Shown here: positions 1 to 64,000 of the stretch, one piece after another
How positions within the stretch are numbered: the stretch's first letter is position 1
Layout: every line of letters begins with the position of its first letter
Assembly (NCBI RefSeq): GCF_030378205.1
Contig: NZ_CP127385.1
Span: forward strand, 3,698,001 to 3,762,000
Length of the DNA: 64,000 nucleotides
Reading direction: 5' to 3'
Origin: Bradyrhizobium sp. NP1
Lineage (GTDB): Bacteria; Pseudomonadota; Alphaproteobacteria; Rhizobiales; Xanthobacteraceae
Notes under the pieces: model-generated
The model's database searches: none
Told to the model about the DNA's origin: nothing
What the model saw: only the letters and a program-made list of their open reading frames with translations
Made by a program: the position numbers and the translations under genes

Positions 1-1495
1 GCTGGTCTCGGTCGAGCCGCGCGACGGCAGCGTGCTGCGAGAGCCGCCGAAGCGGATCGAGCTGCGTTTCAATGAAAGCGTGACGGCGGGCGCCATCAAC
101 CTGATCGACGCCACCGGCCGCCTGCGCGAAGATGCCGGCGTTGCGGCGAAGGACGAAGCGGTTGTCGTGACCGTGCCGGCCGACCTGCCGAACGGCACGC
201 AGATCGTCAGCTACCGCGTGATATCGGCCGACGGCCATCCGGTGGCGGGCGCCGTGACCTTTTCGGTGGGCGCGCCGACCGCGACCAGGCCGCCGCCCGA
301 TCTCGAAGCGGGCGTCGACGGCCTGATCTGGCTGACCAGGGTGGGTCTCTATCTCGGGCTGTTCGCAGGGATCGGCGGCGTGTTCTTTCTGCGCTGGATC
401 GCCGGATCGCGCGCTGCCGCGACGCCGATTGCCATTGCGCTTGCGATCGGCATCGTCTGCGCCGTCGCATCGATTCCATTGCAGGGGTTGGATGTGCTCG
501 GCCTGCCGCTGTCCGGCGTCATCGGCACGGCGCCCTGGAAGATCGCGCTCGGCACCAGCCTCGGCCCGTCGCTGTCGATTGCCATCGCGGCGATGCTGGC
601 GAGCAGTGTCGCCTTGCGGAGCAGCTCTCGGCGAATTGGCCGCATTGTCTCGGCCCTTTCGCTCGCGGGCGTAGGTCTCGCGCTTGCCGCCAGCGGCCAT
701 GCCGCGACCGCGCCGCCGCAGGCGCTGACCCGGCCGGCGGTGTTCCTGCACGGCACGGCGGTGGCGTTCTGGCTCGGTGCCTTGATGCCGCTGCTGGCAA
801 TCCTGTGGCGGGGGAAGACGGCGCCACTTCCGGTGCTTCACCGGTTCTCGAAAGTGGCTGTGCCGGCGGTAGTCATCCTGGCGCTGACGGGCATCGCGCT
901 TGCCGTGGTGCAGCTCGAGCGGCCGCAGGCGCTGGTCGAGACGAGGTATGGCATTCTTCTCTCCATCAAGCTCGCGCTGGTGTTCACCCTGCTTGGTCTG
1001 GCCGCGCTCAACCGCTTCAGCCTCACGCCGGCGCTGGCGCGCGATCCACAGGCGACGCGGCCGCTGGCGCGTTCGATCCTGATCGAATGCGTGCTCGCGG
1101 CCGCTATCCTCGGCGTCGTCTCCGGCTGGCGTTTCACTCCGCCGCCGCGCACGCTCGTGCCGGACGCGCCGCTCGCGGTCCATATCCATACCGACAAGGC
1201 GATGTTCCAGGTGCTGGTGACGCCCGGCCGGGTCGGCGGCAATGATTTCGTGCTGCAATTGATGAACGGCGACGGCAGCCTGCTGAAGGCCAAGGAAGCA
1301 ACGCTGACGCTGAGCCAGCCGGATCGCGGAATCGAAGGCGTCGAGCGGCCGGCGGTGCTGGGGCCCGACCGCTTCTGGCACGTTCCGGATGTGCCGCTGC
1401 CGACCGCCGGCCGCTGGCACATGCGGATCGACGCGCTCGTCACGGACTTCGAAAAGATCACGCTGGAAGACGATTTCGACGTTTCGACACAATAA
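1..1495 (+). CDS. CopC-CopD fusion copper protein, 5'-truncated by the window edge
   Basis: Copper resistance or copper uptake protein: a periplasmic CopC domain fused to a CopD membrane domain. The reading frame is open from base 2, so the true start lies upstream and the signal peptide and N-terminal copper ligand are not visible. The first roughly 90 residues have the CopC pattern: a segment like PRDGSVLREPPKRIELRFNE, then a SADGHPVAG motif near residue 70. About eight hydrophobic segments follow, from DGLIWLTRVGLYLGLF to SILIECVLAAAILGVV. The last 100 or so residues form a soluble beta-rich tail. CopC binds copper in the periplasm and CopD is thought to pass it across the inner membrane. 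The family is clear; the direction of transport is not decided by sequence. The gene ends 135 bases before proS. Confidence 0.85.
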   Translation, partial: LVSVEPRDGSVLREPPKRIELRFNESVTAGAINLIDATGRLREDAGVAAKDEAVVVTVPADLPNGTQIVSYRVISADGHPVAGAVTFSVGAPTATRPPPDLEAGVDGLIWLTRVGLYLGLFAGIGGVFFLRWIAGSRAAATPIAIALAIGIVCAVASIPLQGLDVLGLPLSGVIGTAPWKIALGTSLGPSLSIAIAAMLASSVALRSSSRRIGRIVSALSLAGVGLALAASGHAATAPPQALTRPAVFLHGTAVAFWLGALMPLLAILWRGKTAPLPVLHRFSKVAVPAVVILALTGIALAVVQLERPQALVETRYGILLSIKLALVFTLLGLAALNRFSLTPALARDPQATRPLARSILIECVLAAAILGVVSGWRFTPPPRTLVPDAPLAVHIHTDKAMFQVLVTPGRVGGNDFVLQLMNGDGSLLKAKEATLTLSQPDRGIEGVERPAVLGPDRFWHVPDVPLPTAGRWHMRIDALVTDFEKITLEDDFDVSTQ

Positions 1496-1630
1496 AGGCT
1501 GGCGTCGCTTCGCCGAAAAATGATCAGCAAATCCGCTGATTTAGCGGCTTTTTCTGATACCCCGCTTGTGTTTTTCCGGCCAATCCGCTTTCACTCTTGT
1601 TCTTCCCGCCGATTCCCAGAGCGTTGGCCC

Positions 1631-2950
1631 ATGCGACTGTCGCGATTTTTGCTTCCCATCCTGAAAGAGAATCCGAAAGAGGCCGAGATCGTGTCGCACC
1701 GGCTGATGCTGCGCGCGGGCATGATGCGGCAGGAGGCGGCCGGCATCTATGCCTGGCTGCCGCTCGGCTTCCGCGTCCTGAAGAAGATCGAGCAGATCGT
1801 GCGCGAGGAGCAGGACCGCGCCGGCGCGCTGGAACTGTTGATGCCGACGCTGCAGCTCGCCGATCTCTGGCGTGAGAGCGGACGCTACGATGCCTACGGC
1901 CCGGAAATGCTGCGCATCCTCGACCGCCACAAGCGCGAGCTGCTCTATGGTCCGACCAACGAGGAGATGATCACCGAGATCTTCCGCGCCTATGTGAAGT
2001 CGTATCGCAGCCTGCCGCTGAATCTCTATCACATCCAGTGGAAGTTCCGCGACGAGCAGCGTCCGCGTTTCGGCGTGATGCGCGGCCGCGAGTTCCTGAT
2101 GAAGGACGCCTATTCCTTCGACCTCGACGAGGCAGCCGCGCGGCGCTCCTACAACAGGATGTTCGTCGCCTATTTGCGCACCTTCGCGCGGATGGGCCTG
2201 AAGGCGATCCCGATGCGCGCCGAGACCGGCCCGATCGGCGGCGATTTGAGCCACGAATTCATCGTGCTCGCGGAAACCGGGGAGTCCGGCGTCTACTGCA
2301 ACAGTGACGTGCTCAATCTGCCGATTCCCGGCGACGACACCGATTATGACGGCGATCTCACGCCTGTCATCAAGCAGTGGACCTCGCTCTATGCGGCGAC
2401 CGAGGACGTGCACGACGCGGAGCGCTTCGAGCGCGAGGTGCCGGCCGACAAAAGGGTGAATACCCGCGGCATCGAGGTCGGCCAGATCTTCTATTTCGGC
2501 ACCAAATATTCCGACACGATGAAGGCGCTGGTCGCCGGCCCCGACGGCGTCGAGGTGCCGATCCATGGCGGGTCCTATGGCGTCGGCGTCTCGCGGCTGG
2601 TCGGCGCGATCATCGAGGCGTGCCACGACGATGCCGGCATCAAATGGCCGGAAGCGGTCGCGCCATTCAAGGCTGTCATCCTGAACCTGAAGCAGGGCGC
2701 CTCCGATACCGACGCGGAATGCGAGAAGCTCTATCGCGAGCTCACGGCAAAGGGCGTCGATGTCCTCTACGACGATACCGACCAGCGTCCCGGCGGCAAA
2801 TTCGCCACCGCCGACCTGATCGGCATTCCCTGGCAGATCATGGTTGGCCCGAAGGGGCTTGCCGAAGGCAAGATCGAGCTCAAGCGGCGCAGCGACGGCT
2901 CGCGCGAAAACCTCACTCACGCCGACGTGGTCGCCAGGATCGCCGGATAG
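1631..2950 (+). CDS. proS: Prolyl-tRNA synthetase (short alphaproteobacterial type)
   Basis: Class II aminoacyl-tRNA synthetase that charges tRNA-Pro with proline in the cytosol. The 439-residue product begins [15 protein letters not shown]. It shows the class II core: the motif 1 region around residues 30-60 ([21 protein letters not shown]), motif 2 near residue 140-150 ([23 protein letters not shown]), and motif 3 with the [12 protein letters not shown] segment. The C-terminal anticodon-binding domain includes [18 protein letters not shown]. The length fits the short ProS that lacks the large editing insertion found in E. coli (about 570 residues). The reading frame stays open upstream to 1520, but homology begins at 1631, so that start is preferred. 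The gene lies upstream of lolC-lolD, as in other rhizobia. Confidence 0.96.
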
Positions 2951-3066
2951 GTTTATCCACCGCAGGCCCCGTTGCGGTCCAACCCGGCCACAATTGACCC
3001 CGAATCATGGGATGATCGAGGCATGGATGAGACCATGAACGTACCGGTTCAGACTGGCGTCGCCGA

Positions 3067-3115
3067 TCTGAAGTTCCTGCGCCGGGTGCCGCAAGCTCGC
3101 CTCGGGAACTTCAGA
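3067..3115. repeat. Intergenic inverted repeat between proS and lolC
   Basis: Eleven-base perfect arms TCTGAAGTTCC (3067-3077) and GGAACTTCAGA (3105-3115) enclose a 27-base G+C-rich spacer. It lies in the 239-base proS-lolC gap. It could be a palindromic repeat remnant or an mRNA hairpin in the lolC leader. There is no T-tract, so a simple intrinsic terminator is not supported. Confidence 0.35.
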
Positions 3116-3189
3116 CCGGGAAGCGGCACCAGAATCATGGATTTTCCAGTGCCCTTTGCTTCCCGACGTTCGTGAAAGAGGTTGCCGCA

Positions 3190-4467
3190 ATGACGCACGA
3201 CCTTCGGGAAGCCGGCCCCGCACCCTTCGCGCCATTCGAATGGATGCTTTCGGCGCGCTATCTGCGTGCGCGCCGGCGCGAGGGATTCATCTCGGTCATC
3301 GCCGGCTTTTCCTTCCTCGGCATCATGCTCGGCGTCGCCACGCTGATCATCGTGATGGCTGTCATGAACGGCTTCCGCAAGGAGCTCCTGGACAAGATCC
3401 TCGGCCTCAACGGGCACGTGCTGGTGCAGCCGCTGGAGTCACCGCTGACCGACTGGAAGGACGTCGCAGACCGGATCAGCCAGGTGCAGGGCGTGCGGCT
3501 CGCCGCACCGGTGGTCGACGGCCAGGCGTTGGCGTCCTCGCCGTTCAACGCCTCAGGCGTGTTCGTGCGCGGCATTCGCGCCGACGACCTGAACAACCTC
3601 ACTTCCATTGCCAAGAACATCAAGCAGGGCTCGATCGAGAACTTCGACGAGGGGCAGGGGGTCGCGATCGGCCGCAGGCTCGCCGATCAGCTCTCGCTGC
3701 ATGCCGGCGACAGCGTCACGCTGGTGGCCCCGCGCGGCGCGGTGACGCCGATGGGCACCACGCCGCGCATCAAGCCCTACAAGGTGGTCGCTGTGTTCGA
3801 GATCGGCATGTCCGAATACGACGCCGGCTTCGTGTTCATGCCGCTGCCGGAGGCGCAGGCCTATTTCAACCGCAACAACGACGTCACCGCGATCGAGGTG
3901 TTCACCAACAACCCCGACAGGATCGACGCTTTCAAGAAAGCCATTACCGAGGTGGCCGGCCGGCCGGTCTTTCTCGTCGACTGGAGGCAGCGCAACTCGA
4001 CCTTCTTCAACGCGCTCCAGGTCGAGCGCAACGTGATGTTCCTGATCCTGACCATGATCGTCCTGGTCGCCGCGCTGAACATCATCTCCGGCCTGATCAT
4101 GCTGGTGAAGGACAAGGGCAGCGACATCGCCGTGCTGCGCACGATGGGCGCCTCGCAGGGCTCGATCATGCGGATCTTCCTGATCACGGGTGCTGCGATC
4201 GGCGTGGTCGGCACGCTGACCGGCTTCTTCGTCGGGCTGATCATCTGCCTGAATGTCGAGTCGATCCGGCAGTTCCTGTCCTGGCTCACCAACACCGAGC
4301 TGTTCTCGCCAGAACTCTACTTCCTGTCGCGCCTGCCGGCCGAGGTCGATTTTGGCGAGACCACCGCGGTCGTCATCATGGCGCTGACGCTGTCCTTCCT
4401 GGCGACGCTCTATCCGTCGTGGCGCGCCGCGCGCCTCGATCCGGTCGAAGCGCTTCGGTACGAGTGA
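3190..4467 (+). CDS. lolC: Lipoprotein-releasing ABC transporter, permease subunit LolC/LolE
   Basis: Inner-membrane subunit of the Lol machine, which extracts mature lipoproteins from the inner membrane for delivery to the outer membrane. The 425-residue product has the MacB/FtsX-like layout. There is one membrane segment near residues 30-55 ([31 protein letters not shown]), a large periplasmic domain of about 220 residues, then three C-terminal membrane segments ([20 protein letters not shown], a second around [18 protein letters not shown], and a third near the end). The conserved [18 protein letters not shown] loop couples to the ATPase. The ATG at 3190 has GAGG eight bases upstream; an in-frame GTG at 3172 is the alternative. 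The ATPase gene lolD starts 7 bases downstream. Alphaproteobacteria usually have one such permease acting as a homodimer, so LolC versus LolE naming is a convention. Confidence 0.94.
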
Positions 4468-4474
4468 GGGGCTG

Positions 4475-5173
4475 ATGGCAGAGGGGGCGGAAGATGCACC
4501 GGTCATCTATCTTCATGAGATCAAGCGCCAGTACGTGCAGGGCGAGGCGCCGCTGATCATCCTGGACGGCGCCAAGCTCGCGCTGTGGGCCGGACAGTCG
4601 GTGGCGCTGGTCGCGCCCTCGGGCTCCGGCAAGTCGACGCTGCTGCACATCGCGGGCCTGCTCGAGACGCCCGACGAGGGCGAGGTCTATGTCGCGGGCG
4701 CGCCGACCTCGCAATTGTCGGACATGGAGCGCACCCAGATCCGCCGCACCGAGATCGGCTTCGTCTACCAGTCGCATCGGCTGTTGCCGGAATTCTCGGC
4801 GCTGGAAAACGTCATGCTGCCGCAGATGATCCGCGGCCTGAAGCGCTCCGAGACCATCAAGCGCTCGACGGAGCTGCTGGGCTATCTCGGACTCGGCGAG
4901 CGGCTCAAGCATCGGCCGGCGGAGCTTTCGGGCGGCGAGCAGCAGCGGGTCGCGATTGCGCGCGCGGTCGCCAATGCGCCCCGGGCGCTGCTTGCGGACG
5001 AGCCGACCGGCAATCTCGATCCGCACACCGCCGATCACGTGTTCCAGGCGCTGATGCAGCTCGTCAAGGCGACCCAGGTCGCGATGCTGATCGCGACCCA
5101 CAACATGGAGCTCGCCAGCCGGATGGACCGCCGGGTGTCGCTGGAAAACGGCCAGGTCGTCGAGCTGGATTAA
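4475..5173 (+). CDS. lolD: Lipoprotein-releasing ABC transporter, ATP-binding protein LolD
   Basis: Cytoplasmic ATPase that powers lipoprotein release together with the LolC/E permease encoded immediately upstream. The 232-residue sequence carries Walker A ([16 protein letters not shown], near residues 45-60), the Q-loop region ([17 protein letters not shown]), the signature [14 protein letters not shown], Walker B ([12 protein letters not shown]) and the switch histidine in IATHNMELA. It belongs to the MacB/LolD/FtsE subgroup by its [11 protein letters not shown] and PTGNLD segments. Cotranscription with lolC is expected from the 7-base spacing. A hairpin about 50 bases after the stop may end the transcript. 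Confidence 0.96.
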
Positions 5174-5222
5174 GCGTGTGCTTGCAGATGCGCGCTGTCT
5201 GTCGGGGGATCGAGAGCGGACA

Positions 5223-5246
5223 AACGGCTGAGGAAACCCAGCCGTT
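5223..5246. terminator. Candidate bidirectional terminator between lolD and the alpha/beta hydrolase gene
   Basis: Perfect 8-base stem AACGGCTG / CAGCCGTT with an 8-base loop, in the 106-base gap between two convergent genes. No run of T follows, so it may rely on Rho or act only as an mRNA 3' end stabiliser. Confidence 0.5.
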
Positions 5247-5279
5247 CGCCGTCAGGAAGCTTGGCTTCGCAAGGAAGCG

Positions 5280-5993
5280 TTAGTGCGCCTTGGCGCCAAC
5301 AGCCCGGGCAGCCTCCGCGATCAATGCCGCAACGGCCGCCGGCTTCGACACGTAGACTGCGTGGCTACCGGCAGTCTCGACCACCTTCGATCCCGCGCGC
5401 TGAGCCATTGAGCGTTGCGCGGGCGGCGGAATCATTTTGTCGTCCGTGGCCACCAGGTACCAGCTGGCCTTGTCTTTCCACGCAGGCTTTGTCACCGCGC
5501 CGCCGAGCGCCGCTAAACCCCAGGGGACCTGCGAGTCCGCCATGAACGCAGCCTTCTCAGGGCTGACGTCGGCGGCAAAGGAAGCCGCAAATTTGGCGCG
5601 GTCGAGCAGCAGAAATCCGTCCTGCGGCGGCAGGATAGGGGGGACCGGCGCGCCCGGGGGCGGATTGCTGATCAGCGACTCGACGGACTCGTTCTTGTCG
5701 GGCGCGAACGCGGTGACATAGACCAGGCCCTTAACGCGAGGGTTGTTGCCGGCTTCCGTGATCACGGCACCGCCGTAGGAATGCCCCACGAGCACGACGG
5801 GGCCGTCCTGAGCATCGATGACGCGCTTGGTGACGGCAACGTCGTCGGCCAGCGACGTCGTCGGGTTCTGCACGATGCTGACCTTGTAGCCGTCCTTTTT
5901 GAGGATGTTGTAGACGCCCTCCCAACCGGCACCGTCGACGAAACCTCCGTGGACCAGCACGATGTTTCCTGCGGCATTGGCGTTCTCTGACAT
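5280..5993 (-). CDS. Alpha/beta-fold hydrolase (esterase-like)
   Basis: Small serine hydrolase of 237 residues with no signal peptide, so probably cytoplasmic. The alpha/beta hydrolase hallmarks are all visible. There is an oxyanion-hole HGGFVDGAGW segment near residue 15-24. The nucleophile elbow is GHSYGG (Ser72). An acid candidate is in VATDDKM (about Asp184/185). The catalytic histidine is in GSHAVYVSKP (His211). The best resemblance is to the EstC/salicylate-esterase-like group often annotated only as alpha/beta hydrolase; the substrate cannot be inferred. The gene is transcribed away from the MarR-family gene at 6141, with palindromic operator candidates in the shared 147-base upstream region. 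Control by that regulator is therefore likely. Confidence 0.85.
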   Translation of the reverse strand: MSENANAAGNIVLVHGGFVDGAGWEGVYNILKKDGYKVSIVQNPTTSLADDVAVTKRVIDAQDGPVVLVGHSYGGAVITEAGNNPRVKGLVYVTAFAPDKNESVESLISNPPPGAPVPPILPPQDGFLLLDRAKFAASFAADVSPEKAAFMADSQVPWGLAALGGAVTKPAWKDKASWYLVATDDKMIPPPAQRSMAQRAGSKVVETAGSHAVYVSKPAAVAALIAEAARAVGAKAH

Positions 5994-6016
5994 TGGGTCT
6001 CTCCATTATTTATATT

Positions 6017-6043
6017 GTGATAATGATTATCACGATAATCATT
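6017..6043. promoter_or_regulatory. Operator candidate 1 in the divergent hydrolase-MarR promoter region
   Basis: Two overlapping perfect palindromes. Positions 6022-6043 have 10-base arms AATGATTATC / GATAATCATT around AC. Positions 6017-6033 have 8-base arms GTGATAAT / ATTATCAC around G. The core TTATC-AC-GATAA recurs at 6095-6106. MarR-family dimers bind such A+T-rich inverted repeats. The site lies 24 bases upstream of the hydrolase start, where bound repressor would block transcription of that gene. Confidence 0.7.
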
Positions 6044-6094
6044 TCGTAGGCCTGTCCGGAATGCTTGTCAAGCGACTTTTTATCGCTATATTGT

Positions 6095-6106
6095 TTATCG
6101 TGATAA
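6095..6106. promoter_or_regulatory. Operator candidate 2, upstream of the MarR-family gene
   Basis: The palindrome TTATC-GT-GATAA repeats the core of the operator candidate at 6017-6043 on the MarR side of the same intergenic region. It ends 34 bases before the MarR GTG start, consistent with autoregulation. Confidence 0.6.
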
Positions 6107-6140
6107 GTTTCTGCGGGACTTTCAGAAAAAGGAGAAAGTC

Positions 6141-6587
6141 GTGTCGGCCTCGATCAACGTGCCTCTCGATAGCCAGCTTTGCTTCTCGCTCTATGGGACC
6201 TCGATTGCGATCAATCGGGCCTATAAGCCCATGCTGGACGAACTCGGGATAACGTATCCGCAGTACCTGGTCTTGAGCGCGCTTTGGGAAGGCGATGAGC
6301 GGACGATTACCGCGATTGCGGACCGGCTTGCGCTAGAGCCGAGCACGATCACGCCGCTCGTCAAACGGCTCGAGCAGGCCGGTTTCCTGGCGCGGCAACG
6401 CGATACCAAGGATGAGCGGCAGGTGCATGTTCGTTTGACAACGAAGGGCAGGAATCTCCGCGCAAAGACGAAATGCCTGACGGACACGCTGCTCGAACGA
6501 TCCGGGATGACGGTCGATGAGCTCACGGCGCTCAATCGAAAGATCCAGGCGCTCCGCGACGCGCTGGTCGCCAGCGATCGGCGTTGA
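6141..6587 (+). CDS. MarR-family regulator, OhrR-like
   Basis: Winged-helix transcriptional repressor of 148 residues. It matches the OhrR subgroup of MarR. An N-terminal LCFSLYGTSIAINRAYKP segment carries a cysteine at position 14, equivalent to the peroxide-sensing cysteine of OhrR, and DELGITYPQYLVLSALWE follows. The recognition-helix region is ALEPSTITPLVKRLEQAG and the wing RQRDTKDERQVHVRLTTKG. In known OhrR proteins, oxidation of the N-terminal cysteine by organic hydroperoxide releases the DNA. The start is GTG with GGAG seven bases upstream. The neighbour is an alpha/beta hydrolase, not the usual Ohr peroxidase. The signal may therefore be peroxide or another electrophile; that part is inference. 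Confidence 0.88.
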   Translation: MSASINVPLDSQLCFSLYGTSIAINRAYKPMLDELGITYPQYLVLSALWEGDERTITAIADRLALEPSTITPLVKRLEQAGFLARQRDTKDERQVHVRLTTKGRNLRAKTKCLTDTLLERSGMTVDELTALNRKIQALRDALVASDRR

Positions 6588-6675
6588 GCGGAAGCACCCG
6601 ACGCTTCTTCAAGCGCATGCGCGCAAAAATCGATTTCGCAAGCGATTTCAAGCTGATTTGGGTCGTCCAGTCCCC

Positions 6676-6694
6676 AGCGCAAAAATATTGCGCT
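6676..6694. terminator. Hairpin downstream of the MarR-family gene
   Basis: Perfect 7-base stem AGCGCAA / TTGCGCT with a 5-base A+T loop, 88 bases after the regulator's stop. It lacks a T-tract. It might end the transcript, or it may be the left edge of the repeat that follows. Confidence 0.35.
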
Positions 6695-6699
6695 TGAGC

Positions 6700-7080
6700 C
6701 GTCGGGCAAATCAGTGGCTTCCCTCGGCGTGTCCTGCACCGGTGAGAGGGGCGTACGCGTCGTCACGAACGTTGGGTGCGGGATGCGATGGACGCCTTGG
6801 CATCAACTGACGAGTGATGCGCAGGCGGACGGCGAAGTCGTGTGGTCCTGATGCCCCGACGCTGGCATCAAGTTCGCGGGTAGTGACCCGCTGACGACGG
6901 TGGCAAGAAAGCCCGGTCACCGGGGAGAGCACGAAGGAAGCCGTTAAAACCAATCGCGCAGGGAAGGCCGGACTGTTTCGGTTGAACCTGTGGTGACTAA
7001 CTCGTGTGCTTTTTAATTGCGCACGAGGCCGCGGGTGCAATCGGCACCTGGCTTTCCCTGCGCCCTCCACGACGAGGGAC
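6700..7080 (+). repeat. Bradyrhizobium-type interspersed repeat with strong predicted RNA structure
   Basis: Noncoding stretch filling most of the 615-base gap between the MarR-family gene and the DUF3551 gene. I recall near-identical text at many sites in Bradyrhizobium genomes, where its complement is often mis-annotated as a hypothetical protein; this is memory and was not checked. Structure seen directly: a 15-base stem (6957-6971 with 7048-7062, two G-T wobbles), an internal 9-base stem (7001-7009 with 7019-7027, one wobble), a GGTGC/GCACC hairpin (7034-7038 with 7044-7048), a palindrome CCCGGT-C-ACCGGG near 6912-6924, and a CCCTC/GAGGG hairpin (7063-7067 with 7074-7078) at the right end. 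The 5' boundary is approximate. No transposase and no credible ORF lies inside. Confidence 0.65.
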
Positions 7081-7202
7081 ATGAAAGATGCAGGACCCGG
7101 ACGCGACGAGCGCCGCGGGAATGCGAAGTCGCGCGCCCTGTCGACGTGATTGCGCGGGACGCCGCCGCGCGGAGCCGGGGAGCTCGCAATGACTGACCAG
7201 GG

Positions 7203-7493
7203 CTACAAATCGAAGCCGAAAGAATGGTCCAGATAGTAGCCGCGGTGCCTGCGGTCGCGCCGCGGCGGATAGGCTCTGGCGCCGGCGAAATAGGGGTTGA
7301 CGATGCATTGCGCGGCGCGACCGGACGCCGAGAGGTTACATTGCGGCATCGACGTGTAGCGGCATTCGTAATAGTTCAGCGGGCCCCAGACCTGCAGGCA
7401 GATCGGATAGTTCGGGCCGTAGGTCTGCGCGCTGGCCGGCGCAGCCGCGCCAAGCGTCGCGATCACGGGAACGGCGAGGGCGAGGATGCGCAT
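7203..7493 (-). CDS. Small secreted DUF3551-family protein
   Basis: Exported protein of 96 residues and unknown function. An N-terminal signal peptide (MRILALAVPVIATLGAAAPASAQ) is followed by a short mature region with the DUF3551 signature YPICLQVWGPLNYYECRYTS, four cysteines and the SGRAAQCIVNPY motif. The tail is Arg/Tyr-rich. These proteins are abundant in Bradyrhizobium and Rhodopseudomonas, and no activity is established. The ATG at 7493 is chosen because AGGAG lies six bases upstream and it opens directly into the signal peptide; the frame stays open to 7511. Confidence 0.85.
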   Translation of the reverse strand: MRILALAVPVIATLGAAAPASAQTYGPNYPICLQVWGPLNYYECRYTSMPQCNLSASGRAAQCIVNPYFAGARAYPPRRDRRHRGYYLDHSFGFDL

Positions 7494-7768
7494 GAGAATC
7501 TCCTGGGACAAAGCTTTGACGGCACCTCAACCGCCCCGGAGGTCTTGCGTCAACTCACGTTCATGCGGGGCCGCGGGCGCTCAAGAGCGTGGAAGGGGCG
7601 GGTCGCGGGGCGCGGGCCGCGAAAGGCCGTGGTTTCCACGGACGTCCGGATCGTCGTTCTCGCCGATGAAACAGGGCTGCGGATGCGGGAGAAAAGACAC
7701 TCCCGTACCGTACCGCGACCCGATTTAACCATGAACGCGGGCGCCTCCGAAGCCCGTCTCAGCCTCGC

Positions 7769-7796
7769 TTGACTCTTGGAACAAAATAAGAACAAT
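7769..7796 (+). promoter_or_regulatory. Candidate promoter for the 32-residue SOS peptide gene
   Basis: TTGACT (7769-7774) as -35, a 16-base spacer, then AACAAT (7791-7796) as -10, four of six matches to TATAAT. Both LexA boxes overlap the spacer, the -10 and the expected start point, an arrangement suited to repression. Confidence 0.5.
7779..7793 (-). promoter_or_regulatory. LexA box 1 (reverse orientation)
   Basis: GAAC-N7-GAAC, the complement of the alphaproteobacterial LexA consensus GTTC-N7-GTTC. It lies 37 bases upstream of the small ORF at 7830 and inside its candidate promoter. Confidence 0.7.
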
Positions 7797-7811
7797 GTTC
7801 TCTCTATGTTC
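7797..7811 (+). promoter_or_regulatory. LexA box 2 (forward orientation)
   Basis: Exact GTTC-N7-GTTC, the alphaproteobacterial SOS operator. It is separated from the reverse box by three bases and ends 18 bases before the ATG at 7830. The same pattern occurs upstream of lexA in this window at 41324-41338, which supports the reading. Confidence 0.8.
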
Positions 7812-7829
7812 TAGTCCGAGGAGGCGTTC

Positions 7830-7928
7830 ATGTTGAGGGTTTTCGTGGAAGAGGCGGCTGCACTGACTTCGCTGGCGCTGTTCGTCGGGATGATCGCGGT
7901 CTGGGCCCAGCTCATCACCCAGCTCTGA
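7830..7928 (+). CDS. 32-residue single-span membrane peptide, LexA-controlled
   Basis: Short gene encoding a peptide that starts MLRVFVEEAAALTSL and ends WAQLITQL. Residues 9-29 form one hydrophobic segment (AAALTSLALFVGMIAVWAQLI), so an inner-membrane peptide is expected. The start is well supported: GAGGAGG at 7818-7824, five bases before the ATG. Two LexA boxes lie immediately upstream, so induction by DNA damage is expected. The layout resembles Caulobacter SidA, a 29-residue SOS-induced membrane peptide that blocks cell division through FtsW/FtsN. That is an analogy of size, topology and control, not demonstrated homology. dnaE begins 167 bases downstream. I believe similar short ORFs occur in other Bradyrhizobium genomes, but could not check. 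Confidence 0.72.
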   Translation: MLRVFVEEAAALTSLALFVGMIAVWAQLITQL

Positions 7929-8095
7929 TCAGGGCGCCCGGCCGGGGCTGGGGAAAAGCCGGAGGAGGCGCGCCAGGGGCGCCCCTCGCGTGGACACCCA
8001 GGCTACAAGGCGGCAGCATTGCGGGTGCGAGTCGGGTTCCTCCGGCAGCTTCCGCAGCCTAGAGCCCGCCCACCTTCCAGTCATTCAGCGTGCCC

Positions 8096-11000
8096 ATGTC
8101 CAGCGCCGGTTTCGTCCATCTCCACGTCCATTCCGCCTATTCGCTGCTGAAGGGCTCGATCAAGATCGCCAAGCTCGGCGAGCTCGCGAAGGCCGACCGC
8201 CAGCCGGCGCTGGCGCTCACCGACACCGACAACATGTTCGGGGCGCTGGAATTCTCCGACAAGATGGCCGGCTACGGCATCCAGCCGATCGTCGGCTGCG
8301 AGCTCGCGATCGATTTCGGCGACCAGGACCCGAACGCGAGGAATGCGCATTCAGCTGCGCCGGCCCACGTCGTGCTGCTGGCGGCGCGCGAGATCGGCTA
8401 CCGCAATCTGATGCGCTTGAACTCGCGGGCGTTCCTGGAAACGCCGGTGCATCAGGCGCCGCACATCAAGGTCGATTGGCTGAAAGACAATGCGGAGGGG
8501 CTGATCGCCCTGACCGGCGGCCCGGACGGGCCGCTCGCGCTGGCGCTGCGCGCCGGCCATGACGCGCTGGCCGCCGCGCGCTGCGAGCAGCTCGCCGGGG
8601 TGTTCGGAGACCGCCTCTATATCGAATTGCAGCGCCACGGGCTGGACAAGGAGCGCCGCGTCGAGGGCGGGCTGATCGATCTCGCCTATGCCAGGGGCCT
8701 GCCGCTGGTCGCGACCAACGAACCCTATTTCGCCAGCAACGACGATTATGAAGCGCATGATGCGCTGCTCTGCATCGCCGGCGGCCATCTGATCGCCGAG
8801 ACCGAGCGCACCCAGCTCACCACCGACCACCGCTTCAAGACCCGGGCCGAGATGGCCGTGCTGTTCGCCGACATCCCGGAGGCGCTCGCGTCCACGATCG
8901 AGATTGCCGAGCGTTGCGCTTACCGGCCGATGACCCGCAAGCCGATCCTGCCGCGCTTCACGGTCGGCGCAGGCGCAAGCGCCGCCGACGCGCAGGCCGA
9001 GGAGGCGGCCGAGCTGCGCCGCCAGGCCGAGGAGGGGCTCGCGCGGCGGTTGAAGGTGCACGGCCTGTCGCCTTCGACCACGGAGGAGGACTACAGCAAG
9101 CGGCTCGCCTTCGAGCTCGACGTCATCACCCGCATGAACTATGCGGGCTACTTCCTGATCGTTTCCGACTTCATCAAATGGGCGAAGGCGCACGGCATTC
9201 CGGTCGGTCCGGGCCGCGGCTCCGGCGCCGGCTCGCTGGTCGCCTGGTCGCTCACCATCACCGATCTCGATCCGATTCGTTTCGGGCTGCTGTTCGAGCG
9301 CTTCCTCAATCCCGAGCGCGTCTCGATGCCGGACTTCGACATCGACTTCTGCCAGGACCGGCGCGGCGAGGTGATTGAATATGTTCAGCAGCGCTACGGC
9401 CGCGACCAGGTCGCCCAGATCATCACCTTCGGCACGCTGCAGGCGCGCGGCGTGCTGCGCGACGTCGGCCGCGTGCTGCAGATGCCCTATGGCCAGGTCG
9501 ACAAGCTGACCAAACTGGTGCCGCAGAATCCGGCAGCGCCGGTGACGCTCGCGGCCGCGATTGCCAGCGAGCCGAAGCTGCAGGCTTTCCGCGACGAGGA
9601 TCCCGTGGTGGCGCGGGCCTTCGACATCGCGCAGCGGCTCGAAGGCCTGACGCGGCACGCCTCCACCCATGCCGCCGGCATCGTGATCGGTGACCGACCC
9701 TTGAGCGAGCTCGTGCCGCTCTACCGCGATCCGAAGTCCGACATGCCGGTGACCCAGTTCAACATGAAATGGGTCGAGCCGGCGGGCCTCGTCAAATTCG
9801 ACTTCCTCGGGCTGAAGACGCTCACCGTGCTCGATGTCGCGGTGAAGCTGTTGAAGCAGCGCGACGTCGACGTCGAGCTTGCGACCCTGCCGATCGACGA
9901 CGCGCCGAGCTACCAGATGCTGGCGCGGGGCGATGTGGTCGGCGTGTTCCAGGTGGAAAGCCAGGGCATGCGGCGGGCGCTGATCGACATGCGCCCGGAC
10001 CGCTTCGAGGACATCATCGCGCTGGTTGCGCTCTATCGCCCCGGCCCGATGGCCAACATCCCGACCTATTGCGCGCGCAAGCACGGCGACGAGGAGCCGG
10101 AATACCTGCATCCGATCCTGGAGCCGATCCTCAAGGAGACCTTCGGCGTCATCATCTACCAGGAGCAGGTGATGCAGATCGCGCAGCAGATGGCGGGCTA
10201 CTCGCTCGGCCAGGCCGACCTGCTGCGCCGCGCGATGGGCAAGAAGATCCGCGCCGAGATGGAGAAGCAGCGCGAGGTTTTCGTCGCCGGCTCGGTGAAG
10301 AACGGCGTGCCGAAGGGGCAGGCCGACACCATCTTCGAGCTTCTCGCCAAGTTCGCCGACTACGGCTTCAACAAGAGCCATGCCGCGGCCTACGCGCTGG
10401 TGTCCTACCACACCGCCTACATGAAGGCGCATTATCCGGTGGAGTTCATCGCGGCGTCGATGACGCTCGACCTCAACAACACCGACAAGCTCAGCGAATT
10501 CAGGGCCGAGGCGCAGCGGCTCGGCATCAAGGTTGAAGCCCCGAACATCAACCGGTCCGGCGCCACCTTCGAGGTCGGCGACAACACCATCTACTATGCG
10601 CTTGCCGCGCTGAAGGGGGTGGGCTTGCAGGCGGTCGAGCAGATCGTGGAGGCGCGCAAGAGTAAGGGCGCCTTCACTTCGCTCGCGGACTTCGCCGCCC
10701 GCGTCAATCCGCGCGCCATCAACAAGCGCATCATCGAGAGCCTCGCCGCCGCCGGCGCGTTCGACACGCTCGAGCCCAACCGCGCCCGGGTCTTCGCAGG
10801 GGCGGATGCGGTCCTCGCCGCCTGCCAGCGCGCGCATGAGGCCGCGACCATCGGCCAGAACGACATGTTCGGCAATGCGGCTGATGCCCCGACCATCATG
10901 CTGCCGCAGATCGAGCCGTGGCTGCCGGCCGAGCGGCTGCGCCGGGAATATGACGCGATCGGCTTCTTCCTTTCAGGTCATCCGCTCGACGATTACGCGA

Positions 11001-11617
11001 CCGTGCTGAAGCGGCTGCGCGTGCAGTCCTGGGCGGAATTTTCCCGCGCGGTGAAGACCGGCGTCACCGCGGGAAAGGTGGCCGCGACCGTGGTGTCGCG
11101 GATGGAGCGGCGCACCAAGACCGGCAACAAGATGGGCATCATCGGCCTGTCCGATCCGACCGGCCATTTCGAGGCGGTGTTGTTCTCGGAGGGGCTCGCG
11201 CAGTACCGCGAGCTGCTGGAGCCGGGCGCCGCCGTGCTGTTGCAGCTCGGCGCCGAATTGCAGGGCGAGGACATCCGCGCCCGCGTGCTGCATGCCGAGC
11301 CGCTGGACGATGCCGCCGCCAAGACCCAGAAGGGCCTGCGCATCTTCCTGCGCGACACCAAGCCGCTGGACTCGATCGCCAGGCGGCTCAACATGCCGGA
11401 GAGCCAGCCGGCGGCCGGAGCCGCTGCCGCTCGCGGAACGCCGGCCAAGCCGGCAGCGCCGCCGCCTGCGGGAGCCGACGGCGAGGTGTCGCTCGTGCTC
11501 ATGCTGGATCTCGAGACCGAGATCGAGATGAAGCTGCCGGGTCGCTTCAAGGTCTCGCCGCAGATCGCCGGCGCGCTGAAGGCGGTCTCGGGCGTCGTCG
11601 ACGTGCAGACGCTCTGA
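8096..11617 (+). CDS. dnaE: DNA polymerase III subunit alpha (replicative DnaE1)
   Basis: Catalytic subunit of the replicative DNA polymerase, about 1173 residues. The N-terminal PHP domain begins FVHLHVHSAYSLLKGS and keeps its metal-binding histidines. The palm holds GPGRGSGAGSLVAW near residue 375 and the catalytic MPDFDIDFCQDRRGEV near 415. Fingers segments include YRPGPMANIPTYCARKHG and FNKSHAAAYALVSYHTAYMKAHYP. A helix-hairpin-helix and an OB-fold lie toward the C-terminus. The length and PHP region fit DnaE1 rather than the shorter SOS polymerase DnaE2. ATG 8096 is used; an in-frame GTG at 8090 is also possible, and neither has a strong Shine-Dalgarno sequence. The LexA boxes 285 or more bases upstream belong to the short ORF at 7830, though read-through into dnaE cannot be excluded. 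Confidence 0.95.
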   Translation: MSSAGFVHLHVHSAYSLLKGSIKIAKLGELAKADRQPALALTDTDNMFGALEFSDKMAGYGIQPIVGCELAIDFGDQDPNARNAHSAAPAHVVLLAAREIGYRNLMRLNSRAFLETPVHQAPHIKVDWLKDNAEGLIALTGGPDGPLALALRAGHDALAAARCEQLAGVFGDRLYIELQRHGLDKERRVEGGLIDLAYARGLPLVATNEPYFASNDDYEAHDALLCIAGGHLIAETERTQLTTDHRFKTRAEMAVLFADIPEALASTIEIAERCAYRPMTRKPILPRFTVGAGASAADAQAEEAAELRRQAEEGLARRLKVHGLSPSTTEEDYSKRLAFELDVITRMNYAGYFLIVSDFIKWAKAHGIPVGPGRGSGAGSLVAWSLTITDLDPIRFGLLFERFLNPERVSMPDFDIDFCQDRRGEVIEYVQQRYGRDQVAQIITFGTLQARGVLRDVGRVLQMPYGQVDKLTKLVPQNPAAPVTLAAAIASEPKLQAFRDEDPVVARAFDIAQRLEGLTRHASTHAAGIVIGDRPLSELVPLYRDPKSDMPVTQFNMKWVEPAGLVKFDFLGLKTLTVLDVAVKLLKQRDVDVELATLPIDDAPSYQMLARGDVVGVFQVESQGMRRALIDMRPDRFEDIIALVALYRPGPMANIPTYCARKHGDEEPEYLHPILEPILKETFGVIIYQEQVMQIAQQMAGYSLGQADLLRRAMGKKIRAEMEKQREVFVAGSVKNGVPKGQADTIFELLAKFADYGFNKSHAAAYALVSYHTAYMKAHYPVEFIAASMTLDLNNTDKLSEFRAEAQRLGIKVEAPNINRSGATFEVGDNTIYYALAALKGVGLQAVEQIVEARKSKGAFTSLADFAARVNPRAINKRIIESLAAAGAFDTLEPNRARVFAGADAVLAACQRAHEAATIGQNDMFGNAADAPTIMLPQIEPWLPAERLRREYDAIGFFLSGHPLDDYATVLKRLRVQSWAEFSRAVKTGVTAGKVAATVVSRMERRTKTGNKMGIIGLSDPTGHFEAVLFSEGLAQYRELLEPGAAVLLQLGAELQGEDIRARVLHAEPLDDAAAKTQKGLRIFLRDTKPLDSIARRLNMPESQPAAGAAAARGTPAKPAAPPPAGADGEVSLVLMLDLETEIEMKLPGRFKVSPQIAGALKAVSGVVDVQTL

Positions 11618-11796
11618 TGCCCTGAACTCCAGGCGGGCTGGCGCGTTATTCCCGGGCGCCTCGCCAGCGCGCCGGTCTTTTGCCGGGCTGCCATGCGCCC
11701 TGCCTTGTTGGCAACGTATTTCGTTCAAAGGATGTTCAGACAGCACGGCTCTGAATGCCCAAAACCCGTGTTCCCAAGCAACAAGGCGGAACGCCC

Positions 11797-14334
11797 ATGC
11801 GACTGGTCAAGATCCTCTCATTCTGTTCCGTTTGTCTGCTCGTGCTTTCGGGATCGCTGAGCCCGGCCGCCGCCCAGCAACAGGAAAAGCGCATCGCGCT
11901 CGTCGTTGGCAACGGCGCCTATGCCAAGTCGCCGCTCGCGACCGCGGCCAATGACGCCGGCCTGATCGCCCAGAGCTTGCAGGCCGCTGGCTTCGACGTG
12001 GTCGGGGCGCGCGACCTCGACGCCGATTCGCTGCGCAAGACGTTCCGCGACTTCATGCAGAAAGTGGAGAGCGATCCCGCCAACACGGTCGCGATGGTGT
12101 ATCTCGCCGGTTACGGCGTGCAGCTCGCCGGCGAGAACTACTTCATTCCGGTCGATGCCACTGTTAACCGCGACACCGATATTCCGATCGAGGGGCTGCG
12201 GGTCAGCGACTACACGCGCGAATTCGCCTCGGCGCCTTTGAAAGCCAGTGTCTTCGTGCTCGATGCCGCGCGGCAGCAGCCCTTCATCGAAGGCGGAAAC
12301 TCGATCGCGAGCGGCCTTGCCCTCGTTGATCCCGCGCCGAACTCGCTGATCGCGTTCAACGCCGCGCCCGGCACCGTCGCGCCGACGGAGCCTGGTCCCT
12401 ACGGCGCCTATGCCCAAGCGCTGGCTGAAATGATCCGCACCGGCGGATTGTCGCTGCCGGAGGTTTTCGATCGCGTGCGCCTGCGTGTCAGCGAGAACAC
12501 CAAGGGCGCGCAAATCCCCTGGGATGCCCAGAAGATCCAGGCGCAGTTCGCCTTCTTCGATCGCGCGCCGGACGCACCGCCCGTGCAGGGCACGCCCGAT
12601 CAGGTCGCCGCGATCCGCGAGCGGCCGATGCGCGATCTCGGCGCGCAGGAGGCGTTCACCGCGGCCCTCGCACGCGACACGATGCAGGGCTACGAGGATT
12701 TTCTCGTCGCCTATCCCGGCGATCCCCTGGCAAAGCGGGTGAGGGCGATCGTCGCCGCGCGCCGTGAGGCCATTACGTGGCGCCGCACCTATCTCGCCGA
12801 TACGCCGGACGCCTATTGGTCCTATTTGCGGCGCTATCCGCGCGGGCCCCATGCGTGGGATGCGCGGCGACGCCTGACGATCCTGTCCGCGGCGCTGGAG
12901 CCACCGCCGTCATTTGCGATGATCGACTACGACCTGCCGCCGCCGCCGCCGGACGAGATCGTCTATGTCGACCGTCCGGTGCTCTATTTCGGCGATCCGG
13001 ATTTCGACTTCGCGCCGCCGCCCCCGCCGCCGGTCTTCTTCCTGCCGCCGCCGCCGCCGGATTTCGTGGTGCTGACGCCGCCATACGCGCCGGTCGGGTT
13101 GTTCATCCTGCCGCAGCCGGTTTTCGTGCCGATTCCGGTGTTCTGCCAGCCGCCGGTCTATGTCGCGCCGCCGCCGAACAACATCATCTACAACAACATC
13201 CACAACACGACGATCATCAACAACACCATCAACGTTGCGCCGACGACGCAGAACAATATCGTGACCGCTGCCGCCAACAATCAGACCGGCGCGGCGCCGC
13301 CGATATCGAAGTCGCTGCAGATGAAAGCCGCGGCGATCAACTCGGGCCAGGCGCCGGTACCCCAGCACGCGCTCATCAACACGAACGCAAAGACCTCGAC
13401 CAAGGCGGTCTTTCCGACCAATGCGACGTCCACGACCGCCACCACGACGCCGCCGCCGCAGGTAGCCGTGACGAAGCCGGGAACCGCGACCCAGCAGGGA
13501 ATGGGCACCCGGCCTGCCATCGGGACCCAACAGGGAACGGCGAACCTCAAGCCAGGCAATGCTCTGCCTGGCAGCCCGAGCGGAACGGCGCTTCCTGTTC
13601 AGGCCGGCAAGGGCAATGAGGCGAGCAAGGGCGGCGCGCCGGGGACGACCGGCCCCGGCGGATTGACGCCCAACACGAAGCTGGGCACGACGCAGCCGGG
13701 TGCTCCGGGGACGGGTTCGAATACGGCGAACCCCAACCGGCCCGGGGGAACGTCGACAACGCCTGGCGTCAACGCCAAGTCCGATGCCAAGTCCGGCGTC
13801 TCGCCGCCGGCCAATGCCAAGCTCACGCCTCAGACGACGACGCCGACCACCACGTCGCCCACGGCGGCGCACTCGAACGCTCAGGAGCGCGCCAACACGG
13901 TCAATCCGGCGAATACGGCCAATACGGCCCCGGCAAAGCCCGGCGAGACCAAGTTGACGCCGCCTTCGCAGTCGCCTTCGCAGTCGCACGCCAATGTGCA
14001 GCCGGCCCAGCGCGAGAAGCTGACGCCTCCGGTGCAATCGAGGCCGGTGACCCCGGCAATGCGGCCGGCCGCCCAGCCGCAGATCAGGCCTGAGGCGAGG
14101 CGGGTCGCTCCGCCACCGCCTCCGCCGCCCCCCGTTCGCCAGCCCCAGGTGACCCGGGTCGCCCCGCCGCCCCCGCCGCCACGGGCGGCCGCGCCGCCGC
14201 CCCCGCCGCGTCCGGCGCCCCAGATCGCGCGGCCGGCGCCACCTCCGCCGCCCCGGCCGGCGCCACCTCCGCCGCCGCGCCCGGCCGCGCCGGCTGCCGC
14301 GAAGAAATGCCCGCCGAACGTCGCCAAATGCTAG
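11797..14334 (+). CDS. Secreted caspase-like (peptidase C14) protein with both catalytic residues replaced
   Basis: Exported protein of 845 residues: signal peptide (1-26, ending SPAAA), then a caspase p20-like domain at about 31-270. The fold motifs are plain (KRIALVVGNGAYA, NDAGLIAQSLQAAGFDVV, VYLAGYGVQLAGENYFIPVDA, SVFVLDAARQQPF). The catalytic histidine of the usual AGHG motif is Tyr106, and the cysteine of the usual DACR motif is Ala158. The protein is therefore predicted to be a pseudo-protease. A short repeat-like region follows (YLADTPDAYWSYLRRYPRG), then a long low-complexity tail: proline-rich, then Asn/Thr-rich (IIYNNIHNTTIINN), then PPPPP blocks to a terminal AAKKCPPNVAKC. The start has AAGGCGGA upstream; an earlier in-frame ATG at 11755 would disrupt the signal peptide. 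A perfect-stem terminator follows the gene. Confidence 0.85.
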   Translation: MRLVKILSFCSVCLLVLSGSLSPAAAQQQEKRIALVVGNGAYAKSPLATAANDAGLIAQSLQAAGFDVVGARDLDADSLRKTFRDFMQKVESDPANTVAMVYLAGYGVQLAGENYFIPVDATVNRDTDIPIEGLRVSDYTREFASAPLKASVFVLDAARQQPFIEGGNSIASGLALVDPAPNSLIAFNAAPGTVAPTEPGPYGAYAQALAEMIRTGGLSLPEVFDRVRLRVSENTKGAQIPWDAQKIQAQFAFFDRAPDAPPVQGTPDQVAAIRERPMRDLGAQEAFTAALARDTMQGYEDFLVAYPGDPLAKRVRAIVAARREAITWRRTYLADTPDAYWSYLRRYPRGPHAWDARRRLTILSAALEPPPSFAMIDYDLPPPPPDEIVYVDRPVLYFGDPDFDFAPPPPPPVFFLPPPPPDFVVLTPPYAPVGLFILPQPVFVPIPVFCQPPVYVAPPPNNIIYNNIHNTTIINNTINVAPTTQNNIVTAAANNQTGAAPPISKSLQMKAAAINSGQAPVPQHALINTNAKTSTKAVFPTNATSTTATTTPPPQVAVTKPGTATQQGMGTRPAIGTQQGTANLKPGNALPGSPSGTALPVQAGKGNEASKGGAPGTTGPGGLTPNTKLGTTQPGAPGTGSNTANPNRPGGTSTTPGVNAKSDAKSGVSPPANAKLTPQTTTPTTTSPTAAHSNAQERANTVNPANTANTAPAKPGETKLTPPSQSPSQSHANVQPAQREKLTPPVQSRPVTPAMRPAAQPQIRPEARRVAPPPPPPPPVRQPQVTRVAPPPPPPRAAAPPPPPRPAPQIARPAPPPPPRPAPPPPPRPAAPAAAKKCPPNVAKC

Positions 14335-14341
14335 GTGATCG

Positions 14342-14377
14342 GCCGGTCAGGCCCCCGATTCCGACGGCCTGACCGGC
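14342..14377 (+). terminator. Hairpin terminator after the caspase-like gene
   Basis: Perfect 12-base stem GCCGGTCAGGCC / GGCCTGACCGGC with a 12-base loop, starting 8 bases after the stop codon. No clean T-run follows. Confidence 0.6.
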
Positions 14378-14409
14378 GCCCGGCGGGGTCTCGATCAGGC
14401 CGTATTTCC

Positions 14410-14437
14410 TTGCTTCCTGGGAAAATACCGCTATATA
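14410..14437 (+). promoter_or_regulatory. Candidate rpsB promoter
   Basis: TTGCTT (14410-14415), a 16-base spacer, then TATATA (14432-14437). It sits 110 bases before rpsB and downstream of the preceding terminator, so it would drive the rpsB-tsf transcript with a leader of about 100 bases. Confidence 0.5.
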
Positions 14438-14547
14438 GCCGGCCATCTCACACGGAAACTTGGCTGAAAAGGCCGTCCGGTGGCAACCGGGCCGAAAAGG
14501 CTCGTTTGCTCACACGTTTCCGGAGGAACCAACCGGAGAATTAGACC

Positions 14548-15546
14548 ATGGCGCTACCCGACTTCACTATGCGTCAGCTGCTCGAGGCTGGCGTGCACTT
14601 CGGCCATCAGGCCCACCGCTGGAATCCGAAAATGGCGGAGTACATTTTCGGTGCCCGCAACAATATCCACATCATCGACCTCGCCCAGACCGTGCCGATG
14701 CTGCACCGGGCGCTGCAGGCTGTCAGCGACACCGTTTCCAAGGGCGGCCGCATCCTGTTCGTGGGCACCAAGCGCCAGGCGCAGGACGGCGTCGCCGATG
14801 CGGCCAAGCGTTCGGCGCAGTATTTCGTCAATTCGCGCTGGCTCGGCGGCACGCTCACCAACTGGAAGACGGTTTCCGCCTCGATCAAGCGGCTGCGCCA
14901 GCTCGAGGAGATGCTTTCGTCCGGCGAAGGCGCCCAGTACACCAAGAAGGAGCGGCTGACGCTGCAGCGCGAGCGCGACAAGCTCGACCGCTCGCTCGGC
15001 GGCATCAAGGACATGGGCGGTCTTCCCGACATGATCTTCGTGATCGACACCAACAAGGAAGACATCGCGATTGCGGAGGCGCGGCGGCTCAACATCCCGG
15101 TCGCCGCCATCGTCGACACCAACTCCGATCCGAAGGGCATCACCTATGTGGTGCCGGGCAATGACGACGCCGGCCGCGCCATTTCGCTCTATTGCGACCT
15201 CGTGGCGCGTGCTGCGATCGACGGTATTTCCCGCGGCCAGGGCGATGCTGGCATCGATATCGGCGCTGCCGCCCAGCCGATGCGGGAGGATCTGCCGGCG
15301 GTATCGACCGCCTCGGGCTTCCAGGGGCTGGCGGGTCCGCGCGGCACCGCCGACGACCTCAAGAAGCTGCCTGGTGTTTCGGGCGCGATCGAGAAGAAGT
15401 TCAACGACCTCGGCATCTTCCACTACTGGCAGCTCGCCGAGCTCAACCACGATACCGCCCACAAGATCGGCGAAGAGGTCGGTCTTCCGAGCCGGGCCGA
15501 TGCCTGGGTGGCCAAGGCCAAGGCGCTCACGGCCGAAGCCGAATAG
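14548..15546 (+). CDS. rpsB: 30S ribosomal protein S2 with C-terminal extension
   Basis: Small-subunit ribosomal protein, first gene of the rpsB-tsf-pyrH-frr cluster. Residues 1-230 are canonical S2 ([75 protein letters not shown]). At 332 residues it is about 90 longer than E. coli S2. The extra C-terminal part includes [19 protein letters not shown] and [19 protein letters not shown], which resembles a helix-hairpin-helix-type module. I recall similar extensions in other Bradyrhizobium S2 proteins. The gene has a candidate promoter about 110 bases upstream. Confidence 0.97.
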
Positions 15547-15668
15547 ATTTGCGCGAATGGCCGGACCGGTTCCGGCCTTCACCCTGTTTTGCATTTCCCG
15601 ATGGCAGGCGTTGCGGCGATTCCTGATCCCGCGACGCGGCCGGCCAGCGGGCATAGAGGACATTCACG

Positions 15669-16592
15669 ATGGCTACGATCACTGCAGCGATGGTCAAGGA
15701 CCTGCGCGAATCCACCGGCGCGGGCATGATGGATTGCAAGGCGGCGCTCACCGAAACCGGTGGCGACATGCAGGCCGCCCAGGACTGGCTGCGCAAGAAG
15801 GGCCTCTCCAAGGCGGCCAAGAAGGCCGGTCGGGTTGCGGCGGAGGGCCTGATCGGCGCGTTGACCGCGGGCACCAAGGGCGTGGTCGTCGAGGTCAATT
15901 CCGAAACCGATTTCGTTGCGCGCAACGAGCAGTTCCAGGGTCTCGTCAAGATGATCGCGCAGGTCGCGCTCGAGGCCGGCGCCGACGTCGAGAAGATCAA
16001 GGCGGCCAAGGTCGGCAGCGTGACGGTCGAGGCCGCCATTTCGGACGCGATCGCGACCATCGGCGAGAACATGACGCTGCGTCGCGCGGCCGTGCTGCGG
16101 GTCGATAAGGGCGTGGTATCGAGCTATGTGCACAACGCCGTGGTCGACGGCGCGGGCAAGATGGGCGTGATCGTGGCGCTCGAATCGGCCGGCAAGGCCG
16201 ACGAACTCGCCCAGCTCGGCCGCCAGCTCGCCATGCATGTCGCGGCCGCCAATCCGCTGGCGATCGACCCGGCCGGGCTCGATCCGACCCTGATCAAGCG
16301 GGAGAAGGACGTGCTGGCCGACAAGTACCGCCAGCAGGGCAAGCCGGAGAACGTGATCGAGAAGATCGTAGAGTCCGGCCTGAAGACCTTCTACAAGGAA
16401 GTTTGCCTGCTGGAACAGGCCTTTATCCATGACAGCGGCAAATCGGTTGCCCAGGCGGTCAAGGAAGCTGAGGGCAAAATCGGCGGAGCAGTGAAGATCG
16501 CCGGCTTTGTGCGCTATGCTCTCGGCGAGGGAATCGAAAAGCAAGAGTCCGATTTCGCGGCCGAGGTCGCTGCCGCCAGCGGCAAGAAGTAA
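15669..16592 (+). CDS. tsf: Translation elongation factor Ts
   Basis: Nucleotide exchange factor that regenerates EF-Tu-GTP. The 307-residue product begins with the EF-Ts signature: [29 protein letters not shown] without a long N-terminal extension. It also carries the core motif [18 protein letters not shown], the [16 protein letters not shown] segment and the coiled subdomain ([22 protein letters not shown]). Full length for an alphaproteobacterial EF-Ts. It lies 122 bases after rpsB, a standard linkage reflecting cotranscription of the two translation genes. Confidence 0.97.
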
Positions 16593-16661
16593 CCCGCCGG
16601 ACTGTCCTGCTCCGGCGTGCCAAGCACGCCGGCCGCGTGCGGGGAAGGGAAGCAGATCGCA

Positions 16662-17378
16662 ATGGCCGAGCCTGTCTACCGTCGGGTGGTGATCAAGCTG
16701 TCTGGGGAATACCTTGCGGGCAGCAAGGGCTCCGGCATCGATCAGCCGACCGTGGACCGGATCGCAGGCGATCTGATCGCCGCCCGGGCGCTTGGTGCCG
16801 AGGTCGCTGTCGTGGTTGGCGGCGGCAACATGGTGCGCGGGGTCGAAGTGTCCTCGCGCGGCGTGTCGCGCCCGACCGGCGACACCATGGGCATGCTGGC
16901 GACCGTCATGAACTGCCTTGCGCTGGAGGCTGCGATCGAGCGCAAGGGAACGCCGGCGCGAACGCTGTCGGCGTTTGTCATGCCCGAAATCTGTGAGCTT
17001 TTCACCCGCGCTGCGGCGCACAAATACCTTGCCGAGGGCCGTATCGTGCTGCTCGGCGGCGGCACCGGCAATCCCTTCTTCACCACCGACACCACGGCGG
17101 TGCTGCGCGCCGCCGAGATCGACGCGCAAGCGGTGTTGAAAGCCACCAATGTCGACGGCGTCTACAGCGCCGATCCCAAGAAGGACCCATCCGCCAAGCG
17201 GTTCGACCGTTTGACGCATTCCCAGGCCATCGCGGGCGGTTACAAGGTTATGGACGCGACGGCATTCGCGCTTGCCCGTGAAACGTCGCTGCCTATCATC
17301 GTGTTCTCGATCGCCGAGCCGGGCTCGATCGGCGCCATCTTGCGCGGCAACGGCCACGGCACGATCGTCGCTGGCTGA
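16662..17378 (+). CDS. pyrH: UMP kinase
   Basis: Phosphorylates UMP to UDP in pyrimidine nucleotide synthesis. This is the bacterial amino-acid-kinase-fold enzyme, unrelated to eukaryotic UMP/CMP kinase. The 238-residue product has [18 protein letters not shown] at the N-terminus (phosphate-binding KLSGE), [11 protein letters not shown], a [16 protein letters not shown] helix and the conserved [26 protein letters not shown] segment. ATG 16662 directly precedes the conserved start, with a GGGAAGGGAAG purine-rich stretch upstream; the frame also extends to 16617, which is less likely. It sits between tsf and frr, as in most proteobacteria. Confidence 0.96.
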
Positions 17379-17440
17379 CCGGCGCCGCGGTTCCGAACCG
17401 GCCGGGCGCGTCGAGGAGCCGTATCAGGAGGAAGAGCGTT

Positions 17441-18004
17441 ATGGCCACGGGTAATTTTGATATCAACGAATTGAAGCGCCGGATGCAGGGCGCGACCCAG
17501 GCGCTCAAGCACGAACTCGGCGGCCTGCGTACCGGGCGCGCTTCAGCCTCCATGCTGGAGCCGGTGCAGGTCGACGCCTATGGCAGCCACATGCCGCTGA
17601 ACCAGCTTGCGACCATCTCGGTGCCGGAACCGCGCCTGATCTCGGTGCAGGTGTGGGACAAGTCCATGGTCAAGGCGGTGGAGAAGGCGATCGTCGATTC
17701 CAATCTCGGTCTTTCGCCGGCGACCGAGGGCCAGGTGCTTCGCCTGCGCATCCCCGAGCTCAACGAGGAGCGGCGCAAGGAGCTCGTCAAGGTCGCGCAC
17801 AAATATGCGGAAGCGGCCAAGGTCGCGGTACGCCATGTGCGCCGCGACGGTCTCGACGTCGTCAAGAAGCTCGAGAAGAACCACGAGATTTCCGAGGACG
17901 ACCAAGAGCGTTTCGCCAACGAGGTCCAGAAGGCGACCGACGGCATGATCGCCGAGATCGACCAGCTGCTCGCGGCCAAGGAAAAGGAAATCCTCACCGT
18001 CTGA
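17441..18004 (+). CDS. frr: Ribosome recycling factor
   Basis: Splits post-termination ribosomes together with EF-G. The 187-residue product has the full three-helix bundle and hinge domain: [38 protein letters not shown] at the N-terminal half, [24 protein letters not shown] in domain II, and the helix [32 protein letters not shown] strong ribosome-binding site, AGGAGGA, lies upstream of ATG 17441. The gap to pyrH is 62 bases and uppS starts 29 bases later. Confidence 0.97.
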
Positions 18005-18033
18005 TCGGCGGTGAGATTGTCCGGGATTGATTG

Positions 18034-18792
18034 ATGTCGAATGCTGCCGTGCCAGCCAGCCAAGCATCGGATCGCACCGACGCTCCGTTGCACGTGGCCA
18101 TCATCATGGACGGCAACGGCCGCTGGGCGGCCGCGCGCGGCCTGCCGCGGGCGGAAGGCCATAGGCGCGGTGTCGAGGCGCTGCGGCGCGTCGTGCGTGC
18201 CGCGCATGAGCTCGGCATCCACCATCTCACCATCTTTTCGTTCAGCTCGGAAAACTGGTCGCGTCCGGCGACCGAGATCGGCGACCTGTTCGGTCTCCTG
18301 CGCCGCTTCATCCGCAACGATCTCGCCACCCTGCACCGTGACGGCGTCAGGGTGCGCGTGATCGGCGAACGCGCCGGCCTCGATGCGGACATCTGCTCGC
18401 TCCTGACCGAGGCCGAGGAGCTGACGCGCAACAACACCCGCCTCAACCTGATCGTCGCCTTCAACTACGGATCGCGCCAGGAGATCGCCCGCGCGGCGCA
18501 GCGCCTTGCGCAGGAAGCCGCCGACGGCAAGCGCGATCCGTCGTCGATCAACGCCGACGCGCTCGGACAATATCTCGACGCGCCCGACATTCCCGACCCC
18601 GATCTCATCATCCGCACCAGCGGCGAGCAGCGGCTGTCGAATTTCCTGATGTGGCAGGCCGCCTATAGCGAGCTTGTGTTCGTGCCGATGCATTGGCCGG
18701 ATTTCGACAAGGCGGCGCTGGAAAGCGCGATCGCCGAATATGCCAGACGCGAGCGCCGGTTCGGCGGTCTGGCGGCGAAAACCGGATCGTGA
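18034..18792 (+). CDS. uppS: Isoprenyl (undecaprenyl) diphosphate synthase
   Basis: Cis-prenyltransferase that makes the C55 lipid carrier for peptidoglycan and other wall polymers. The 252-residue protein has the family's first motif [17 protein letters not shown] (catalytic Asp of MDGN), the [16 protein letters not shown] helix, [28 protein letters not shown], and the C-terminal [30 protein letters not shown] 18034 is used; an in-frame TTG lies one codon upstream. Its stop overlaps the GTG start of cdsA, which indicates translational coupling. Confidence 0.96.
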
Positions 18793-19628
18793 GCGAAAGC
18801 GAGGCAGCAGCACCCGGGCAGGGCTCGCGCAACCTCGTTGTGCGCGCTACTGCTGCTCTCGTTCTGGCGCCGCTTGCCATCGCGATCGCCTATGCCGGCG
18901 GATGGCTGTGGGCGGTGCTGGTTATACTGGCTGCTGCTGGCCTCTATCTGGAATGGGCGATGGTCGTCGGCGTTGCGCGCGAACGGCGCGTGCTCGTCGC
19001 CGGGATCGTCGCGCTCGTGGCCGCCGGCATTGCGCTTGCGGCAGGGTGGCCTGGCGCAGCGCTGCTTGCCGTCGTGGTCGGGCTTGCCGCCGTCGCCGCT
19101 ATCGGCGGCGAGAGGCGCGTCTGGATCGCCGCGGGGTTTTGCTATGCGGCCGCCGCCGAGATGGCGTCGGTGCTGGTTCGCCGCGATCCGGTGGAAGGTT
19201 TTGCGGCGCTGCTGTTCGTCCTGCTGGTCGTCTGGGCCGCCGATATCGGCGGCTATTTTGCCGGCCGCGGTATCGGCGGCCCGAAACTCTGGCCGCGCAT
19301 CAGCCCAAAAAAGACCTGGGCCGGGGCAATCGGCGGCTTCGTCGCGAGCCTCATGGTCGCCGCCGGCTTTGCCGCGTTTGACCTTGGCAAGGCGGCCGCG
19401 CTGCTGCCATTGGGGGCGGGGCTGTCGATCGTCTCCCAGCTCGGTGATCTCCTTGAATCCGCGGTCAAACGCCGCTTTGGCGTCAAGGACTCGAGCCACC
19501 TGATTCCTGGCCATGGCGGCCTGATGGACCGCCTGGACGGCTTCGTGGCCGCCATCGTTGTGGCGGCAATTTTCGGTTTTTTGCGGGGCGGCGCCGATGG
19601 CGTCGGCCGCGGTCTTATGGTTTGGTGA
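18789..19628 (+). CDS. cdsA: Phosphatidate cytidylyltransferase
   Basis: Integral inner-membrane enzyme that converts phosphatidic acid and CTP to CDP-diacylglycerol, the branch point of phospholipid synthesis. The 279-residue product has about seven hydrophobic segments and the diagnostic C-terminal signature [36 protein letters not shown], written here in parts: [20 protein letters not shown], then [15 protein letters not shown]. It also has the internal [19 protein letters not shown] segment. The GTG start at 18789 overlaps the uppS stop (GTGA), so translation is likely coupled. dxr follows 4 bases after the stop. Confidence 0.95.
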
Positions 19629-19632
19629 AGAG

Positions 19633-20856
19633 ATGAGCGCTGTTCCGTTGCGTAACAACAAGGCCGCTCCGTCCGCCGTGCGCACGGTGACGGTGCTGGG
19701 AGCCACCGGATCGATCGGCGACAGCACGATGGATCTGCTGCGCGCCGCGCGTGAGCGCTACCGGGTCGAGGCCCTGACGGCGAACGGCAATGTGCAGGCG
19801 CTGGCCAAGCTCGCGAAGGAATTCGACGCGCGCTTCGTCGCGATCGCCGATCCCAGCAGGCTAGCCGAGCTGAAGCAGGCGCTCGCAGGGACGCGCACCG
19901 AATGCGGTGCCGGCGAGAGCGCGATCATCGAGGCGGCTGCGCGGCCGGCGGATTGGGTGATGGCGGCGGTCTCGGGCGCAGCCGGCCTGAAGCCTGCGCT
20001 GGCGGCGGTAGATCGCGGTGCCACCGTCGCGCTCGCCAACAAGGAATGCCTGGTGTGTGCCGGCGACTTCTTCATGGAGCGCGCGCTCAAGGCCAATGCC
20101 TGCATCCTGCCGGCTGATTCCGAGCATAACGCGCTGTTCCAGGCTCTGAGCTCGGGCAATCGCGAGGAGCTCGTCCGCGTCATCATCACCGCCTCCGGCG
20201 GCCCGTTCCGGACCTGGGCGCCTGCCGATATCGAGCAGGCGACGCTTGCGCAGGCGCTCAAACATCCCAACTGGAGCATGGGGCAGAAGATCACCATCGA
20301 CTCCGCGTCGATGATGAACAAGGGCCTGGAAGTGATCGAGGCTTCGTACCTGTTCGCGCTCGCGCCGGAAGAAATCGATGTGCTGGTGCACCCGCAATCG
20401 ATCGTGCACGGCATGGTGGAGTTTTCCGACCGCTCCGTGGTCGCGCAGTTGGGCGCGCCGGACATGCGCACGCCGATCGCGCATTGCCTGGGGTGGCCGG
20501 ATCGAATCAAGGGACCGGCGGCCAGGCTCGATCTCGCCAAGATCGGACAGCTCACCTTCGAGGCGCCGGATTTCGAGCGCTTCCCGGCGCTGCGGCTGGC
20601 CTACGACGCGTTGCGGACGGGACGCGGCGCGACCACCGTGTTCAACGCCGCCAACGAGGTTGCGGTGGCGGCGTTCATCGCGGGCAAGATCAAGTTCGGC
20701 GCCATCGCCCGCCTGGTCGAGGCGACGATCGAAGCCTGGATTCGCGCTGGCAATCTGGCGCCGCTTTCATCCGCCGACGACGCCATCGCCGTTGACCATA
20801 GCGCGCGAAATAAGGCTGCCTCCCTCTTGCCTCAAATTGCCTTAAAGGCATCTTAG
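19633..20856 (+). CDS. dxr: 1-deoxy-D-xylulose 5-phosphate reductoisomerase
   Basis: Second enzyme of the MEP isoprenoid pathway: reduces and isomerises DXP to MEP using NADPH. The 407-residue protein shows the nucleotide-binding [18 protein letters not shown] near residue 20, the [12 protein letters not shown] segment, the metal and substrate loop [14 protein letters not shown], the flexible-loop ASGGPFRTW, and the [20 protein letters not shown] motif. ATG 19633 follows AAGAG; the frame is open further upstream, but that would overlap cdsA. It sits next to uppS and cdsA and upstream of rseP, the common proteobacterial linkage. Confidence 0.96.
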
Positions 20857-20900
20857 ATCGTTAGGGAATGGGGCCTCCGGCTCTGCGTGAGGAGAATCGG

Positions 20901-22052
20901 ATGTCCGAGTTTTTTCTGCATAGTTTCAATGCCTTGAGCCATGGGCTCATTGGCTACGTGGTTCCGTTCCTGTTCGTCCTGACGATCGTCGTGTTCTTCC
21001 ACGAACTCGGCCATTTCCTGGTCGCGCGCTGGGCTGGCGTCAGGGTGTTGACGTTCTCGCTGGGCTTTGGCCCGGAACTCATCGGTTTCAACGATCGGCA
21101 CGGCACCCGCTGGAAGATTTCGGCGGTGCCGCTTGGCGGGTACGTCAAGTTCTTTGGCGATGACACCGAGGCCTCGACGCCATCGCCGGAATTGCTTGCC
21201 AACATGAGCGCTGAAGAGCGGGCGGGCAGCTTCCACCATAAGCGGGTCGGTGCGCGGGCGGCGATCGTCGCGGCGGGACCGATTGCGAATTTCCTGCTCG
21301 CGATTGTCATTTTCGCTGCGCTCTTCACCTTTTTCGGCAAGCCGAGCACCTCGGCGCGGGTCGACAAGGTCGAGGCAGGCAGCGCCGCCTCGGCCGCCGG
21401 CTTCCAGGTCGGCGACATCGTGCTCGCCATCGACGGCACCAAGATCGAAAGCTTCTCCGACATGCAGCGGATCGTCGGCGTGCGCGCCGGCGAGAAGCTG
21501 AACTTCACGGTCAAGCGCGGCACCGAGACGGTTCAGTTGCAGGGGACGCCGGAGCAGCGCGAGATGAAGGATCCCTTCGGCAACGTGCACCGGCTCGGCG
21601 TGCTCGGCATCACGCGGCAGACCGCGGCCGGCGACGTCGTCACCGAGCGCGTCGACCCCGCGACCGCGTTATGGCTGGGCGTGAAGGAAACCTGGTTCGT
21701 GATCGAGCGTACGCTCGCCTATATCGGCGGGGTTTTCACCGGGCGCGAAGCCGCCGATCAGGTCGGCGGGCCGCTCCGGATCGCCCAGATCTCGGGCCAG
21801 GTGGCGACCATCGGAATCGCCGCCCTGGTGCATCTTGCGGCCGTGCTTTCGGTATCGATCGGGCTCCTCAACCTGTTCCCGGTACCGCTGCTGGATGGCG
21901 GTCACCTTTTGTTCTATGGGGTAGAGGCCATCCGAGGCCGTCCGCTGTCGGAGCGGGCGCAGGAGATGGGCTTCCGAATCGGCTTGGGGTTGGTGCTGAT
22001 GTTGATGGTGTTTGCAACCTACAACGACATCCTGCATCTCGCGGCATCTTGA
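20901..22052 (+). CDS. rseP: RIP metalloprotease RseP (site-2 protease)
   Basis: Inner-membrane zinc protease that cleaves membrane-embedded anti-sigma factors or signal peptides. The 383-residue product carries HELGH near residue 36 in the first membrane segment (VVFFHELGHFLVARWAG). It then has the membrane-reentrant VPLGGYVKFFGDD, one PDZ domain (about residues 125-205; VEAGSAASAAGFQVGDIVLAIDG) and the second catalytic motif LNLFPVPLLDGGHLLF near residue 328. One PDZ domain, where E. coli RseP has two, is common in alphaproteobacteria. ATG 20901 has GAGGAG upstream. bamA follows, linking envelope stress control to outer-membrane assembly. Confidence 0.95.
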   Translation: MSEFFLHSFNALSHGLIGYVVPFLFVLTIVVFFHELGHFLVARWAGVRVLTFSLGFGPELIGFNDRHGTRWKISAVPLGGYVKFFGDDTEASTPSPELLANMSAEERAGSFHHKRVGARAAIVAAGPIANFLLAIVIFAALFTFFGKPSTSARVDKVEAGSAASAAGFQVGDIVLAIDGTKIESFSDMQRIVGVRAGEKLNFTVKRGTETVQLQGTPEQREMKDPFGNVHRLGVLGITRQTAAGDVVTERVDPATALWLGVKETWFVIERTLAYIGGVFTGREAADQVGGPLRIAQISGQVATIGIAALVHLAAVLSVSIGLLNLFPVPLLDGGHLLFYGVEAIRGRPLSERAQEMGFRIGLGLVLMLMVFATYNDILHLAAS

Positions 22053-22225
22053 CCGCGGCTTTTTTATGACGTTGCCGATGGGCAACGTCTTGGAATGAAA
22101 ATGAAAACGCACCGCCATCCGGCGTTTGCCCCCCTTCCGAAATTGGCTACAAGCGGAACAGCGAATGAGAATCTGTCGGCTCGTGGGGTTTGGGCCGCCA
22201 CCGTAACGATAAGGGCGCGTTGCGC

Positions 22226-24802
22226 ATGAAGTTTGGAATGCGAGTCCGGGGGGGCCTGCTTGCCGCCCTGATCCTGTTTGCTGCACCAGTGGCGGTTCCA
22301 TTGGCGGCGGTCCTTTCGTCCGTTCCGGCTGGGGCCCAGGGCGTCAACGTCAATTCGATCGCGGTCGAGGGGAACCGGCGCGTCGAAGTGGAAACCATTC
22401 GTTCCTATTTCAAGCCGGGCCCCGGCGGTGCGCTCGACCAGGGGCGGATCGATGACGGCCTCAAGGCGCTGATCGAGACCGGGCTGTTCCAGGACGTCCG
22501 AATCAGGCGCGAGGGCGGCCGGCTGGTCGTCACCGTGATCGAGAACCCCGTGATCGGCCGCATTGCCTTCGAGGGCAACAAGAAGGTCAAGGACGACCAG
22601 CTCTCGTCCGAAATCCAGTCCAAGCCGCGCGGCACGCTGTCGCGTCCGATGGTGCAGTCCGACGTCCAGCGCATCGTGGAGATCTACCGCCACTCCGGCC
22701 GCTACGATGTCACCGTCACGCCCGAGATCATCGAACAGCCCAACAACCGCGTCGACCTGATCTTCACCGTCGTCGAAGGGCAGAAGACGGGAATCAAATC
22801 GATCGAGTTCGTCGGCAACGTCGCCTACTCGTCCTATCGCCTGCGCGACATCATCAAGACCCGCGAATCGAACCTGCTGAGCTTCCTTGGCGGCGCTGAC
22901 GTCTATGATCCGGACCGCGTCGAGGCCGACCGCGACCTGATCCGCCGCTTCTACCTGAAGCATGGCTATGCCGACGTGCAGGTGGTGGCCGCGCTCACCG
23001 AATACGATCCCGAGCGCAAGGGCTTCTACGTCACCTTCAAGATCGAGGAAGGCCAGCAATATCGGGTCGGCTCGGTCGACTTCAAATCGAGCATTCCGAC
23101 GCTCGACGGCAGCTCGCTGCGCAGCTTCTCGCGCGTCTCGGTCGGCTCGACCTACAACGCGGAAGCGCTGGAGAAGTCGGTCGAGGAGATGCAGATCGAG
23201 GCGTCGCGCCGCGGCTACGCCTTCGCCGTGGTGCGCCCGCAGGGCGACCGCAATTTCGACGCGCACACCGTCGCGATCGTGTTTGCGATCGACGAGGGCC
23301 CGCGCACCTATATCGAGCGCATCAATATTCGCGGCAATACCCGCACTCGCGACTACGTGATTCGCCGCGAATTCGACGTGTCGGAAGGCGACGCCTACAA
23401 CCGTGCGCTGGTCGATCGCGCCGAACGCCGGCTCAAGAACCTCGACTTCTTCAAGGAAGTGAAGATCACGACCGAGCCTGGCTCGTCGAGCGACCGCGTC
23501 ATCCTCAACGTCGTTCTCGAGGAGAAGTCGACCGGCGACTTCTCGGTGTCCGGCGGCTATTCGACCACCGACGGCGCGCTCGGCGAAGTCAGCATCTCCG
23601 AACGCAACTTCCTCGGCCGCGGCCTGTATGCCAAGGCGGCGCTGACCTACGGTCAGTACGCCCGCGGCGCCTCGCTGTCGTTCGTTGATCCCTATCTGCT
23701 GGATTACCGTGTCGCCGGCGGTCTCGATATCTACTATCGCCAGCAGTTGCCCAACAGCTACATCTCCTACGGCACGCAGACGTTGGGCTTCAGTCCGCGC
23801 CTCGGCTTCGCCTTGCGCGAGGACCTGTCGCTGCAGCTGCGCTACTCGCTGTACGAGCAGAAGATCACGCTGCCGTTCTACCTGGACAATTGTAACAACA
23901 CTGTTGGCAACCCGACGCTGCCGTTCAATCCGTCGCCCGCGTTCGTCAATACGCCGGCCGGCGCGGCTGCCGTCGCGGCCACCGGCGCGACCGATCCATC
24001 GGGCATCGGCCTGTGGTGCTATAGCGACGGCGAAGCTTCGCTGCCGGTCCGCAAGGAGCTCGCCAACGGCAGGGCGTTGACTTCGGCGCTCGGCTACTCG
24101 CTGAACTACAACACGCTGGACAACAACCGGAACCCGACCGACGGTCTTCTGATCGACTTCCGGCAGGATTTCGCCGGTGTCGGCGGCGACGTCACCTATC
24201 TGAAGTCCACGATCGACGGCAAATACTACACCCCGCTGGTCGCCGATATCGTCGCCCTGACGCATTTGCAGGCCGGCATGCTGAACCAGATCGGCAACAA
24301 CCAGATTCGCATGCTCGATCACTTCCAGATGGGCCCGAATCTCGTCCGCGGCTTTGCCCCGAACGGCATCGGCCCGCGCGATATCAATCCGTTCGGCACG
24401 ATGGACGCGCTTGGCGGCACCCAGTACTGGGGCGCATCGTTCGAACTGCAGATGCCGTTCTGGTTCCTGCCGAAGGAAGTGGGCCTGAAGGGTGCGATCT
24501 ACGCGGACGCCGGTGGCCTGTACGACTACAAGGGACCGACGACGTGGGCGCAGACGGGCGAACTCACTACGCCGCAAAACTCGGGCTGCATTCCGCCGAA
24601 CCCGAAGGTCAATCCGACCTTCGCCGGAACCTGTACCGGATTGGTGTTTGACAGCAGCAACGTCGTCCGGAGTTCGGTGGGTATCGGCTTCATCTGGGCC
24701 TCGCCGTTCGGACCGCTCCGCTTCGACTACGCGGTTCCGCTCACCAAGGGTCCGTATGACCGGGTCCAGCAGTTCAGGTTCGGCGGCGGCACGTCGTTCT
24801 GA
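22226..24802 (+). CDS. bamA: Outer-membrane protein assembly factor BamA
   Basis: Essential Omp85-family pore of the BAM complex that folds beta-barrel proteins into the outer membrane. The 858-residue protein starts with a long signal peptide (to about residue 38, PAGAQ). Five POTRA repeats follow, to about residue 430; examples are VNSIAVEGNRRVEVETIRSY and IERINIRGNTRTRDYVIRREF. The C-terminal half is a 16-strand barrel with the lid-loop motif LVRGFAPNGIGPRD and a terminal Phe (GGGTSF), which serves as the barrel signal. ATG 22226 precedes the signal peptide directly; a GTG at 22190 would add 12 polar residues. It lies upstream of lpxD, as is usual. Confidence 0.96.
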   Translation: MKFGMRVRGGLLAALILFAAPVAVPLAAVLSSVPAGAQGVNVNSIAVEGNRRVEVETIRSYFKPGPGGALDQGRIDDGLKALIETGLFQDVRIRREGGRLVVTVIENPVIGRIAFEGNKKVKDDQLSSEIQSKPRGTLSRPMVQSDVQRIVEIYRHSGRYDVTVTPEIIEQPNNRVDLIFTVVEGQKTGIKSIEFVGNVAYSSYRLRDIIKTRESNLLSFLGGADVYDPDRVEADRDLIRRFYLKHGYADVQVVAALTEYDPERKGFYVTFKIEEGQQYRVGSVDFKSSIPTLDGSSLRSFSRVSVGSTYNAEALEKSVEEMQIEASRRGYAFAVVRPQGDRNFDAHTVAIVFAIDEGPRTYIERINIRGNTRTRDYVIRREFDVSEGDAYNRALVDRAERRLKNLDFFKEVKITTEPGSSSDRVILNVVLEEKSTGDFSVSGGYSTTDGALGEVSISERNFLGRGLYAKAALTYGQYARGASLSFVDPYLLDYRVAGGLDIYYRQQLPNSYISYGTQTLGFSPRLGFALREDLSLQLRYSLYEQKITLPFYLDNCNNTVGNPTLPFNPSPAFVNTPAGAAAVAATGATDPSGIGLWCYSDGEASLPVRKELANGRALTSALGYSLNYNTLDNNRNPTDGLLIDFRQDFAGVGGDVTYLKSTIDGKYYTPLVADIVALTHLQAGMLNQIGNNQIRMLDHFQMGPNLVRGFAPNGIGPRDINPFGTMDALGGTQYWGASFELQMPFWFLPKEVGLKGAIYADAGGLYDYKGPTTWAQTGELTTPQNSGCIPPNPKVNPTFAGTCTGLVFDSSNVVRSSVGIGFIWASPFGPLRFDYAVPLTKGPYDRVQQFRFGGGTSF

Positions 24803-24937
24803 GGCGGCTGCCGGGCGGCGGAGCGACCGGCGTCGGCGGCGGAAAACGTGCCGGCGAACGAGACAAGGATACCGGTTCTGATCTATCAGGGCTGACCGGC
24901 CGGAGCGTTCGCTCTCCGGCCGGATGCGACGGATGGG

Positions 24938-26002
24938 ATGGCGCAGCCGATCTTCTTTGAACAACCGCCCTTGTCGACGCTTGCCGAGATCGCGGCGTTG
25001 ACCAAGGCCACGCTGGTCGATGCCTCGCGCGGCGGTCAGAAGGTGAAAGGGCTGGCTTCGCTCGACGAAGCCGGGCCGATGCACCTGACATTCTTCGACA
25101 ACCTGAAATATGCGGATCAGCTCGCGGCGACGCGGGCCGGCGCTTGCCTGGTCAGCGCACGGTTTGAGGCCGATGTGCCCGCCCACGTCGCCGTGCTGCG
25201 CTCGGCACAGCCGTTCCGCGATTTTGTCCGGGTTGCGCGCGAACTACACCGCGACGCGCTCCGGCCGCAGTCCTGGGTCGGCAATGCCGGCATCGCAGCC
25301 TCCGCCATCATCGATCCCACCGCCCGCCTGGAGGATGGCGTCGTCGTCGACCCGCTCGCCGTGATCGGTCCGCATGTCGAGATCGGTACGGGCACCGTGA
25401 TCGGCGCTGGCGCGGTCATCGCTGCCCATGTCAAGATCGGCCGCGACTGCAATGTCGGCGCGCGCTGCGCGATCCAGTGCGCGCTGATTGGCAACAACGT
25501 GCTGATCCATCCGGGGTGCAGCATCGGACAGGACGGCTATGGCTTCGTCTTCTTCGGCCCGGAAGGCCACGTCAAAGTCCCGCAGACCGGCCGGGTGCTG
25601 ATCCAGAATGACGTCGAGATCGGCGCCGGCACCACGATCGATCGCGGCAGTCTGCGCGACACCGTGATCGGCGAGGGCACCAAAATCGACAACCAGGTCC
25701 AGATCGGCCACAATGTCACGATCGGCCGGCGCTGCCTGCTGGCAGCCCAGATCGGGCTCGCGGGCAGCCTGACCATCGGGGACAATGTGGCGCTCGGCGC
25801 CAAGGTCGGTATCAACAATCACCTCAAGATCGGGGATGGGGCGCAGGTGACGGCGATGAGCGCGGTCAAGGACGATATTCCGCCCAACGGGCGCTGGGGC
25901 GGCCATTTCGCCAAGCCGACCAAGCAATGGTTCCGCGAGATCATCGCGGTGGAACGCCTTGTGCGCGACGGCGGCGCCGACAAGGACAAGGGGCAGGAAT
26001 AA
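24938..26002 (+). CDS. lpxD: UDP-3-O-acylglucosamine N-acyltransferase
   Basis: Third step of lipid A synthesis: adds the amide-linked acyl chain to UDP-3-O-acyl-glucosamine. The 354-residue protein has the N-terminal uridine-binding domain (about 1-110; [28 protein letters not shown]). A left-handed beta-helix follows, made of hexapeptide repeats ([20 protein letters not shown] onward). The catalytic histidine is expected in [14 protein letters not shown] and the conserved block [10 protein letters not shown] precedes it. The gene overlaps fabZ by one base (TAATG), so the two are translationally coupled. Confidence 0.96.
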
Positions 26003-26460
26003 TGGAAGAGGCGCCGATCCGCTTTGCGGTTGTCGATATCAACGACATCCTCAGCACGTTGCCGCACCGCTATCCGATGCTGCTGATCGACCGCGTGATC
26101 AACATCCGGACCGACCACAGCGGCATCGGCATCAAGAATGTCACCTTCAACGAGCCGGCCTTCACCGGGCATTTTCCCGAGCGTCCGGTCTATCCCGGCG
26201 TGATGATGATCGAAGCCATGGCGCAAACCGCCGGCGTGATCGGCATCAAATCGGTCGACGGCACCGAGAAGCCGCGCGCGGTCTATTTTCTCACCATCGA
26301 CAAGTGCAAGTTTCGGAAACCCGTGTTGCCTGGCGATACCATCGAATATCACATGCGCTCGATCGGCCGTCGCAAGACCATGTGGTGGTTTCACGGTGAC
26401 GCCAAGGTGAATGGCGTGGTGGTCGCCGAGGCCGATGTCGGCGCGATGCTGACGGACTGA
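26002..26460 (+). CDS. fabZ: 3-hydroxyacyl-[acyl-carrier-protein] dehydratase FabZ
   Basis: Hot-dog-fold dehydratase of fatty acid elongation. It competes with the Lpx enzymes for 3-hydroxyacyl-ACP, which explains its place among lpx genes. The 152-residue sequence has [13 protein letters not shown] and the active-site helix [29 protein letters not shown] (His in GHFP, Glu in MIEAM), and continues [15 protein letters not shown]. The ATG shares a base with the lpxD stop. The gene ends 5 bases before the GDSL-like gene. Confidence 0.96.
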
Positions 26461-26465
26461 CCGCC

Positions 26466-26978
26466 ATGCGCTCCAGGGCCGCGCTCCTGCTGCTGGCGAG
26501 CCTGCTCTGCGCATGCTGTTGGGTGGGCGTGGTGGAAGCGCAGATCGTCGCGCTTGGCGCCAGCAACATTGCGGGACGCGGCGTCAGCAGCTCGGAGGCG
26601 TTCCCTGCGCAACTCGAGCGCATGCTCGCCGCCAAAGGCTACAATGTGCATGTCGCGAACGCCGGCGTTAACGGCGACACCAATGCCGGCATGCTCGGCC
26701 GGCTCGACCAGGTGGTGCCTGACGGGACCAAGATCGTGCTGCTCGGTACGCGCGGCGGCTCGTTCAACGCGCGGCGCCTGGGGCAGGGCGAGCAGAAGGC
26801 GGAATTCGCCGCGATCATCGCGCGCCTGCGCAGCCGGGGTGTCACCGTCATCCCCGTGACGGGAAACGGCATCGGCCGAAAATACCTGCAAGCCGACGGC
26901 ATCCATCTGTCGGCCGAAGGGCACGCCGTCCTCGCCGCCCAGGTTCTTCCCGCCGTCGTCCGGGCGCTCAGGCGTTAA
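26466..26978 (+). CDS. Small secreted SGNH/GDSL-like hydrolase
   Basis: Exported lipase- or esterase-like protein of 170 residues with a signal peptide to about residue 25 (GVVEAQ). SGNH blocks: block I IVALGASNIAGRGVS (Ser33; GAS in place of GDS), block II ANAGVNGDTNAGML (Gly/Asn region), and block V DGIHLSAEGHAVLA with Asp144 and His147. Block III, normally GxND, reads GTRGGSFN, so the third oxyanion residue is uncertain. It resembles the TesA/arylesterase group and its substrate is unknown. It sits inside the lpxD-fabZ-lpxA-lpxI-lpxB operon, 5 bases after fabZ, so coexpression with lipid A genes is likely. A 139-base gap separates it from lpxA. Confidence 0.78.
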   Translation: MRSRAALLLLASLLCACCWVGVVEAQIVALGASNIAGRGVSSSEAFPAQLERMLAAKGYNVHVANAGVNGDTNAGMLGRLDQVVPDGTKIVLLGTRGGSFNARRLGQGEQKAEFAAIIARLRSRGVTVIPVTGNGIGRKYLQADGIHLSAEGHAVLAAQVLPAVVRALRR

Positions 26979-27117
26979 CGACGTCGAGGGCGTCTCGAAA
27001 CGCTGCGGCAACGAAACACGGCGAAACCATACGTCACTGGACAGCTCCGGCGTCGCGCGCTAACCACTGCAAAATCAAGTACATCCGGCAAGAATTGAAG
27101 AATCGGTGGCAGGCACG

Positions 27118-27918
27118 ATGAGCATGATCGATCCCACCGCACGCGTTGCGGACGGCGCTGTGATCGGCGAGGGCACGACGGTCGGGCCCTATTGCATCAT
27201 CGGCCCGCATGTCGTCATCGGCCGCAACTGCAATCTGGTCGCCCATGTGCATGTTGCGGCCCAAACCACGATCGGTGACGGCTGCACCATCTATCCCTTC
27301 GTCTCGCTCGGCACGCCGCCGCAATCGCTGAGCTATCGCGGCGAACTCACCAGGCTCGAGATCGGCGCCGGCTGCACCATACGCGAATCCGTGACCATGA
27401 ACGCCGGCACCGTGGCCGGCGGCGGCATCACCCGCGTCGGCGAGCGCGGCTACTTCATGAACTGCAGCCATGTCGGTCACGACTGCCAGGTCGGCAACGA
27501 CGTGATCTTCGCGACGTCAGCGACCCTTGGCGGCCATTGCGAGATCGGTGACTACGTCTTCATCGGCGGATTGTCAGCCGTGCATCAGTTCACGCGGGTC
27601 GGGCCCCAGGTCATGGTCGGCGGCGTCTGCGGCGTGCGGGGCGACATCATCCCGTTCGGCCTCGTCAACGGCCAGTACGCCGCGCTCGAAGGTCTCAACA
27701 TCGTTGGAATGAAGCGCCGCAAGTTCACGCGCGAGCGGCTCGCCACGGTGCGCTCGTTCTATCAGAAGCTGTTTCACGGGCCCGGCGTGTTCGCCGAGCG
27801 GCTCGAGCGCGTGCAGCCGCTGGCAAGCGAGGATCCCGCCATCGCCGAGATCCTCGCCTTCATCGCGGCCGCCAAGCACCGCGCGCTTTGCCTTCCCGCC
27901 GATGAGCGGCGGCCCTGA
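27118..27918 (+). CDS. lpxA: UDP-N-acetylglucosamine O-acyltransferase
   Basis: First step of lipid A synthesis: transfers a 3-hydroxyacyl chain from ACP to UDP-GlcNAc. The 266-residue protein is a left-handed beta-helix of hexapeptide repeats (IDPTARVADGAVIGEGTTVG onward) with the catalytic histidine in MNCSHVGHDCQVGND. The helical C-terminal domain includes GLNIVGMKRRKFTRE. ATG 27118 is used (MSMIDPTA); an ATG two codons later and a GTG at 27106 are alternatives, none with a decisive ribosome-binding site. lpxI begins 2 bases after the stop. Confidence 0.95.
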   Translation: MSMIDPTARVADGAVIGEGTTVGPYCIIGPHVVIGRNCNLVAHVHVAAQTTIGDGCTIYPFVSLGTPPQSLSYRGELTRLEIGAGCTIRESVTMNAGTVAGGGITRVGERGYFMNCSHVGHDCQVGNDVIFATSATLGGHCEIGDYVFIGGLSAVHQFTRVGPQVMVGGVCGVRGDIIPFGLVNGQYAALEGLNIVGMKRRKFTRERLATVRSFYQKLFHGPGVFAERLERVQPLASEDPAIAEILAFIAAAKHRALCLPADERRP

Positions 27919-27920
27919 TC

Positions 27921-28784
27921 ATGGAAGTGCCCGGCCAGGCCCTGCAGCTTTCGTCGCCGGTCGGAATCATCGCCGCCGGAGGCGCGATGCCGTTTGCGGT
28001 CGCGGACTCGTTGAAAGCGCGAGGCATCGAGCCCGTGCTGTTTGCGCTGAAAGGCGCCTGCGATCCCGACCGCGCCGAACGCTTTCGCCATCACTGGATT
28101 TCTGTCGGTCAGCTCGGCCGCGCCACCCGCCTGTTCCGCGACGTGGGATGCCGTGACCTCGTCTTCATCGGCTCATTGGTGCGGCCGGCGCTGTCGGAGA
28201 TCCGCCTCGACTGGGGCACGCTGCGCGTGATTGGACCGGTGCTCGCAGCATTCCGCGGCGGCGACGATCATCTGCTCGTCGGCATCGGCCGCATTCTCGA
28301 GCGCGACGGCTTCCGCATGGTCGGGATCAAGGATGTCGCGCCCGACCTGCTGGCGCCGGAGGGCAACCTCGCCCGTGCGGCGCCCGATGCCGCCGCGATT
28401 GCCGACATGGCGAGGGGGCGCGAGGTGATCGCCGCGCTCGGCCCCTTCGATGTCGGCCAGGCCGTGGTCGTGATCGACGGCCATGTGGTCGGGATCGAGG
28501 ACATCGAGGGAACCGATGGATTGCTTCAGCGGATTGCACGCTTGCGCGAGCAGCGCCGCATCCGCGCGCCGTTGCGGCGCGGCGTGCTGGTGAAGGCGCC
28601 CAAGCGCGGGCAGGACCTGCGCTTCGATTTGCCGACGGTCGGTCCGAAGACGGTCGAGGGTGTGGCCGGAGCCGGATTGGCGGGGATGGCGGTCATGGCC
28701 GGCCACACCATTTTGGCCGAGCCGCAAGCCATGGTGCAGGCGGCCGACAGAGCCGGCCTGTTCGTCCAGGGTTGGTCGGCCTGA
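27921..28784 (+). CDS. lpxI: UDP-2,3-diacylglucosamine pyrophosphatase LpxI
   Basis: Hydrolyses UDP-2,3-diacylglucosamine to lipid X. It replaces LpxH in alphaproteobacteria and belongs to the DUF1009 family. The 287-residue protein has the family's N-terminal SPVGIIAAGGAMPFAVADSL and IGSLVRPALSEIRLDWGTLR, and the C-terminal domain with DGLLQRIARLREQ, GVLVKAPKRGQDLRFDLPTVG and AGHTILAEPQAMVQAADRAG. It lies between lpxA and lpxB, the diagnostic context for LpxI. Its stop overlaps the lpxB start (TGATG). Confidence 0.94.
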   Translation: MEVPGQALQLSSPVGIIAAGGAMPFAVADSLKARGIEPVLFALKGACDPDRAERFRHHWISVGQLGRATRLFRDVGCRDLVFIGSLVRPALSEIRLDWGTLRVIGPVLAAFRGGDDHLLVGIGRILERDGFRMVGIKDVAPDLLAPEGNLARAAPDAAAIADMARGREVIAALGPFDVGQAVVVIDGHVVGIEDIEGTDGLLQRIARLREQRRIRAPLRRGVLVKAPKRGQDLRFDLPTVGPKTVEGVAGAGLAGMAVMAGHTILAEPQAMVQAADRAGLFVQGWSA

Positions 28785-29971
28785 TGGCCCGCCCAGCCAC
28801 CCATGTCGCGCGCCGCATCTTCCTGATCGCGACGGAAGAATCCGGCGATCGGCTCGGCGCGAGCCTGATGAAGGTGCTGCGCCAGCGGCTCGGTGGTGCC
28901 GTTCAGTTCGATGGCGTCGGCGGGCTCGCCATGGCGCGGGAGGGGCTGACATCGCTGGTTCCGATCGAGGAACTGTCGATCGTGGGGTTCACCGCTGTCA
29001 TCAAGCAATTGCCGAAGCTCCTGTCCCTGATCCGGCAAACCGCCGATGCCGTGATCGCGGCGTCGGCCGACATTCTCGTCATCATCGACAGCCCTGACTT
29101 CACCCATCGCGTTGCCAGGCGCGTGCGCGCCCGCGACCCGCGGATTCCGATCGTCGATTACGTCTCCCCTTCGGTCTGGGCCTGGCGGCCGGGCCGTGCA
29201 CGCGCGATGGTGCGCTATGTCGATCACGTGCTGGCGCTGTTGCCGTTCGAGCCGGAGGCTTACCGGCGGCTCCATGGGCCGCCCTGCAGCTATGTCGGCC
29301 ATCCCCTGATCGAGCAACTCGCCACGCTGCGACCCGATGCGCAGGAGCGGAAACGCCGTTATGAAGACCGGCCCGCGCTGCTGGTGCTGCCGGGAAGCCG
29401 CCGCAGCGAAGTGCGGCACCACCTCGATGTCTTTGGCGCCGCGCTCGGCCTGTTGCACGGCGAAGGCATCGCCTTCGACCTGCTGCTGCCGACCACGGCG
29501 CATCTGGAGCCGGCGGTGCGCGAAGGCGTGAAGGGCTGGCCGGTACAGCCGAAAATCGTGATCGGCGAGGTCGACAAGCGGGCGGCGTTCCGGGTCGCGC
29601 GGGCCGCGCTCGCCAAGTCGGGCACCGTGACGCTGGAGCTTGCCCTGTCGGGCGTCCCGATGGTGACGGCCTATCGCATGACCGAGCTGGAAGCCTTCAT
29701 CCTGAAGCGGGCGATCAAGGTGCAGTCCGTGATCCTAGCCAACCTCGTGCTTGGCGAGGAGGTCGTGCCGGAGTTCCTGCAGGAGGCGTGCACACCGCAG
29801 AACCTGGCGCGGGCCTTGCGCGAAATCGTCGCGGACACGCCGGCAAGGCAGCGCCAGCTCGATGCGTTTGCCGGGATCGACGCCATCATGTCGACCGGCA
29901 ACCAACCGCCCAGCGTGCGCGCTGCCGACATCGTGCTGGCGACGATGCGGAAATCGCGGCAGGGCAACTAG
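28784..29971 (+). CDS. lpxB: Lipid-A-disaccharide synthase
   Basis: GT19 glycosyltransferase that joins lipid X to UDP-2,3-diacylglucosamine. The 395-residue protein has the N-terminal FLIATEESGDRLGASLMK motif, VLVIIDSPDFTHRVARRVR-like segments (ILVIIDSPDFTHRVARRV), VSPSVWAWRPGRARAM, LPFEPEAYRRLHGPPCSYVGHP, VLPGSRRSEVRHH and LAKSGTVTLELALSGVPMV. ATG 28784 overlaps the lpxI stop, so translation is coupled. It is the last gene of the forward lipid A run; a hairpin terminator follows. Confidence 0.95.
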   Translation: MARPATHVARRIFLIATEESGDRLGASLMKVLRQRLGGAVQFDGVGGLAMAREGLTSLVPIEELSIVGFTAVIKQLPKLLSLIRQTADAVIAASADILVIIDSPDFTHRVARRVRARDPRIPIVDYVSPSVWAWRPGRARAMVRYVDHVLALLPFEPEAYRRLHGPPCSYVGHPLIEQLATLRPDAQERKRRYEDRPALLVLPGSRRSEVRHHLDVFGAALGLLHGEGIAFDLLLPTTAHLEPAVREGVKGWPVQPKIVIGEVDKRAAFRVARAALAKSGTVTLELALSGVPMVTAYRMTELEAFILKRAIKVQSVILANLVLGEEVVPEFLQEACTPQNLARALREIVADTPARQRQLDAFAGIDAIMSTGNQPPSVRAADIVLATMRKSRQGN

Positions 29972-29984
29972 CGCGGAAAACGAA

Positions 29985-30016
29985 AGCGCCGCCAGCCTCA
30001 AAGGGCTGACGGCGCT
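29985..30016. terminator. Bidirectional terminator between lpxB and gltA
   Basis: Thirteen-base stem AGCGCCGCCAGCC / GGCTGACGGCGCT with one mismatch and a 6-base loop, in the 70-base gap between convergent genes. Short T-rich sequence follows on both strands (TCTTCGTTT forward, TTCGTTTTCC reverse). Confidence 0.75.
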
Positions 30017-30041
30017 CGCTCGCTGTCTTCGTTTGACGTGG

Positions 30042-31343
30042 TTACTTCCGCTTGTCCATCTGGATATAGTCGCGCCGCGTGACGCCGGTATAGAGTTGAC
30101 GCGGCCGGCCGATCTTCTGCTGCGGATCCTCGATCATTTCGCTCCACTGGCTGATCCAGCCCACGGTGCGGGCAACGGCAAACAGCACCGTGAACATCGA
30201 GGTCGGGAAGCCCATCGCCTTCAGCGTGATGCCCGAATAGAAGTCGACGTTCGGATAGAGCTTGCGGTCGATGAAATACTGATCGTGGAGCGCGATCTTC
30301 TCCAGCTCCAGCGCGACCTTCAGCATCGGATCGTCGCCATGGCCGGTCTCCGCCAGCACCGCGTGACACATCTTCTGCATGATCTTGGCGCGCGGATCGT
30401 AGTTCTTGTAGACGCGATGGCCGAAGCCCATCAGGCGGACTTCGCTGTTCTTGTCCTTCACGCGCTTGATGAAGTCGGGAATCTTGTCGACCGTGCCGAT
30501 GCTCGCGAGCATGGCAAGCGCCGCCTCGTTGGCGCCGCCATGCGCGGGACCCCAGAGGCAGGCGATGCCGGCGGCGATGCAGGCGAACGGATTGGCGCCG
30601 GAGGAGCCGGCGATGCGGACCGTCGAGGTCGAGGCGTTCTGCTCGTGGTCGGCATGCAGGATGAAGATCTTGTCGAGCGCATCCGCCAGCACGGGGTTGA
30701 TCTTGTATTCCTCGCAAGGCACGCCGAAGCACATATAGAGGAAGTTTTCGGCGAACTTCAGCGAGTTCTTCGGATACATGAAGGGCTGGCCGATGGTGTA
30801 TTTGTAGGCCATCGCGGCCAGCGTCGGGATCTTCGCGATCATCCGCATCGAGGCGATCATGCGCTGCTGCGGATCGTTGATGTCGGTGGAGTCGTGATAG
30901 AACGCGGCGAGCGCGCCGACGGCGGCGACCATGATCGCCATCGGATGGGCGTCGCGGCGGAAGCCCTGGAAGAAGCGGGCCATCTGCTCATGCACCATGG
31001 TGTGGTGGATGACGCGGTAGTCGAAGTCCTTCTTCTGGGCCGCGGTCGGCAGCTCCCCGTAGAGCAGCAGGTAGCAGGTTTCCAGGAAGTCGCCGTGCTC
31101 GGCGAGCTGCTCGATCGGATAGCCGCGGTATTCGAGCACGCCGGCGTCGCCGTCGATATAGGTGATCTTGGACTGGCAGCTTGCTGTCGAGGTGAAGCCC
31201 GGATCGTAGGTGAACATCCCGGACTGGCCGTAGAGCTTGGCGATATCGATGACGTCAGGCCCGACGGAGCCGCTGAGAATCGGCAAATCGAAGTTCTTGT
31301 TGCCGACCGTGAGCGTGGCGGTTTTGGTGGATTTTGCGTCCAT
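30042..31343 (-). CDS. gltA: Citrate synthase (type II, hexameric)
   Basis: Condenses acetyl-CoA and oxaloacetate to citrate at the entry of the TCA cycle. The 433-residue protein shows [19 protein letters not shown], the [21 protein letters not shown] helix, an [14 protein letters not shown] motif with the catalytic histidine, the [12 protein letters not shown] second histidine loop, and [15 protein letters not shown]. The length and the N-terminal beta domain fit the NADH-inhibited Gram-negative type. ATG 31343 is chosen on homology ([17 protein letters not shown]); the frame extends to 31406. gltX lies upstream on the same strand, 190 bases away. Confidence 0.96.
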
Positions 31344-31533
31344 CGTGATGTCCCCGATGAGGTCGTTGCGCGAGCCGGTGCCGCCGCCTTGAGGCTCGTT
31401 TTTCAACGAACGCGGGGACAGGCCAACTTGTCTAAAAGTGTCGCCCGAATGGGTATCTTATTGCCCTGTGCGCTGCAAGATGGACGCGGGCGCGGACTTC
31501 AAATCGCCGGTATCATACATGGTATGCAGGTGC

Positions 31534-32958
31534 TTAACCGCTGGCCTGATCGGCGAGCCGGCCCAGGCACTCCTCCCGCCCGAGCACCGCGAGCACGTCG
31601 AAGATGCCCGGGGAAGTGGTACGCCCGGTCAACGCCGCGCGCAGCGGCTGGGCCACCGCGCCGAGCTTGAGGTTGTTCGCCTCGGCATAGGCGCGCATCG
31701 CGGCTTCCGTGGTTTCGGCGCTCCAGGGCGCCACCGTCTCGAGCGCCGCACGCAATTTGGCAATCAGCGCACGGTTTTCCGGTGTCAGCAGCGCCGCCGC
31801 CTTGGCATCGAGCTGTAGCGGCCGCTCGGCGAAGATGAAATAGGCGCCGTCGATCAGCTCGATCAGGGTCTTGGCGCGCTCCTTCAGGCTCGGCATCGCC
31901 TTCAGGAGCTGGGCGCGGGTGGTGTCGTTGAGCCTGGCCTTGACCTCGGCGCCGCCAGGAAGGTGATCCAGCACGTCCTCAAGCTGGGTCACAAGAGATT
32001 GATCGTCGGAGTTGCGGATGTAGTGGCCGTTGAGGTTTTCCAGCTTGGCGAAGTCGAAGCGCGCCGCCGAGCGGCCGACGCCCGACAGATCGAACGCCTT
32101 GATCATCTCATCGGTCGAAAAGATCTCCTGGTCGCCATGGCTCCAGCCGAGCCGGACCAGATAGTTGCGTAGCGCTGCCGGCAGATAGCCCAGGGCGCGG
32201 TAGGCGTCGACGCCGAGCGCGCCATGGCGCTTGGACAGTTTCGAGCCGTCTGGGCCGTGGATCAGCGGAATGTGCGCCATGCTGGGGATCGGCCACTCCA
32301 GCGCGTCGTAGATCTGCTTCTGGCGCGCGGCGTTGATCAAGTGATCGTCGCCCCGGATGATGTGGGTGACGCCCATGTCGTGATCGTCGACCACGACGGC
32401 GAGCATGTAGGTTGGCGTGCCGTCGCCACGCAGCAGCACGAGGTCGTCGAGGTGCTCGTTCTGCCAGACCACGCGGCCCTGAACCTGGTCCTCGATCACG
32501 GTCTCTCCCGTGAGCGGGGCACGCAGCCGGATCGTCGGCTTCATGCCGGATGGCGCCTCGGCTGGATCGCGATCCCGCCACAGGCCGTCATAGAGCCGGG
32601 TGCGGCCCTCCGCGCGCGCCTTCTCGCGCATCGCGGCGAGCTCCTCCGGCGTGGCGTAGCAGCGATAGGCCCGGCCCGCGGCAAGCAGCTCTTCGACGAC
32701 CTCGCGATGACGCGCGGCGCGGCTGAACTGGTAGATGACGTCGCCGTCCCAATCGAGCCCCAGCCATTTGAGGCCGTCGAGGATGGCGTCGATCGCTTCC
32801 CGGGTCGAGCGCTCGCGGTCGGTGTCCTCGATCCGGAGCAGCATCCGGCCAGCGCGGCCGCGCGCATAGAGCCAGTTGAACAGCGCCGTCCGCGCCCCTC
32901 CGATGTGGAGGAAGCCGGTCGGCGAGGGGGCAAAGCGCGTGACGATGGGATCGGTCAT
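31534..32958 (-). CDS. gltX: Glutamyl-tRNA synthetase
   Basis: Class I synthetase charging tRNA-Glu. The 474-residue protein has [22 protein letters not shown] (HIGH-type motif at residue 15-18), [12 protein letters not shown], and the KMSKS-type loop [14 protein letters not shown]. It also has the C-terminal anticodon-binding helical region. ATG 32958 is at the conserved start ([15 protein letters not shown]); the frame continues to 33012 without homology. Many alphaproteobacteria carry two GltX enzymes, one of which also mischarges tRNA-Gln. With a GlnRS gene next door (glnS, 33084), a discriminating enzyme would suffice here, but the sequence alone does not settle this. Confidence 0.95.
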
Positions 32959-33083
32959 GATGTGGCGAGGCGTATGTGGGAATGGCGCTGGTATATAGCA
33001 GGAACCGGACATAACTAAAGCCTCGGTTGCGACGGCGGGCTTGGCGGACGGGTGCTAATTTGGCAGAAGGTCCGCAGACATCG

Positions 33084-34781
<1,698 letters not shown>

Positions 34782-34815
34782 CGCCGCCGGCTGAGGTACC
34801 TGGAGCTTCCTCCGT

Positions 34816-34839
34816 ATTCTGCATCTGTTCTGCTGTTCG
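34816..34839. repeat. 24-base direct repeat, copy 1
   Basis: The 24 bases beginning ATTCTGCATCTG are identical to 37200-37223, in the same orientation; CAT follows two bases later in both. The two copies bracket the glutamine synthetase gene and a small ORF. On the reverse strand both copies read as the start of a short ORF (M-x-RTAEQMQN). Confidence 0.7.
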
Positions 34840-34930
34840 CCCCATCAGCAAGCCGACCGTGATGGCGGTGGGTACGCCCGCGTTTTAGGGTCGCTGGTTG
34901 CCAAGGAAACAGGCGCCAAGGCGCTCTCGC

Positions 34931-36361
34931 TCAGATGTCATAGTAGAGATGGAACTCGTAAGGATGAGGGCGCAGCCGGATGGCGTCGACCTCCTTTTTT
35001 CGCTTGTAGTCGAGCCAGGTTTCGATCACGTCCGCGGTGAACACATCGCCGCGTAGCAGGAATGTGTGATCGCGTTCGAGGGCGTCCAGCGCCTGGTCCA
35101 GCGACCCCGGCGTCGACTTCACCTCCTTTGCCTCCGCAGGCGGGAGGTCGTAAAGATTCTTGTCGATCGGGCTACCCGGGTCGATCCGGTTGTTGATGCC
35201 GTCAAGGCCCGCCATCAGCATCGCGGTGAAGGCCAGGTAGGGATTGCAGGAAGGATCCGGCGAACGAAACTCGACGCGCTTTGCGCGCGGGTTCGGCGAA
35301 TACATCGGAATCCGGCAACAGGCCGAGCGATTGCGCTGGGAATAGACCAGGTTGATTGGAGCTTCGTAACCCGGCACCAGACGCCGATAGGAGTTCGTGG
35401 TCGGGGCGCAAAGCCCACATAACGCCCAGGCGTGGGTTAGCAATCCGCCGATGTAGTAGCGGCCGAGCTTGCTCAGCTCGGCATAGTCCGCTTTGTCGTA
35501 GAACAGATTGGTCTCGCCCTTCCATAGACTTTGATGAACGTGCATCCCCGAGGCGTTGTCCTCGAACAGCGGCTTTGGCATGAACGTGGCAGTCATGCCG
35601 TGTTGATGGGCGGTGTTCTTGACCACGTATTTGTAGATCATCAGGTTGTCGGCCATGCGGGCGAGCGTGGTGAAGCGCATGTCTATTTCGTTTTGGCCGC
35701 CTGTCGCTACTTCGTGGTGATGGGCTTCGATAGCAATTCCCAGTGACTCCATCGTCAGCACCATTTCGGTGCGGAGAGCCTGCATGCTGTCGGTCGGGGG
35801 AACGGGAAAGTATCCCTCTTTCGGGCGTGGCTTGTGGCCCAAATTCGGCTCTTCGTCCTTGCCGGTGTTCCAGCTGCCTTCGCTGGAATCGATTTCGTGA
35901 AAGGCGTAATTGATGTCTTGTCCGTAGCGGACATCGTTGAATACGAAGAACTCGGCCTCCGGGCCGAAGTAGCTCGTATCGGCGTGGCCGGTGCCCTTCA
36001 GGTAGGTCTCGGCCTTTTGAGCGATGTAGCGCGCATCGCGGCTATAGGATTGACCGGTCACGGGGTCTCTGATGTTGCAGATCAGGACCAGCGTCCTCGC
36101 CGGGCTAAATGGGTCGAAGAAGGCCGTCGTTGGATCCGGGACGACCAGCATGTCGCTTTCCTGGATCTCCTGGAAGCCGCGGATCGAGGAGCCGTCGAAT
36201 CCAATGCCTTCGCTGAGAGCATCGACATTCGCTGCGCTGGGCGGGACGGAAAAATGCTGCCACACGCCGGGCAAGTCGGTGAACCGCAAATCGATCATCT
36301 GGACTTTCTCGTCCTTGATCGCCTTAACGAGATCTTCGGCTGTCGTACAATTCAAAACCAT
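34931..36361 (-). CDS. glnA: Glutamine synthetase type I, probably a second, horizontally acquired copy
   Basis: Assimilates ammonia onto glutamate; expected to be a cytosolic dodecamer. The 476-residue protein has GSI motifs throughout: [86 protein letters not shown] and the adenylylation-site segment [14 protein letters not shown] (Tyr), so it is GSI-beta. Base composition differs from neighbours: 29 of 60 G+C at 35881-35940, 30 of 60 at 35581-35640 and 32 of 60 at 35341-35400, against 43 of 60 in glnS at 33541-33600. ATG 36361 is chosen on homology; the frame continues to 36487. It is flanked by 24-base direct repeats. The main glnB-linked glnA is expected elsewhere in the genome. A short UUCG-loop hairpin (36411-36425) lies in its leader. 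Confidence 0.88.
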
Positions 36362-36514
36362 GGCTTCACTCCCGTTGTGGAGAGGAGAAGAGAGCGCCTT
36401 GAGTTCGTGTAGCCCTTCGGGGGCTTGAGATTTTTGTCCACGTTGCAAGTGCAGCGGCGCTATGCCGGACCAGCCTCGATCCTGCATGGCAGCGTCCGCA
36501 TTCAGGCCGACAGG

Positions 36515-36697
36515 TTAGCTTTGGTGCGGCCCGCGCATGAGCTTCATGGCGTCCTCGATGTGCCGCCAGGTCCTGGCCAGCTCCACCTCGCCTTTTGCTT
36601 CGAGATCGATGGCATTCTGGGCAGCTTCCGCAATGGCTTTGGCGCCGTGGGCTTCCAGCAACTGCCGCGCATAGCTATGGATTTCGATTTCTCGCAT
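36515..36697 (-). CDS. Small conserved hypothetical protein, 60 residues
   Basis: Short soluble protein beginning MREIEIHSYARQLLEAHG and ending KLMRGPHQS. It is largely helical by composition, with no membrane span or signal peptide. The start is well supported by GAGGAGG eight bases upstream of ATG 36697. I recall similar short ORFs in Bradyrhizobium and Rhodopseudomonas but no assigned function. It lies 153 bases upstream of the glutamine synthetase gene on the same strand and inside the interval bounded by the 24-base direct repeats. Confidence 0.7.
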   Translation of the reverse strand: MREIEIHSYARQLLEAHGAKAIAEAAQNAIDLEAKGEVELARTWRHIEDAMKLMRGPHQS

Positions 36698-36913
36698 GGC
36701 GTCATCCTCCTCTTGCTCCAAGCAGCGCGGCCGTGAACTCCGGTCGGGCTGAGGACTGCAGATGTTGACACCTGTCAAGCGCTCCTAGTCTGCCTCCTGG
36801 TGAGGCGCACTTGCAAGAGCCCCTCCCGATGATGGGCCGCCAAGACCGGGTACCAGTAAGCAGGCCCGCTCGCCCTGGGCTTCGCCGGGGAGGAGGTCTG
36901 GCAAACCATCATA

Positions 36914-37079
36914 CCAGTGGAGCAGATTTGACGTTCGCTACCCATTTGCCGCGATTTCCTCTTGCGAACGTCAAATCCAAAGCTCCACTGGCATCAACAG
37001 CTTGCTAGTGGTCCTTTCATTCTAACATTCGCAAACGTGCCTCCCAAATGGGATGCGAATGTTAGAATCGGACCACTAG
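36914..37079. repeat. Double-hairpin palindromic repeat, copy A (full length)
   Basis: A 166-base noncoding element made of two long hairpins. H1 (36914-36991) has outer arms CCAGTGGAGC / GCTCCACTGG and inner arms GATTTGACGTTCGC / GCGAACGTCAAATC, separated by a loop. H2 (37005-37079) has CTAGTGGTCC / GGACCACTAG and ATTCTAACATTCGC / GCGAATGTTAGAAT. A 13-base linker joins them. The same element occurs at 49032-49197, and a deleted form at 46192-46263. H1 and H2 resemble each other. This is probably a nonautonomous MITE/REP-like element. It lies in the 583-base gap between the small hypothetical gene and comEC. Confidence 0.85.
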
Positions 37080-37199
37080 GCTCAGACCTTGGTTGCCGGC
37101 GTGCGCTTGCTGCTCTGGCGCGCGATTGGGGCAATGGCTTTCCTTCGTCTGGCAGGCGGAGCGCCGACGCGGGATCAGGCCTGTGCACGCTTGCCCCAC

Positions 37200-37223
37200 A
37201 TTCTGCATCTGTTCTGCTGTTCG
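37200..37223. repeat. 24-base direct repeat, copy 2
   Basis: Identical to 34816-34839 over 24 bases, in the same orientation. It lies 57 bases upstream of comEC and 120 bases from the end of double-hairpin copy A. Confidence 0.7.
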
Positions 37224-37280
37224 GCTCATGACACCTTGCGGTAGCCTCAAGTCGCCGAGGGTCATGCAGGGTGTATCCGT

Positions 37281-39572
37281 ATGGCGGAGCGGGAGAGGCC
37301 GCATCGCGCGCCGGGATTTGCGGGCGGCATCGCCGGCACGTGGCCGCCGCGTGGCGCGACGCTGGCCGGCGGTTTCGCGCCGGCCGGCCTTGGCCTCTGG
37401 CCCGCGCTGGTCGAGACGCTGCGGCAATGGGTGCGCGCCGAGGCCGGTGCCGGCCGCCTGCTGCCATGGGTCCCGGTCGCCTTCGGCACCGGCATCGCGC
37501 TTTATTTCGCCGCCGATCATGAGCCCGTGCTCGCGGCCGCCATTGTCGCTGCCGCAGTGCTCGTGCTGGCGGCGTTCCTGTTGCGGCGGAGCCGGCTGTT
37601 TCCCGCCGCACTTCTGATCGCGGCCGCGGCCTGCGGCTTTGCGGTCGCAACCGCCAAGACCGCGCGGGTCGCGCACGCCGTGCTGGCGCGGCCGGCTTTT
37701 GGGGTGTCGCTCTCGGGCTTTGTCGAGACGCGCGACATCCGCGAGCGCACCGATCGCTTCGTGCTGCGGGTGAGGGACATGGATGGGCCGCGCCTGTCGG
37801 CGAAGCTGGAGCGCGTGCGGCTTTCGGTGCGCAAAGGCACCGCGCCCGACGTCGGCAGCTTCGTCGAGCTGAAGGCGCGGCTGCAGCCGCCGCTCGCGCC
37901 GCTGCGGCCGGGCAGCTACGATTTCGCCCGCGACCTCTATTTCCAGGACATCGGCGCGACCGGCTTCGTGACCGGCGCGATCAAGATCGTTGAGCCACCG
38001 GTCTCCGGCGGCCTGGCGCTGCGCTACGCGGCGTTCATGCAGGGCCTGCGCGACGCGATCGATGCGCGCATCCGCACCGTGCTCGACGGCGACAAGCGTG
38101 CGATCGCGACCGCGCTTCTCACCGGGCGGCGCGATGCCATCAGCGAGCCCGTCAACGACGCGATGTTCATCTCGGGGCTCGGCCATGTGCTGTCGATCTC
38201 GGGCTACCACATGGCGGTCGTGGCCGGCGTCGTGTTCTTCGCCGTGCGCGCGCTGCTTGCGCTGGTTCCGGGACTGGCGGTCGGTGCGCCGATCAAGAAG
38301 TGGTCAGCGGCGGCAGCGCTCGTTGCGGCCGCCTTCTATCTGTTGCTCTCGGGCGCGGAGGTTGCGACCCAGCGGTCGTTCTTCATGACGGCCGTAGTGC
38401 TGATCGCCGTCATGGTCGACCGTCGCGCCATCACCTTCCGCACGCTGGCGGTCGCAGCGCTGATCGTGCTCGCGATCGCGCCGGAAGCGCTGGTACATCC
38501 GAGTTTCCAGATGTCGTTTGCGGCAACGCTTGGCCTGGTTGCGCTGGTGCAGATCGGGATGCCGCGCCTGCTCGCGACGCCGGAGAGCTCTGCGACCGCG
38601 CGCGTTGCGCTGTGGGGCGGGCGCGAGCTCGTCATGCTGGTGCTGGCCTCGCTGGTGGCGGGACTGGCGACCACGCCTTACGCCGCTTTCCACTTCCACC
38701 GCGTCACCCCTTACGGCCTCCTCGCCAACCTTCTGGCGATGCCGGTCGTCTCGGCGCTCGTGATGCCGGCGGGCCTGCTCGGGCTCGCGGCGATGCCGTT
38801 CGGCTTCGACGGCCTGTTCTGGTGGCTGATGGGGATCGGGATCGACTGGATGATCGTGGTCACGCAATGGGTCGCGGCGCTGCCCGGCGCGATCGGCCGC
38901 ATGGCGGCGTTCGGCATCGCTCCGGTCATCGTGGCGAGCCTTGGCCTCATCCTGATGGGCCTGTTGCGCTCGCCGCTGCGCTGGTCGGGCGCGGTTGCGC
39001 TGGCCGCAGCTATCGTCTGGGCGGTCGCGACGCCGCTGCCCGACGTCCTGGTTTCCGGCGACGGCCGCAACGTCGCCGTGCGTGGTCGGGACGGGCGGCT
39101 GCACCTGATGAGGACGGCGAAGGACGCGTTTCTGGTGAAGGAATGGCTGGCCGCGGACGCCGACCCGCGGCCGCCGGTCGATGCCAGCCTTGGCGAGGGG
39201 GTGTCCTGCGACGAGGCCGGCTGCGTGGCCGCGATGGCCGATGGCGGGCTCGTCACGCTTGCCGATCATGCCGCGGCGCTTGGAGACGACTGTGCGCGTG
39301 CAGCGCTGGTCGTGACGGCACGGCAGGCGCCGGCGCAATGCGAGGCCGCAACCATCGACCGCGCGCGCCTGCAAAGGCAGGGCACGCTGTCGGTTCGCCG
39401 TACGCGCCAGGGATTTTCCATCGGCGCGGTCAAGCCGCAGGGCTTCGACCGCCCATGGTCCCTGGCAATCGCTGGCGAGGGCGAGGTGGACGTCTCACCT
39501 GTTCTCAGGTCACCGCAAACCGCTCCGCGCGATGCGACACCGGCGGAGACCGATTTGCAGGCGGACGACTAG
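37281..39572 (+). CDS. comEC: ComEC/Rec2-family DNA uptake channel protein
   Basis: Inner-membrane protein of 763 residues, homologous to the channel that takes single-stranded DNA into the cytoplasm during natural transformation. The N-terminal part has membrane segments and a DUF4131-type soluble region (about 140-240; FVETRDIRERTDRFVLRVRD). The central Competence domain has GLGHVLSISGYHMAVVAGVVFF, LSGAEVATQRSFFMTAVVLIA, and FHPS-like LVHPSFQMSFAATLGLVALVQ, with about ten spans. The C-terminal ~150 residues are soluble, but a complete metallo-beta-lactamase domain is not evident, as is usual in alphaproteobacteria. Whether these bacteria are transformable is not known from this. It is divergently placed relative to lexA, with one gene between. 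Confidence 0.9.
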   Translation: MAERERPHRAPGFAGGIAGTWPPRGATLAGGFAPAGLGLWPALVETLRQWVRAEAGAGRLLPWVPVAFGTGIALYFAADHEPVLAAAIVAAAVLVLAAFLLRRSRLFPAALLIAAAACGFAVATAKTARVAHAVLARPAFGVSLSGFVETRDIRERTDRFVLRVRDMDGPRLSAKLERVRLSVRKGTAPDVGSFVELKARLQPPLAPLRPGSYDFARDLYFQDIGATGFVTGAIKIVEPPVSGGLALRYAAFMQGLRDAIDARIRTVLDGDKRAIATALLTGRRDAISEPVNDAMFISGLGHVLSISGYHMAVVAGVVFFAVRALLALVPGLAVGAPIKKWSAAAALVAAAFYLLLSGAEVATQRSFFMTAVVLIAVMVDRRAITFRTLAVAALIVLAIAPEALVHPSFQMSFAATLGLVALVQIGMPRLLATPESSATARVALWGGRELVMLVLASLVAGLATTPYAAFHFHRVTPYGLLANLLAMPVVSALVMPAGLLGLAAMPFGFDGLFWWLMGIGIDWMIVVTQWVAALPGAIGRMAAFGIAPVIVASLGLILMGLLRSPLRWSGAVALAAAIVWAVATPLPDVLVSGDGRNVAVRGRDGRLHLMRTAKDAFLVKEWLAADADPRPPVDASLGEGVSCDEAGCVAAMADGGLVTLADHAAALGDDCARAALVVTARQAPAQCEAATIDRARLQRQGTLSVRRTRQGFSIGAVKPQGFDRPWSLAIAGEGEVDVSPVLRSPQTAPRDATPAETDLQADD

Positions 39573-39582
39573 CGCGGCGCGC

Positions 39583-40005
39583 TCAACCCACGGGCTGCCG
39601 TCGCGGTGCCGGCGTCTCCACGGCAGGAGCTGCCTTCTCCGGGGTTCGCTGCGTCACCGGGAGTTGCAGCACCCGCGCACGCTGGCCTTCGCACAGTTGC
39701 GTCACCAGCACGAAGCTGCCATCCGGAAATTCGATCGCGTCATGGTGCCGTTCGGGCACGAGCGGATCGATCTTGCCGAACTTGCCGACGCGCGAGTTGA
39801 TCGTCTTGGTCCAGATCCACCGGCTGTCGTATCTGACATCGGCGGCGAAGGCCAGCTCGGTACCGGGAAGCAGGCAAACCGCGACGCCTGGTTCGCGCTC
39901 GCTTGCGAAGCCGCGTGTCGAAGTCCCGCGGAAGGACGTTGTGATCAGTTCTTCGCCGACCTCGGCGGGACGGGACGCCACGGCATGCAGACTGTAGTCA
40001 CACAT
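39583..40005 (-). CDS. Conserved hypothetical protein, 140 residues
   Basis: Soluble protein of unknown function beginning MCDYSLHAVASRPAEVGEEL. It contains the distinctive segments TTSFRGTSTRGFASE, GVAVCLLPGTELAFAADVRYD and HHDAIEFPDGSFVLVTQLCEGQ. No signal peptide or membrane span is seen. The N-terminal Cys-Asp after Met recalls Ntn-type amidotransferases, but the rest does not support such a call. ATG 40005 has GAGGAG eight bases upstream; the frame extends further to 40188 without ribosome-binding support. I believe homologues are common in Bradyrhizobium. The gene ends convergently 11 bases from comEC. Confidence 0.75.
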   Translation of the reverse strand: MCDYSLHAVASRPAEVGEELITTSFRGTSTRGFASEREPGVAVCLLPGTELAFAADVRYDSRWIWTKTINSRVGKFGKIDPLVPERHHDAIEFPDGSFVLVTQLCEGQRARVLQLPVTQRTPEKAAPAVETPAPRRQPVG

Positions 40006-40504
40006 CGGGTTGCTCCTCGTTCGAGATAGCGACCCGTGCCTGTGTGCGTGTCCCTGAGCATGCTCGCCGCACAATGCCTTTCGCCTGTGCCGCGAGGAGA
40101 CCGATTGTTGTTTGTCGATCTTGCTGCGGGAGGCGCGGGCCCTATCAAAGTGGACGATAACGCCAACCCTTGGCTTCCTTGTAGGCAATTCTGCGACTCG
40201 CGGCCTGCGCGGCCATCACAAATTAGTTTGGCGTGAAGCGCAGTTTCTTTGGAACAAAAATGGCCTCTCGCGCATAGGCAGGGGGCTTCTGTCCGAGCAA
40301 TGAGGACAGCGCGCGCGTTTTCCCGGCTGCCCATTTTCTTGTCACGTTTCCTGTCACGCGCTTCGCCTTATAAGCATGAGCGCGCTTGCGCTGTTGTCGC
40401 TGGCTCGTTGCTCCGTTTGGCATGCGAGCCTTGCAACGCGCGACAACACCACACGCGGCCGAGGCGGCGTTCAACCGCCGCGACCGTCCTGTACGCGGTG
40501 CCAC
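40006..40504. other. 499-base gap without a supported gene
   Basis: Lies between the reverse hypothetical gene and the 3' end of lexA. It must hold the promoter of the hypothetical gene. Short open frames are present on both strands but have basic, low-complexity products and no ribosome-binding site. No tRNA, repeat or clear terminator was recognised. Confidence 0.5.
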
Positions 40505-41206
40505 TCAGTACTTCCGATACAGCCCGATCAGCTTGCCCTGGATCTTGACGCGGTTCGGCGGGAGTATCCGGACCTCGTAGGCCGTGTTGGCCGGCTCCAG
40601 CGCAATGGAAGCACCTCGGCGGCGAAAACGTTTCAGCGTCGCTTCCTCGTCATCGATCAGCGCGACGACGATGTCGCCGGTGTCGGCACTCTCGTTGCGC
40701 TGGATCAAAGCCATGTCGCCGTCGAGGATACCGGCATCGACCATGGAGTCGCCGCGCACCTCGAGCGCGTAGTGCTCACCGGAGCCGAGCATGTCGGGCG
40801 GCACGCTGATGGTGTGGCTGCGGGTCTGCAGTGCCTCGATCGGTGTGCCGGCGGCGATGCGGCCCATGACGGGCACCGCGACCGGACGCTCACCGTCATC
40901 GGCGGTGGAGCTGGCGCTGCGGCCCTTGCCGAGATTGCCTTCGATGACGCTCGGGGTGAAGCCGCGGCGGCTGCCGCCGCCGCTTGCGGAAAGCTCGGGC
41001 AGCTTGATCACCTCGATGGCGCGGGCGCGGTTGGGCAGGCGACGGATGAAGCCGCGTTCTTCCAGTGCGGTGATGAGGCGGTGGATGCCGGATTTCGAGC
41101 GCAGGTCGAGTGCGTCCTTCATCTCGTCGAACGAGGGCGGGACGCCGGCCTCTTTCAGCCGTTCATTGATGAAACGCAGAAGTTCGTACTGTTTGCGCGT
41201 GAGCAT
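40505..41206 (-). CDS. lexA: SOS repressor LexA
   Basis: Represses DNA-damage genes and self-cleaves when activated by RecA filaments. The 233-residue protein has the N-terminal winged helix ([39 protein letters not shown]). The S24 peptidase domain has the cleavage site Ala119-Gly120 in GRIAAGTP, catalytic Ser154 in [11 protein letters not shown] and Lys192 in EATLKRF. ATG 41206 gives the standard MLTRKQ start; a TTG three codons upstream is in frame. A GTTC-N7-GTTC box lies 117 bases upstream, indicating autoregulation. moeA is the upstream neighbour on the same strand. Confidence 0.97.
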
Positions 41207-41323
41207 CTCGAGCAAGTCCCCCGGTTGATGGTGCCGATTGATGCGACCACGGGAGCGCGGCTCCCATTCTCGGCATCAAAGTAGATACCAGCACTCGAAA
41301 CAAATCATGAACGGACACTATAT

Positions 41324-41338
41324 GTTCGATATGTGTTC
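41324..41338 (+). promoter_or_regulatory. LexA box upstream of lexA
   Basis: Exact GTTC-N7-GTTC, the alphaproteobacterial SOS operator, in the lexA-moeA intergenic region 117 bases from the lexA start. It matches the box at 7797-7811. Confidence 0.8.
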
Positions 41339-41398
41339 CGCAACCACTTAATTTCCGGTGAACGCGCTCCGAGGGCGCGGAACCGCTGCCCGATCGCC

Positions 41399-42610
41399 TC
41401 AGTCAGGCAGTCGCAGCACGTCGCAAGACGCGCCCGCTTTCGCCGCCGGCGCAAATGGCGGACGGATCAGAAGTGCCTGTGCCGCAGCGAGATTCGCAAC
41501 CAGCGAGCTGTCCTGGTGATTGACCGGCGTGGCGATCAGCGTGCCGTCGTCGCGCTCGTCGAGCCGCGCGCGCAAGTAATCCTCGCGCTGATCGTTGGCG
41601 CCGACGTCGCGGCCGAGCAGGGCGGTTTCACGTGCATGGTGAATCACCGAGCGACCCGAAAGCGCGCGAATCAACGGCACCAGAAACAGGAAGGCGCAGA
41701 CATAGGAGGAAACCGGATTGCCGGGCAGGCCGATCACCCGGAGCGCGCCGAGCCGGCCGTGCATCATCGGCTTGCCCGGGCGCATCGCAATGCGCCAGAA
41801 CGCCATGGTCACGCCTTCTGCCCGAAGCGACCGGTGCACCAGGTCATGGTCGCCGACCGAGGCGCCGCCGGTCGTGATCAGGATGTCGGCGCCGGAATCC
41901 CGGGCGCGGCGGATGCCCGACGTGGTCGCTTCCAGCGTGTCGGCGGCGACCCCGAGATCGATCGTGTCGGCGCCCTCGGCGCGCGCCAGCGCGCGCAGCG
42001 AATAGCCGTTGGAATAGACGATCTGGCCCGGGCCGGGCGTTGAGCCGGGCATCACCAGCTCGTCGCCGGTCGCCAGGATCGCGACCTTGGGCCGGCGCCG
42101 CACCGGAAGGTTGGGGTGATTCATGGCGGCCGCGAGCGACAGATGACGGTCGCCAAGCCGGGTGCCTCCTTGCAGCAGCACCTCGCCCTGCCTGAAATCG
42201 ATGCCGGGGCCGCGGATATGGCGGCCGACGCTGGCCGCCTCGGTGATGCGGATGGTGTTGCCGTCGGCCTCGGTGTCCTCCTGGATCACCACGGCATCGG
42301 CGCCGTCGGGGATGACGCCGCCGGTGAAGATGCGCACGGCCTCGCCTTGCCCGACCCGTCGTTCGAACGGGCGGCCGGCTGCGACCTCGCCGATCACGGT
42401 CAGCCGCGCGCCTGCCTGCGCCGCATCCGCCGCGCGCACCGCGTAGCCGTCCATCGCCGACATCGCCTGCGGCGGCTGGTTGCGCAGCGCAGCGACATCG
42501 CGCGCCAGCACGCGATGGTAGGCGGCATCCAGCGCCACCATTTCCTGTTCCAGCGGTTCGCTGTCTGCGAGGATCGCGGCCAAAGCGTCGGCAACCGGCA
42601 TGAGGGCCAC
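41399..42610 (-). CDS. moeA: Molybdopterin molybdenumtransferase MoeA
   Basis: Inserts molybdate into adenylylated molybdopterin to form molybdenum cofactor. The 403-residue protein has the four-domain MoeA pattern: SAMDGYAVRAADA, FTGGVIPDGADAVVIQEDT, VAILATGDELVMPG, DILITTGGASVGDHDLV and MRPGKPMMHGRL, with the domain IV region at the C-terminus. The start is decided by the ribosome-binding site: AGGAG (42619-42623) lies eight bases from GTG 42610, whereas ATG 42601 would be too far. moaC, its usual neighbour, is 9 kb away here. Confidence 0.95.
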   Translation of the reverse strand: MALMPVADALAAILADSEPLEQEMVALDAAYHRVLARDVAALRNQPPQAMSAMDGYAVRAADAAQAGARLTVIGEVAAGRPFERRVGQGEAVRIFTGGVIPDGADAVVIQEDTEADGNTIRITEAASVGRHIRGPGIDFRQGEVLLQGGTRLGDRHLSLAAAMNHPNLPVRRRPKVAILATGDELVMPGSTPGPGQIVYSNGYSLRALARAEGADTIDLGVAADTLEATTSGIRRARDSGADILITTGGASVGDHDLVHRSLRAEGVTMAFWRIAMRPGKPMMHGRLGALRVIGLPGNPVSSYVCAFLFLVPLIRALSGRSVIHHARETALLGRDVGANDQREDYLRARLDERDDGTLIATPVNHQDSSLVANLAAAQALLIRPPFAPAAKAGASCDVLRLPD

Positions 42611-42630
42611 AGCGAAAACTCCTAAAATTC

Positions 42631-43290
42631 CTAGATCCCGAGTGCCTCGAGCGCGTCGGCGACGTCGCGCGACGATCGCACCTCGACCGCCTGCAGGCCG
42701 CAGGCCCGCGCACCCTCGATGTTTTCGGCGAGATCGTCGAAGAACACAATGCGCGAGGCGGGCACCCCGATCGCTTTCACGACATGATCATAGGCGGCGG
42801 TATCCGGCTTGCGCAGGCCGATCGTCGAGGACAGGTAGATTTCGCGGAAATGGCCGAGCAGGGGGCCATAGGCTTTCGAGAAGTGCTCGACGTGCGGCCG
42901 GTTGGTGTTCGAGAAGGCATAGAGCGGCATGCGCCGCGCGGCGCGCGCCAGCAGGGGGGCGATGCCGGGCATCTCGCCGGCGAAGATCGCGTTCCAGCCT
43001 TCGAGGAACTGGGCGTCGGAAATGGTGATCCCCAGCATCGCGCGCAGGCTGTCGAAATAGGCGGCATCGCTGATGGTGCCCACCTCGTGCTGCCGGTAGC
43101 TCTCGTCGCGCACGAAACGCGCGACCAGCTCTGCCGGCGCGCATCGGGCGTGGGTCGCCCAGCATGCGATCGCCTGGGAGAAGTCGATGTCGAGCACCAC
43201 GCGGCCGAGGTCGAACAACAGGGCGTCCGCGGCGCCGGGGGAGAGCCGGGGTGAGGTCATCGCGCTCGAAACACCTACCAAGCGGCTCAT
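42631..43290 (-). CDS. HAD-superfamily phosphatase (subfamily IA, YihX-like)
   Basis: Haloacid-dehalogenase-type hydrolase of 219 residues, probably a phosphatase for a small sugar or nucleotide phosphate. Motif I is DALLFDLGRVVLDIDF (nucleophile Asp of FDLG), as in YihX. Motif II is YAFSNTNRPHVEHF, motif III the Lys in GLRKPDTAAYDHV, and motif IV FFDDLAENIEGAR. A helical cap lies between motifs I and II. The chosen ATG 43290 overlaps the stop of the upstream hydroxy-acid dehydrogenase gene (TGATG), suggesting coupling; ATG 43260 is an alternative. Confidence 0.85.
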   Translation of the reverse strand: MSRLVGVSSAMTSPRLSPGAADALLFDLGRVVLDIDFSQAIACWATHARCAPAELVARFVRDESYRQHEVGTISDAAYFDSLRAMLGITISDAQFLEGWNAIFAGEMPGIAPLLARAARRMPLYAFSNTNRPHVEHFSKAYGPLLGHFREIYLSSTIGLRKPDTAAYDHVVKAIGVPASRIVFFDDLAENIEGARACGLQAVEVRSSRDVADALEALGI

Positions 43291-44417
43291 CAGTAACGAT
43301 AGGGCTCGATGTCGAGCAGCGGAAAGGCGCTGAACACGCCGGGCGGATTGGTCGCGGTCGCCGGATGCAGGCAGCTCTTGTCGAGCTTGGCGAAGGACGT
43401 GGCGCCGAGCAGGCCGAGGGTGCGGACCACCTCGTCCTCCAGCAATTCCAGCATGCGCAGCACGCCGGCCTCGCCGGCTGCGGCCAGCGCCCAGCATTGC
43501 AGGCGACCGATGCCGACGAGGTCGGCGCCGGCCGCGATCGCCTTGACGACGTCGCTGCCGCGGCAGAAGCCGCCATCGACCATGATCTTGGCGCGGCCCT
43601 TCACGGCATCGACGATCTCGGGCAGCACGTGCATGGCGCCGCGCCCGTGATCGAGCTGGCGGCCGCCGTGATTGGAGACGTAGATCCACTCGACGCCGTG
43701 GTCGAGCGCGATCTGGGCATCCTCGGCGGTGGCGATGCCCTTGATGACGAGCGGAATTTTGAACTTGTCCTTGATCAGCTTCACCGTGCGCCAGTCGAGC
43801 GCCTTCTGGTAGTCGCCGCCGGTGGCGCGCAGCCGGCTCTCGCGCACGTAGCGCTTGGCGATGTCGCGCTCGCGCCGGCTGTAATGGGCGGTGTCGACCG
43901 TGAGGCAGAAGGCGGCATAGTCGTTGGCGATCGCCCGGCTGACCACGTCCTCGACGAAGGCGTCGTCGCCGCGCACATAGAGCTGATAGAGACGCAGCGC
44001 GTTCGGCGCGGCTTCCGCGACCTTCTCGAGGCCGGGGTCGGAGACCGAGCTCAGCATGTGTGCCGCGCCGAACCGGCCGGCGGCGCTTGCCACGCTCGCC
44101 GCTGCACCCGGCTCGAAGACTTCGAGCGCGCCGACCGGGGCCAGCATGACCGGAAGGCGCATCGTGCGCCCGAAGCGCTCGACCGATGCATCGATGCGCG
44201 AGACGTCCCGCAGCACGCGCGGGCGGAAGGCGATCTCGTCGAGCGCCATGCGGTTGCGGCGCATCGTGGTCTCGGTCTCGGCCGCCCCGATGATGTAGTC
44301 CCAGGCGTTCTGGTTGAGGTTGGCGCGCGCCTTGCGGATGAACTCGTGCAGGTTCTGGAACGGCTCCTCGCTCGCACCAAGCTCGACATTGCGCGCTGGC
44401 CTGATTGCTTCGTTCAT
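43290..44417 (-). CDS. FMN-dependent alpha-hydroxy-acid dehydrogenase/oxidase
   Basis: Flavoprotein that oxidises an L-2-hydroxy acid (lactate, glycolate or mandelate class) to the 2-oxo acid. The 375-residue protein is a full TIM barrel with WDYIIGAAETETTMRRN, LPVMLAPVGALEVFEP and the catalytic-histidine motif WIYVSNHGGRQLDHGRGA. It also has the FMN phosphate loop IMVDGGFCRGSDVVKAIAAGADLVGIGR. No membrane-anchoring insertion of the LldD type was evident, so substrate and electron acceptor are open. ATG 44417 has GGGAGGA six bases upstream. It is coupled to the HAD gene downstream by a one-base overlap. Confidence 0.88.
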   Translation of the reverse strand: MNEAIRPARNVELGASEEPFQNLHEFIRKARANLNQNAWDYIIGAAETETTMRRNRMALDEIAFRPRVLRDVSRIDASVERFGRTMRLPVMLAPVGALEVFEPGAAASVASAAGRFGAAHMLSSVSDPGLEKVAEAAPNALRLYQLYVRGDDAFVEDVVSRAIANDYAAFCLTVDTAHYSRRERDIAKRYVRESRLRATGGDYQKALDWRTVKLIKDKFKIPLVIKGIATAEDAQIALDHGVEWIYVSNHGGRQLDHGRGAMHVLPEIVDAVKGRAKIMVDGGFCRGSDVVKAIAAGADLVGIGRLQCWALAAAGEAGVLRMLELLEDEVVRTLGLLGATSFAKLDKSCLHPATATNPPGVFSAFPLLDIEPYRY

Positions 44418-44857
44418 CTCTTCCTCCCGGGCATTTAGGCTTGTCTCTTCGCCTATCGCTTCCGAAGGGCGGGCGCTATCCCAAAAAATGCATGGCTTTA
44501 GACGGATGGATTTTCCCGGCGGGGCGCGCGAGGGCGCCGGCCGGCACCGTGAAATTCCGGCTTTGCGGCCGGCCCGCGCCATACCTATGTCGTCAGCATG
44601 CCCGCGCGACGGCGTGAGCCGTCTCGTCGGGGATTTGATTCGCGGCGCGGCCGGTCCGGCGCGCAATGAGCGTAGGGGTGGAAAGCGAGCCGGCGGGACT
44701 GACTTGCCTCGAAATTGGGCAGGAAAACCAAGGTACAGCGTGCACGGCGACCGGCCCGCGTCTTGGACCGGCCTTGAAGAAACCTGAAAGCTATTGTGAT
44801 TTCCCGGTTTGATTTGCCCGGCCCATAATGGGTCGATCGAACGCAAAAAGGCCCGCG
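44418..44857. other. 440-base divergent intergenic region without a supported gene
   Basis: Lies between the reverse hydroxy-acid dehydrogenase gene and ctpA, so it should contain both promoters. Open frames here have no ribosome-binding site and Arg/Pro-rich products. No palindrome or known repeat was recognised. Confidence 0.5.
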
Positions 44858-46195
44858 ATGCGGAAGAATCTCCTGTTTCTCTGTGGTGCGCTCACGGGAA
44901 CGTGCCTGACGCTCCTCGTCACCCTGCCCGAAGGCAGCCATCTGGTGGCGGCAGCGCGAGCGGCCGCCAATGCTGTGGATACCTATTCACAGCTTAACCT
45001 GTTCGGCGAAGTGTTCGAGCGCGTCCGTGCCGACTATGTCGAGAAGCCCGACGACACCAAGCTGATCGAAGGCGCCATCGACGGGATGGTGACCTCGCTC
45101 GATCCGCACTCGCGCTACATGAACGACAAGGCCTGGCGCGAGATGCAGGAGACGACGTCGGGCGAGTTCGGCGGGCTCGGCATCGAGGTCACCATGGAAG
45201 ACGGCCTCGTCAAGGTCGTCTCGCCGATCGACGATACGCCCGCAGCAAAGGCCGGCATCATGTCCGGCGACCTGATCGCCCAGATCGACGGCGAGGCCGT
45301 GCAGGGCCTCTCGCTGGAGCAGGCGGTGAACAAGATGAAGGGCGCGGTCAACACCAAGACCAAGCTCCTGATCATGCGCAAGGGCAAGGACGCCCCGCTC
45401 GAGCTGACGATCACCCGCGAGATCATCCGCGTCCGCCCGGTCCGCTATCACACCGAGGGCGGGGACATCGGCTATATCAGGATCACCTCGTTCAACGAGC
45501 AGACCACGGAGAGCTTGCGCAAGGCGGTCTCCGCCATCGCCAAGGAGATCCCACCCGAGAAGCTCGCGGGTTACGTCGTCGATCTGCGCAACAATCCCGG
45601 CGGCCTGCTCGACCAGGCGGTGTCGGTGGCGAGCACCTTCATGGCGCGCGGCGAGATCGTCTCCACGCGCGGCCGCAATCCGGAGGAAACCCAGCGCTTC
45701 ACCGCGCATGGCGGCGACCTCATCAAGGGCAAGCCGCTGGTGGTGCTGATCAACGGCGGCTCGGCGTCGGCGTCCGAAATCGTTGCCGGCGCGCTGCATG
45801 ATCACAAGCGCGCAACCCTGATCGGAACCCGCTCCTTCGGCAAGGGATCCGTGCAGACCATCATCCCGCTCGGCGCCGGCAACGGCGCGCTGGCGCTCAC
45901 CACGGCGCGCTATTTCACCCCGTCGGGCCATTCGATCCAGGCCCAGGGCATCACGCCCGACATCGAGGTGCTGCAGGATGTGCCTGACGAGCTGAAGGGC
46001 CGCGCCGACACTAAGGGCGAGGCGTCAATGCGCGGCCATCTCTCGGGCGAGGGCGCCGAGCAGACCGGCTCGCAGTCCTACGTGCCGCCGGAGGACAAGG
46101 ACGACAAGGCGCTGGGCGCGGCCTACAATCTGCTGCGCGGCGTCACCGTCAACGCCAATGTTCCACCGCCGGCCAAGGCAGTGGTGCCGAACTAG
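44858..46195 (+). CDS. ctpA: Carboxy-terminal processing protease (peptidase S41)
   Basis: Periplasmic serine protease of 445 residues that trims or degrades proteins from the C-terminus. An N-terminal signal or anchor (LLFLCGALTGTCLTLLVTL) is followed by the helical YVEKPDDTKLIEGAIDGMVTSLDPHS region. A PDZ domain comes next (about 90-170; GGLGIEVTMEDGLVKVVSPI, GIMSGDLIAQIDGE), then the S41 core with VVDLRNNPGGLLDQAV, the catalytic serine in INGGSASASEIVAGAL and lysine in GTRSFGKGSVQT. ATG 44858 has AAAAAGG upstream. The TAG stop lies in the first bases of a palindromic repeat (46192-46263), so the last codons may have been set by repeat insertion. Confidence 0.93.
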   Translation: MRKNLLFLCGALTGTCLTLLVTLPEGSHLVAAARAAANAVDTYSQLNLFGEVFERVRADYVEKPDDTKLIEGAIDGMVTSLDPHSRYMNDKAWREMQETTSGEFGGLGIEVTMEDGLVKVVSPIDDTPAAKAGIMSGDLIAQIDGEAVQGLSLEQAVNKMKGAVNTKTKLLIMRKGKDAPLELTITREIIRVRPVRYHTEGGDIGYIRITSFNEQTTESLRKAVSAIAKEIPPEKLAGYVVDLRNNPGGLLDQAVSVASTFMARGEIVSTRGRNPEETQRFTAHGGDLIKGKPLVVLINGGSASASEIVAGALHDHKRATLIGTRSFGKGSVQTIIPLGAGNGALALTTARYFTPSGHSIQAQGITPDIEVLQDVPDELKGRADTKGEASMRGHLSGEGAEQTGSQSYVPPEDKDDKALGAAYNLLRGVTVNANVPPPAKAVVPN

Positions 46196-46263
46196 TGGAG
46201 CGGATTTGACGTTCGCTACCCGCCTGCCGCGATGGGATGCGAATGTTAGAATCGGACCACTAG
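46192..46263. repeat. Double-hairpin palindromic repeat, copy B (internally deleted)
   Basis: A 72-base form with the left arm of H1 (CTAGTGGAGCGGATTTGACG...) joined to the right arm of H2 (...GAATGTTAGAATCGGACC, ending ACTAG). The middle of the 166-base element is missing. It starts and ends with CTAG. It overlaps the ctpA stop codon and ends 15 bases before the stop of the GGDEF-EAL gene. Confidence 0.85.
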
Positions 46264-46278
46264 CATCTCGGGAAAGAT

Positions 46279-49008
46279 TCAGGCGGCGCCCGACAGCGGA
46301 CGCCGCCGCTGCACCTGACCTGCCGCCGGCGCCGTCAGGCGCTCGCGATGCGCGCGGAACAGGGGCTGCAGCTCGGCCGCGGGCAGCGGTCGACTGAACA
46401 GATAACCCTGCATTTCCGAGCAGCCGAGCATGCGCAGGAGCCGCTGCTGCTCGGCGGTCTCGACGCCTTCGGCCGTCGTCGTCATGCTGCGCGCAGCTGC
46501 GATATTGACCACCGCCTGCACGATGCTGGAGGAACCGCCCGGCTCGGCGATATCGTCGACGAAGTAGCGGTCGATCTTGATCTTGTCGAACGGGAAGCGC
46601 TGCAGGTAGCTCAGCGAGGAATAGCCGGTGCCGAAATCGTCGAGCGCGATGCGCACGCCGATGCCGCGGAGCTGGTGCAGGATCGCAAGCGCCGTCTCGT
46701 CGTCGCGGATCAGGACAGCCTCGGTGATTTCCAGCTCCAGCCGGCTCGCCGGTAGGCCGGATGCCGCGAGCGCCGCCATGATCTTCAGCGCCAGCGTCCC
46801 GCTCTTGAACTGGATCGGCGAGACGTTGACCGCAAGGCGAATGTCGTCAGGCCAGCTTGCGGCCTCCTTGCAGGCGGTCGCCAGCACCCACTCGCCGAGC
46901 TGGTTGATGAGGCCGGTGTCCTCCGCGATCGGAATGAACTCCGCGGGTGAGATCATGCCGCGCTCGGGGTGGCGCCAGCGCACCAGCGCCTCGCAGCCGG
47001 TGATGTCGTTGCTCTGCAGGCCGAGGCAGGGCTGGTAGTACACTTCGAGCCCGCCGCCGGCGATGGCCTGGCGCAGATCGCTCTCCAGCCGGTGGCGCGC
47101 CTTGACCTGGGCATCCATGTCCGGCTCGAAGAAACGGTAGGTGCGCCGTCCAGCCGATTTGGCGGCATACATCGCAAGGTCGGCGTTCTTCAGGATCTGG
47201 TCGAGCTCGGTGCCGTGCTCGGGCGCGAGCGCGATGCCGATGCTGGCATCGGCGGTGAGCTGGTGGCCGAGGCAGTCGTAAGGCTGGCGGACCGCGTTGA
47301 ACACCTCGTTGAGGAGGTCGGTGATGTCGTCGACGTTCCGGACCCCGGTCTGGACGATGGCGAACTCGTCGCCGCCGAGCCGCGCGACGAATCCGGCCTG
47401 GCCGACGCAGCGGGCGAGGTTGACCGCGAGCGACTTCAGAAGCTCGTCGCCGACCAGATGGCCGAGCGAGTCGTTGACGCCCTTGAACTCGTCGATGTCG
47501 ATGTAGCAGACCGCGGTCTGGCGGCCCGCAGGAATTTGCGCAAGCTCCTGCTTCAGCCGTTCGTGGAACAGCGTCCGGTTCGGCAGGTCGGTCAGCGCGT
47601 CGTAGTGCGCCAGATGCATGATGCGCTGCTCGGCGCGCCTGCGCTCGGTGACGTCTTCATGGGTTGCGAGCCAGCCGCCATCGGCGAGCGGCTCGTTGAT
47701 GATGTGGATGGAGCGGCCGTCCGGCGTGTCGATGACGTAGCTCTTCTCGTGGCCGATGCCGCGCAGCACGGTGGTGATGTATTCGTTCTCGTCGCCGACA
47801 AAGGAGCCGGTCGCCTTGCGATGCTCGATCACCTCGCGGAAGGTGCAGCCCGGCCGCACCACCTCGGCCGAGAGCCCGTACATGTCGAGATAGCGCTTGT
47901 TGCAGACGATCAGCCGGGCCGAGGCGTCGAACATCAACAGGCCCTGGGTCATGTTGTTGATGGCCCGGTCCAGCCGCTGCTTCTCCAGTCGCAACCGCTG
48001 CTCCGACAGGCGGTGCTGTTGCGACAATTTGCGAACCACCAGCAGGATGAGCGCGGCGATCGCGAGCACCGAGCCGCCGGCCACCACGGTCAGCATCCTC
48101 GTCTGCGCCCGCCAGTCGACAAGCGCGGCGGCGGTGGTCGTCGTCGCCACGATCACGATCGGGAAGTTGGTCAGCGCCCGCGACGCGATCAGCCGGTCCT
48201 GGCCGTCGATCGGGCTGGTGAGGCGGCCGGTAAAGCTCGGCTCGCCGAACACCCTCTGCTGGCCCGCGGAACCGCTGTTGAAATTGTGCCCGATCAGGCC
48301 TTCGACATGGGGGTAGCGCGCCAGCAGGGTGCCGTCGCGATGATGCATGCTGATCGTCGCGCCCGAACCGAGCGCGAGCGAGGCGAAGAATCTTTCGAAA
48401 TTGGCGGGCTCGATGCCGCGTCCGACGACGCCGAGCAGTTCGCCATGCGACCCCGTCATCTTGCGCGCAATCACCGTGGTCCAGATGCCGCTGACCCGGC
48501 TGTGGACCGGCTCGATCACCATTTCCGGCGTGCGCGGATCGGTCCTGAAGGCCTGGAAGTAGGGACGGTCGCCGATCTGGACCAGCGGAGCCGGCCAGGC
48601 TTTCGAGGTGTTGATCAGGACGCCGTCGGCGTCGAAGATGTTGATGTCGCCGACATAGGACACCGCGCTCAATTTCGATTTCAGCATGAGATGGATGTCG
48701 CGGCCCGACATCCGCTGCCGATATTCGTCCGCGGTCGCGATGCCGCTCGCGCGCATCAGCGCGATGATGTCCTTCTGGATGACCTGGAAGTCCTCGAGCT
48801 GCTGGTCGAAATGGCGCGCCAGCAGCAGCACGGTGTTTTCAAGCTCGCGCTCGCTGTTGCGCAGCGCGCGCTCGCGGAAGTTGGCAGCCGTGAGTGCGGC
48901 GCCGATCGCGATCGCCGCGATCAGCACGGCGCCGCCCAGCAACAGCCAGCGGATGGGGTTGTCGCGGACGGACGTCTTGGCGTCGATGAACGTTCTGCCG
49001 ATCGTCAT
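46279..49008 (-). CDS. Membrane-bound cyclic-di-GMP signalling protein, PAS-GGDEF-EAL
   Basis: Predicted to make and/or break c-di-GMP in response to an external signal. The 909-residue protein has a membrane span at about 20-42, a periplasmic Cache-type sensor to about 310 and a second span (about 312-330, VVAGGSVLAIAALILLVV). A PAS domain follows (about 350-455; GLLMFDASARLIVCNKRYLDMYG). The GGDEF domain is intact (RLGGDEFAIV near residue 545), and so is the EAL domain (GCEALVRWRHPERG near 673, with LALDDFGTGYSSL-like ALDDFGTGYSSL and IKIDRYFV). Both catalytic signatures are present, so either activity is possible. The gene is bracketed by two copies of the double-hairpin repeat. Confidence 0.93.
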   Translation of the reverse strand: MTIGRTFIDAKTSVRDNPIRWLLLGGAVLIAAIAIGAALTAANFRERALRNSERELENTVLLLARHFDQQLEDFQVIQKDIIALMRASGIATADEYRQRMSGRDIHLMLKSKLSAVSYVGDINIFDADGVLINTSKAWPAPLVQIGDRPYFQAFRTDPRTPEMVIEPVHSRVSGIWTTVIARKMTGSHGELLGVVGRGIEPANFERFFASLALGSGATISMHHRDGTLLARYPHVEGLIGHNFNSGSAGQQRVFGEPSFTGRLTSPIDGQDRLIASRALTNFPIVIVATTTTAAALVDWRAQTRMLTVVAGGSVLAIAALILLVVRKLSQQHRLSEQRLRLEKQRLDRAINNMTQGLLMFDASARLIVCNKRYLDMYGLSAEVVRPGCTFREVIEHRKATGSFVGDENEYITTVLRGIGHEKSYVIDTPDGRSIHIINEPLADGGWLATHEDVTERRRAEQRIMHLAHYDALTDLPNRTLFHERLKQELAQIPAGRQTAVCYIDIDEFKGVNDSLGHLVGDELLKSLAVNLARCVGQAGFVARLGGDEFAIVQTGVRNVDDITDLLNEVFNAVRQPYDCLGHQLTADASIGIALAPEHGTELDQILKNADLAMYAAKSAGRRTYRFFEPDMDAQVKARHRLESDLRQAIAGGGLEVYYQPCLGLQSNDITGCEALVRWRHPERGMISPAEFIPIAEDTGLINQLGEWVLATACKEAASWPDDIRLAVNVSPIQFKSGTLALKIMAALAASGLPASRLELEITEAVLIRDDETALAILHQLRGIGVRIALDDFGTGYSSLSYLQRFPFDKIKIDRYFVDDIAEPGGSSSIVQAVVNIAAARSMTTTAEGVETAEQQRLLRMLGCSEMQGYLFSRPLPAAELQPLFRAHRERLTAPAAGQVQRRRPLSGAA

Positions 49009-49031
49009 GGCTGCTGATTCACCGCCCCTGG

Positions 49032-49197
49032 CCAGTGGAGCGGATGTGACGTTCGCGGCCCTTCCGACCGAGCCTCCCCGAAGCGAACGTCAAATCCGAA
49101 GCTCCACTAGGGACAATAGTTGTCGGCGGTCCCTTGATTCCAGCATTCGCAAAAGTGCCCGCCGCGACGGGATGCGATGCTGCAATCGGACCACCAG
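49032..49197. repeat. Double-hairpin palindromic repeat, copy C (full length, diverged)
   Basis: A 166-base element with the same plan as the copy at 36914-37079. H1 spans 49032-49110 (CCAGTGGAGC / GCTCCACTAG), followed by a 13-base linker. H2 spans 49124-49197 (GGCGGTCC / GGACCACC, with CAGCATTCGC / GCGATGCTG inner arms). It begins 23 bases upstream of the GGDEF-EAL start codon, so it forms part of that gene's leader or promoter region. Confidence 0.8.
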
Positions 49198-49269
49198 TGC
49201 CGAGGTCAGTCCCATGCACCCGGCCGGTATTTCTACTTAAGGGCGCGAGATGGAGTGGAGGTTAGGAAT

Positions 49270-50508
49270 CTAGGTTAATGGTGGCTTAACGCTGATCCGC
49301 GACGTCACGATCACGATCAGGGCGGCGACGATGTTCGCCGCGGCGCTGGCGAGGATCGGCAACGTGTAGCTGTGGTTGAGGTCGAACGCGAAGCCGGCGG
49401 CGGCAGGACCGATCAGCGTGCCGAAGGCCACGCTGGTGTAGAGGATGCCGATCAGGCCGGAGACGTTGCGGCCGCCGAAATAGTCCATGACCACGGCCGG
49501 CAACACCGCGACCCAGCCGCCATAGAAGACGCCGAAGATGAAGGCGAAGGCGACCAGCAGCGACAGGTTCCCCGAGACCGCCCAGATCGAGAGCGCGAGC
49601 GCCATTCCGGCGAACATCATCAGCAGTGACTTCTCGCGCCCCATGCGGTCGGCGAGGCCGCCGAGGAAGAAACGGCCCATCGTGCTGCCGACGCCGATCA
49701 CCCCGAGCAGCAGGACGGCGACCGGCGGCGCAATGCCGAGATCCCGCGCGAAAGGAACGAGGTGGACGAAGGGCACGAAGACCCCGAAGGCGCAGATCAG
49801 GCAGGCCGCGTAGAGGCTGATGAACTGCGCTGAGCGGATCGCGGTGCCGATCGTCGCGCCTTCCGCGCACGGGCTCAGCGCGACGCTTGCCGGCGGATCG
49901 CCGTCCGGCGCCAGCCCGCAGCCGCGCGGATCGTTCTCGATCAGCAGCGCAAGGCCGCCGCCGATTGCGGCGGCGATGGCGCCGAGCGCGAAATAGGCGC
50001 CGCGCCAGCCGAGTTCGCCGATCAGCAGCGCGGCCAGGGGCGGCATCACGAGCGTGCCGACGCCGATGCCGCTGACCGCAAGCCCCGATGCAAAGCCGCG
50101 GCTGCGGACGAACCAGCGCTGCACCGCGCCTACCGCCGGCACATAGGCAAGCCCGACGCCGAGCCCGACCCCGAGGCCGTAGGCCGAATAGACCTCGACG
50201 AGGCTGCGGGCGGCGCTTGCGGCCACGAAGCCGAGCCCGGTGAGCAGCATGCCGATGACGGCAAGCGGGCGCGAACCGAAGCGATCGGCGAGCGGACCGC
50301 TGACGACGCCGAGGCCGAAATAGAGAAAGCCGGCGAGCGAGAACACCAGCGACACCGAGCCGCGCGAGGCGCCGAATTCACGCTGCAGCGCCTCGACGAA
50401 TGTGGAGAAGGTGTACGCGCAGCCGAAGCCGACGAAAGTCACCGCGAAGGCGGCCGCGACAACGAACCAGCCGTAGAACACGCGTGGCCGAACTGCCTGA
50501 TCGGTCAT
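49270..50508 (-). CDS. MFS transporter, OFA-like
   Basis: Twelve-span secondary transporter of 412 residues. The N-terminal half has YGWFVVAAAFAVTFVGFGCAYTF-type sequence, with FGASRGSVSLVFSLAGFLYF and GPLADRFGSRPLAVIGMLL (MFS loop 2-3 motif). The second half has FFLGGLADRMGREKSLLM. The overall pattern is closest to the oxalate/formate antiporter and monocarboxylate group. The substrate is probably an organic anion but not determined. ATG 50508 has AGGAG upstream. It is divergent from a CGNR regulator gene with a 16-base inverted repeat between them, so control by that regulator is likely. Confidence 0.88.
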   Translation of the reverse strand: MTDQAVRPRVFYGWFVVAAAFAVTFVGFGCAYTFSTFVEALQREFGASRGSVSLVFSLAGFLYFGLGVVSGPLADRFGSRPLAVIGMLLTGLGFVAASAARSLVEVYSAYGLGVGLGVGLAYVPAVGAVQRWFVRSRGFASGLAVSGIGVGTLVMPPLAALLIGELGWRGAYFALGAIAAAIGGGLALLIENDPRGCGLAPDGDPPASVALSPCAEGATIGTAIRSAQFISLYAACLICAFGVFVPFVHLVPFARDLGIAPPVAVLLLGVIGVGSTMGRFFLGGLADRMGREKSLLMMFAGMALALSIWAVSGNLSLLVAFAFIFGVFYGGWVAVLPAVVMDYFGGRNVSGLIGILYTSVAFGTLIGPAAAGFAFDLNHSYTLPILASAAANIVAALIVIVTSRISVKPPLT

Positions 50509-50538
50509 GGCGGATCTCCTGCTGCTGTCGACACATGT

Positions 50539-50585
50539 AAAATGCTTTTACCGGTGTCTCTTGACAAAACCAGTAAAAGTATTTT
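50539..50585. promoter_or_regulatory. Inverted-repeat operator candidate between the MFS and CGNR genes
   Basis: Arms AAAATGCTTTTACCGG (50539-50554) and CCAGTAAAAGTATTTT (50570-50585) match at 14 of 16 positions across a 15-base spacer. The spacer contains TTGACA (50561-50566), a possible -35 for the forward gene. The two half-sites are placed to control both divergent promoters. Confidence 0.65.
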
Positions 50586-50608
50586 GATGGTGTCGAACGG
50601 AACGAAAA

Positions 50609-51199
50609 ATGTCGAAGCTTTCGCGCAGGTTCAAGGTTCCTGACGGGCTGGCCGATCTGTTTGATTTCGCCAACACGCTCGACGACAGGCATTTCGTCCA
50701 TCACGGCGTGCGCCATCCGCGCTCCGACGAGCTCGCGACGCCGCAGCAGCTCGGCGCCTGGCTTTCGGAGCACGGCCTCGCCGCGGCGGACGCGAAGATC
50801 ACGCCGGCGCTGCTGGAGACGGCGCTGACCCTGCGCGGCGCGGTGCGGGCCTATCTGCAGTGCGATCCCGCCCAGCGCCGCCGCAATCGCGAGGTCACGC
50901 GAACGCTGAATGCGGCGCTGCAGCCGTTCCTCCTGACCGTGGAGGTCGGCACCGGCGGCGGGACGCTGGTGGCTGCGTGCAACGATCCGCTCAACGGATT
51001 GTCGGCCGTTGTCCGCGAGCTCTATGACGGATCGCTCAACGGCAGCCTGGACCGGCTGAAGATGTGCGCTTCGGAGGAATGCCGGCGGGTGTTCTTCGAC
51101 CGCTCCAAGCCGGCGACGCGGCGCTGGTGCATGTCGACGCTATGCGGCAACCGGATGAAGACCCGCGCCTGGCGCGAGCGGCAGCGCGAGGGCGCCTGA
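50609..51199 (+). CDS. CGNR zinc-finger (ABATE domain) transcriptional regulator
   Basis: Putative DNA-binding regulator of 196 residues. The N-terminal ABATE-type domain includes GLADLFDFANTLDDRHF (stress-sensing region of unknown ligand). The C-terminal zinc finger reads MCASEECRRVFFDRSK then RRWCMSTLCGNRMKTRAW, giving the four cysteines and the CGNR signature. ATG 50609 is used, with GGA at 50599-50601 upstream. Its neighbour is a divergent MFS transporter, and a long inverted repeat lies between. A regulator-efflux or regulator-uptake pair is the simplest reading. Confidence 0.85.
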   Translation: MSKLSRRFKVPDGLADLFDFANTLDDRHFVHHGVRHPRSDELATPQQLGAWLSEHGLAAADAKITPALLETALTLRGAVRAYLQCDPAQRRRNREVTRTLNAALQPFLLTVEVGTGGGTLVAACNDPLNGLSAVVRELYDGSLNGSLDRLKMCASEECRRVFFDRSKPATRRWCMSTLCGNRMKTRAWRERQREGA

Positions 51200-51249
51200 A
51201 ACTCAGCCGCTGTTCGGTCGCTGTGGTTGGCCGGCAGGATTGCCGGAGC

Positions 51250-51525
51250 CTATTGGGGACGCGCCGCGGTGGCACGCGTGCGCGGCCGGCGCTGCGGCGC
51301 CACCCCGACCGTCGTGCCATCGGCCCAGCCTTGCCAGCCCTGGGCCTGATTGCGATGGAAGTTCGGATCGGTATAGGGGTTGCCTGGCCCCTTGTTGTTG
51401 CAATTGGCGTTCGGATAGAAGAACGCGCAATAGCCGGGCTCCTGGATCACCGGCTGCGCCGGCGCAGCGGTGACTGCCGCAATCGAGATCACGAGGGCGG
51501 CCGTAGCGGTTTTGACGATCGGCAT
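51250..51525 (-). CDS. Small secreted protein, 91 residues
   Basis: Exported protein of unknown function. Signal peptide MPIVKTATAALVISIAAVTAAPAQ is followed by a mature region with two cysteines (GYCAFFYPNANCNNKGPGN) and an aromatic/Gln-rich middle, then an Arg/Pro-rich tail. It resembles the many short secreted proteins of Bradyrhizobium, and no domain is recognised. ATG 51525 has CGGAGGA upstream; the frame extends to 51684 without support. It is convergent with the CGNR gene and lies upstream of the moaC end. Confidence 0.75.
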   Translation of the reverse strand: MPIVKTATAALVISIAAVTAAPAQPVIQEPGYCAFFYPNANCNNKGPGNPYTDPNFHRNQAQGWQGWADGTTVGVAPQRRPRTRATAARPQ

Positions 51526-51643
51526 CGCTTTCCTCCGGGTGGGGTGCGTGGCGGCGCTCACGCGAACAACAACACCAGAGCGGCCGCGCTCTTCCTGCGA
51601 CGGCCGATCACTCGGCCGTGAGGTGGGCCGCCATTTCGCTTCG

Positions 51644-52141
51644 TCAGGCGCGATAGTGCCCGGACTTGCCGCCCTTTTTCTCAACGAGGTGAATGCCTTC
51701 GATGCGAATCCCGCGCTCTGCGGCTTTCACCATGTCGTAGATCGTGAGGCAGGCGACCGACACCGCGGTCAGCGCCTCCATCTCGACCCCGGTCGGGCCG
51801 GTCACCTTGACGGTTGCGCGCACGACGCAGCCGGGCAGCGCCTCGTCGGGCGTGATGTCGAGCACGACCTTGGACAGCGCCAGCGGATGGCAGAGCGGGA
51901 TCAGCTCGGCGGTACGCTTGGCGGCCATGATGCCGGCGATGCGCGCGGTGCCGAGCACGTCGCCCTTCTTGGCATTGCCTGAGACGATCAGTTCCAGCGT
52001 TTCCCTGGCCATGACGACGCGCCCCTCGGCGACCGCGACGCGCTCGGTCGCGGGCTTTTCCGAGACGTCGACCATGCGCGCTTCGCCGCGGGAATCGATG
52101 TGGGTGAGGGCGGGGCGGTCGCCTGGAGCCTTGCGCGCCAT
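51644..52141 (-). CDS. moaC: Cyclic pyranopterin monophosphate synthase MoaC
   Basis: Second enzyme of molybdenum cofactor synthesis, converting 3',8-cyclo-GTP to cyclic pyranopterin monophosphate. The 165-residue protein shows [50 protein letters not shown] (catalytic region, with the LCHPL motif), [27 protein letters not shown] and [23 protein letters not shown]. Full length. It begins one base after the trpC stop, so it is part of the trpD-trpC-moaC unit. moeA, its usual downstream neighbour in rhizobia as I recall, is separated by about 9 kb here. Confidence 0.96.
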
Positions 52142-52142
52142 G

Positions 52143-52961
52143 TTATCGCGTGCCGGTCGCCCGCGGCGTCTCGCGCGCGAGCAGCGCGCGCGTTGCCGCG
52201 GTGACGTCCGCCTGCCGCATCAGGCTCTCGCCGACCAGGAAGGTCGAGATGCCGACCCGCGAAAGCCGGGCCAGATCCGCCGGCGCAAAGATGCCGCTCT
52301 CGCCGACGATCGCGCGGTCGGGCGGGATCAGCGACGCCAGCGCCTCGCTGGTCTCGAGCGTCGTCTCGAAGGTGCGCAGGTTGCGGTTGTTGATGCCGAT
52401 CAGGGGGGAACGAAGCCTCAGCGCGCGGTCGAGCTCGGCGCGGTCGTGGATCTCGACCAGCACGTCCATGCCATGCGCGAAGGCGGCGGCCTCGATGTCC
52501 CTCGCCGCGCCATCGCCGAGCGCGGCCATGATGATCAGGATGCAGTCGGCGCCATGGGCGCGGGCTTCCGCCACCTGGTAGGTGTCGAACATGAAGTCCT
52601 TGCGCAGCACCGGGAGGTTCGTGGCGGCGCGCGCGGCTACCATGAAATCGAGATGGCCCTGGAAGGAGGGCGCGTCAGTCAGGACGGAGAGGCAGGCGGC
52701 GCCGCCGGCCTCGTAGGCCCTGGCGAGCACGGGCGGATCGAAATCGGCGCGAATAAGCCCCTTGGACGGTGAGGCCTTCTTCACCTCGGCGATCAGCGCA
52801 TAGTCGCCGGCCGCGAGCTTTTCCCTGATCGCCCTGAGGAAGCCGCGCGGCGGGGGCTCCGCCCGCGCCAGCGCCTCGACCTGCGAAAGCGGATGCGCGC
52901 GCTTGGCGGCGGCGATCTCCTCCCGCTTGTAGGCCTCGATCTTTGCCAGAATGTCGGACAT
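52143..52961 (-). CDS. trpC: Indole-3-glycerol phosphate synthase
   Basis: Closes the indole ring in tryptophan synthesis. The 272-residue TIM barrel has [20 protein letters not shown] at the N-terminus, [23 protein letters not shown] (catalytic Lys in [10 protein letters not shown]), [59 protein letters not shown] and [16 protein letters not shown]. Monofunctional: there is no fused TrpF. The spacing is 20 bases from trpD and one base to moaC. Confidence 0.97.
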
Positions 52962-52981
52962 CGCGCGGTGCCTTTGGCCGG

Positions 52982-53995
52982 TCAGCTATTGGAGATGGCG
53001 ATCAGCTTCTTCAGGCGCGCCGCCGCAGCACCCGTGTCGAGCGATTTGGCGCCGATCGCCACGCCTTCCTTCAAGTCGCTGGCGCGGTTGGCGACGACCA
53101 GCGCCGCCGCGGCGTTCAGCAATGCGACATCGCGAAAAGGGCCGGGCTTGCCGTCCAGCACGCCCTGCAGCGCGACCGCATTGGCGTCGGCATCGCCGCC
53201 CTTCAAAGCCTCGCTACCGCAGCGGGTGAGACCCGCCTCCTCGGGGGTGACCTCGAAGCTCCTGATGTTGCCGTTCTCCAGCACTGCGACAAAGGTGGGC
53301 CCAGTGAGCGTGATTTCGTCCAGCCCGTCGGACCCGTGCACCACCCAGACCGATTCGGCGCCGAGGTTCTTCAGAACCTGGGCCAACGGCTGCACCCATT
53401 GCCGCGAGAACACGCCGACCATCTGCCGCTTGACGCCGGCGGGATTGGACAGCGGCCCGAGCAGGTTGAAGATGGTGCGCGTGGCAAGCTCCAGGCGGGT
53501 CGGATTGACGTTCTTCATCGCCGGATGATGCGCCGGCGCGAACATGAAGCCGATGCCGGCTTCCTTCACGCAGCGGCCGACCTGATCAGGGGCAAGGTCG
53601 ATCTTCACTCCGAGCGAGGCCAGCACGTCGGCCGCGCCCGAGCGCGAGGACAGTGCCCGGTTGCCGTGCTTGGCGACGGGAACACCGGCGCCCGCGACGA
53701 TGAACGAGGCGCAGGTCGACACGTTCACCGAGCCCGAGCCGTCGCCGCCGGTGCCGACGACGTCGACGGCATCAGGCGGCGCGGAGACGCGCAGCATCTT
53801 GGCGCGCATCGCGGAGACCGCGCCGGTGATCTCCTCAACGGTTTCGCCGCGCACCCGCAGCGCCATCAAAAGCCCGCCCATCTGCGAGGGCGTGGCCTCG
53901 CCGGACATCATGGCGTCGAAGGTCACCGCCGCTTCTTCACGCGACAGCGTGGCGCCGGTTGCGACTTTGGCAATAATCGATTTGAGGTCGTCCAT
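52982..53995 (-). CDS. trpD: Anthranilate phosphoribosyltransferase
   Basis: Adds phosphoribosyl to anthranilate in tryptophan synthesis. The 337-residue protein has [17 protein letters not shown] [19 protein letters not shown], the PRPP-binding [17 protein letters not shown] and [23 protein letters not shown]. It also has [45 protein letters not shown] and [12 protein letters not shown]. It is monofunctional, without a fused TrpG. It lies between ppiD and trpC on the reverse strand, 9 bases after ppiD. Confidence 0.97.
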
Positions 53996-54004
53996 CGCGT
54001 GCCT

Positions 54005-55909
54005 TCAGTTGCTGCTGGCGCCCGTGACCTGCGCGAAGGCGGCCTCGTTGATGCTGGTGCCGATGTTCTTTTCGAGCCGGGTGACGTATTCCGCGACCTG
54101 CTCGTCCGTCATCGATCGCGTCAGCGCATCCTTGAGCTTCTTCATCTCGTCGGAAGCAAGATCGGCAGGCGGCACGGTGACGTCGGTGACGCGGAACACG
54201 ATCCATTGACCGCCACCGGCTGCGGGCGTCTGTCCGGCGGCGTCCTTCGCCGTCCGAAACGCGGCGGTGACTGCGGCTGCGGGCACGCCCGCGGGCGAGG
54301 AATCGCGCTTCAGGCCGGTTGCAGTCTCGACCTTCACGCCGATCGCCGACGCCTCGTCGGCGAGCTTGCCGCCCTGTTCGAGCTTCTGCGCCATCTCGGT
54401 CGCTTTCGTCCGCAAGCGGCTCGCGATCTGGTCATCGCGCCATTTCGCCTCGACCTGGTCCTTGACCTCGTCGAGGTTGCGCTCGCGCGAGGGCGTGATG
54501 CCGACCACGTCGTACCAGACGTAGCCGCCCTTGTAGGAGATCGGGTCGTTGTCGACGCCGACGTCGCTGTTGAAGGCCTGCGAGACGACATCTAGCCCCT
54601 CGGGAATGCCGTTCACCGGCTGGCCGTTCGGCCCGCGTCCGGAGCGGTCGACGGCTTCGAGGGTGACGGGATTGAGCCCGAGCTTCTTGGCGGCTTCGAC
54701 GACGCTCGCGCCGCCGCCGCGCTCGTCTTCCATCTTGTCGCGCAGGGTTGCCACCTGGGTGCGGCCGCGCTCGATCGCGATTTCCTTTTTCAGGTTGCCG
54801 GCGATGCTCTCGTAGTTCGGCTCGACGGCGGGCTCGATCTTGCCGATCTTGACCAGAGCTGTGCCGAACTTGCCGCTCACGGGCTGGCTGATCTCGCCCG
54901 AGGGCAGCGAAAACGCCGCGTTGGCGATGTCAGGATCGAGGATCGCGGATTTCGCGACCATGCCGAGATCGTAGTCGGAAGCCGACAGCCCGCGCTCCTT
55001 GGCGAGGTCCTCGAACGACAGGCCGCCCGTGATACGGGCCCGCGCGGCCTGCGCCTCTTCCACGTTCGGGAACGTGATCTGCTCGACGGCGCGCCGCTCC
55101 GGCGAGCCGAGCTGGTCGCGGCGCTGCTCGAACAGTTTCTTGGCGTCCTCGTCAGAGACGTCCGTCCACTTGCCGAGCTCTTCCGGCGTGAGGGCCACGA
55201 AGGAGACCTTGCGGTATTCGGGCGCGCGGAACTGGGCCTTGTGATCCTCGAAATAGGCGGCCAGCGCCTCAGGCGAGGGCGGATCGATGGTGCCGGCCTG
55301 CGCCGCGTCGAGCTTGACGTATTCGATCGCGCGTTGCTCGTTCTGGTAGCGGCTCAGCGCTTCGAGCAGCGTCTTGGGCGGCTCGAGCCCGGCCGCGATC
55401 GAGCCTGCGATCTGGCGGCGGAGCGAGACGCGGCGCTGGTCGGCGATGTAGCGCTGCTCGCTGTAGCCGAAATTGCGGATCATCGCCTGGAAGCGGGCGG
55501 GATCGAACTTGCCGCCCAGCCCCTGGAAGTTCGGGTCGGCGACGATCAGGCGCATGGTCTCCTCGTCGGACTGGCCGAGCCCGAGCCGGCGCGTATCCTC
55601 GTCAAGGGCTGCCTCGGCGAGCGTCTGCTGCAGCACCTGGCGGTCGAAGCCGAAGGCGCGCGCCTGGTCCATGGTCAGCGGCCGGCCGACCTGGCGGCCG
55701 ATCTGCTGCAGGCGGTCCATGTAGAGCTGGCGGAACTGGTTCTGCGAAATCTCGGTGCTTCCGACCTTGGCGACCGTCGATTGTCCAAATCCCCTGAAGA
55801 TGTCGGCGATGCCCCAGATGCCGAAACTGACAATCAATACGCCCATCACGGTGGCCATAATGGTCTTGCCGAGCCAGTTTGATGAGGCTTTGCGCATTCC
55901 TCGAAGCAT
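54005..55909 (-). CDS. ppiD: Periplasmic folding factor PpiD/SurA-type (membrane-anchored parvulin family)
   Basis: Membrane-anchored chaperone and prolyl isomerase helping exported proteins fold near the Sec translocon. The 634-residue protein has one N-terminal span (about 15-34; MATVMGVLIVSFGIWGIADI). The SurA-like chaperone region follows (VGSTEISQNQFRQLYMDRLQQIG), then a parvulin-like domain around 260-360 (EAQAARARITGGLSFEDLAKERGLSASDYDLGM, read in parts). A further C-terminal helical region ends GASSN. The canonical parvulin active-site residues are only partly recognisable, as in E. coli PpiD. It heads the trpD-trpC-moaC run. Confidence 0.88.
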   Translation of the reverse strand: MLRGMRKASSNWLGKTIMATVMGVLIVSFGIWGIADIFRGFGQSTVAKVGSTEISQNQFRQLYMDRLQQIGRQVGRPLTMDQARAFGFDRQVLQQTLAEAALDEDTRRLGLGQSDEETMRLIVADPNFQGLGGKFDPARFQAMIRNFGYSEQRYIADQRRVSLRRQIAGSIAAGLEPPKTLLEALSRYQNEQRAIEYVKLDAAQAGTIDPPSPEALAAYFEDHKAQFRAPEYRKVSFVALTPEELGKWTDVSDEDAKKLFEQRRDQLGSPERRAVEQITFPNVEEAQAARARITGGLSFEDLAKERGLSASDYDLGMVAKSAILDPDIANAAFSLPSGEISQPVSGKFGTALVKIGKIEPAVEPNYESIAGNLKKEIAIERGRTQVATLRDKMEDERGGGASVVEAAKKLGLNPVTLEAVDRSGRGPNGQPVNGIPEGLDVVSQAFNSDVGVDNDPISYKGGYVWYDVVGITPSRERNLDEVKDQVEAKWRDDQIASRLRTKATEMAQKLEQGGKLADEASAIGVKVETATGLKRDSSPAGVPAAAVTAAFRTAKDAAGQTPAAGGGQWIVFRVTDVTVPPADLASDEMKKLKDALTRSMTDEQVAEYVTRLEKNIGTSINEAAFAQVTGASSN

Positions 55910-56127
55910 GGGTCCAATCTGTCTTTAGGAGGAAAACCGGTGATCGCCTCGAGGCGGTCAGCGAAGGGCGTCACCGAGTTGATATGCCATCATAAAGTGA
56001 CGAAAAGCCCCGGGCAACCTCAGGGAAGGCGCCGCGTTGAAGCGGTTAACCTCTGGCTGGAACTGTTCGCGCGCCTCTGCTAGCGCATCACGATCCTTTG
56101 GCAACCCCCTGGCAACTGGAATTCGAC

Positions 56128-56901
56128 ATGACGAACGCCATTCGGCCGCTGATTGCGGGCAATTGGAAGATGAATGGGCTGAAAGCTTCCGTGGCTGAAT
56201 TCGACGCCATGGCGAAGGGCGCGGCCGCAATCGCCGCGAAGGCCGACCTCCTGGTCTGCCCGCCCGCGACGCTGATTGCGGCTTTCGCCGAACGGGCCAA
56301 GGGCATAGCGGCATTTTCGGTGGGCGGCCAGGATTGCGATCCCGAGCCGTCAGGGGCGCACACCGGCGACATATCGGCAGAGATGCTGGCCGATGCCGGC
56401 GCGACGGCCGTGATCGTCGGCCATTCCGAGCGCCGCGCCGATCATGGCGAAACCGACGCGCTGGTGCGACGGAAAGCGCAGGCCGCCTGGCGCGCGGGCC
56501 TCACCGCCATCGTCTGCATCGGCGAGACGCGCGGGCAGCGCGATGGTGGCAAGACGCTTGATATCTGCGGCGGCCAGCTTGCGGGATCGCTCCCCGACGG
56601 CAGCACGGCCGGTAACCTGGTGGTGGCCTACGAGCCGGTCTGGGCGATCGGCACGGGTCTCACCCCCACCACCGCGGATGTCGAGCAAGTTCATCGCTTT
56701 ATCCGGGATTCCCTCAAGGGCAGGTTCAAGGGGGAGGGCGACAGGATTCGCATCCTCTATGGGGGCTCGGTGAAGCCCGGCAATGCCGCCGAGCTGCTGT
56801 CGGTCGCCAACGTCAACGGTGCGCTGGTCGGCGGGGCGAGCCTGAAAGCGGCCGATTTCCTTGCGATCGCAGGTAGTGCCCCGGATCCGAAGCTCGCCTG
56901 A
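56128..56901 (+). CDS. tpiA: Triosephosphate isomerase
   Basis: Interconverts dihydroxyacetone phosphate and glyceraldehyde 3-phosphate. The 257-residue TIM barrel has the substrate lysine motif [11 protein letters not shown], the catalytic His in [15 protein letters not shown], the catalytic Glu in [13 protein letters not shown] with its flexible loop, and the phosphate-binding [16 protein letters not shown] and [13 protein letters not shown] 56128 is used; the frame is open to 56098. It is divergent from ppiD and followed by a long hairpin repeat before secG. Confidence 0.96.
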
Positions 56902-56961
56902 ACTCGCAGCAGGCCGGGAGCGACCTTCGGATCCAAAAGGGCACTACCAAATTTTTGATTT

Positions 56962-57036
56962 CAGTGTGGTTTTGGTTCGGAAGTTCTCTAAATAAGCTGC
57001 TGAGAGGGTGTAGAGAACTTCCGAACCACCACACTG
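56962..57036. repeat. Long palindromic hairpin element between tpiA and secG
   Basis: Arms of 26 bases are perfectly complementary except for a 3-base TTT bulge in the left arm: 56962-56990 (CAGTGTGGT, TTT, GGTTCGGAAGTTCTCTA) and 57011-57036. The loop is 20 bases. At 75 bases it has the size of the hairpins in the 36914-37079 element and a similar CAGTG(T)GG opening, but a different stem. It is a probable MITE/REP-like repeat and could also influence tpiA mRNA 3' ends. Confidence 0.75.
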
Positions 57037-57189
57037 GGATGTCCCTAGCTAACCGTTGGGCGAGCCGGGCGCGCATCGGGGGTGACAATGCCGGGTCCGA
57101 TCGTGTAACACCCGCGCAACCCGAAAAACCCCGCAAGCCCGCGTCTCGCGGCCGGAACCCGGCAGGTTTGCGACCGGAAGGCTTTTTAG

Positions 57190-57585
57190 ATGCAGACTGT
57201 CATTATCGTCATCCACCTCATGATCGTGGCGGTCCTGATCGGCGCCGTGCTGCTGCAGAAATCGGAAGGCGGCGGACTCGGTATGGGCGGCGGTGCCGGC
57301 TTCATGTCGAGCCGCGGCACCGCGAACCTGCTGACGCGGACGACCGCCGTGCTGGCGGTGGGCTTTTTCGCCACCAGTCTCCTTTTGTCCTGGCTCGCCA
57401 GCTACGACCGCAAGCCGAGTTCCATCATCGGCGCGCAACCGGCCTCGCAATCGCAGCCGGCAGGCGGCGGGGCGACCCCGATCGCGCCTCCGACCTCCGG
57501 CGGCATCCTGGACACCCTGAAAAAGGCCGACGAGCAGCAGAACCAGCAGGCTCCGGCCGCGCCGCAGGCGCCACGCTCGCAATAA
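57190..57585 (+). CDS. secG: Preprotein translocase subunit SecG
   Basis: Small inner-membrane partner of SecYE that aids protein export. The 131-residue protein has the SecG pattern: a first span TVIIVIHLMIVAVLIGAVLLQ, the conserved loop KSEGGGLGMGGGAGFMSSRGTANLLTRTTAVLA and a second span (VLAVGFFATSLLLSWLA). A Pro/Gln/Ala-rich cytoplasmic tail follows (QQNQQAPAAPQAPRSQ). It sits between tpiA and pyrG, the standard rhizobial order. Confidence 0.95.
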   Translation: MQTVIIVIHLMIVAVLIGAVLLQKSEGGGLGMGGGAGFMSSRGTANLLTRTTAVLAVGFFATSLLLSWLASYDRKPSSIIGAQPASQSQPAGGGATPIAPPTSGGILDTLKKADEQQNQQAPAAPQAPRSQ

Positions 57586-57739
57586 AGCAGGGTGGCCATG
57601 CGGGACAGATGCTGGCATCCCGCGTCAGGAACCCCCATTAAGGGGCTGACAAAGCTTCCAATTCCAGCTCACCCACAGCCCGGCGCCGCAATCGCCGGGT
57701 TACGCGTTTAACTTTGGCGAATCGCCTCCCAGGCGTTAA

Positions 57740-59383
<1,644 letters not shown>

Positions 59384-59397
59384 GGCCCATCCGTCCT

Positions 59398-59502
59398 AAA
59401 GCGCGATGGAATAAGGTTTGATCGCCATCGCGCTTTGGGTTTTTGATGGAGCATGATCTCCGCGCAAACGCGTTCCCGCGTTTGTCGCGAGGGATCATGC
59501 TC
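59398..59502. repeat. Tandem palindromes between pyrG and the methyltransferase gene
   Basis: Palindrome 1 is AAAGCGCGATGG / CCATCGCGCTTT (59398-59409 with 59425-59436). Palindrome 2 is GAGCATGATC / GATCATGCTC (59449-59458 with 59493-59502) with a nested GCAAACGCG / CGCGTTTGT stem. I recall similar paired palindromes as a dispersed Bradyrhizobium repeat. T-runs follow palindrome 1, so it may also serve as the pyrG terminator. The last base is shared with the stop codon of the reverse-strand methyltransferase gene. Confidence 0.75.
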
Positions 59503-60146
59503 TAGACGGTGCAGGCGCTCAGCGTCGTGCGTCGATCGGCGGGCGCTGCCGCGTCGTTGTTGCGCACGATCAGTCGGCATTGCGGCCGTCGCGTGAGGCG
59601 GTAGACCGCGGCCGGCGGCACGTTGCTCAGGGCGCGATCCACCAGCGTCGCCTTCAATCCAAGCCGGTCGAGCACCGGCCGCGGCACCGGACAGCGCATG
59701 CCATAGGTGAACTGGTAGAACGCGCCACCCGGCCGCAGATAGCTGAAGGCGCCGCCCAGGATCGAGATCACTTTCCGCGTCGACATGTTGAGCAGCGGCA
59801 GGCCGCTGATCACGGCGCCGACCGGCGCGCCGTCATAGAGCCGCTCCTCGGCGAGCCGCGCCGCATCCATCCAAAGCACGCGCGCGCCGGGGAAGCGCAC
59901 CTGCAACAGCCGCATGAAGTCCGAGCCATATTCGACCAGCGTCAGGTCCTGCGGATGGACGCCGCGCTCGAGCAGGCGGTAGGTGAAGACGCCGGTGCCC
60001 GGACCGAGTTCGAGGACCGGGCCGCTCGCCGGGGTGATGTCGCGCGTGATCAGGTCGGCGAGCGCAGCGCCTGACGGCGCGAGTGCGCCGACGCGGCGGG
60101 GGGCGGATGCCCAGGCGAGGAAGAAGGACAGGACGTCGTTTGGCAT
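59502..60146 (-). CDS. SAM-dependent methyltransferase, PmtA-like (phospholipid N-methyltransferase family)
   Basis: Class I methyltransferase of 214 residues. Motif I is VLELGPGTGVFTYRLLERG, followed by LTLVEYGSDFMRLLQVRFPGARVLWMDAARL, AVISGLPLLNMSTRKVISILGGAFSYLRPGGAFYQFTYG and a C-terminal PVPRPVLDRLGLKATLVDR. It resembles the Sinorhizobium-type phosphatidylethanolamine N-methyltransferase group, including the WASAPRRVGALAPSGAALADL N-terminus. Phosphatidylcholine synthesis is therefore possible, but the small-molecule substrate is not proven. ATG 60146 has GGAG seven bases upstream. Its TAG stop begins in the adjacent palindromic repeat. Confidence 0.83.
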   Translation of the reverse strand: MPNDVLSFFLAWASAPRRVGALAPSGAALADLITRDITPASGPVLELGPGTGVFTYRLLERGVHPQDLTLVEYGSDFMRLLQVRFPGARVLWMDAARLAEERLYDGAPVGAVISGLPLLNMSTRKVISILGGAFSYLRPGGAFYQFTYGMRCPVPRPVLDRLGLKATLVDRALSNVPPAAVYRLTRRPQCRLIVRNNDAAAPADRRTTLSACTV

Positions 60147-60340
60147 GCGTGCTCCGGCGTTTTCTTGCAGCGGCGGCGCCGCTGGCGAGGAAGACCGCGA
60201 TCGATTCGATCGCGAGACACGCGGATGATCGCGTCGCTGCCTTGCATCAGCATGGCGTGTGGTGCCGTCGGTGAAGCATGACGCCGATGTGATGTCTTTG
60301 AGGGGAGGCTTCGGCGTCGGTGCCGCGCGATGCGCTTCGC

Positions 60341-61711
60341 TCACGCCGTCGGCGGCAGCGCCATGCGGAAGCAGGCGCCGCCATCGGTGCTGTCGATCAC
60401 CGTGATCTCGCCGCCATGCAGATGCACGATCTCGCGCACCATGTTGAGGCCGAGCCCTGCGCCGCGGTCGAGCGGATGCACCCGGTAGAAGGGTTCGAAG
60501 ATCAGCGCCTGCTGCTCCTCGGGAATGCCGTCGCCCTGATCGCTGACCTCGATGGTCGCCGGATGGCTCACGCGGATGCTGATGGTGCCGCGGCGGCCGC
60601 CATGCTGGATCGCGTTCTGCACCAGGTTGGTCAGCGCCCGCTCCAGCGCCATCTGGTCGCCGCGCGTTGCGATCCGCGCGTCGGCGGCATCGAATGCGAG
60701 ATCATAGCCGGCGGCGATCGCAAGCGGCGCCAGATCGGCAGTGACGCGGCGGCCGAGGCCGACCAGATCGATTGTGGTGAAGGGATTGCGGTGCTGGTCG
60801 AGCCGCTGGATGTCGAGCAGCTGCTCGGCGAGGGTGGCGAGCCGTGCGGCGTCCTCGGCAAGCCGCGTCTTGTCCGCGCTCGGTGGCAGCGATTCCAGCC
60901 GCGTGGTCAGGATCGCGATCGGCGTGCGCAACTCATGGGCCGCATCGGCAATGAAGCGCTGATGCCGCACATAGCCATCGTCGAGCCGCTTCAGCGCGTC
61001 GTTGACGGCGGTCACGAGCGGGGTCACTTCAGCGGGCACACCCTGGGTCGGCAATCGCGTGCCGCGCTTGTGGATGTCGATCTGGCGGGCCTTGCTCGCC
61101 GCCGCGTCAAGGCCCGCCAGCGCCCGCCGCACCACGATGGGCGTGGCGAGGAAGGTGGCAAGCGTCATCAGGGCAAGGCTCGGCAGCGCGAAGCTGACGA
61201 AAGCGATCGAGGTCGCGAGCAGGGCCTTGGTGAACGACATCGGGCCCTGCGTCGCGGTCAGGATCAGCACGGTGCCCGCGGCGGTGGACACGCGTTTCAT
61301 CCGCGCGGCCGGCTTGCGCGGATCGTCGTCGAACATCTGCCAGCCGAGGCGGGCCTGGCTGATGTCGTCGAGCGCATCGCCGATCTTGCCGAATTCCGCC
61401 GGCACCATGCCTTCAGAGATCGAATGGCCGCGCCGGTCGCGGACCAGGAACCAGAGGTCGGGCGTCTCTGCGCGCAGCTTCTGGAGATCCCGGGTCGGTC
61501 GCAGCATCAGCCCGCCGCCGACATCGCGCGTGACGGCCTGCGTGACGACGTCGATGGCGTGTTCCTCGTCGCGGTCGTCGAGCAACAGCCCGGTCAGAAA
61601 CAGCGTGCTCATGACGAGCAGCGTCAACAGCGCGAGCAGTCCTGCCTGCAGCGGCACCAGCCAGCGGATCAGGCGCGAGCGCAGCGAATGGGCGGCGGCG
61701 CTTCCGCTCAT
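60341..61711 (-). CDS. Two-component sensor histidine kinase
   Basis: Inner-membrane sensor kinase of 456 residues, partner of the response regulator whose stop overlaps its start (ATGA). Span 1 is at about 13-40 (VPLQAGLLALLTLLVMSTLFLTG). A periplasmic region of about 115 residues follows, then span 2 near 160-185, a HAMP-like linker, and the H-box ADAAHELRTPIAIL (His near residue 258). The C-terminal ATPase domain has NLVQNAIQHG (N box), SDQGDGIPEEQ (G1) and GAGLGLNMVREIVHLHGG (G2). It belongs to the QseC/TctE-like class with a short sensor; the signal is unknown. Confidence 0.92.
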   Translation of the reverse strand: MSGSAAAHSLRSRLIRWLVPLQAGLLALLTLLVMSTLFLTGLLLDDRDEEHAIDVVTQAVTRDVGGGLMLRPTRDLQKLRAETPDLWFLVRDRRGHSISEGMVPAEFGKIGDALDDISQARLGWQMFDDDPRKPAARMKRVSTAAGTVLILTATQGPMSFTKALLATSIAFVSFALPSLALMTLATFLATPIVVRRALAGLDAAASKARQIDIHKRGTRLPTQGVPAEVTPLVTAVNDALKRLDDGYVRHQRFIADAAHELRTPIAILTTRLESLPPSADKTRLAEDAARLATLAEQLLDIQRLDQHRNPFTTIDLVGLGRRVTADLAPLAIAAGYDLAFDAADARIATRGDQMALERALTNLVQNAIQHGGRRGTISIRVSHPATIEVSDQGDGIPEEQQALIFEPFYRVHPLDRGAGLGLNMVREIVHLHGGEITVIDSTDGGACFRMALPPTA

Positions 61712-62391
61712 GCGGTCTGCTTCAGGAGATAGCCGACACCGCGGATCGAGTGAATCTCGACGCCGGTCTCGGCCTCGGCGAGCTTGCGGCGGAGCCTCGA
61801 GATGTGGGTGTCGAGCGCGTTCGGCTGCACCTCGTCGTCGAAATTGTACACCGCCTCCTCGAGCGCGCTTCGCAGCACGGTGCGGCCGAGCCGCCGCAGC
61901 AGCGTTTCCAGCACCAGAAGCTCGCGGCGGGGCAGGTCGAGCGGCTGGCCCGCGACGTCGGCCTCGCGATGGTGAAAGTCGAAGGTGAGGCGACCGGCCT
62001 TGACGAAGTCCGAGCGCATGTCGGCCGGCCGGCGCAGCACCGCGCGCAGCCGGGCCATCAGTTCCTCGACCGCGAAGGGCTTTGCCAGATAGTCGTCGGC
62101 GCCGCCGTCGAGTCCGGCGATGCGGTCAGCAAGCTCGCCGCGCGCGGTCAGCACGATGATCGGCACGCCCTCGGCCTTGGCCCGCAGCGTCGGAATCAGC
62201 GAAAGGCCGTCGCCGTCGGGGAGCTGGCGGTCGAGCAGCACCGCGCGATGCAGGTCGCCGGAAATCACGTCCTTCGCCTCGGCCAGCGTCGGGACATGGT
62301 CGACCACCATGTCATAGCCCTTCAGGGCCGAGGTGAGCGCCGCGGCCATTCCGGTTTCATCTTCGACGAGCAGAATTCGCATGCGAGGCAT
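61708..62391 (-). CDS. OmpR-family response regulator
   Basis: DNA-binding response regulator of 227 residues. The receiver domain has the acidic pocket LLVEDE, the phosphoacceptor Asp54 in AVLLDRQLPDGDGL, the Thr in IIVLTARGE, and the Lys in YLAKPF. The winged helix is at the C-terminus (LPRRELLVLETLLRRLGRTVLR, NALDTHISRLRRKL, IRGVGYLLK). ATG 62391 has AGGA seven bases upstream; ATG 62382 is an in-frame alternative. It is cotranscribed with the kinase gene downstream. Confidence 0.93.
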   Translation of the reverse strand: MPRMRILLVEDETGMAAALTSALKGYDMVVDHVPTLAEAKDVISGDLHRAVLLDRQLPDGDGLSLIPTLRAKAEGVPIIVLTARGELADRIAGLDGGADDYLAKPFAVEELMARLRAVLRRPADMRSDFVKAGRLTFDFHHREADVAGQPLDLPRRELLVLETLLRRLGRTVLRSALEEAVYNFDDEVQPNALDTHISRLRRKLAEAETGVEIHSIRGVGYLLKQTA

Positions 62392-62579
62392 CCAGGTTCC
62401 TGCGGCCAGTCCTAGCGGCCTAGCATTGCGGCTACCTTGCGGGAAAGCCCCGGCGAGTTGCGGCACGTTCACCGCGCGGAGCAGGGGTCTGCGATGCTGT
62501 TTCGGCCTTTGACGGGGGAGGGAATTGTTGCGACAAAGCGCCGCTTGCCGCACCATGGACACAATCAGGGAGGCTGCCG

Positions 62580-62906
62580 ATGATCTACGAAATGCGTGTC
62601 TATCGTTGTCTGCCGGGCCGTTTGCCGGCGCTGATCAAGCGCTTCGACACCATCACGCTCAAATTGTGGGAGAAGCACGGCATCAAGCAGGCCGGGTTCT
62701 TCACCACGATCGTCGGTGACTCCAACCAGGAACTGACCTATTTGCTCGCCTGGGAGTCGCTTGCCGAGCGCGAGAAGAAATGGACCGCGTTCCAGAGCGA
62801 CCCGGAATGGATCGCGGCGCGCGCCAAGACCGAGGAAGACGGCCAGATCGTCGGCAACATCGTCAACCAGTTGCTGGCCCCGACGTCGTTCTCAGCGGTG
62901 AAATGA
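62580..62906 (+). CDS. NIPSNAP-family protein
   Basis: Small dimeric alpha-beta-barrel protein of 108 residues; function not established in bacteria. Family features are IYEMRVYRCLPGRLPALIKRFDT at the N-terminus, LWEKHGIKQAGFFTTIVGDSNQELTYLLAWES in the middle, and ERKWTAF-like REKKWTAFQSDPEWIAAR. The frame is complete. It is divergent from the response regulator gene and lies 89 bases before kdsA. Confidence 0.85.
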   Translation: MIYEMRVYRCLPGRLPALIKRFDTITLKLWEKHGIKQAGFFTTIVGDSNQELTYLLAWESLAEREKKWTAFQSDPEWIAARAKTEEDGQIVGNIVNQLLAPTSFSAVK

Positions 62907-62995
62907 GGCTCCGCAACCCTGACATTCCCGGCTGAAATGGGCTTGATCGGCAGGATTCCACCGATATGGTCGCGGCCGAAAAAGGAAGCCGCCTC

Positions 62996-63844
62996 GTGAG
63001 CTCAACCCCGTCAGCAGCGCCGGTCGTGAACGTCGGATCGGTCAGGTTCGGCAACGATCTGCCGATATCGGTCATTGCCGGTCCGTGCCAGCTCGAGAGT
63101 CGGGCCCACGCGCTGGAGGTCGCCGCGGCGCTGAAGGAGATCGCGGCCAGGCTGAAGATCGGGCTCGTCTACAAGACCTCCTTCGACAAGGCCAACCGCA
63201 CCAGCGCCTCCGCCGCGCGCGGGCTCGGCCTTCACGCGTCGCTGCCGATCTTTGCCGAAATCCGTTCCTCGCTCGGCCTGCCCGTGCTCACCGACGTGCA
63301 CGAGGCCGTGCAATGCGCCGAGGTGGCGGAAGCCGTCGACGTGCTGCAGATCCCCGCCTTCCTGTGCCGCCAGACCGACCTGCTGGTTGCGGCGGCGGCG
63401 ACCGGCCGGGTCGTCAATGTCAAGAAGGGGCAGTTCCTCGCGCCGTGGGACATGGCCAATGTCGTCGCCAAGATCACCGGCGGCGGCAACGCCAACGTGC
63501 TCGTCACCGAGCGCGGCGCTTCCTTCGGCTACAACACGCTCGTGTCAGACATGCGGGCGCTGCCGATTCTCGCGCGCACCACCGGCGCGCCGGTTATCTT
63601 CGACGCGACGCATTCGGTGCAGCAGCCGGGCGGCAAGGGCGCCTCGTCCGGCGGCGAGCGCGAATTCGTGCCCGTGCTGGCGCGCGCCGCGGTCGCGGTC
63701 GGCGTCGCCGGCGTTTTCATCGAGACCCATCCCGATCCCGACCACGCCCCCTCCGACGGCCCCAACATGGTGCCGCTGCGCGAGTTCGAGGGGCTGCTGC
63801 GCCGCCTGATGGCATTCGACGCGCTCGCCAAGAAGGCGGGCTGA
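62996..63844 (+). CDS. kdsA: 3-deoxy-8-phosphooctulonate synthase (KDO-8-phosphate synthase)
   Basis: Condenses PEP with arabinose 5-phosphate to KDO-8-P for the LPS inner core. The 282-residue TIM barrel has [73 protein letters not shown] in parts, [13 protein letters not shown] and [14 protein letters not shown], and [19 protein letters not shown]. The start is decided by the ribosome-binding site: AAGGAAG lies seven bases from GTG 62996. ATG 62966 is in frame but weaker. Its stop overlaps the next gene by one base (TGATG). In other rhizobia eno usually follows, as I recall. Confidence 0.94.
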
Positions 63845-64000
63845 TGCATCAGGCGACGCCCGGCGCGCGCGACCAGCGCCTGCCGCCGGTTCTCAATATC
63901 ATTGCGCTGGCGACCTTTGCGGCAAGCCTGTCGGCGCGTGCGCTCGATCCGGTGCTGCCGCATGTCGCGGACGATTTTTCGGTGAGCATCGCGACCGCCG
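63844..64000 (+). CDS. MFS transporter, 3'-truncated by the window edge
   Basis: Only the first 52 residues are visible. After a charged N-terminus ([15 protein letters not shown]) comes a first membrane span VLNIIALATFAASLSARALD, then PVLPHVADDFSVSIATA, the typical start of DHA1-type MFS exporters (span 1 plus the PxLP-x-A-x-DF pattern). The ATG overlaps the kdsA stop, so coupled translation is likely. The substrate is unknown. Confidence 0.7.
   Translation, partial: MHQATPGARDQRLPPVLNIIALATFAASLSARALDPVLPHVADDFSVSIATA

Follow-up and report, generated by a model that had tools for sequence, protein, structure and literature searches.

The small membrane proteins that are induced by DNA damage and inhibit cell division include YneA of Bacillus, SosA of Staphylococcus and ChiZ of Mycobacterium, of which YneA and ChiZ contain a LysM domain. 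SosA is described as lacking this domain (PMC13396833). AlphaFold 3 models presented in the same source, not of high confidence, dock ChiZ, SosA and the Caulobacter peptide SidA on FtsW, with SidA opposite the others on FtsW TM7 (PMC13396833).

The closest described system is SidA of Caulobacter, a 29-residue peptide with one hydrophobic span whose gene carries LexA-type boxes and is followed by dnaE. SidA is reported to bind FtsW and FtsN in two-hybrid assays, and to be suppressed by ftsW or ftsI mutations that are thought to favour the active divisome (PMC4211646). Caulobacter cells without lexA are described as expressing sidA constitutively and filamenting (PMC12700426), and a table in PMC9578287 gives the Caulobacter LexA operator as GTTC-N7-GTTC. 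A second Caulobacter protein, DidA, is likewise a small, single-span, DNA-damage-induced division inhibitor, but is set apart by its description as a 71-residue, SOS-independent FtsN binder (PMC4211646). Our searches of the openly licensed literature, which excludes the original SidA paper, turned up no description of SidA orthologs in organisms other than Caulobacter.

Here we describe a 32-codon open reading frame (ORF) in Bradyrhizobium sp. NP1 that we consider to be, in all likelihood, a Bradyrhizobium-type sidA ortholog, encoding a presumably LexA-repressed and damage-induced peptide that would hold the FtsW-centred septal complex inactive. At the level of sequence, support is available for the conservation and selection of the ORF, for its operator architecture, for its position beside dnaE and for a profile link to SidA; from these features we infer LexA binding, induction, membrane insertion, contact with FtsW and division arrest. 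The interesting part is the broad distribution of such genes, in which the peptide appears as a diverged member that is missed by NCBI's SidA model.

A putative SOS-controlled membrane peptide upstream of dnaE

The locus lies in a window of 64,000 nucleotides, by which we mean the whole stretch of DNA that was analysed. Its relevant features are as follows.

3172..5173, plus strand: lolC- and lolD-type genes; the copies in relatives were recognised by tblastn with the window sequences
7769..7774, plus strand: -35 hexamer TTGACT, read directly from the sequence
7779..7793, minus strand: LexA-type box 1, GAACAAAATAAGAAC on the plus strand and GTTCTTATTTTGTTC on the minus strand
7791..7796, plus strand: -10 hexamer AACAAT, after a 16-base spacer, between the boxes and overlapping them
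7797..7811, plus strand: LexA-type box 2, GTTCTCTCTATGTTC, starting 18 bp past the start of box 1
7818..7824, plus strand: ribosome-binding site GAGGAGG, 5 bases 5' of the ATG
7830..7928, plus strand: ORF of the SidA-like membrane peptide, 32 aa, MLRVFVEEAAALTSLALFVGMIAVWAQLITQL; ATG at 7830, stop codon ending at 7928
8090..11617, plus strand: dnaE (DNA polymerase III alpha), start GTG at 8090 or ATG at 8096, the usual downstream neighbour
40505..41206, minus strand: lexA, the sole gene of the genome to match LexA_DNA_bind at E <= 0.001
41324..41338, no strand assigned: box GTTCGATATGTGTTC, some 118 bp 5' of the lexA start codon

Direct reading bore out the arrangement given in the preliminary description, in which facing boxes overlap a TTGACT/AACAAT promoter and are followed by GAGGAGG and a 32-codon ORF with a single hydrophobic span. 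That span comprises residues 11-29, where the best 19-residue Kyte-Doolittle mean is 2.0, and the peptide thus has the size and single-span topology of the SidA type.

Since one box lies in the promoter spacer and the other starts directly behind the -10 hexamer, tight repression is expected, and the double box should accordingly keep the promoter firmly closed if LexA occupies it. The lexA gene also falls inside the window, at a distance of about 33 kb from the peptide, and the box that precedes it probably serves autoregulation. A further box, GAACATATTGCGAAC, belongs to recA and starts 108 bp before the first possible ATG of that gene, such that the peptide ORF, lexA and recA of this genome have the box type in common.

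Conservation and selection within the genus

When the peptide was used to search 60 relatives, the ORF was recovered from all 36 same-genus genomes, the window genome included, and one clear match (genome G054, E 2.9e-7) was obtained outside the genus. In all 30 of the same-genus loci that were read, own genome counted, the ORF is 32 codons long, the two boxes keep their 18-bp spacing and dnaE follows, with the DnaE N-terminal motif 176-305 bp past the ORF; the two GTTC-N7-GTTC boxes over the promoter, putative LexA operators, are accordingly constant among the loci read. The promoter hexamers vary little among these loci: the -35 element is TTGACT in 28, TTGACC in one and TTGACG in one, and the -10 element is AACAAT in 27 and AACATT in three.

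Computed from raw proportions over the 30 same-genus sequences, pN/pS is 0.154 in the frame of the ORF; the values are 1.5 and 6.8 for the remaining forward frames and 0.88, 0.31 and 7.4 on the antisense strand. Variable sites at the three codon positions of the ORF number 14, 3 and 28. The ORF frame is under purifying selection. Conservation of the frame in relatives, which the preliminary description had left to be checked, is hence borne out by the 36 genomes and the pN/pS value, and the search it had proposed upstream of dnaE in other Nitrobacteraceae finds the gene conserved there and, as set out below, far beyond that family. A BLASTN search of the region against plasmids gave no match.

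Relation to SidA

The NCBIfam model of SidA, NF033228, has 29 positions and a cut-off of 35 bits. The window protein does not match it, and the 32-mer found no family among the Pfam, NCBIfam and PHROGs profiles; none of the weak matches in these three collections was named YneA or SosA. Applied to 385 Alphaproteobacteria, the SidA model placed a single genome, G683, over its cut-off; in 14 control genomes it yielded four matches, Caulobacter vibrioides among them, with one of the four over cut-off. Two alignments served as profiles, a narrow one of 12 sequences (A1) and a broader one (A2), whose 34 rows were picked from profile matches.

A2, which was built without G683, matches that genome at G683:C1:95940, the same base as the SidA model, with E 1.2e-3 per genome; a match of this strength is weak alone and could arise by chance among 385 genomes, and it carries weight because it falls on the SidA locus. 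There, the gene order is lolC, lolD, box, SidA peptide and dnaE. When the A2 and SidA profiles were aligned with each other by hhalign, they gave 93.5%, E 2.4e-7 and a score of 29.1 over 22 columns only. Shuffling the columns of A2 200 times gave scores of 14.6 at best, and reversing A2 gave 8.4, a control by which the apparent link to SidA is strengthened. In scans of the 34 single members of A2, SidA was reached by one (E 0.072) and unrelated families by a few, at similar E.

Scores with the SidA model are graded across the family. Over the cut-off are Caulobacter S45 (60.2 bits), Phenylobacterium deserti (58.0), Caulobacter C13 (55.9) and G683 (44.3), all of which share with the window ORF a place upstream of dnaE; below it are Brevundimonas (23.9), an Ancylobacter peptide (13.2) and the SidA-like peptides of G606 and G393, two genomes of the family of G683 (21.4 and 18.1). 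Among the matches listed, the peptide is just upstream of dnaE in all seven named Caulobacteraceae, namely two Caulobacter, two Phenylobacterium, two Brevundimonas and one further record; an exact box is present in four of these, and one-mismatch boxes in the other three, both Caulobacter included, which counts against the link to SidA. By these scores, NCBI's SidA model captures part of the family and not all of it.

Profile similarity, shared neighbours and a shared operator type together suggest one gene from a common ancestor, and the window ORF most probably represents a diverged ortholog of SidA rather than an independent invention. Given the lack of a match to NF033228, we place it outside that equivalog model and regard it as putatively orthologous to SidA through descent. 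The proposal of the preliminary description, a SidA counterpart possibly of independent origin, is thereby retained in its first part, which is favoured by the conserved membrane peptide, the LexA-type boxes and the profile and dnaE-side link, and set aside in its second, against which the profile similarity and the shared place both speak. The two proteins nevertheless differ in several respects. The tryptophan near the C-terminus, which is invariant in A2 and conserved in its Hyphomicrobiales rows, is missing from this position in Caulobacteraceae, and the contact surface may therefore differ. The operators differ as well, as the boxes of the window genus face each other over the promoter, whereas G606 and G393 have two boxes upstream of dnaE in the same orientation.

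Distribution among Hyphomicrobiales and other Alphaproteobacteria

At E <= 1, a level that admits chance matches, A1 matched 187 of the 297 genomes of the order, and a class-wide search with A1 found nothing convincing outside it, for which reason the broader profile was needed. Profile searches indicate that single-span peptides of 27-38 aa adjoin dnaE in many families of Hyphomicrobiales. We examined 42 loci chosen from the profile matches, 41 from the order and one from the class: dnaE is downstream in 38, a box lies within 250 bp in 34, and LolD is encoded within the stretch read in 27, LolD being farther from the peptide in the window genome. One of the 42 loci (L092) sits at a contig end. 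The A2 peptides, whose start codons are our choice, follow the pattern D/E, A-A-L, A/S-L, F, W, with F and W invariant in the 34 rows, an invariance that is partly a selection effect because the rows were chosen from profile matches. Six candidates (L033, L118, L125, L137, L140 and L149) were rejected as weak profile matches that look like chance and have no dnaE nearby; L118 and L125 belong to the 42 loci examined.

A survey anchored on DnaE obtained a DnaE match in 127 of 130 genomes of the order, the remaining three giving none. In 69 of the 127, the 1200 bp upstream of dnaE contain a box, vs five for the reversed motif. Thirty of the 127 came from the earlier profile-match loci, from which A2 had partly been built; in the 97 genomes fetched by DnaE alone, the box is upstream of dnaE in 42, vs four for the reversed motif. 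The peptide profile reaches at least 5 bits, a threshold chosen after the scores were seen, in 62 of the 127 genomes (55 of these with a box) and in 33 of the 97 (28 with a box). On the reverse strand of the survey DNA, which served as the control, one outlier attained 22.0 bits and the remainder 4.6 or less. A further 14 survey genomes have a box and no peptide at 5 bits; in two of the 14, G114 and G149, a similar short peptide is found just below 5 bits, and three others of the 14, G056, G101 and G137, have the facing double box described below. In about half of the surveyed Hyphomicrobiales, no recognisable copy of the peptide was found upstream of dnaE; the copies missing there may have been lost, moved or become too diverged.

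Beyond the order and the Caulobacteraceae, similar peptides are located upstream of dnaE in six genomes, with a box in G334, G339, G472, G566 and G650 and no exact box in G466. We also inspected 80 named loci, which are the best matches listed to Caulobacteraceae DnaE and hence not a random sample, some with short upstream stretches. A box occurs within 700 bp upstream of dnaE in 30 of these, vs one for the reversed motif, and a peptide of at least 5 bits in 28, of which 25 have a box. Among the matches listed, the peptide is present in records named Maricaulis, Hellea, Rhodobiaceae, PS1 clade and Sneathiella, as well as Ancylobacter, Devosia, Stappia, Tardiphaga and Bradyrhizobium; the records listed for Rhodobacteraceae, Acetobacteraceae, Azospirillum, Skermanella, Hyphomicrobium and Rhizobium Q54 showed none.

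If the genes are what they appear to be, a checkpoint studied in one genus becomes widely shared, its sidA-type gene can be sought at a known position in many Hyphomicrobiales and in some further Alphaproteobacteria, and rhizobia and many of their relatives become directly testable for an SOS division checkpoint. Aligning SidA peptides that are so different from one another would also reveal residues important for the inhibition of FtsW.

Several loci depart from the common arrangement. Three (L330 in G137, L336 in G056 and L352 in G101) have a facing double box like that of the genus, 18 bp apart and upstream of dnaE, with no peptide recognised by the profile beside it; they may encode a SidA that has diverged strongly, or another SOS product. 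In four loci of one family, f44 (L103, L107, L114 and L131), dnaE is preceded by the ORF of a SidA-like peptide (27-31 aa) and no exact GTTC-N7-GTTC box lies within 250 bp; the operator of this family may differ. In G047 (L032, 3955-4839), two ORFs of 97 and 196 aa separate lolD from the SidA-like gene.

Proposed mode of action and alternative readings

In the model that we favour, LexA bound to the two promoter-covering operators would silence the ORF until DNA damage brings about RecA-stimulated cleavage of LexA and the promoter is released. The 32-residue peptide would then accumulate as a single-span inner-membrane protein and, as in Caulobacter, bind the FtsW-centred septal wall-synthesis complex, holding it inactive until repair is done. 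By analogy with Caulobacter, where AlphaFold 3 models, again not of high confidence, put SidA on FtsW TM7 (PMC13396833), the division block would most likely operate via FtsW. A single FTSW_RODA_SPOVE match at E <= 0.001 is present in the window genome, so a target for the peptide exists.

The serious rival to this model concerns the expression of dnaE. The ORF might be a leader or upstream ORF that renders dnaE SOS-responsive, either by read-through from the LexA-controlled promoter or by translational coupling, as could be argued from the fact that ORF and dnaE are on the same strand and adjacent in many relatives. Within 7500-8200, moreover, the TTGACT/AACAAT promoter is the sole promoter-like match, in a type of scan that is weak, and no terminator-like site was found, which is weak evidence with 0.6 such sites expected by chance. 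We nonetheless judge a leader function unlikely, given that selection acts on the peptide sequence, which is itself conserved as a profile across families, that 609 bp in G054 and 1610 bp in G119 separate the ORF from the start of the DnaE match, and that Caulobacter SidA is described as working as a protein (PMC4211646). In G096, furthermore, the copy (L122) is beside lolC/D, the 6-kb stretch read contains no dnaE and the DnaE match lies on another contig, such that the two genes need not stay paired. Roles in division inhibition and in dnaE expression can coexist, and we entertain, tentatively and with more doubt than belief, the idea that SidA is no peculiarity of Caulobacter but an old alphaproteobacterial checkpoint gene beside dnaE, where one LexA-controlled transcript would both stop the septum and supply the replicative polymerase. 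On that reading, sidA would have been kept beside dnaE because the two are co-expressed, and division checkpoint and replisome recovery would form one unit.

Two further explanations bear on the peptide itself. Its small size, hydrophobicity and SOS-type control would also suit another kind of SOS membrane effector, for example a depolarising peptide that slows growth in the manner of TisB, which is described as LexA-controlled and as depolarising the inner membrane (PMC8145889), and not a divisome inhibitor at all; we hold this to be improbable, as both the locus and the profile similarity are shared with SidA, a divisome inhibitor. That a chance ORF happens to be situated beside chance boxes could be entertained on the grounds that the single box pattern has no genome-wide enrichment, but it is contradicted by the conservation, the selection and the composite operator, and we give it almost no credence. 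A SidA-type division inhibitor under putative LexA control is thus the reading that we retain for the window ORF.

Occurrence of the box pattern

Taken singly, the GTTC-N7-GTTC pattern occurs five times in the window, vs a mean of 1.67 in shuffles, of which four in 100 reach five, and 160 times in the whole genome, vs 170 for the same pattern read backwards. The single pattern says little alone, and the raw genome counts, which indicate no genome-wide enrichment, are uninformative. The composite operator GAACN7GAAC-N3-GTTCN7GTTC occurs once in the window and never in the shuffles, and its spacing is identical in all 30 same-genus loci.

Another box in the window, GTTCAAAGGATGTTC at 11723-11737, is directly 5' of an ORF of 859 aa (11755-14334), which resembles a gene for a caspase-domain protein. 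No box of this type was found in the approximately 450-520 bp downstream of dnaE in each of three named Bradyrhizobium records and one Tardiphaga record, and the window box is thus either a chance occurrence or lineage-specific. A further exact GTTC-N7-GTTC match, GTTCCGTTCCTGTTC, is located at 20961-20975 of the window.
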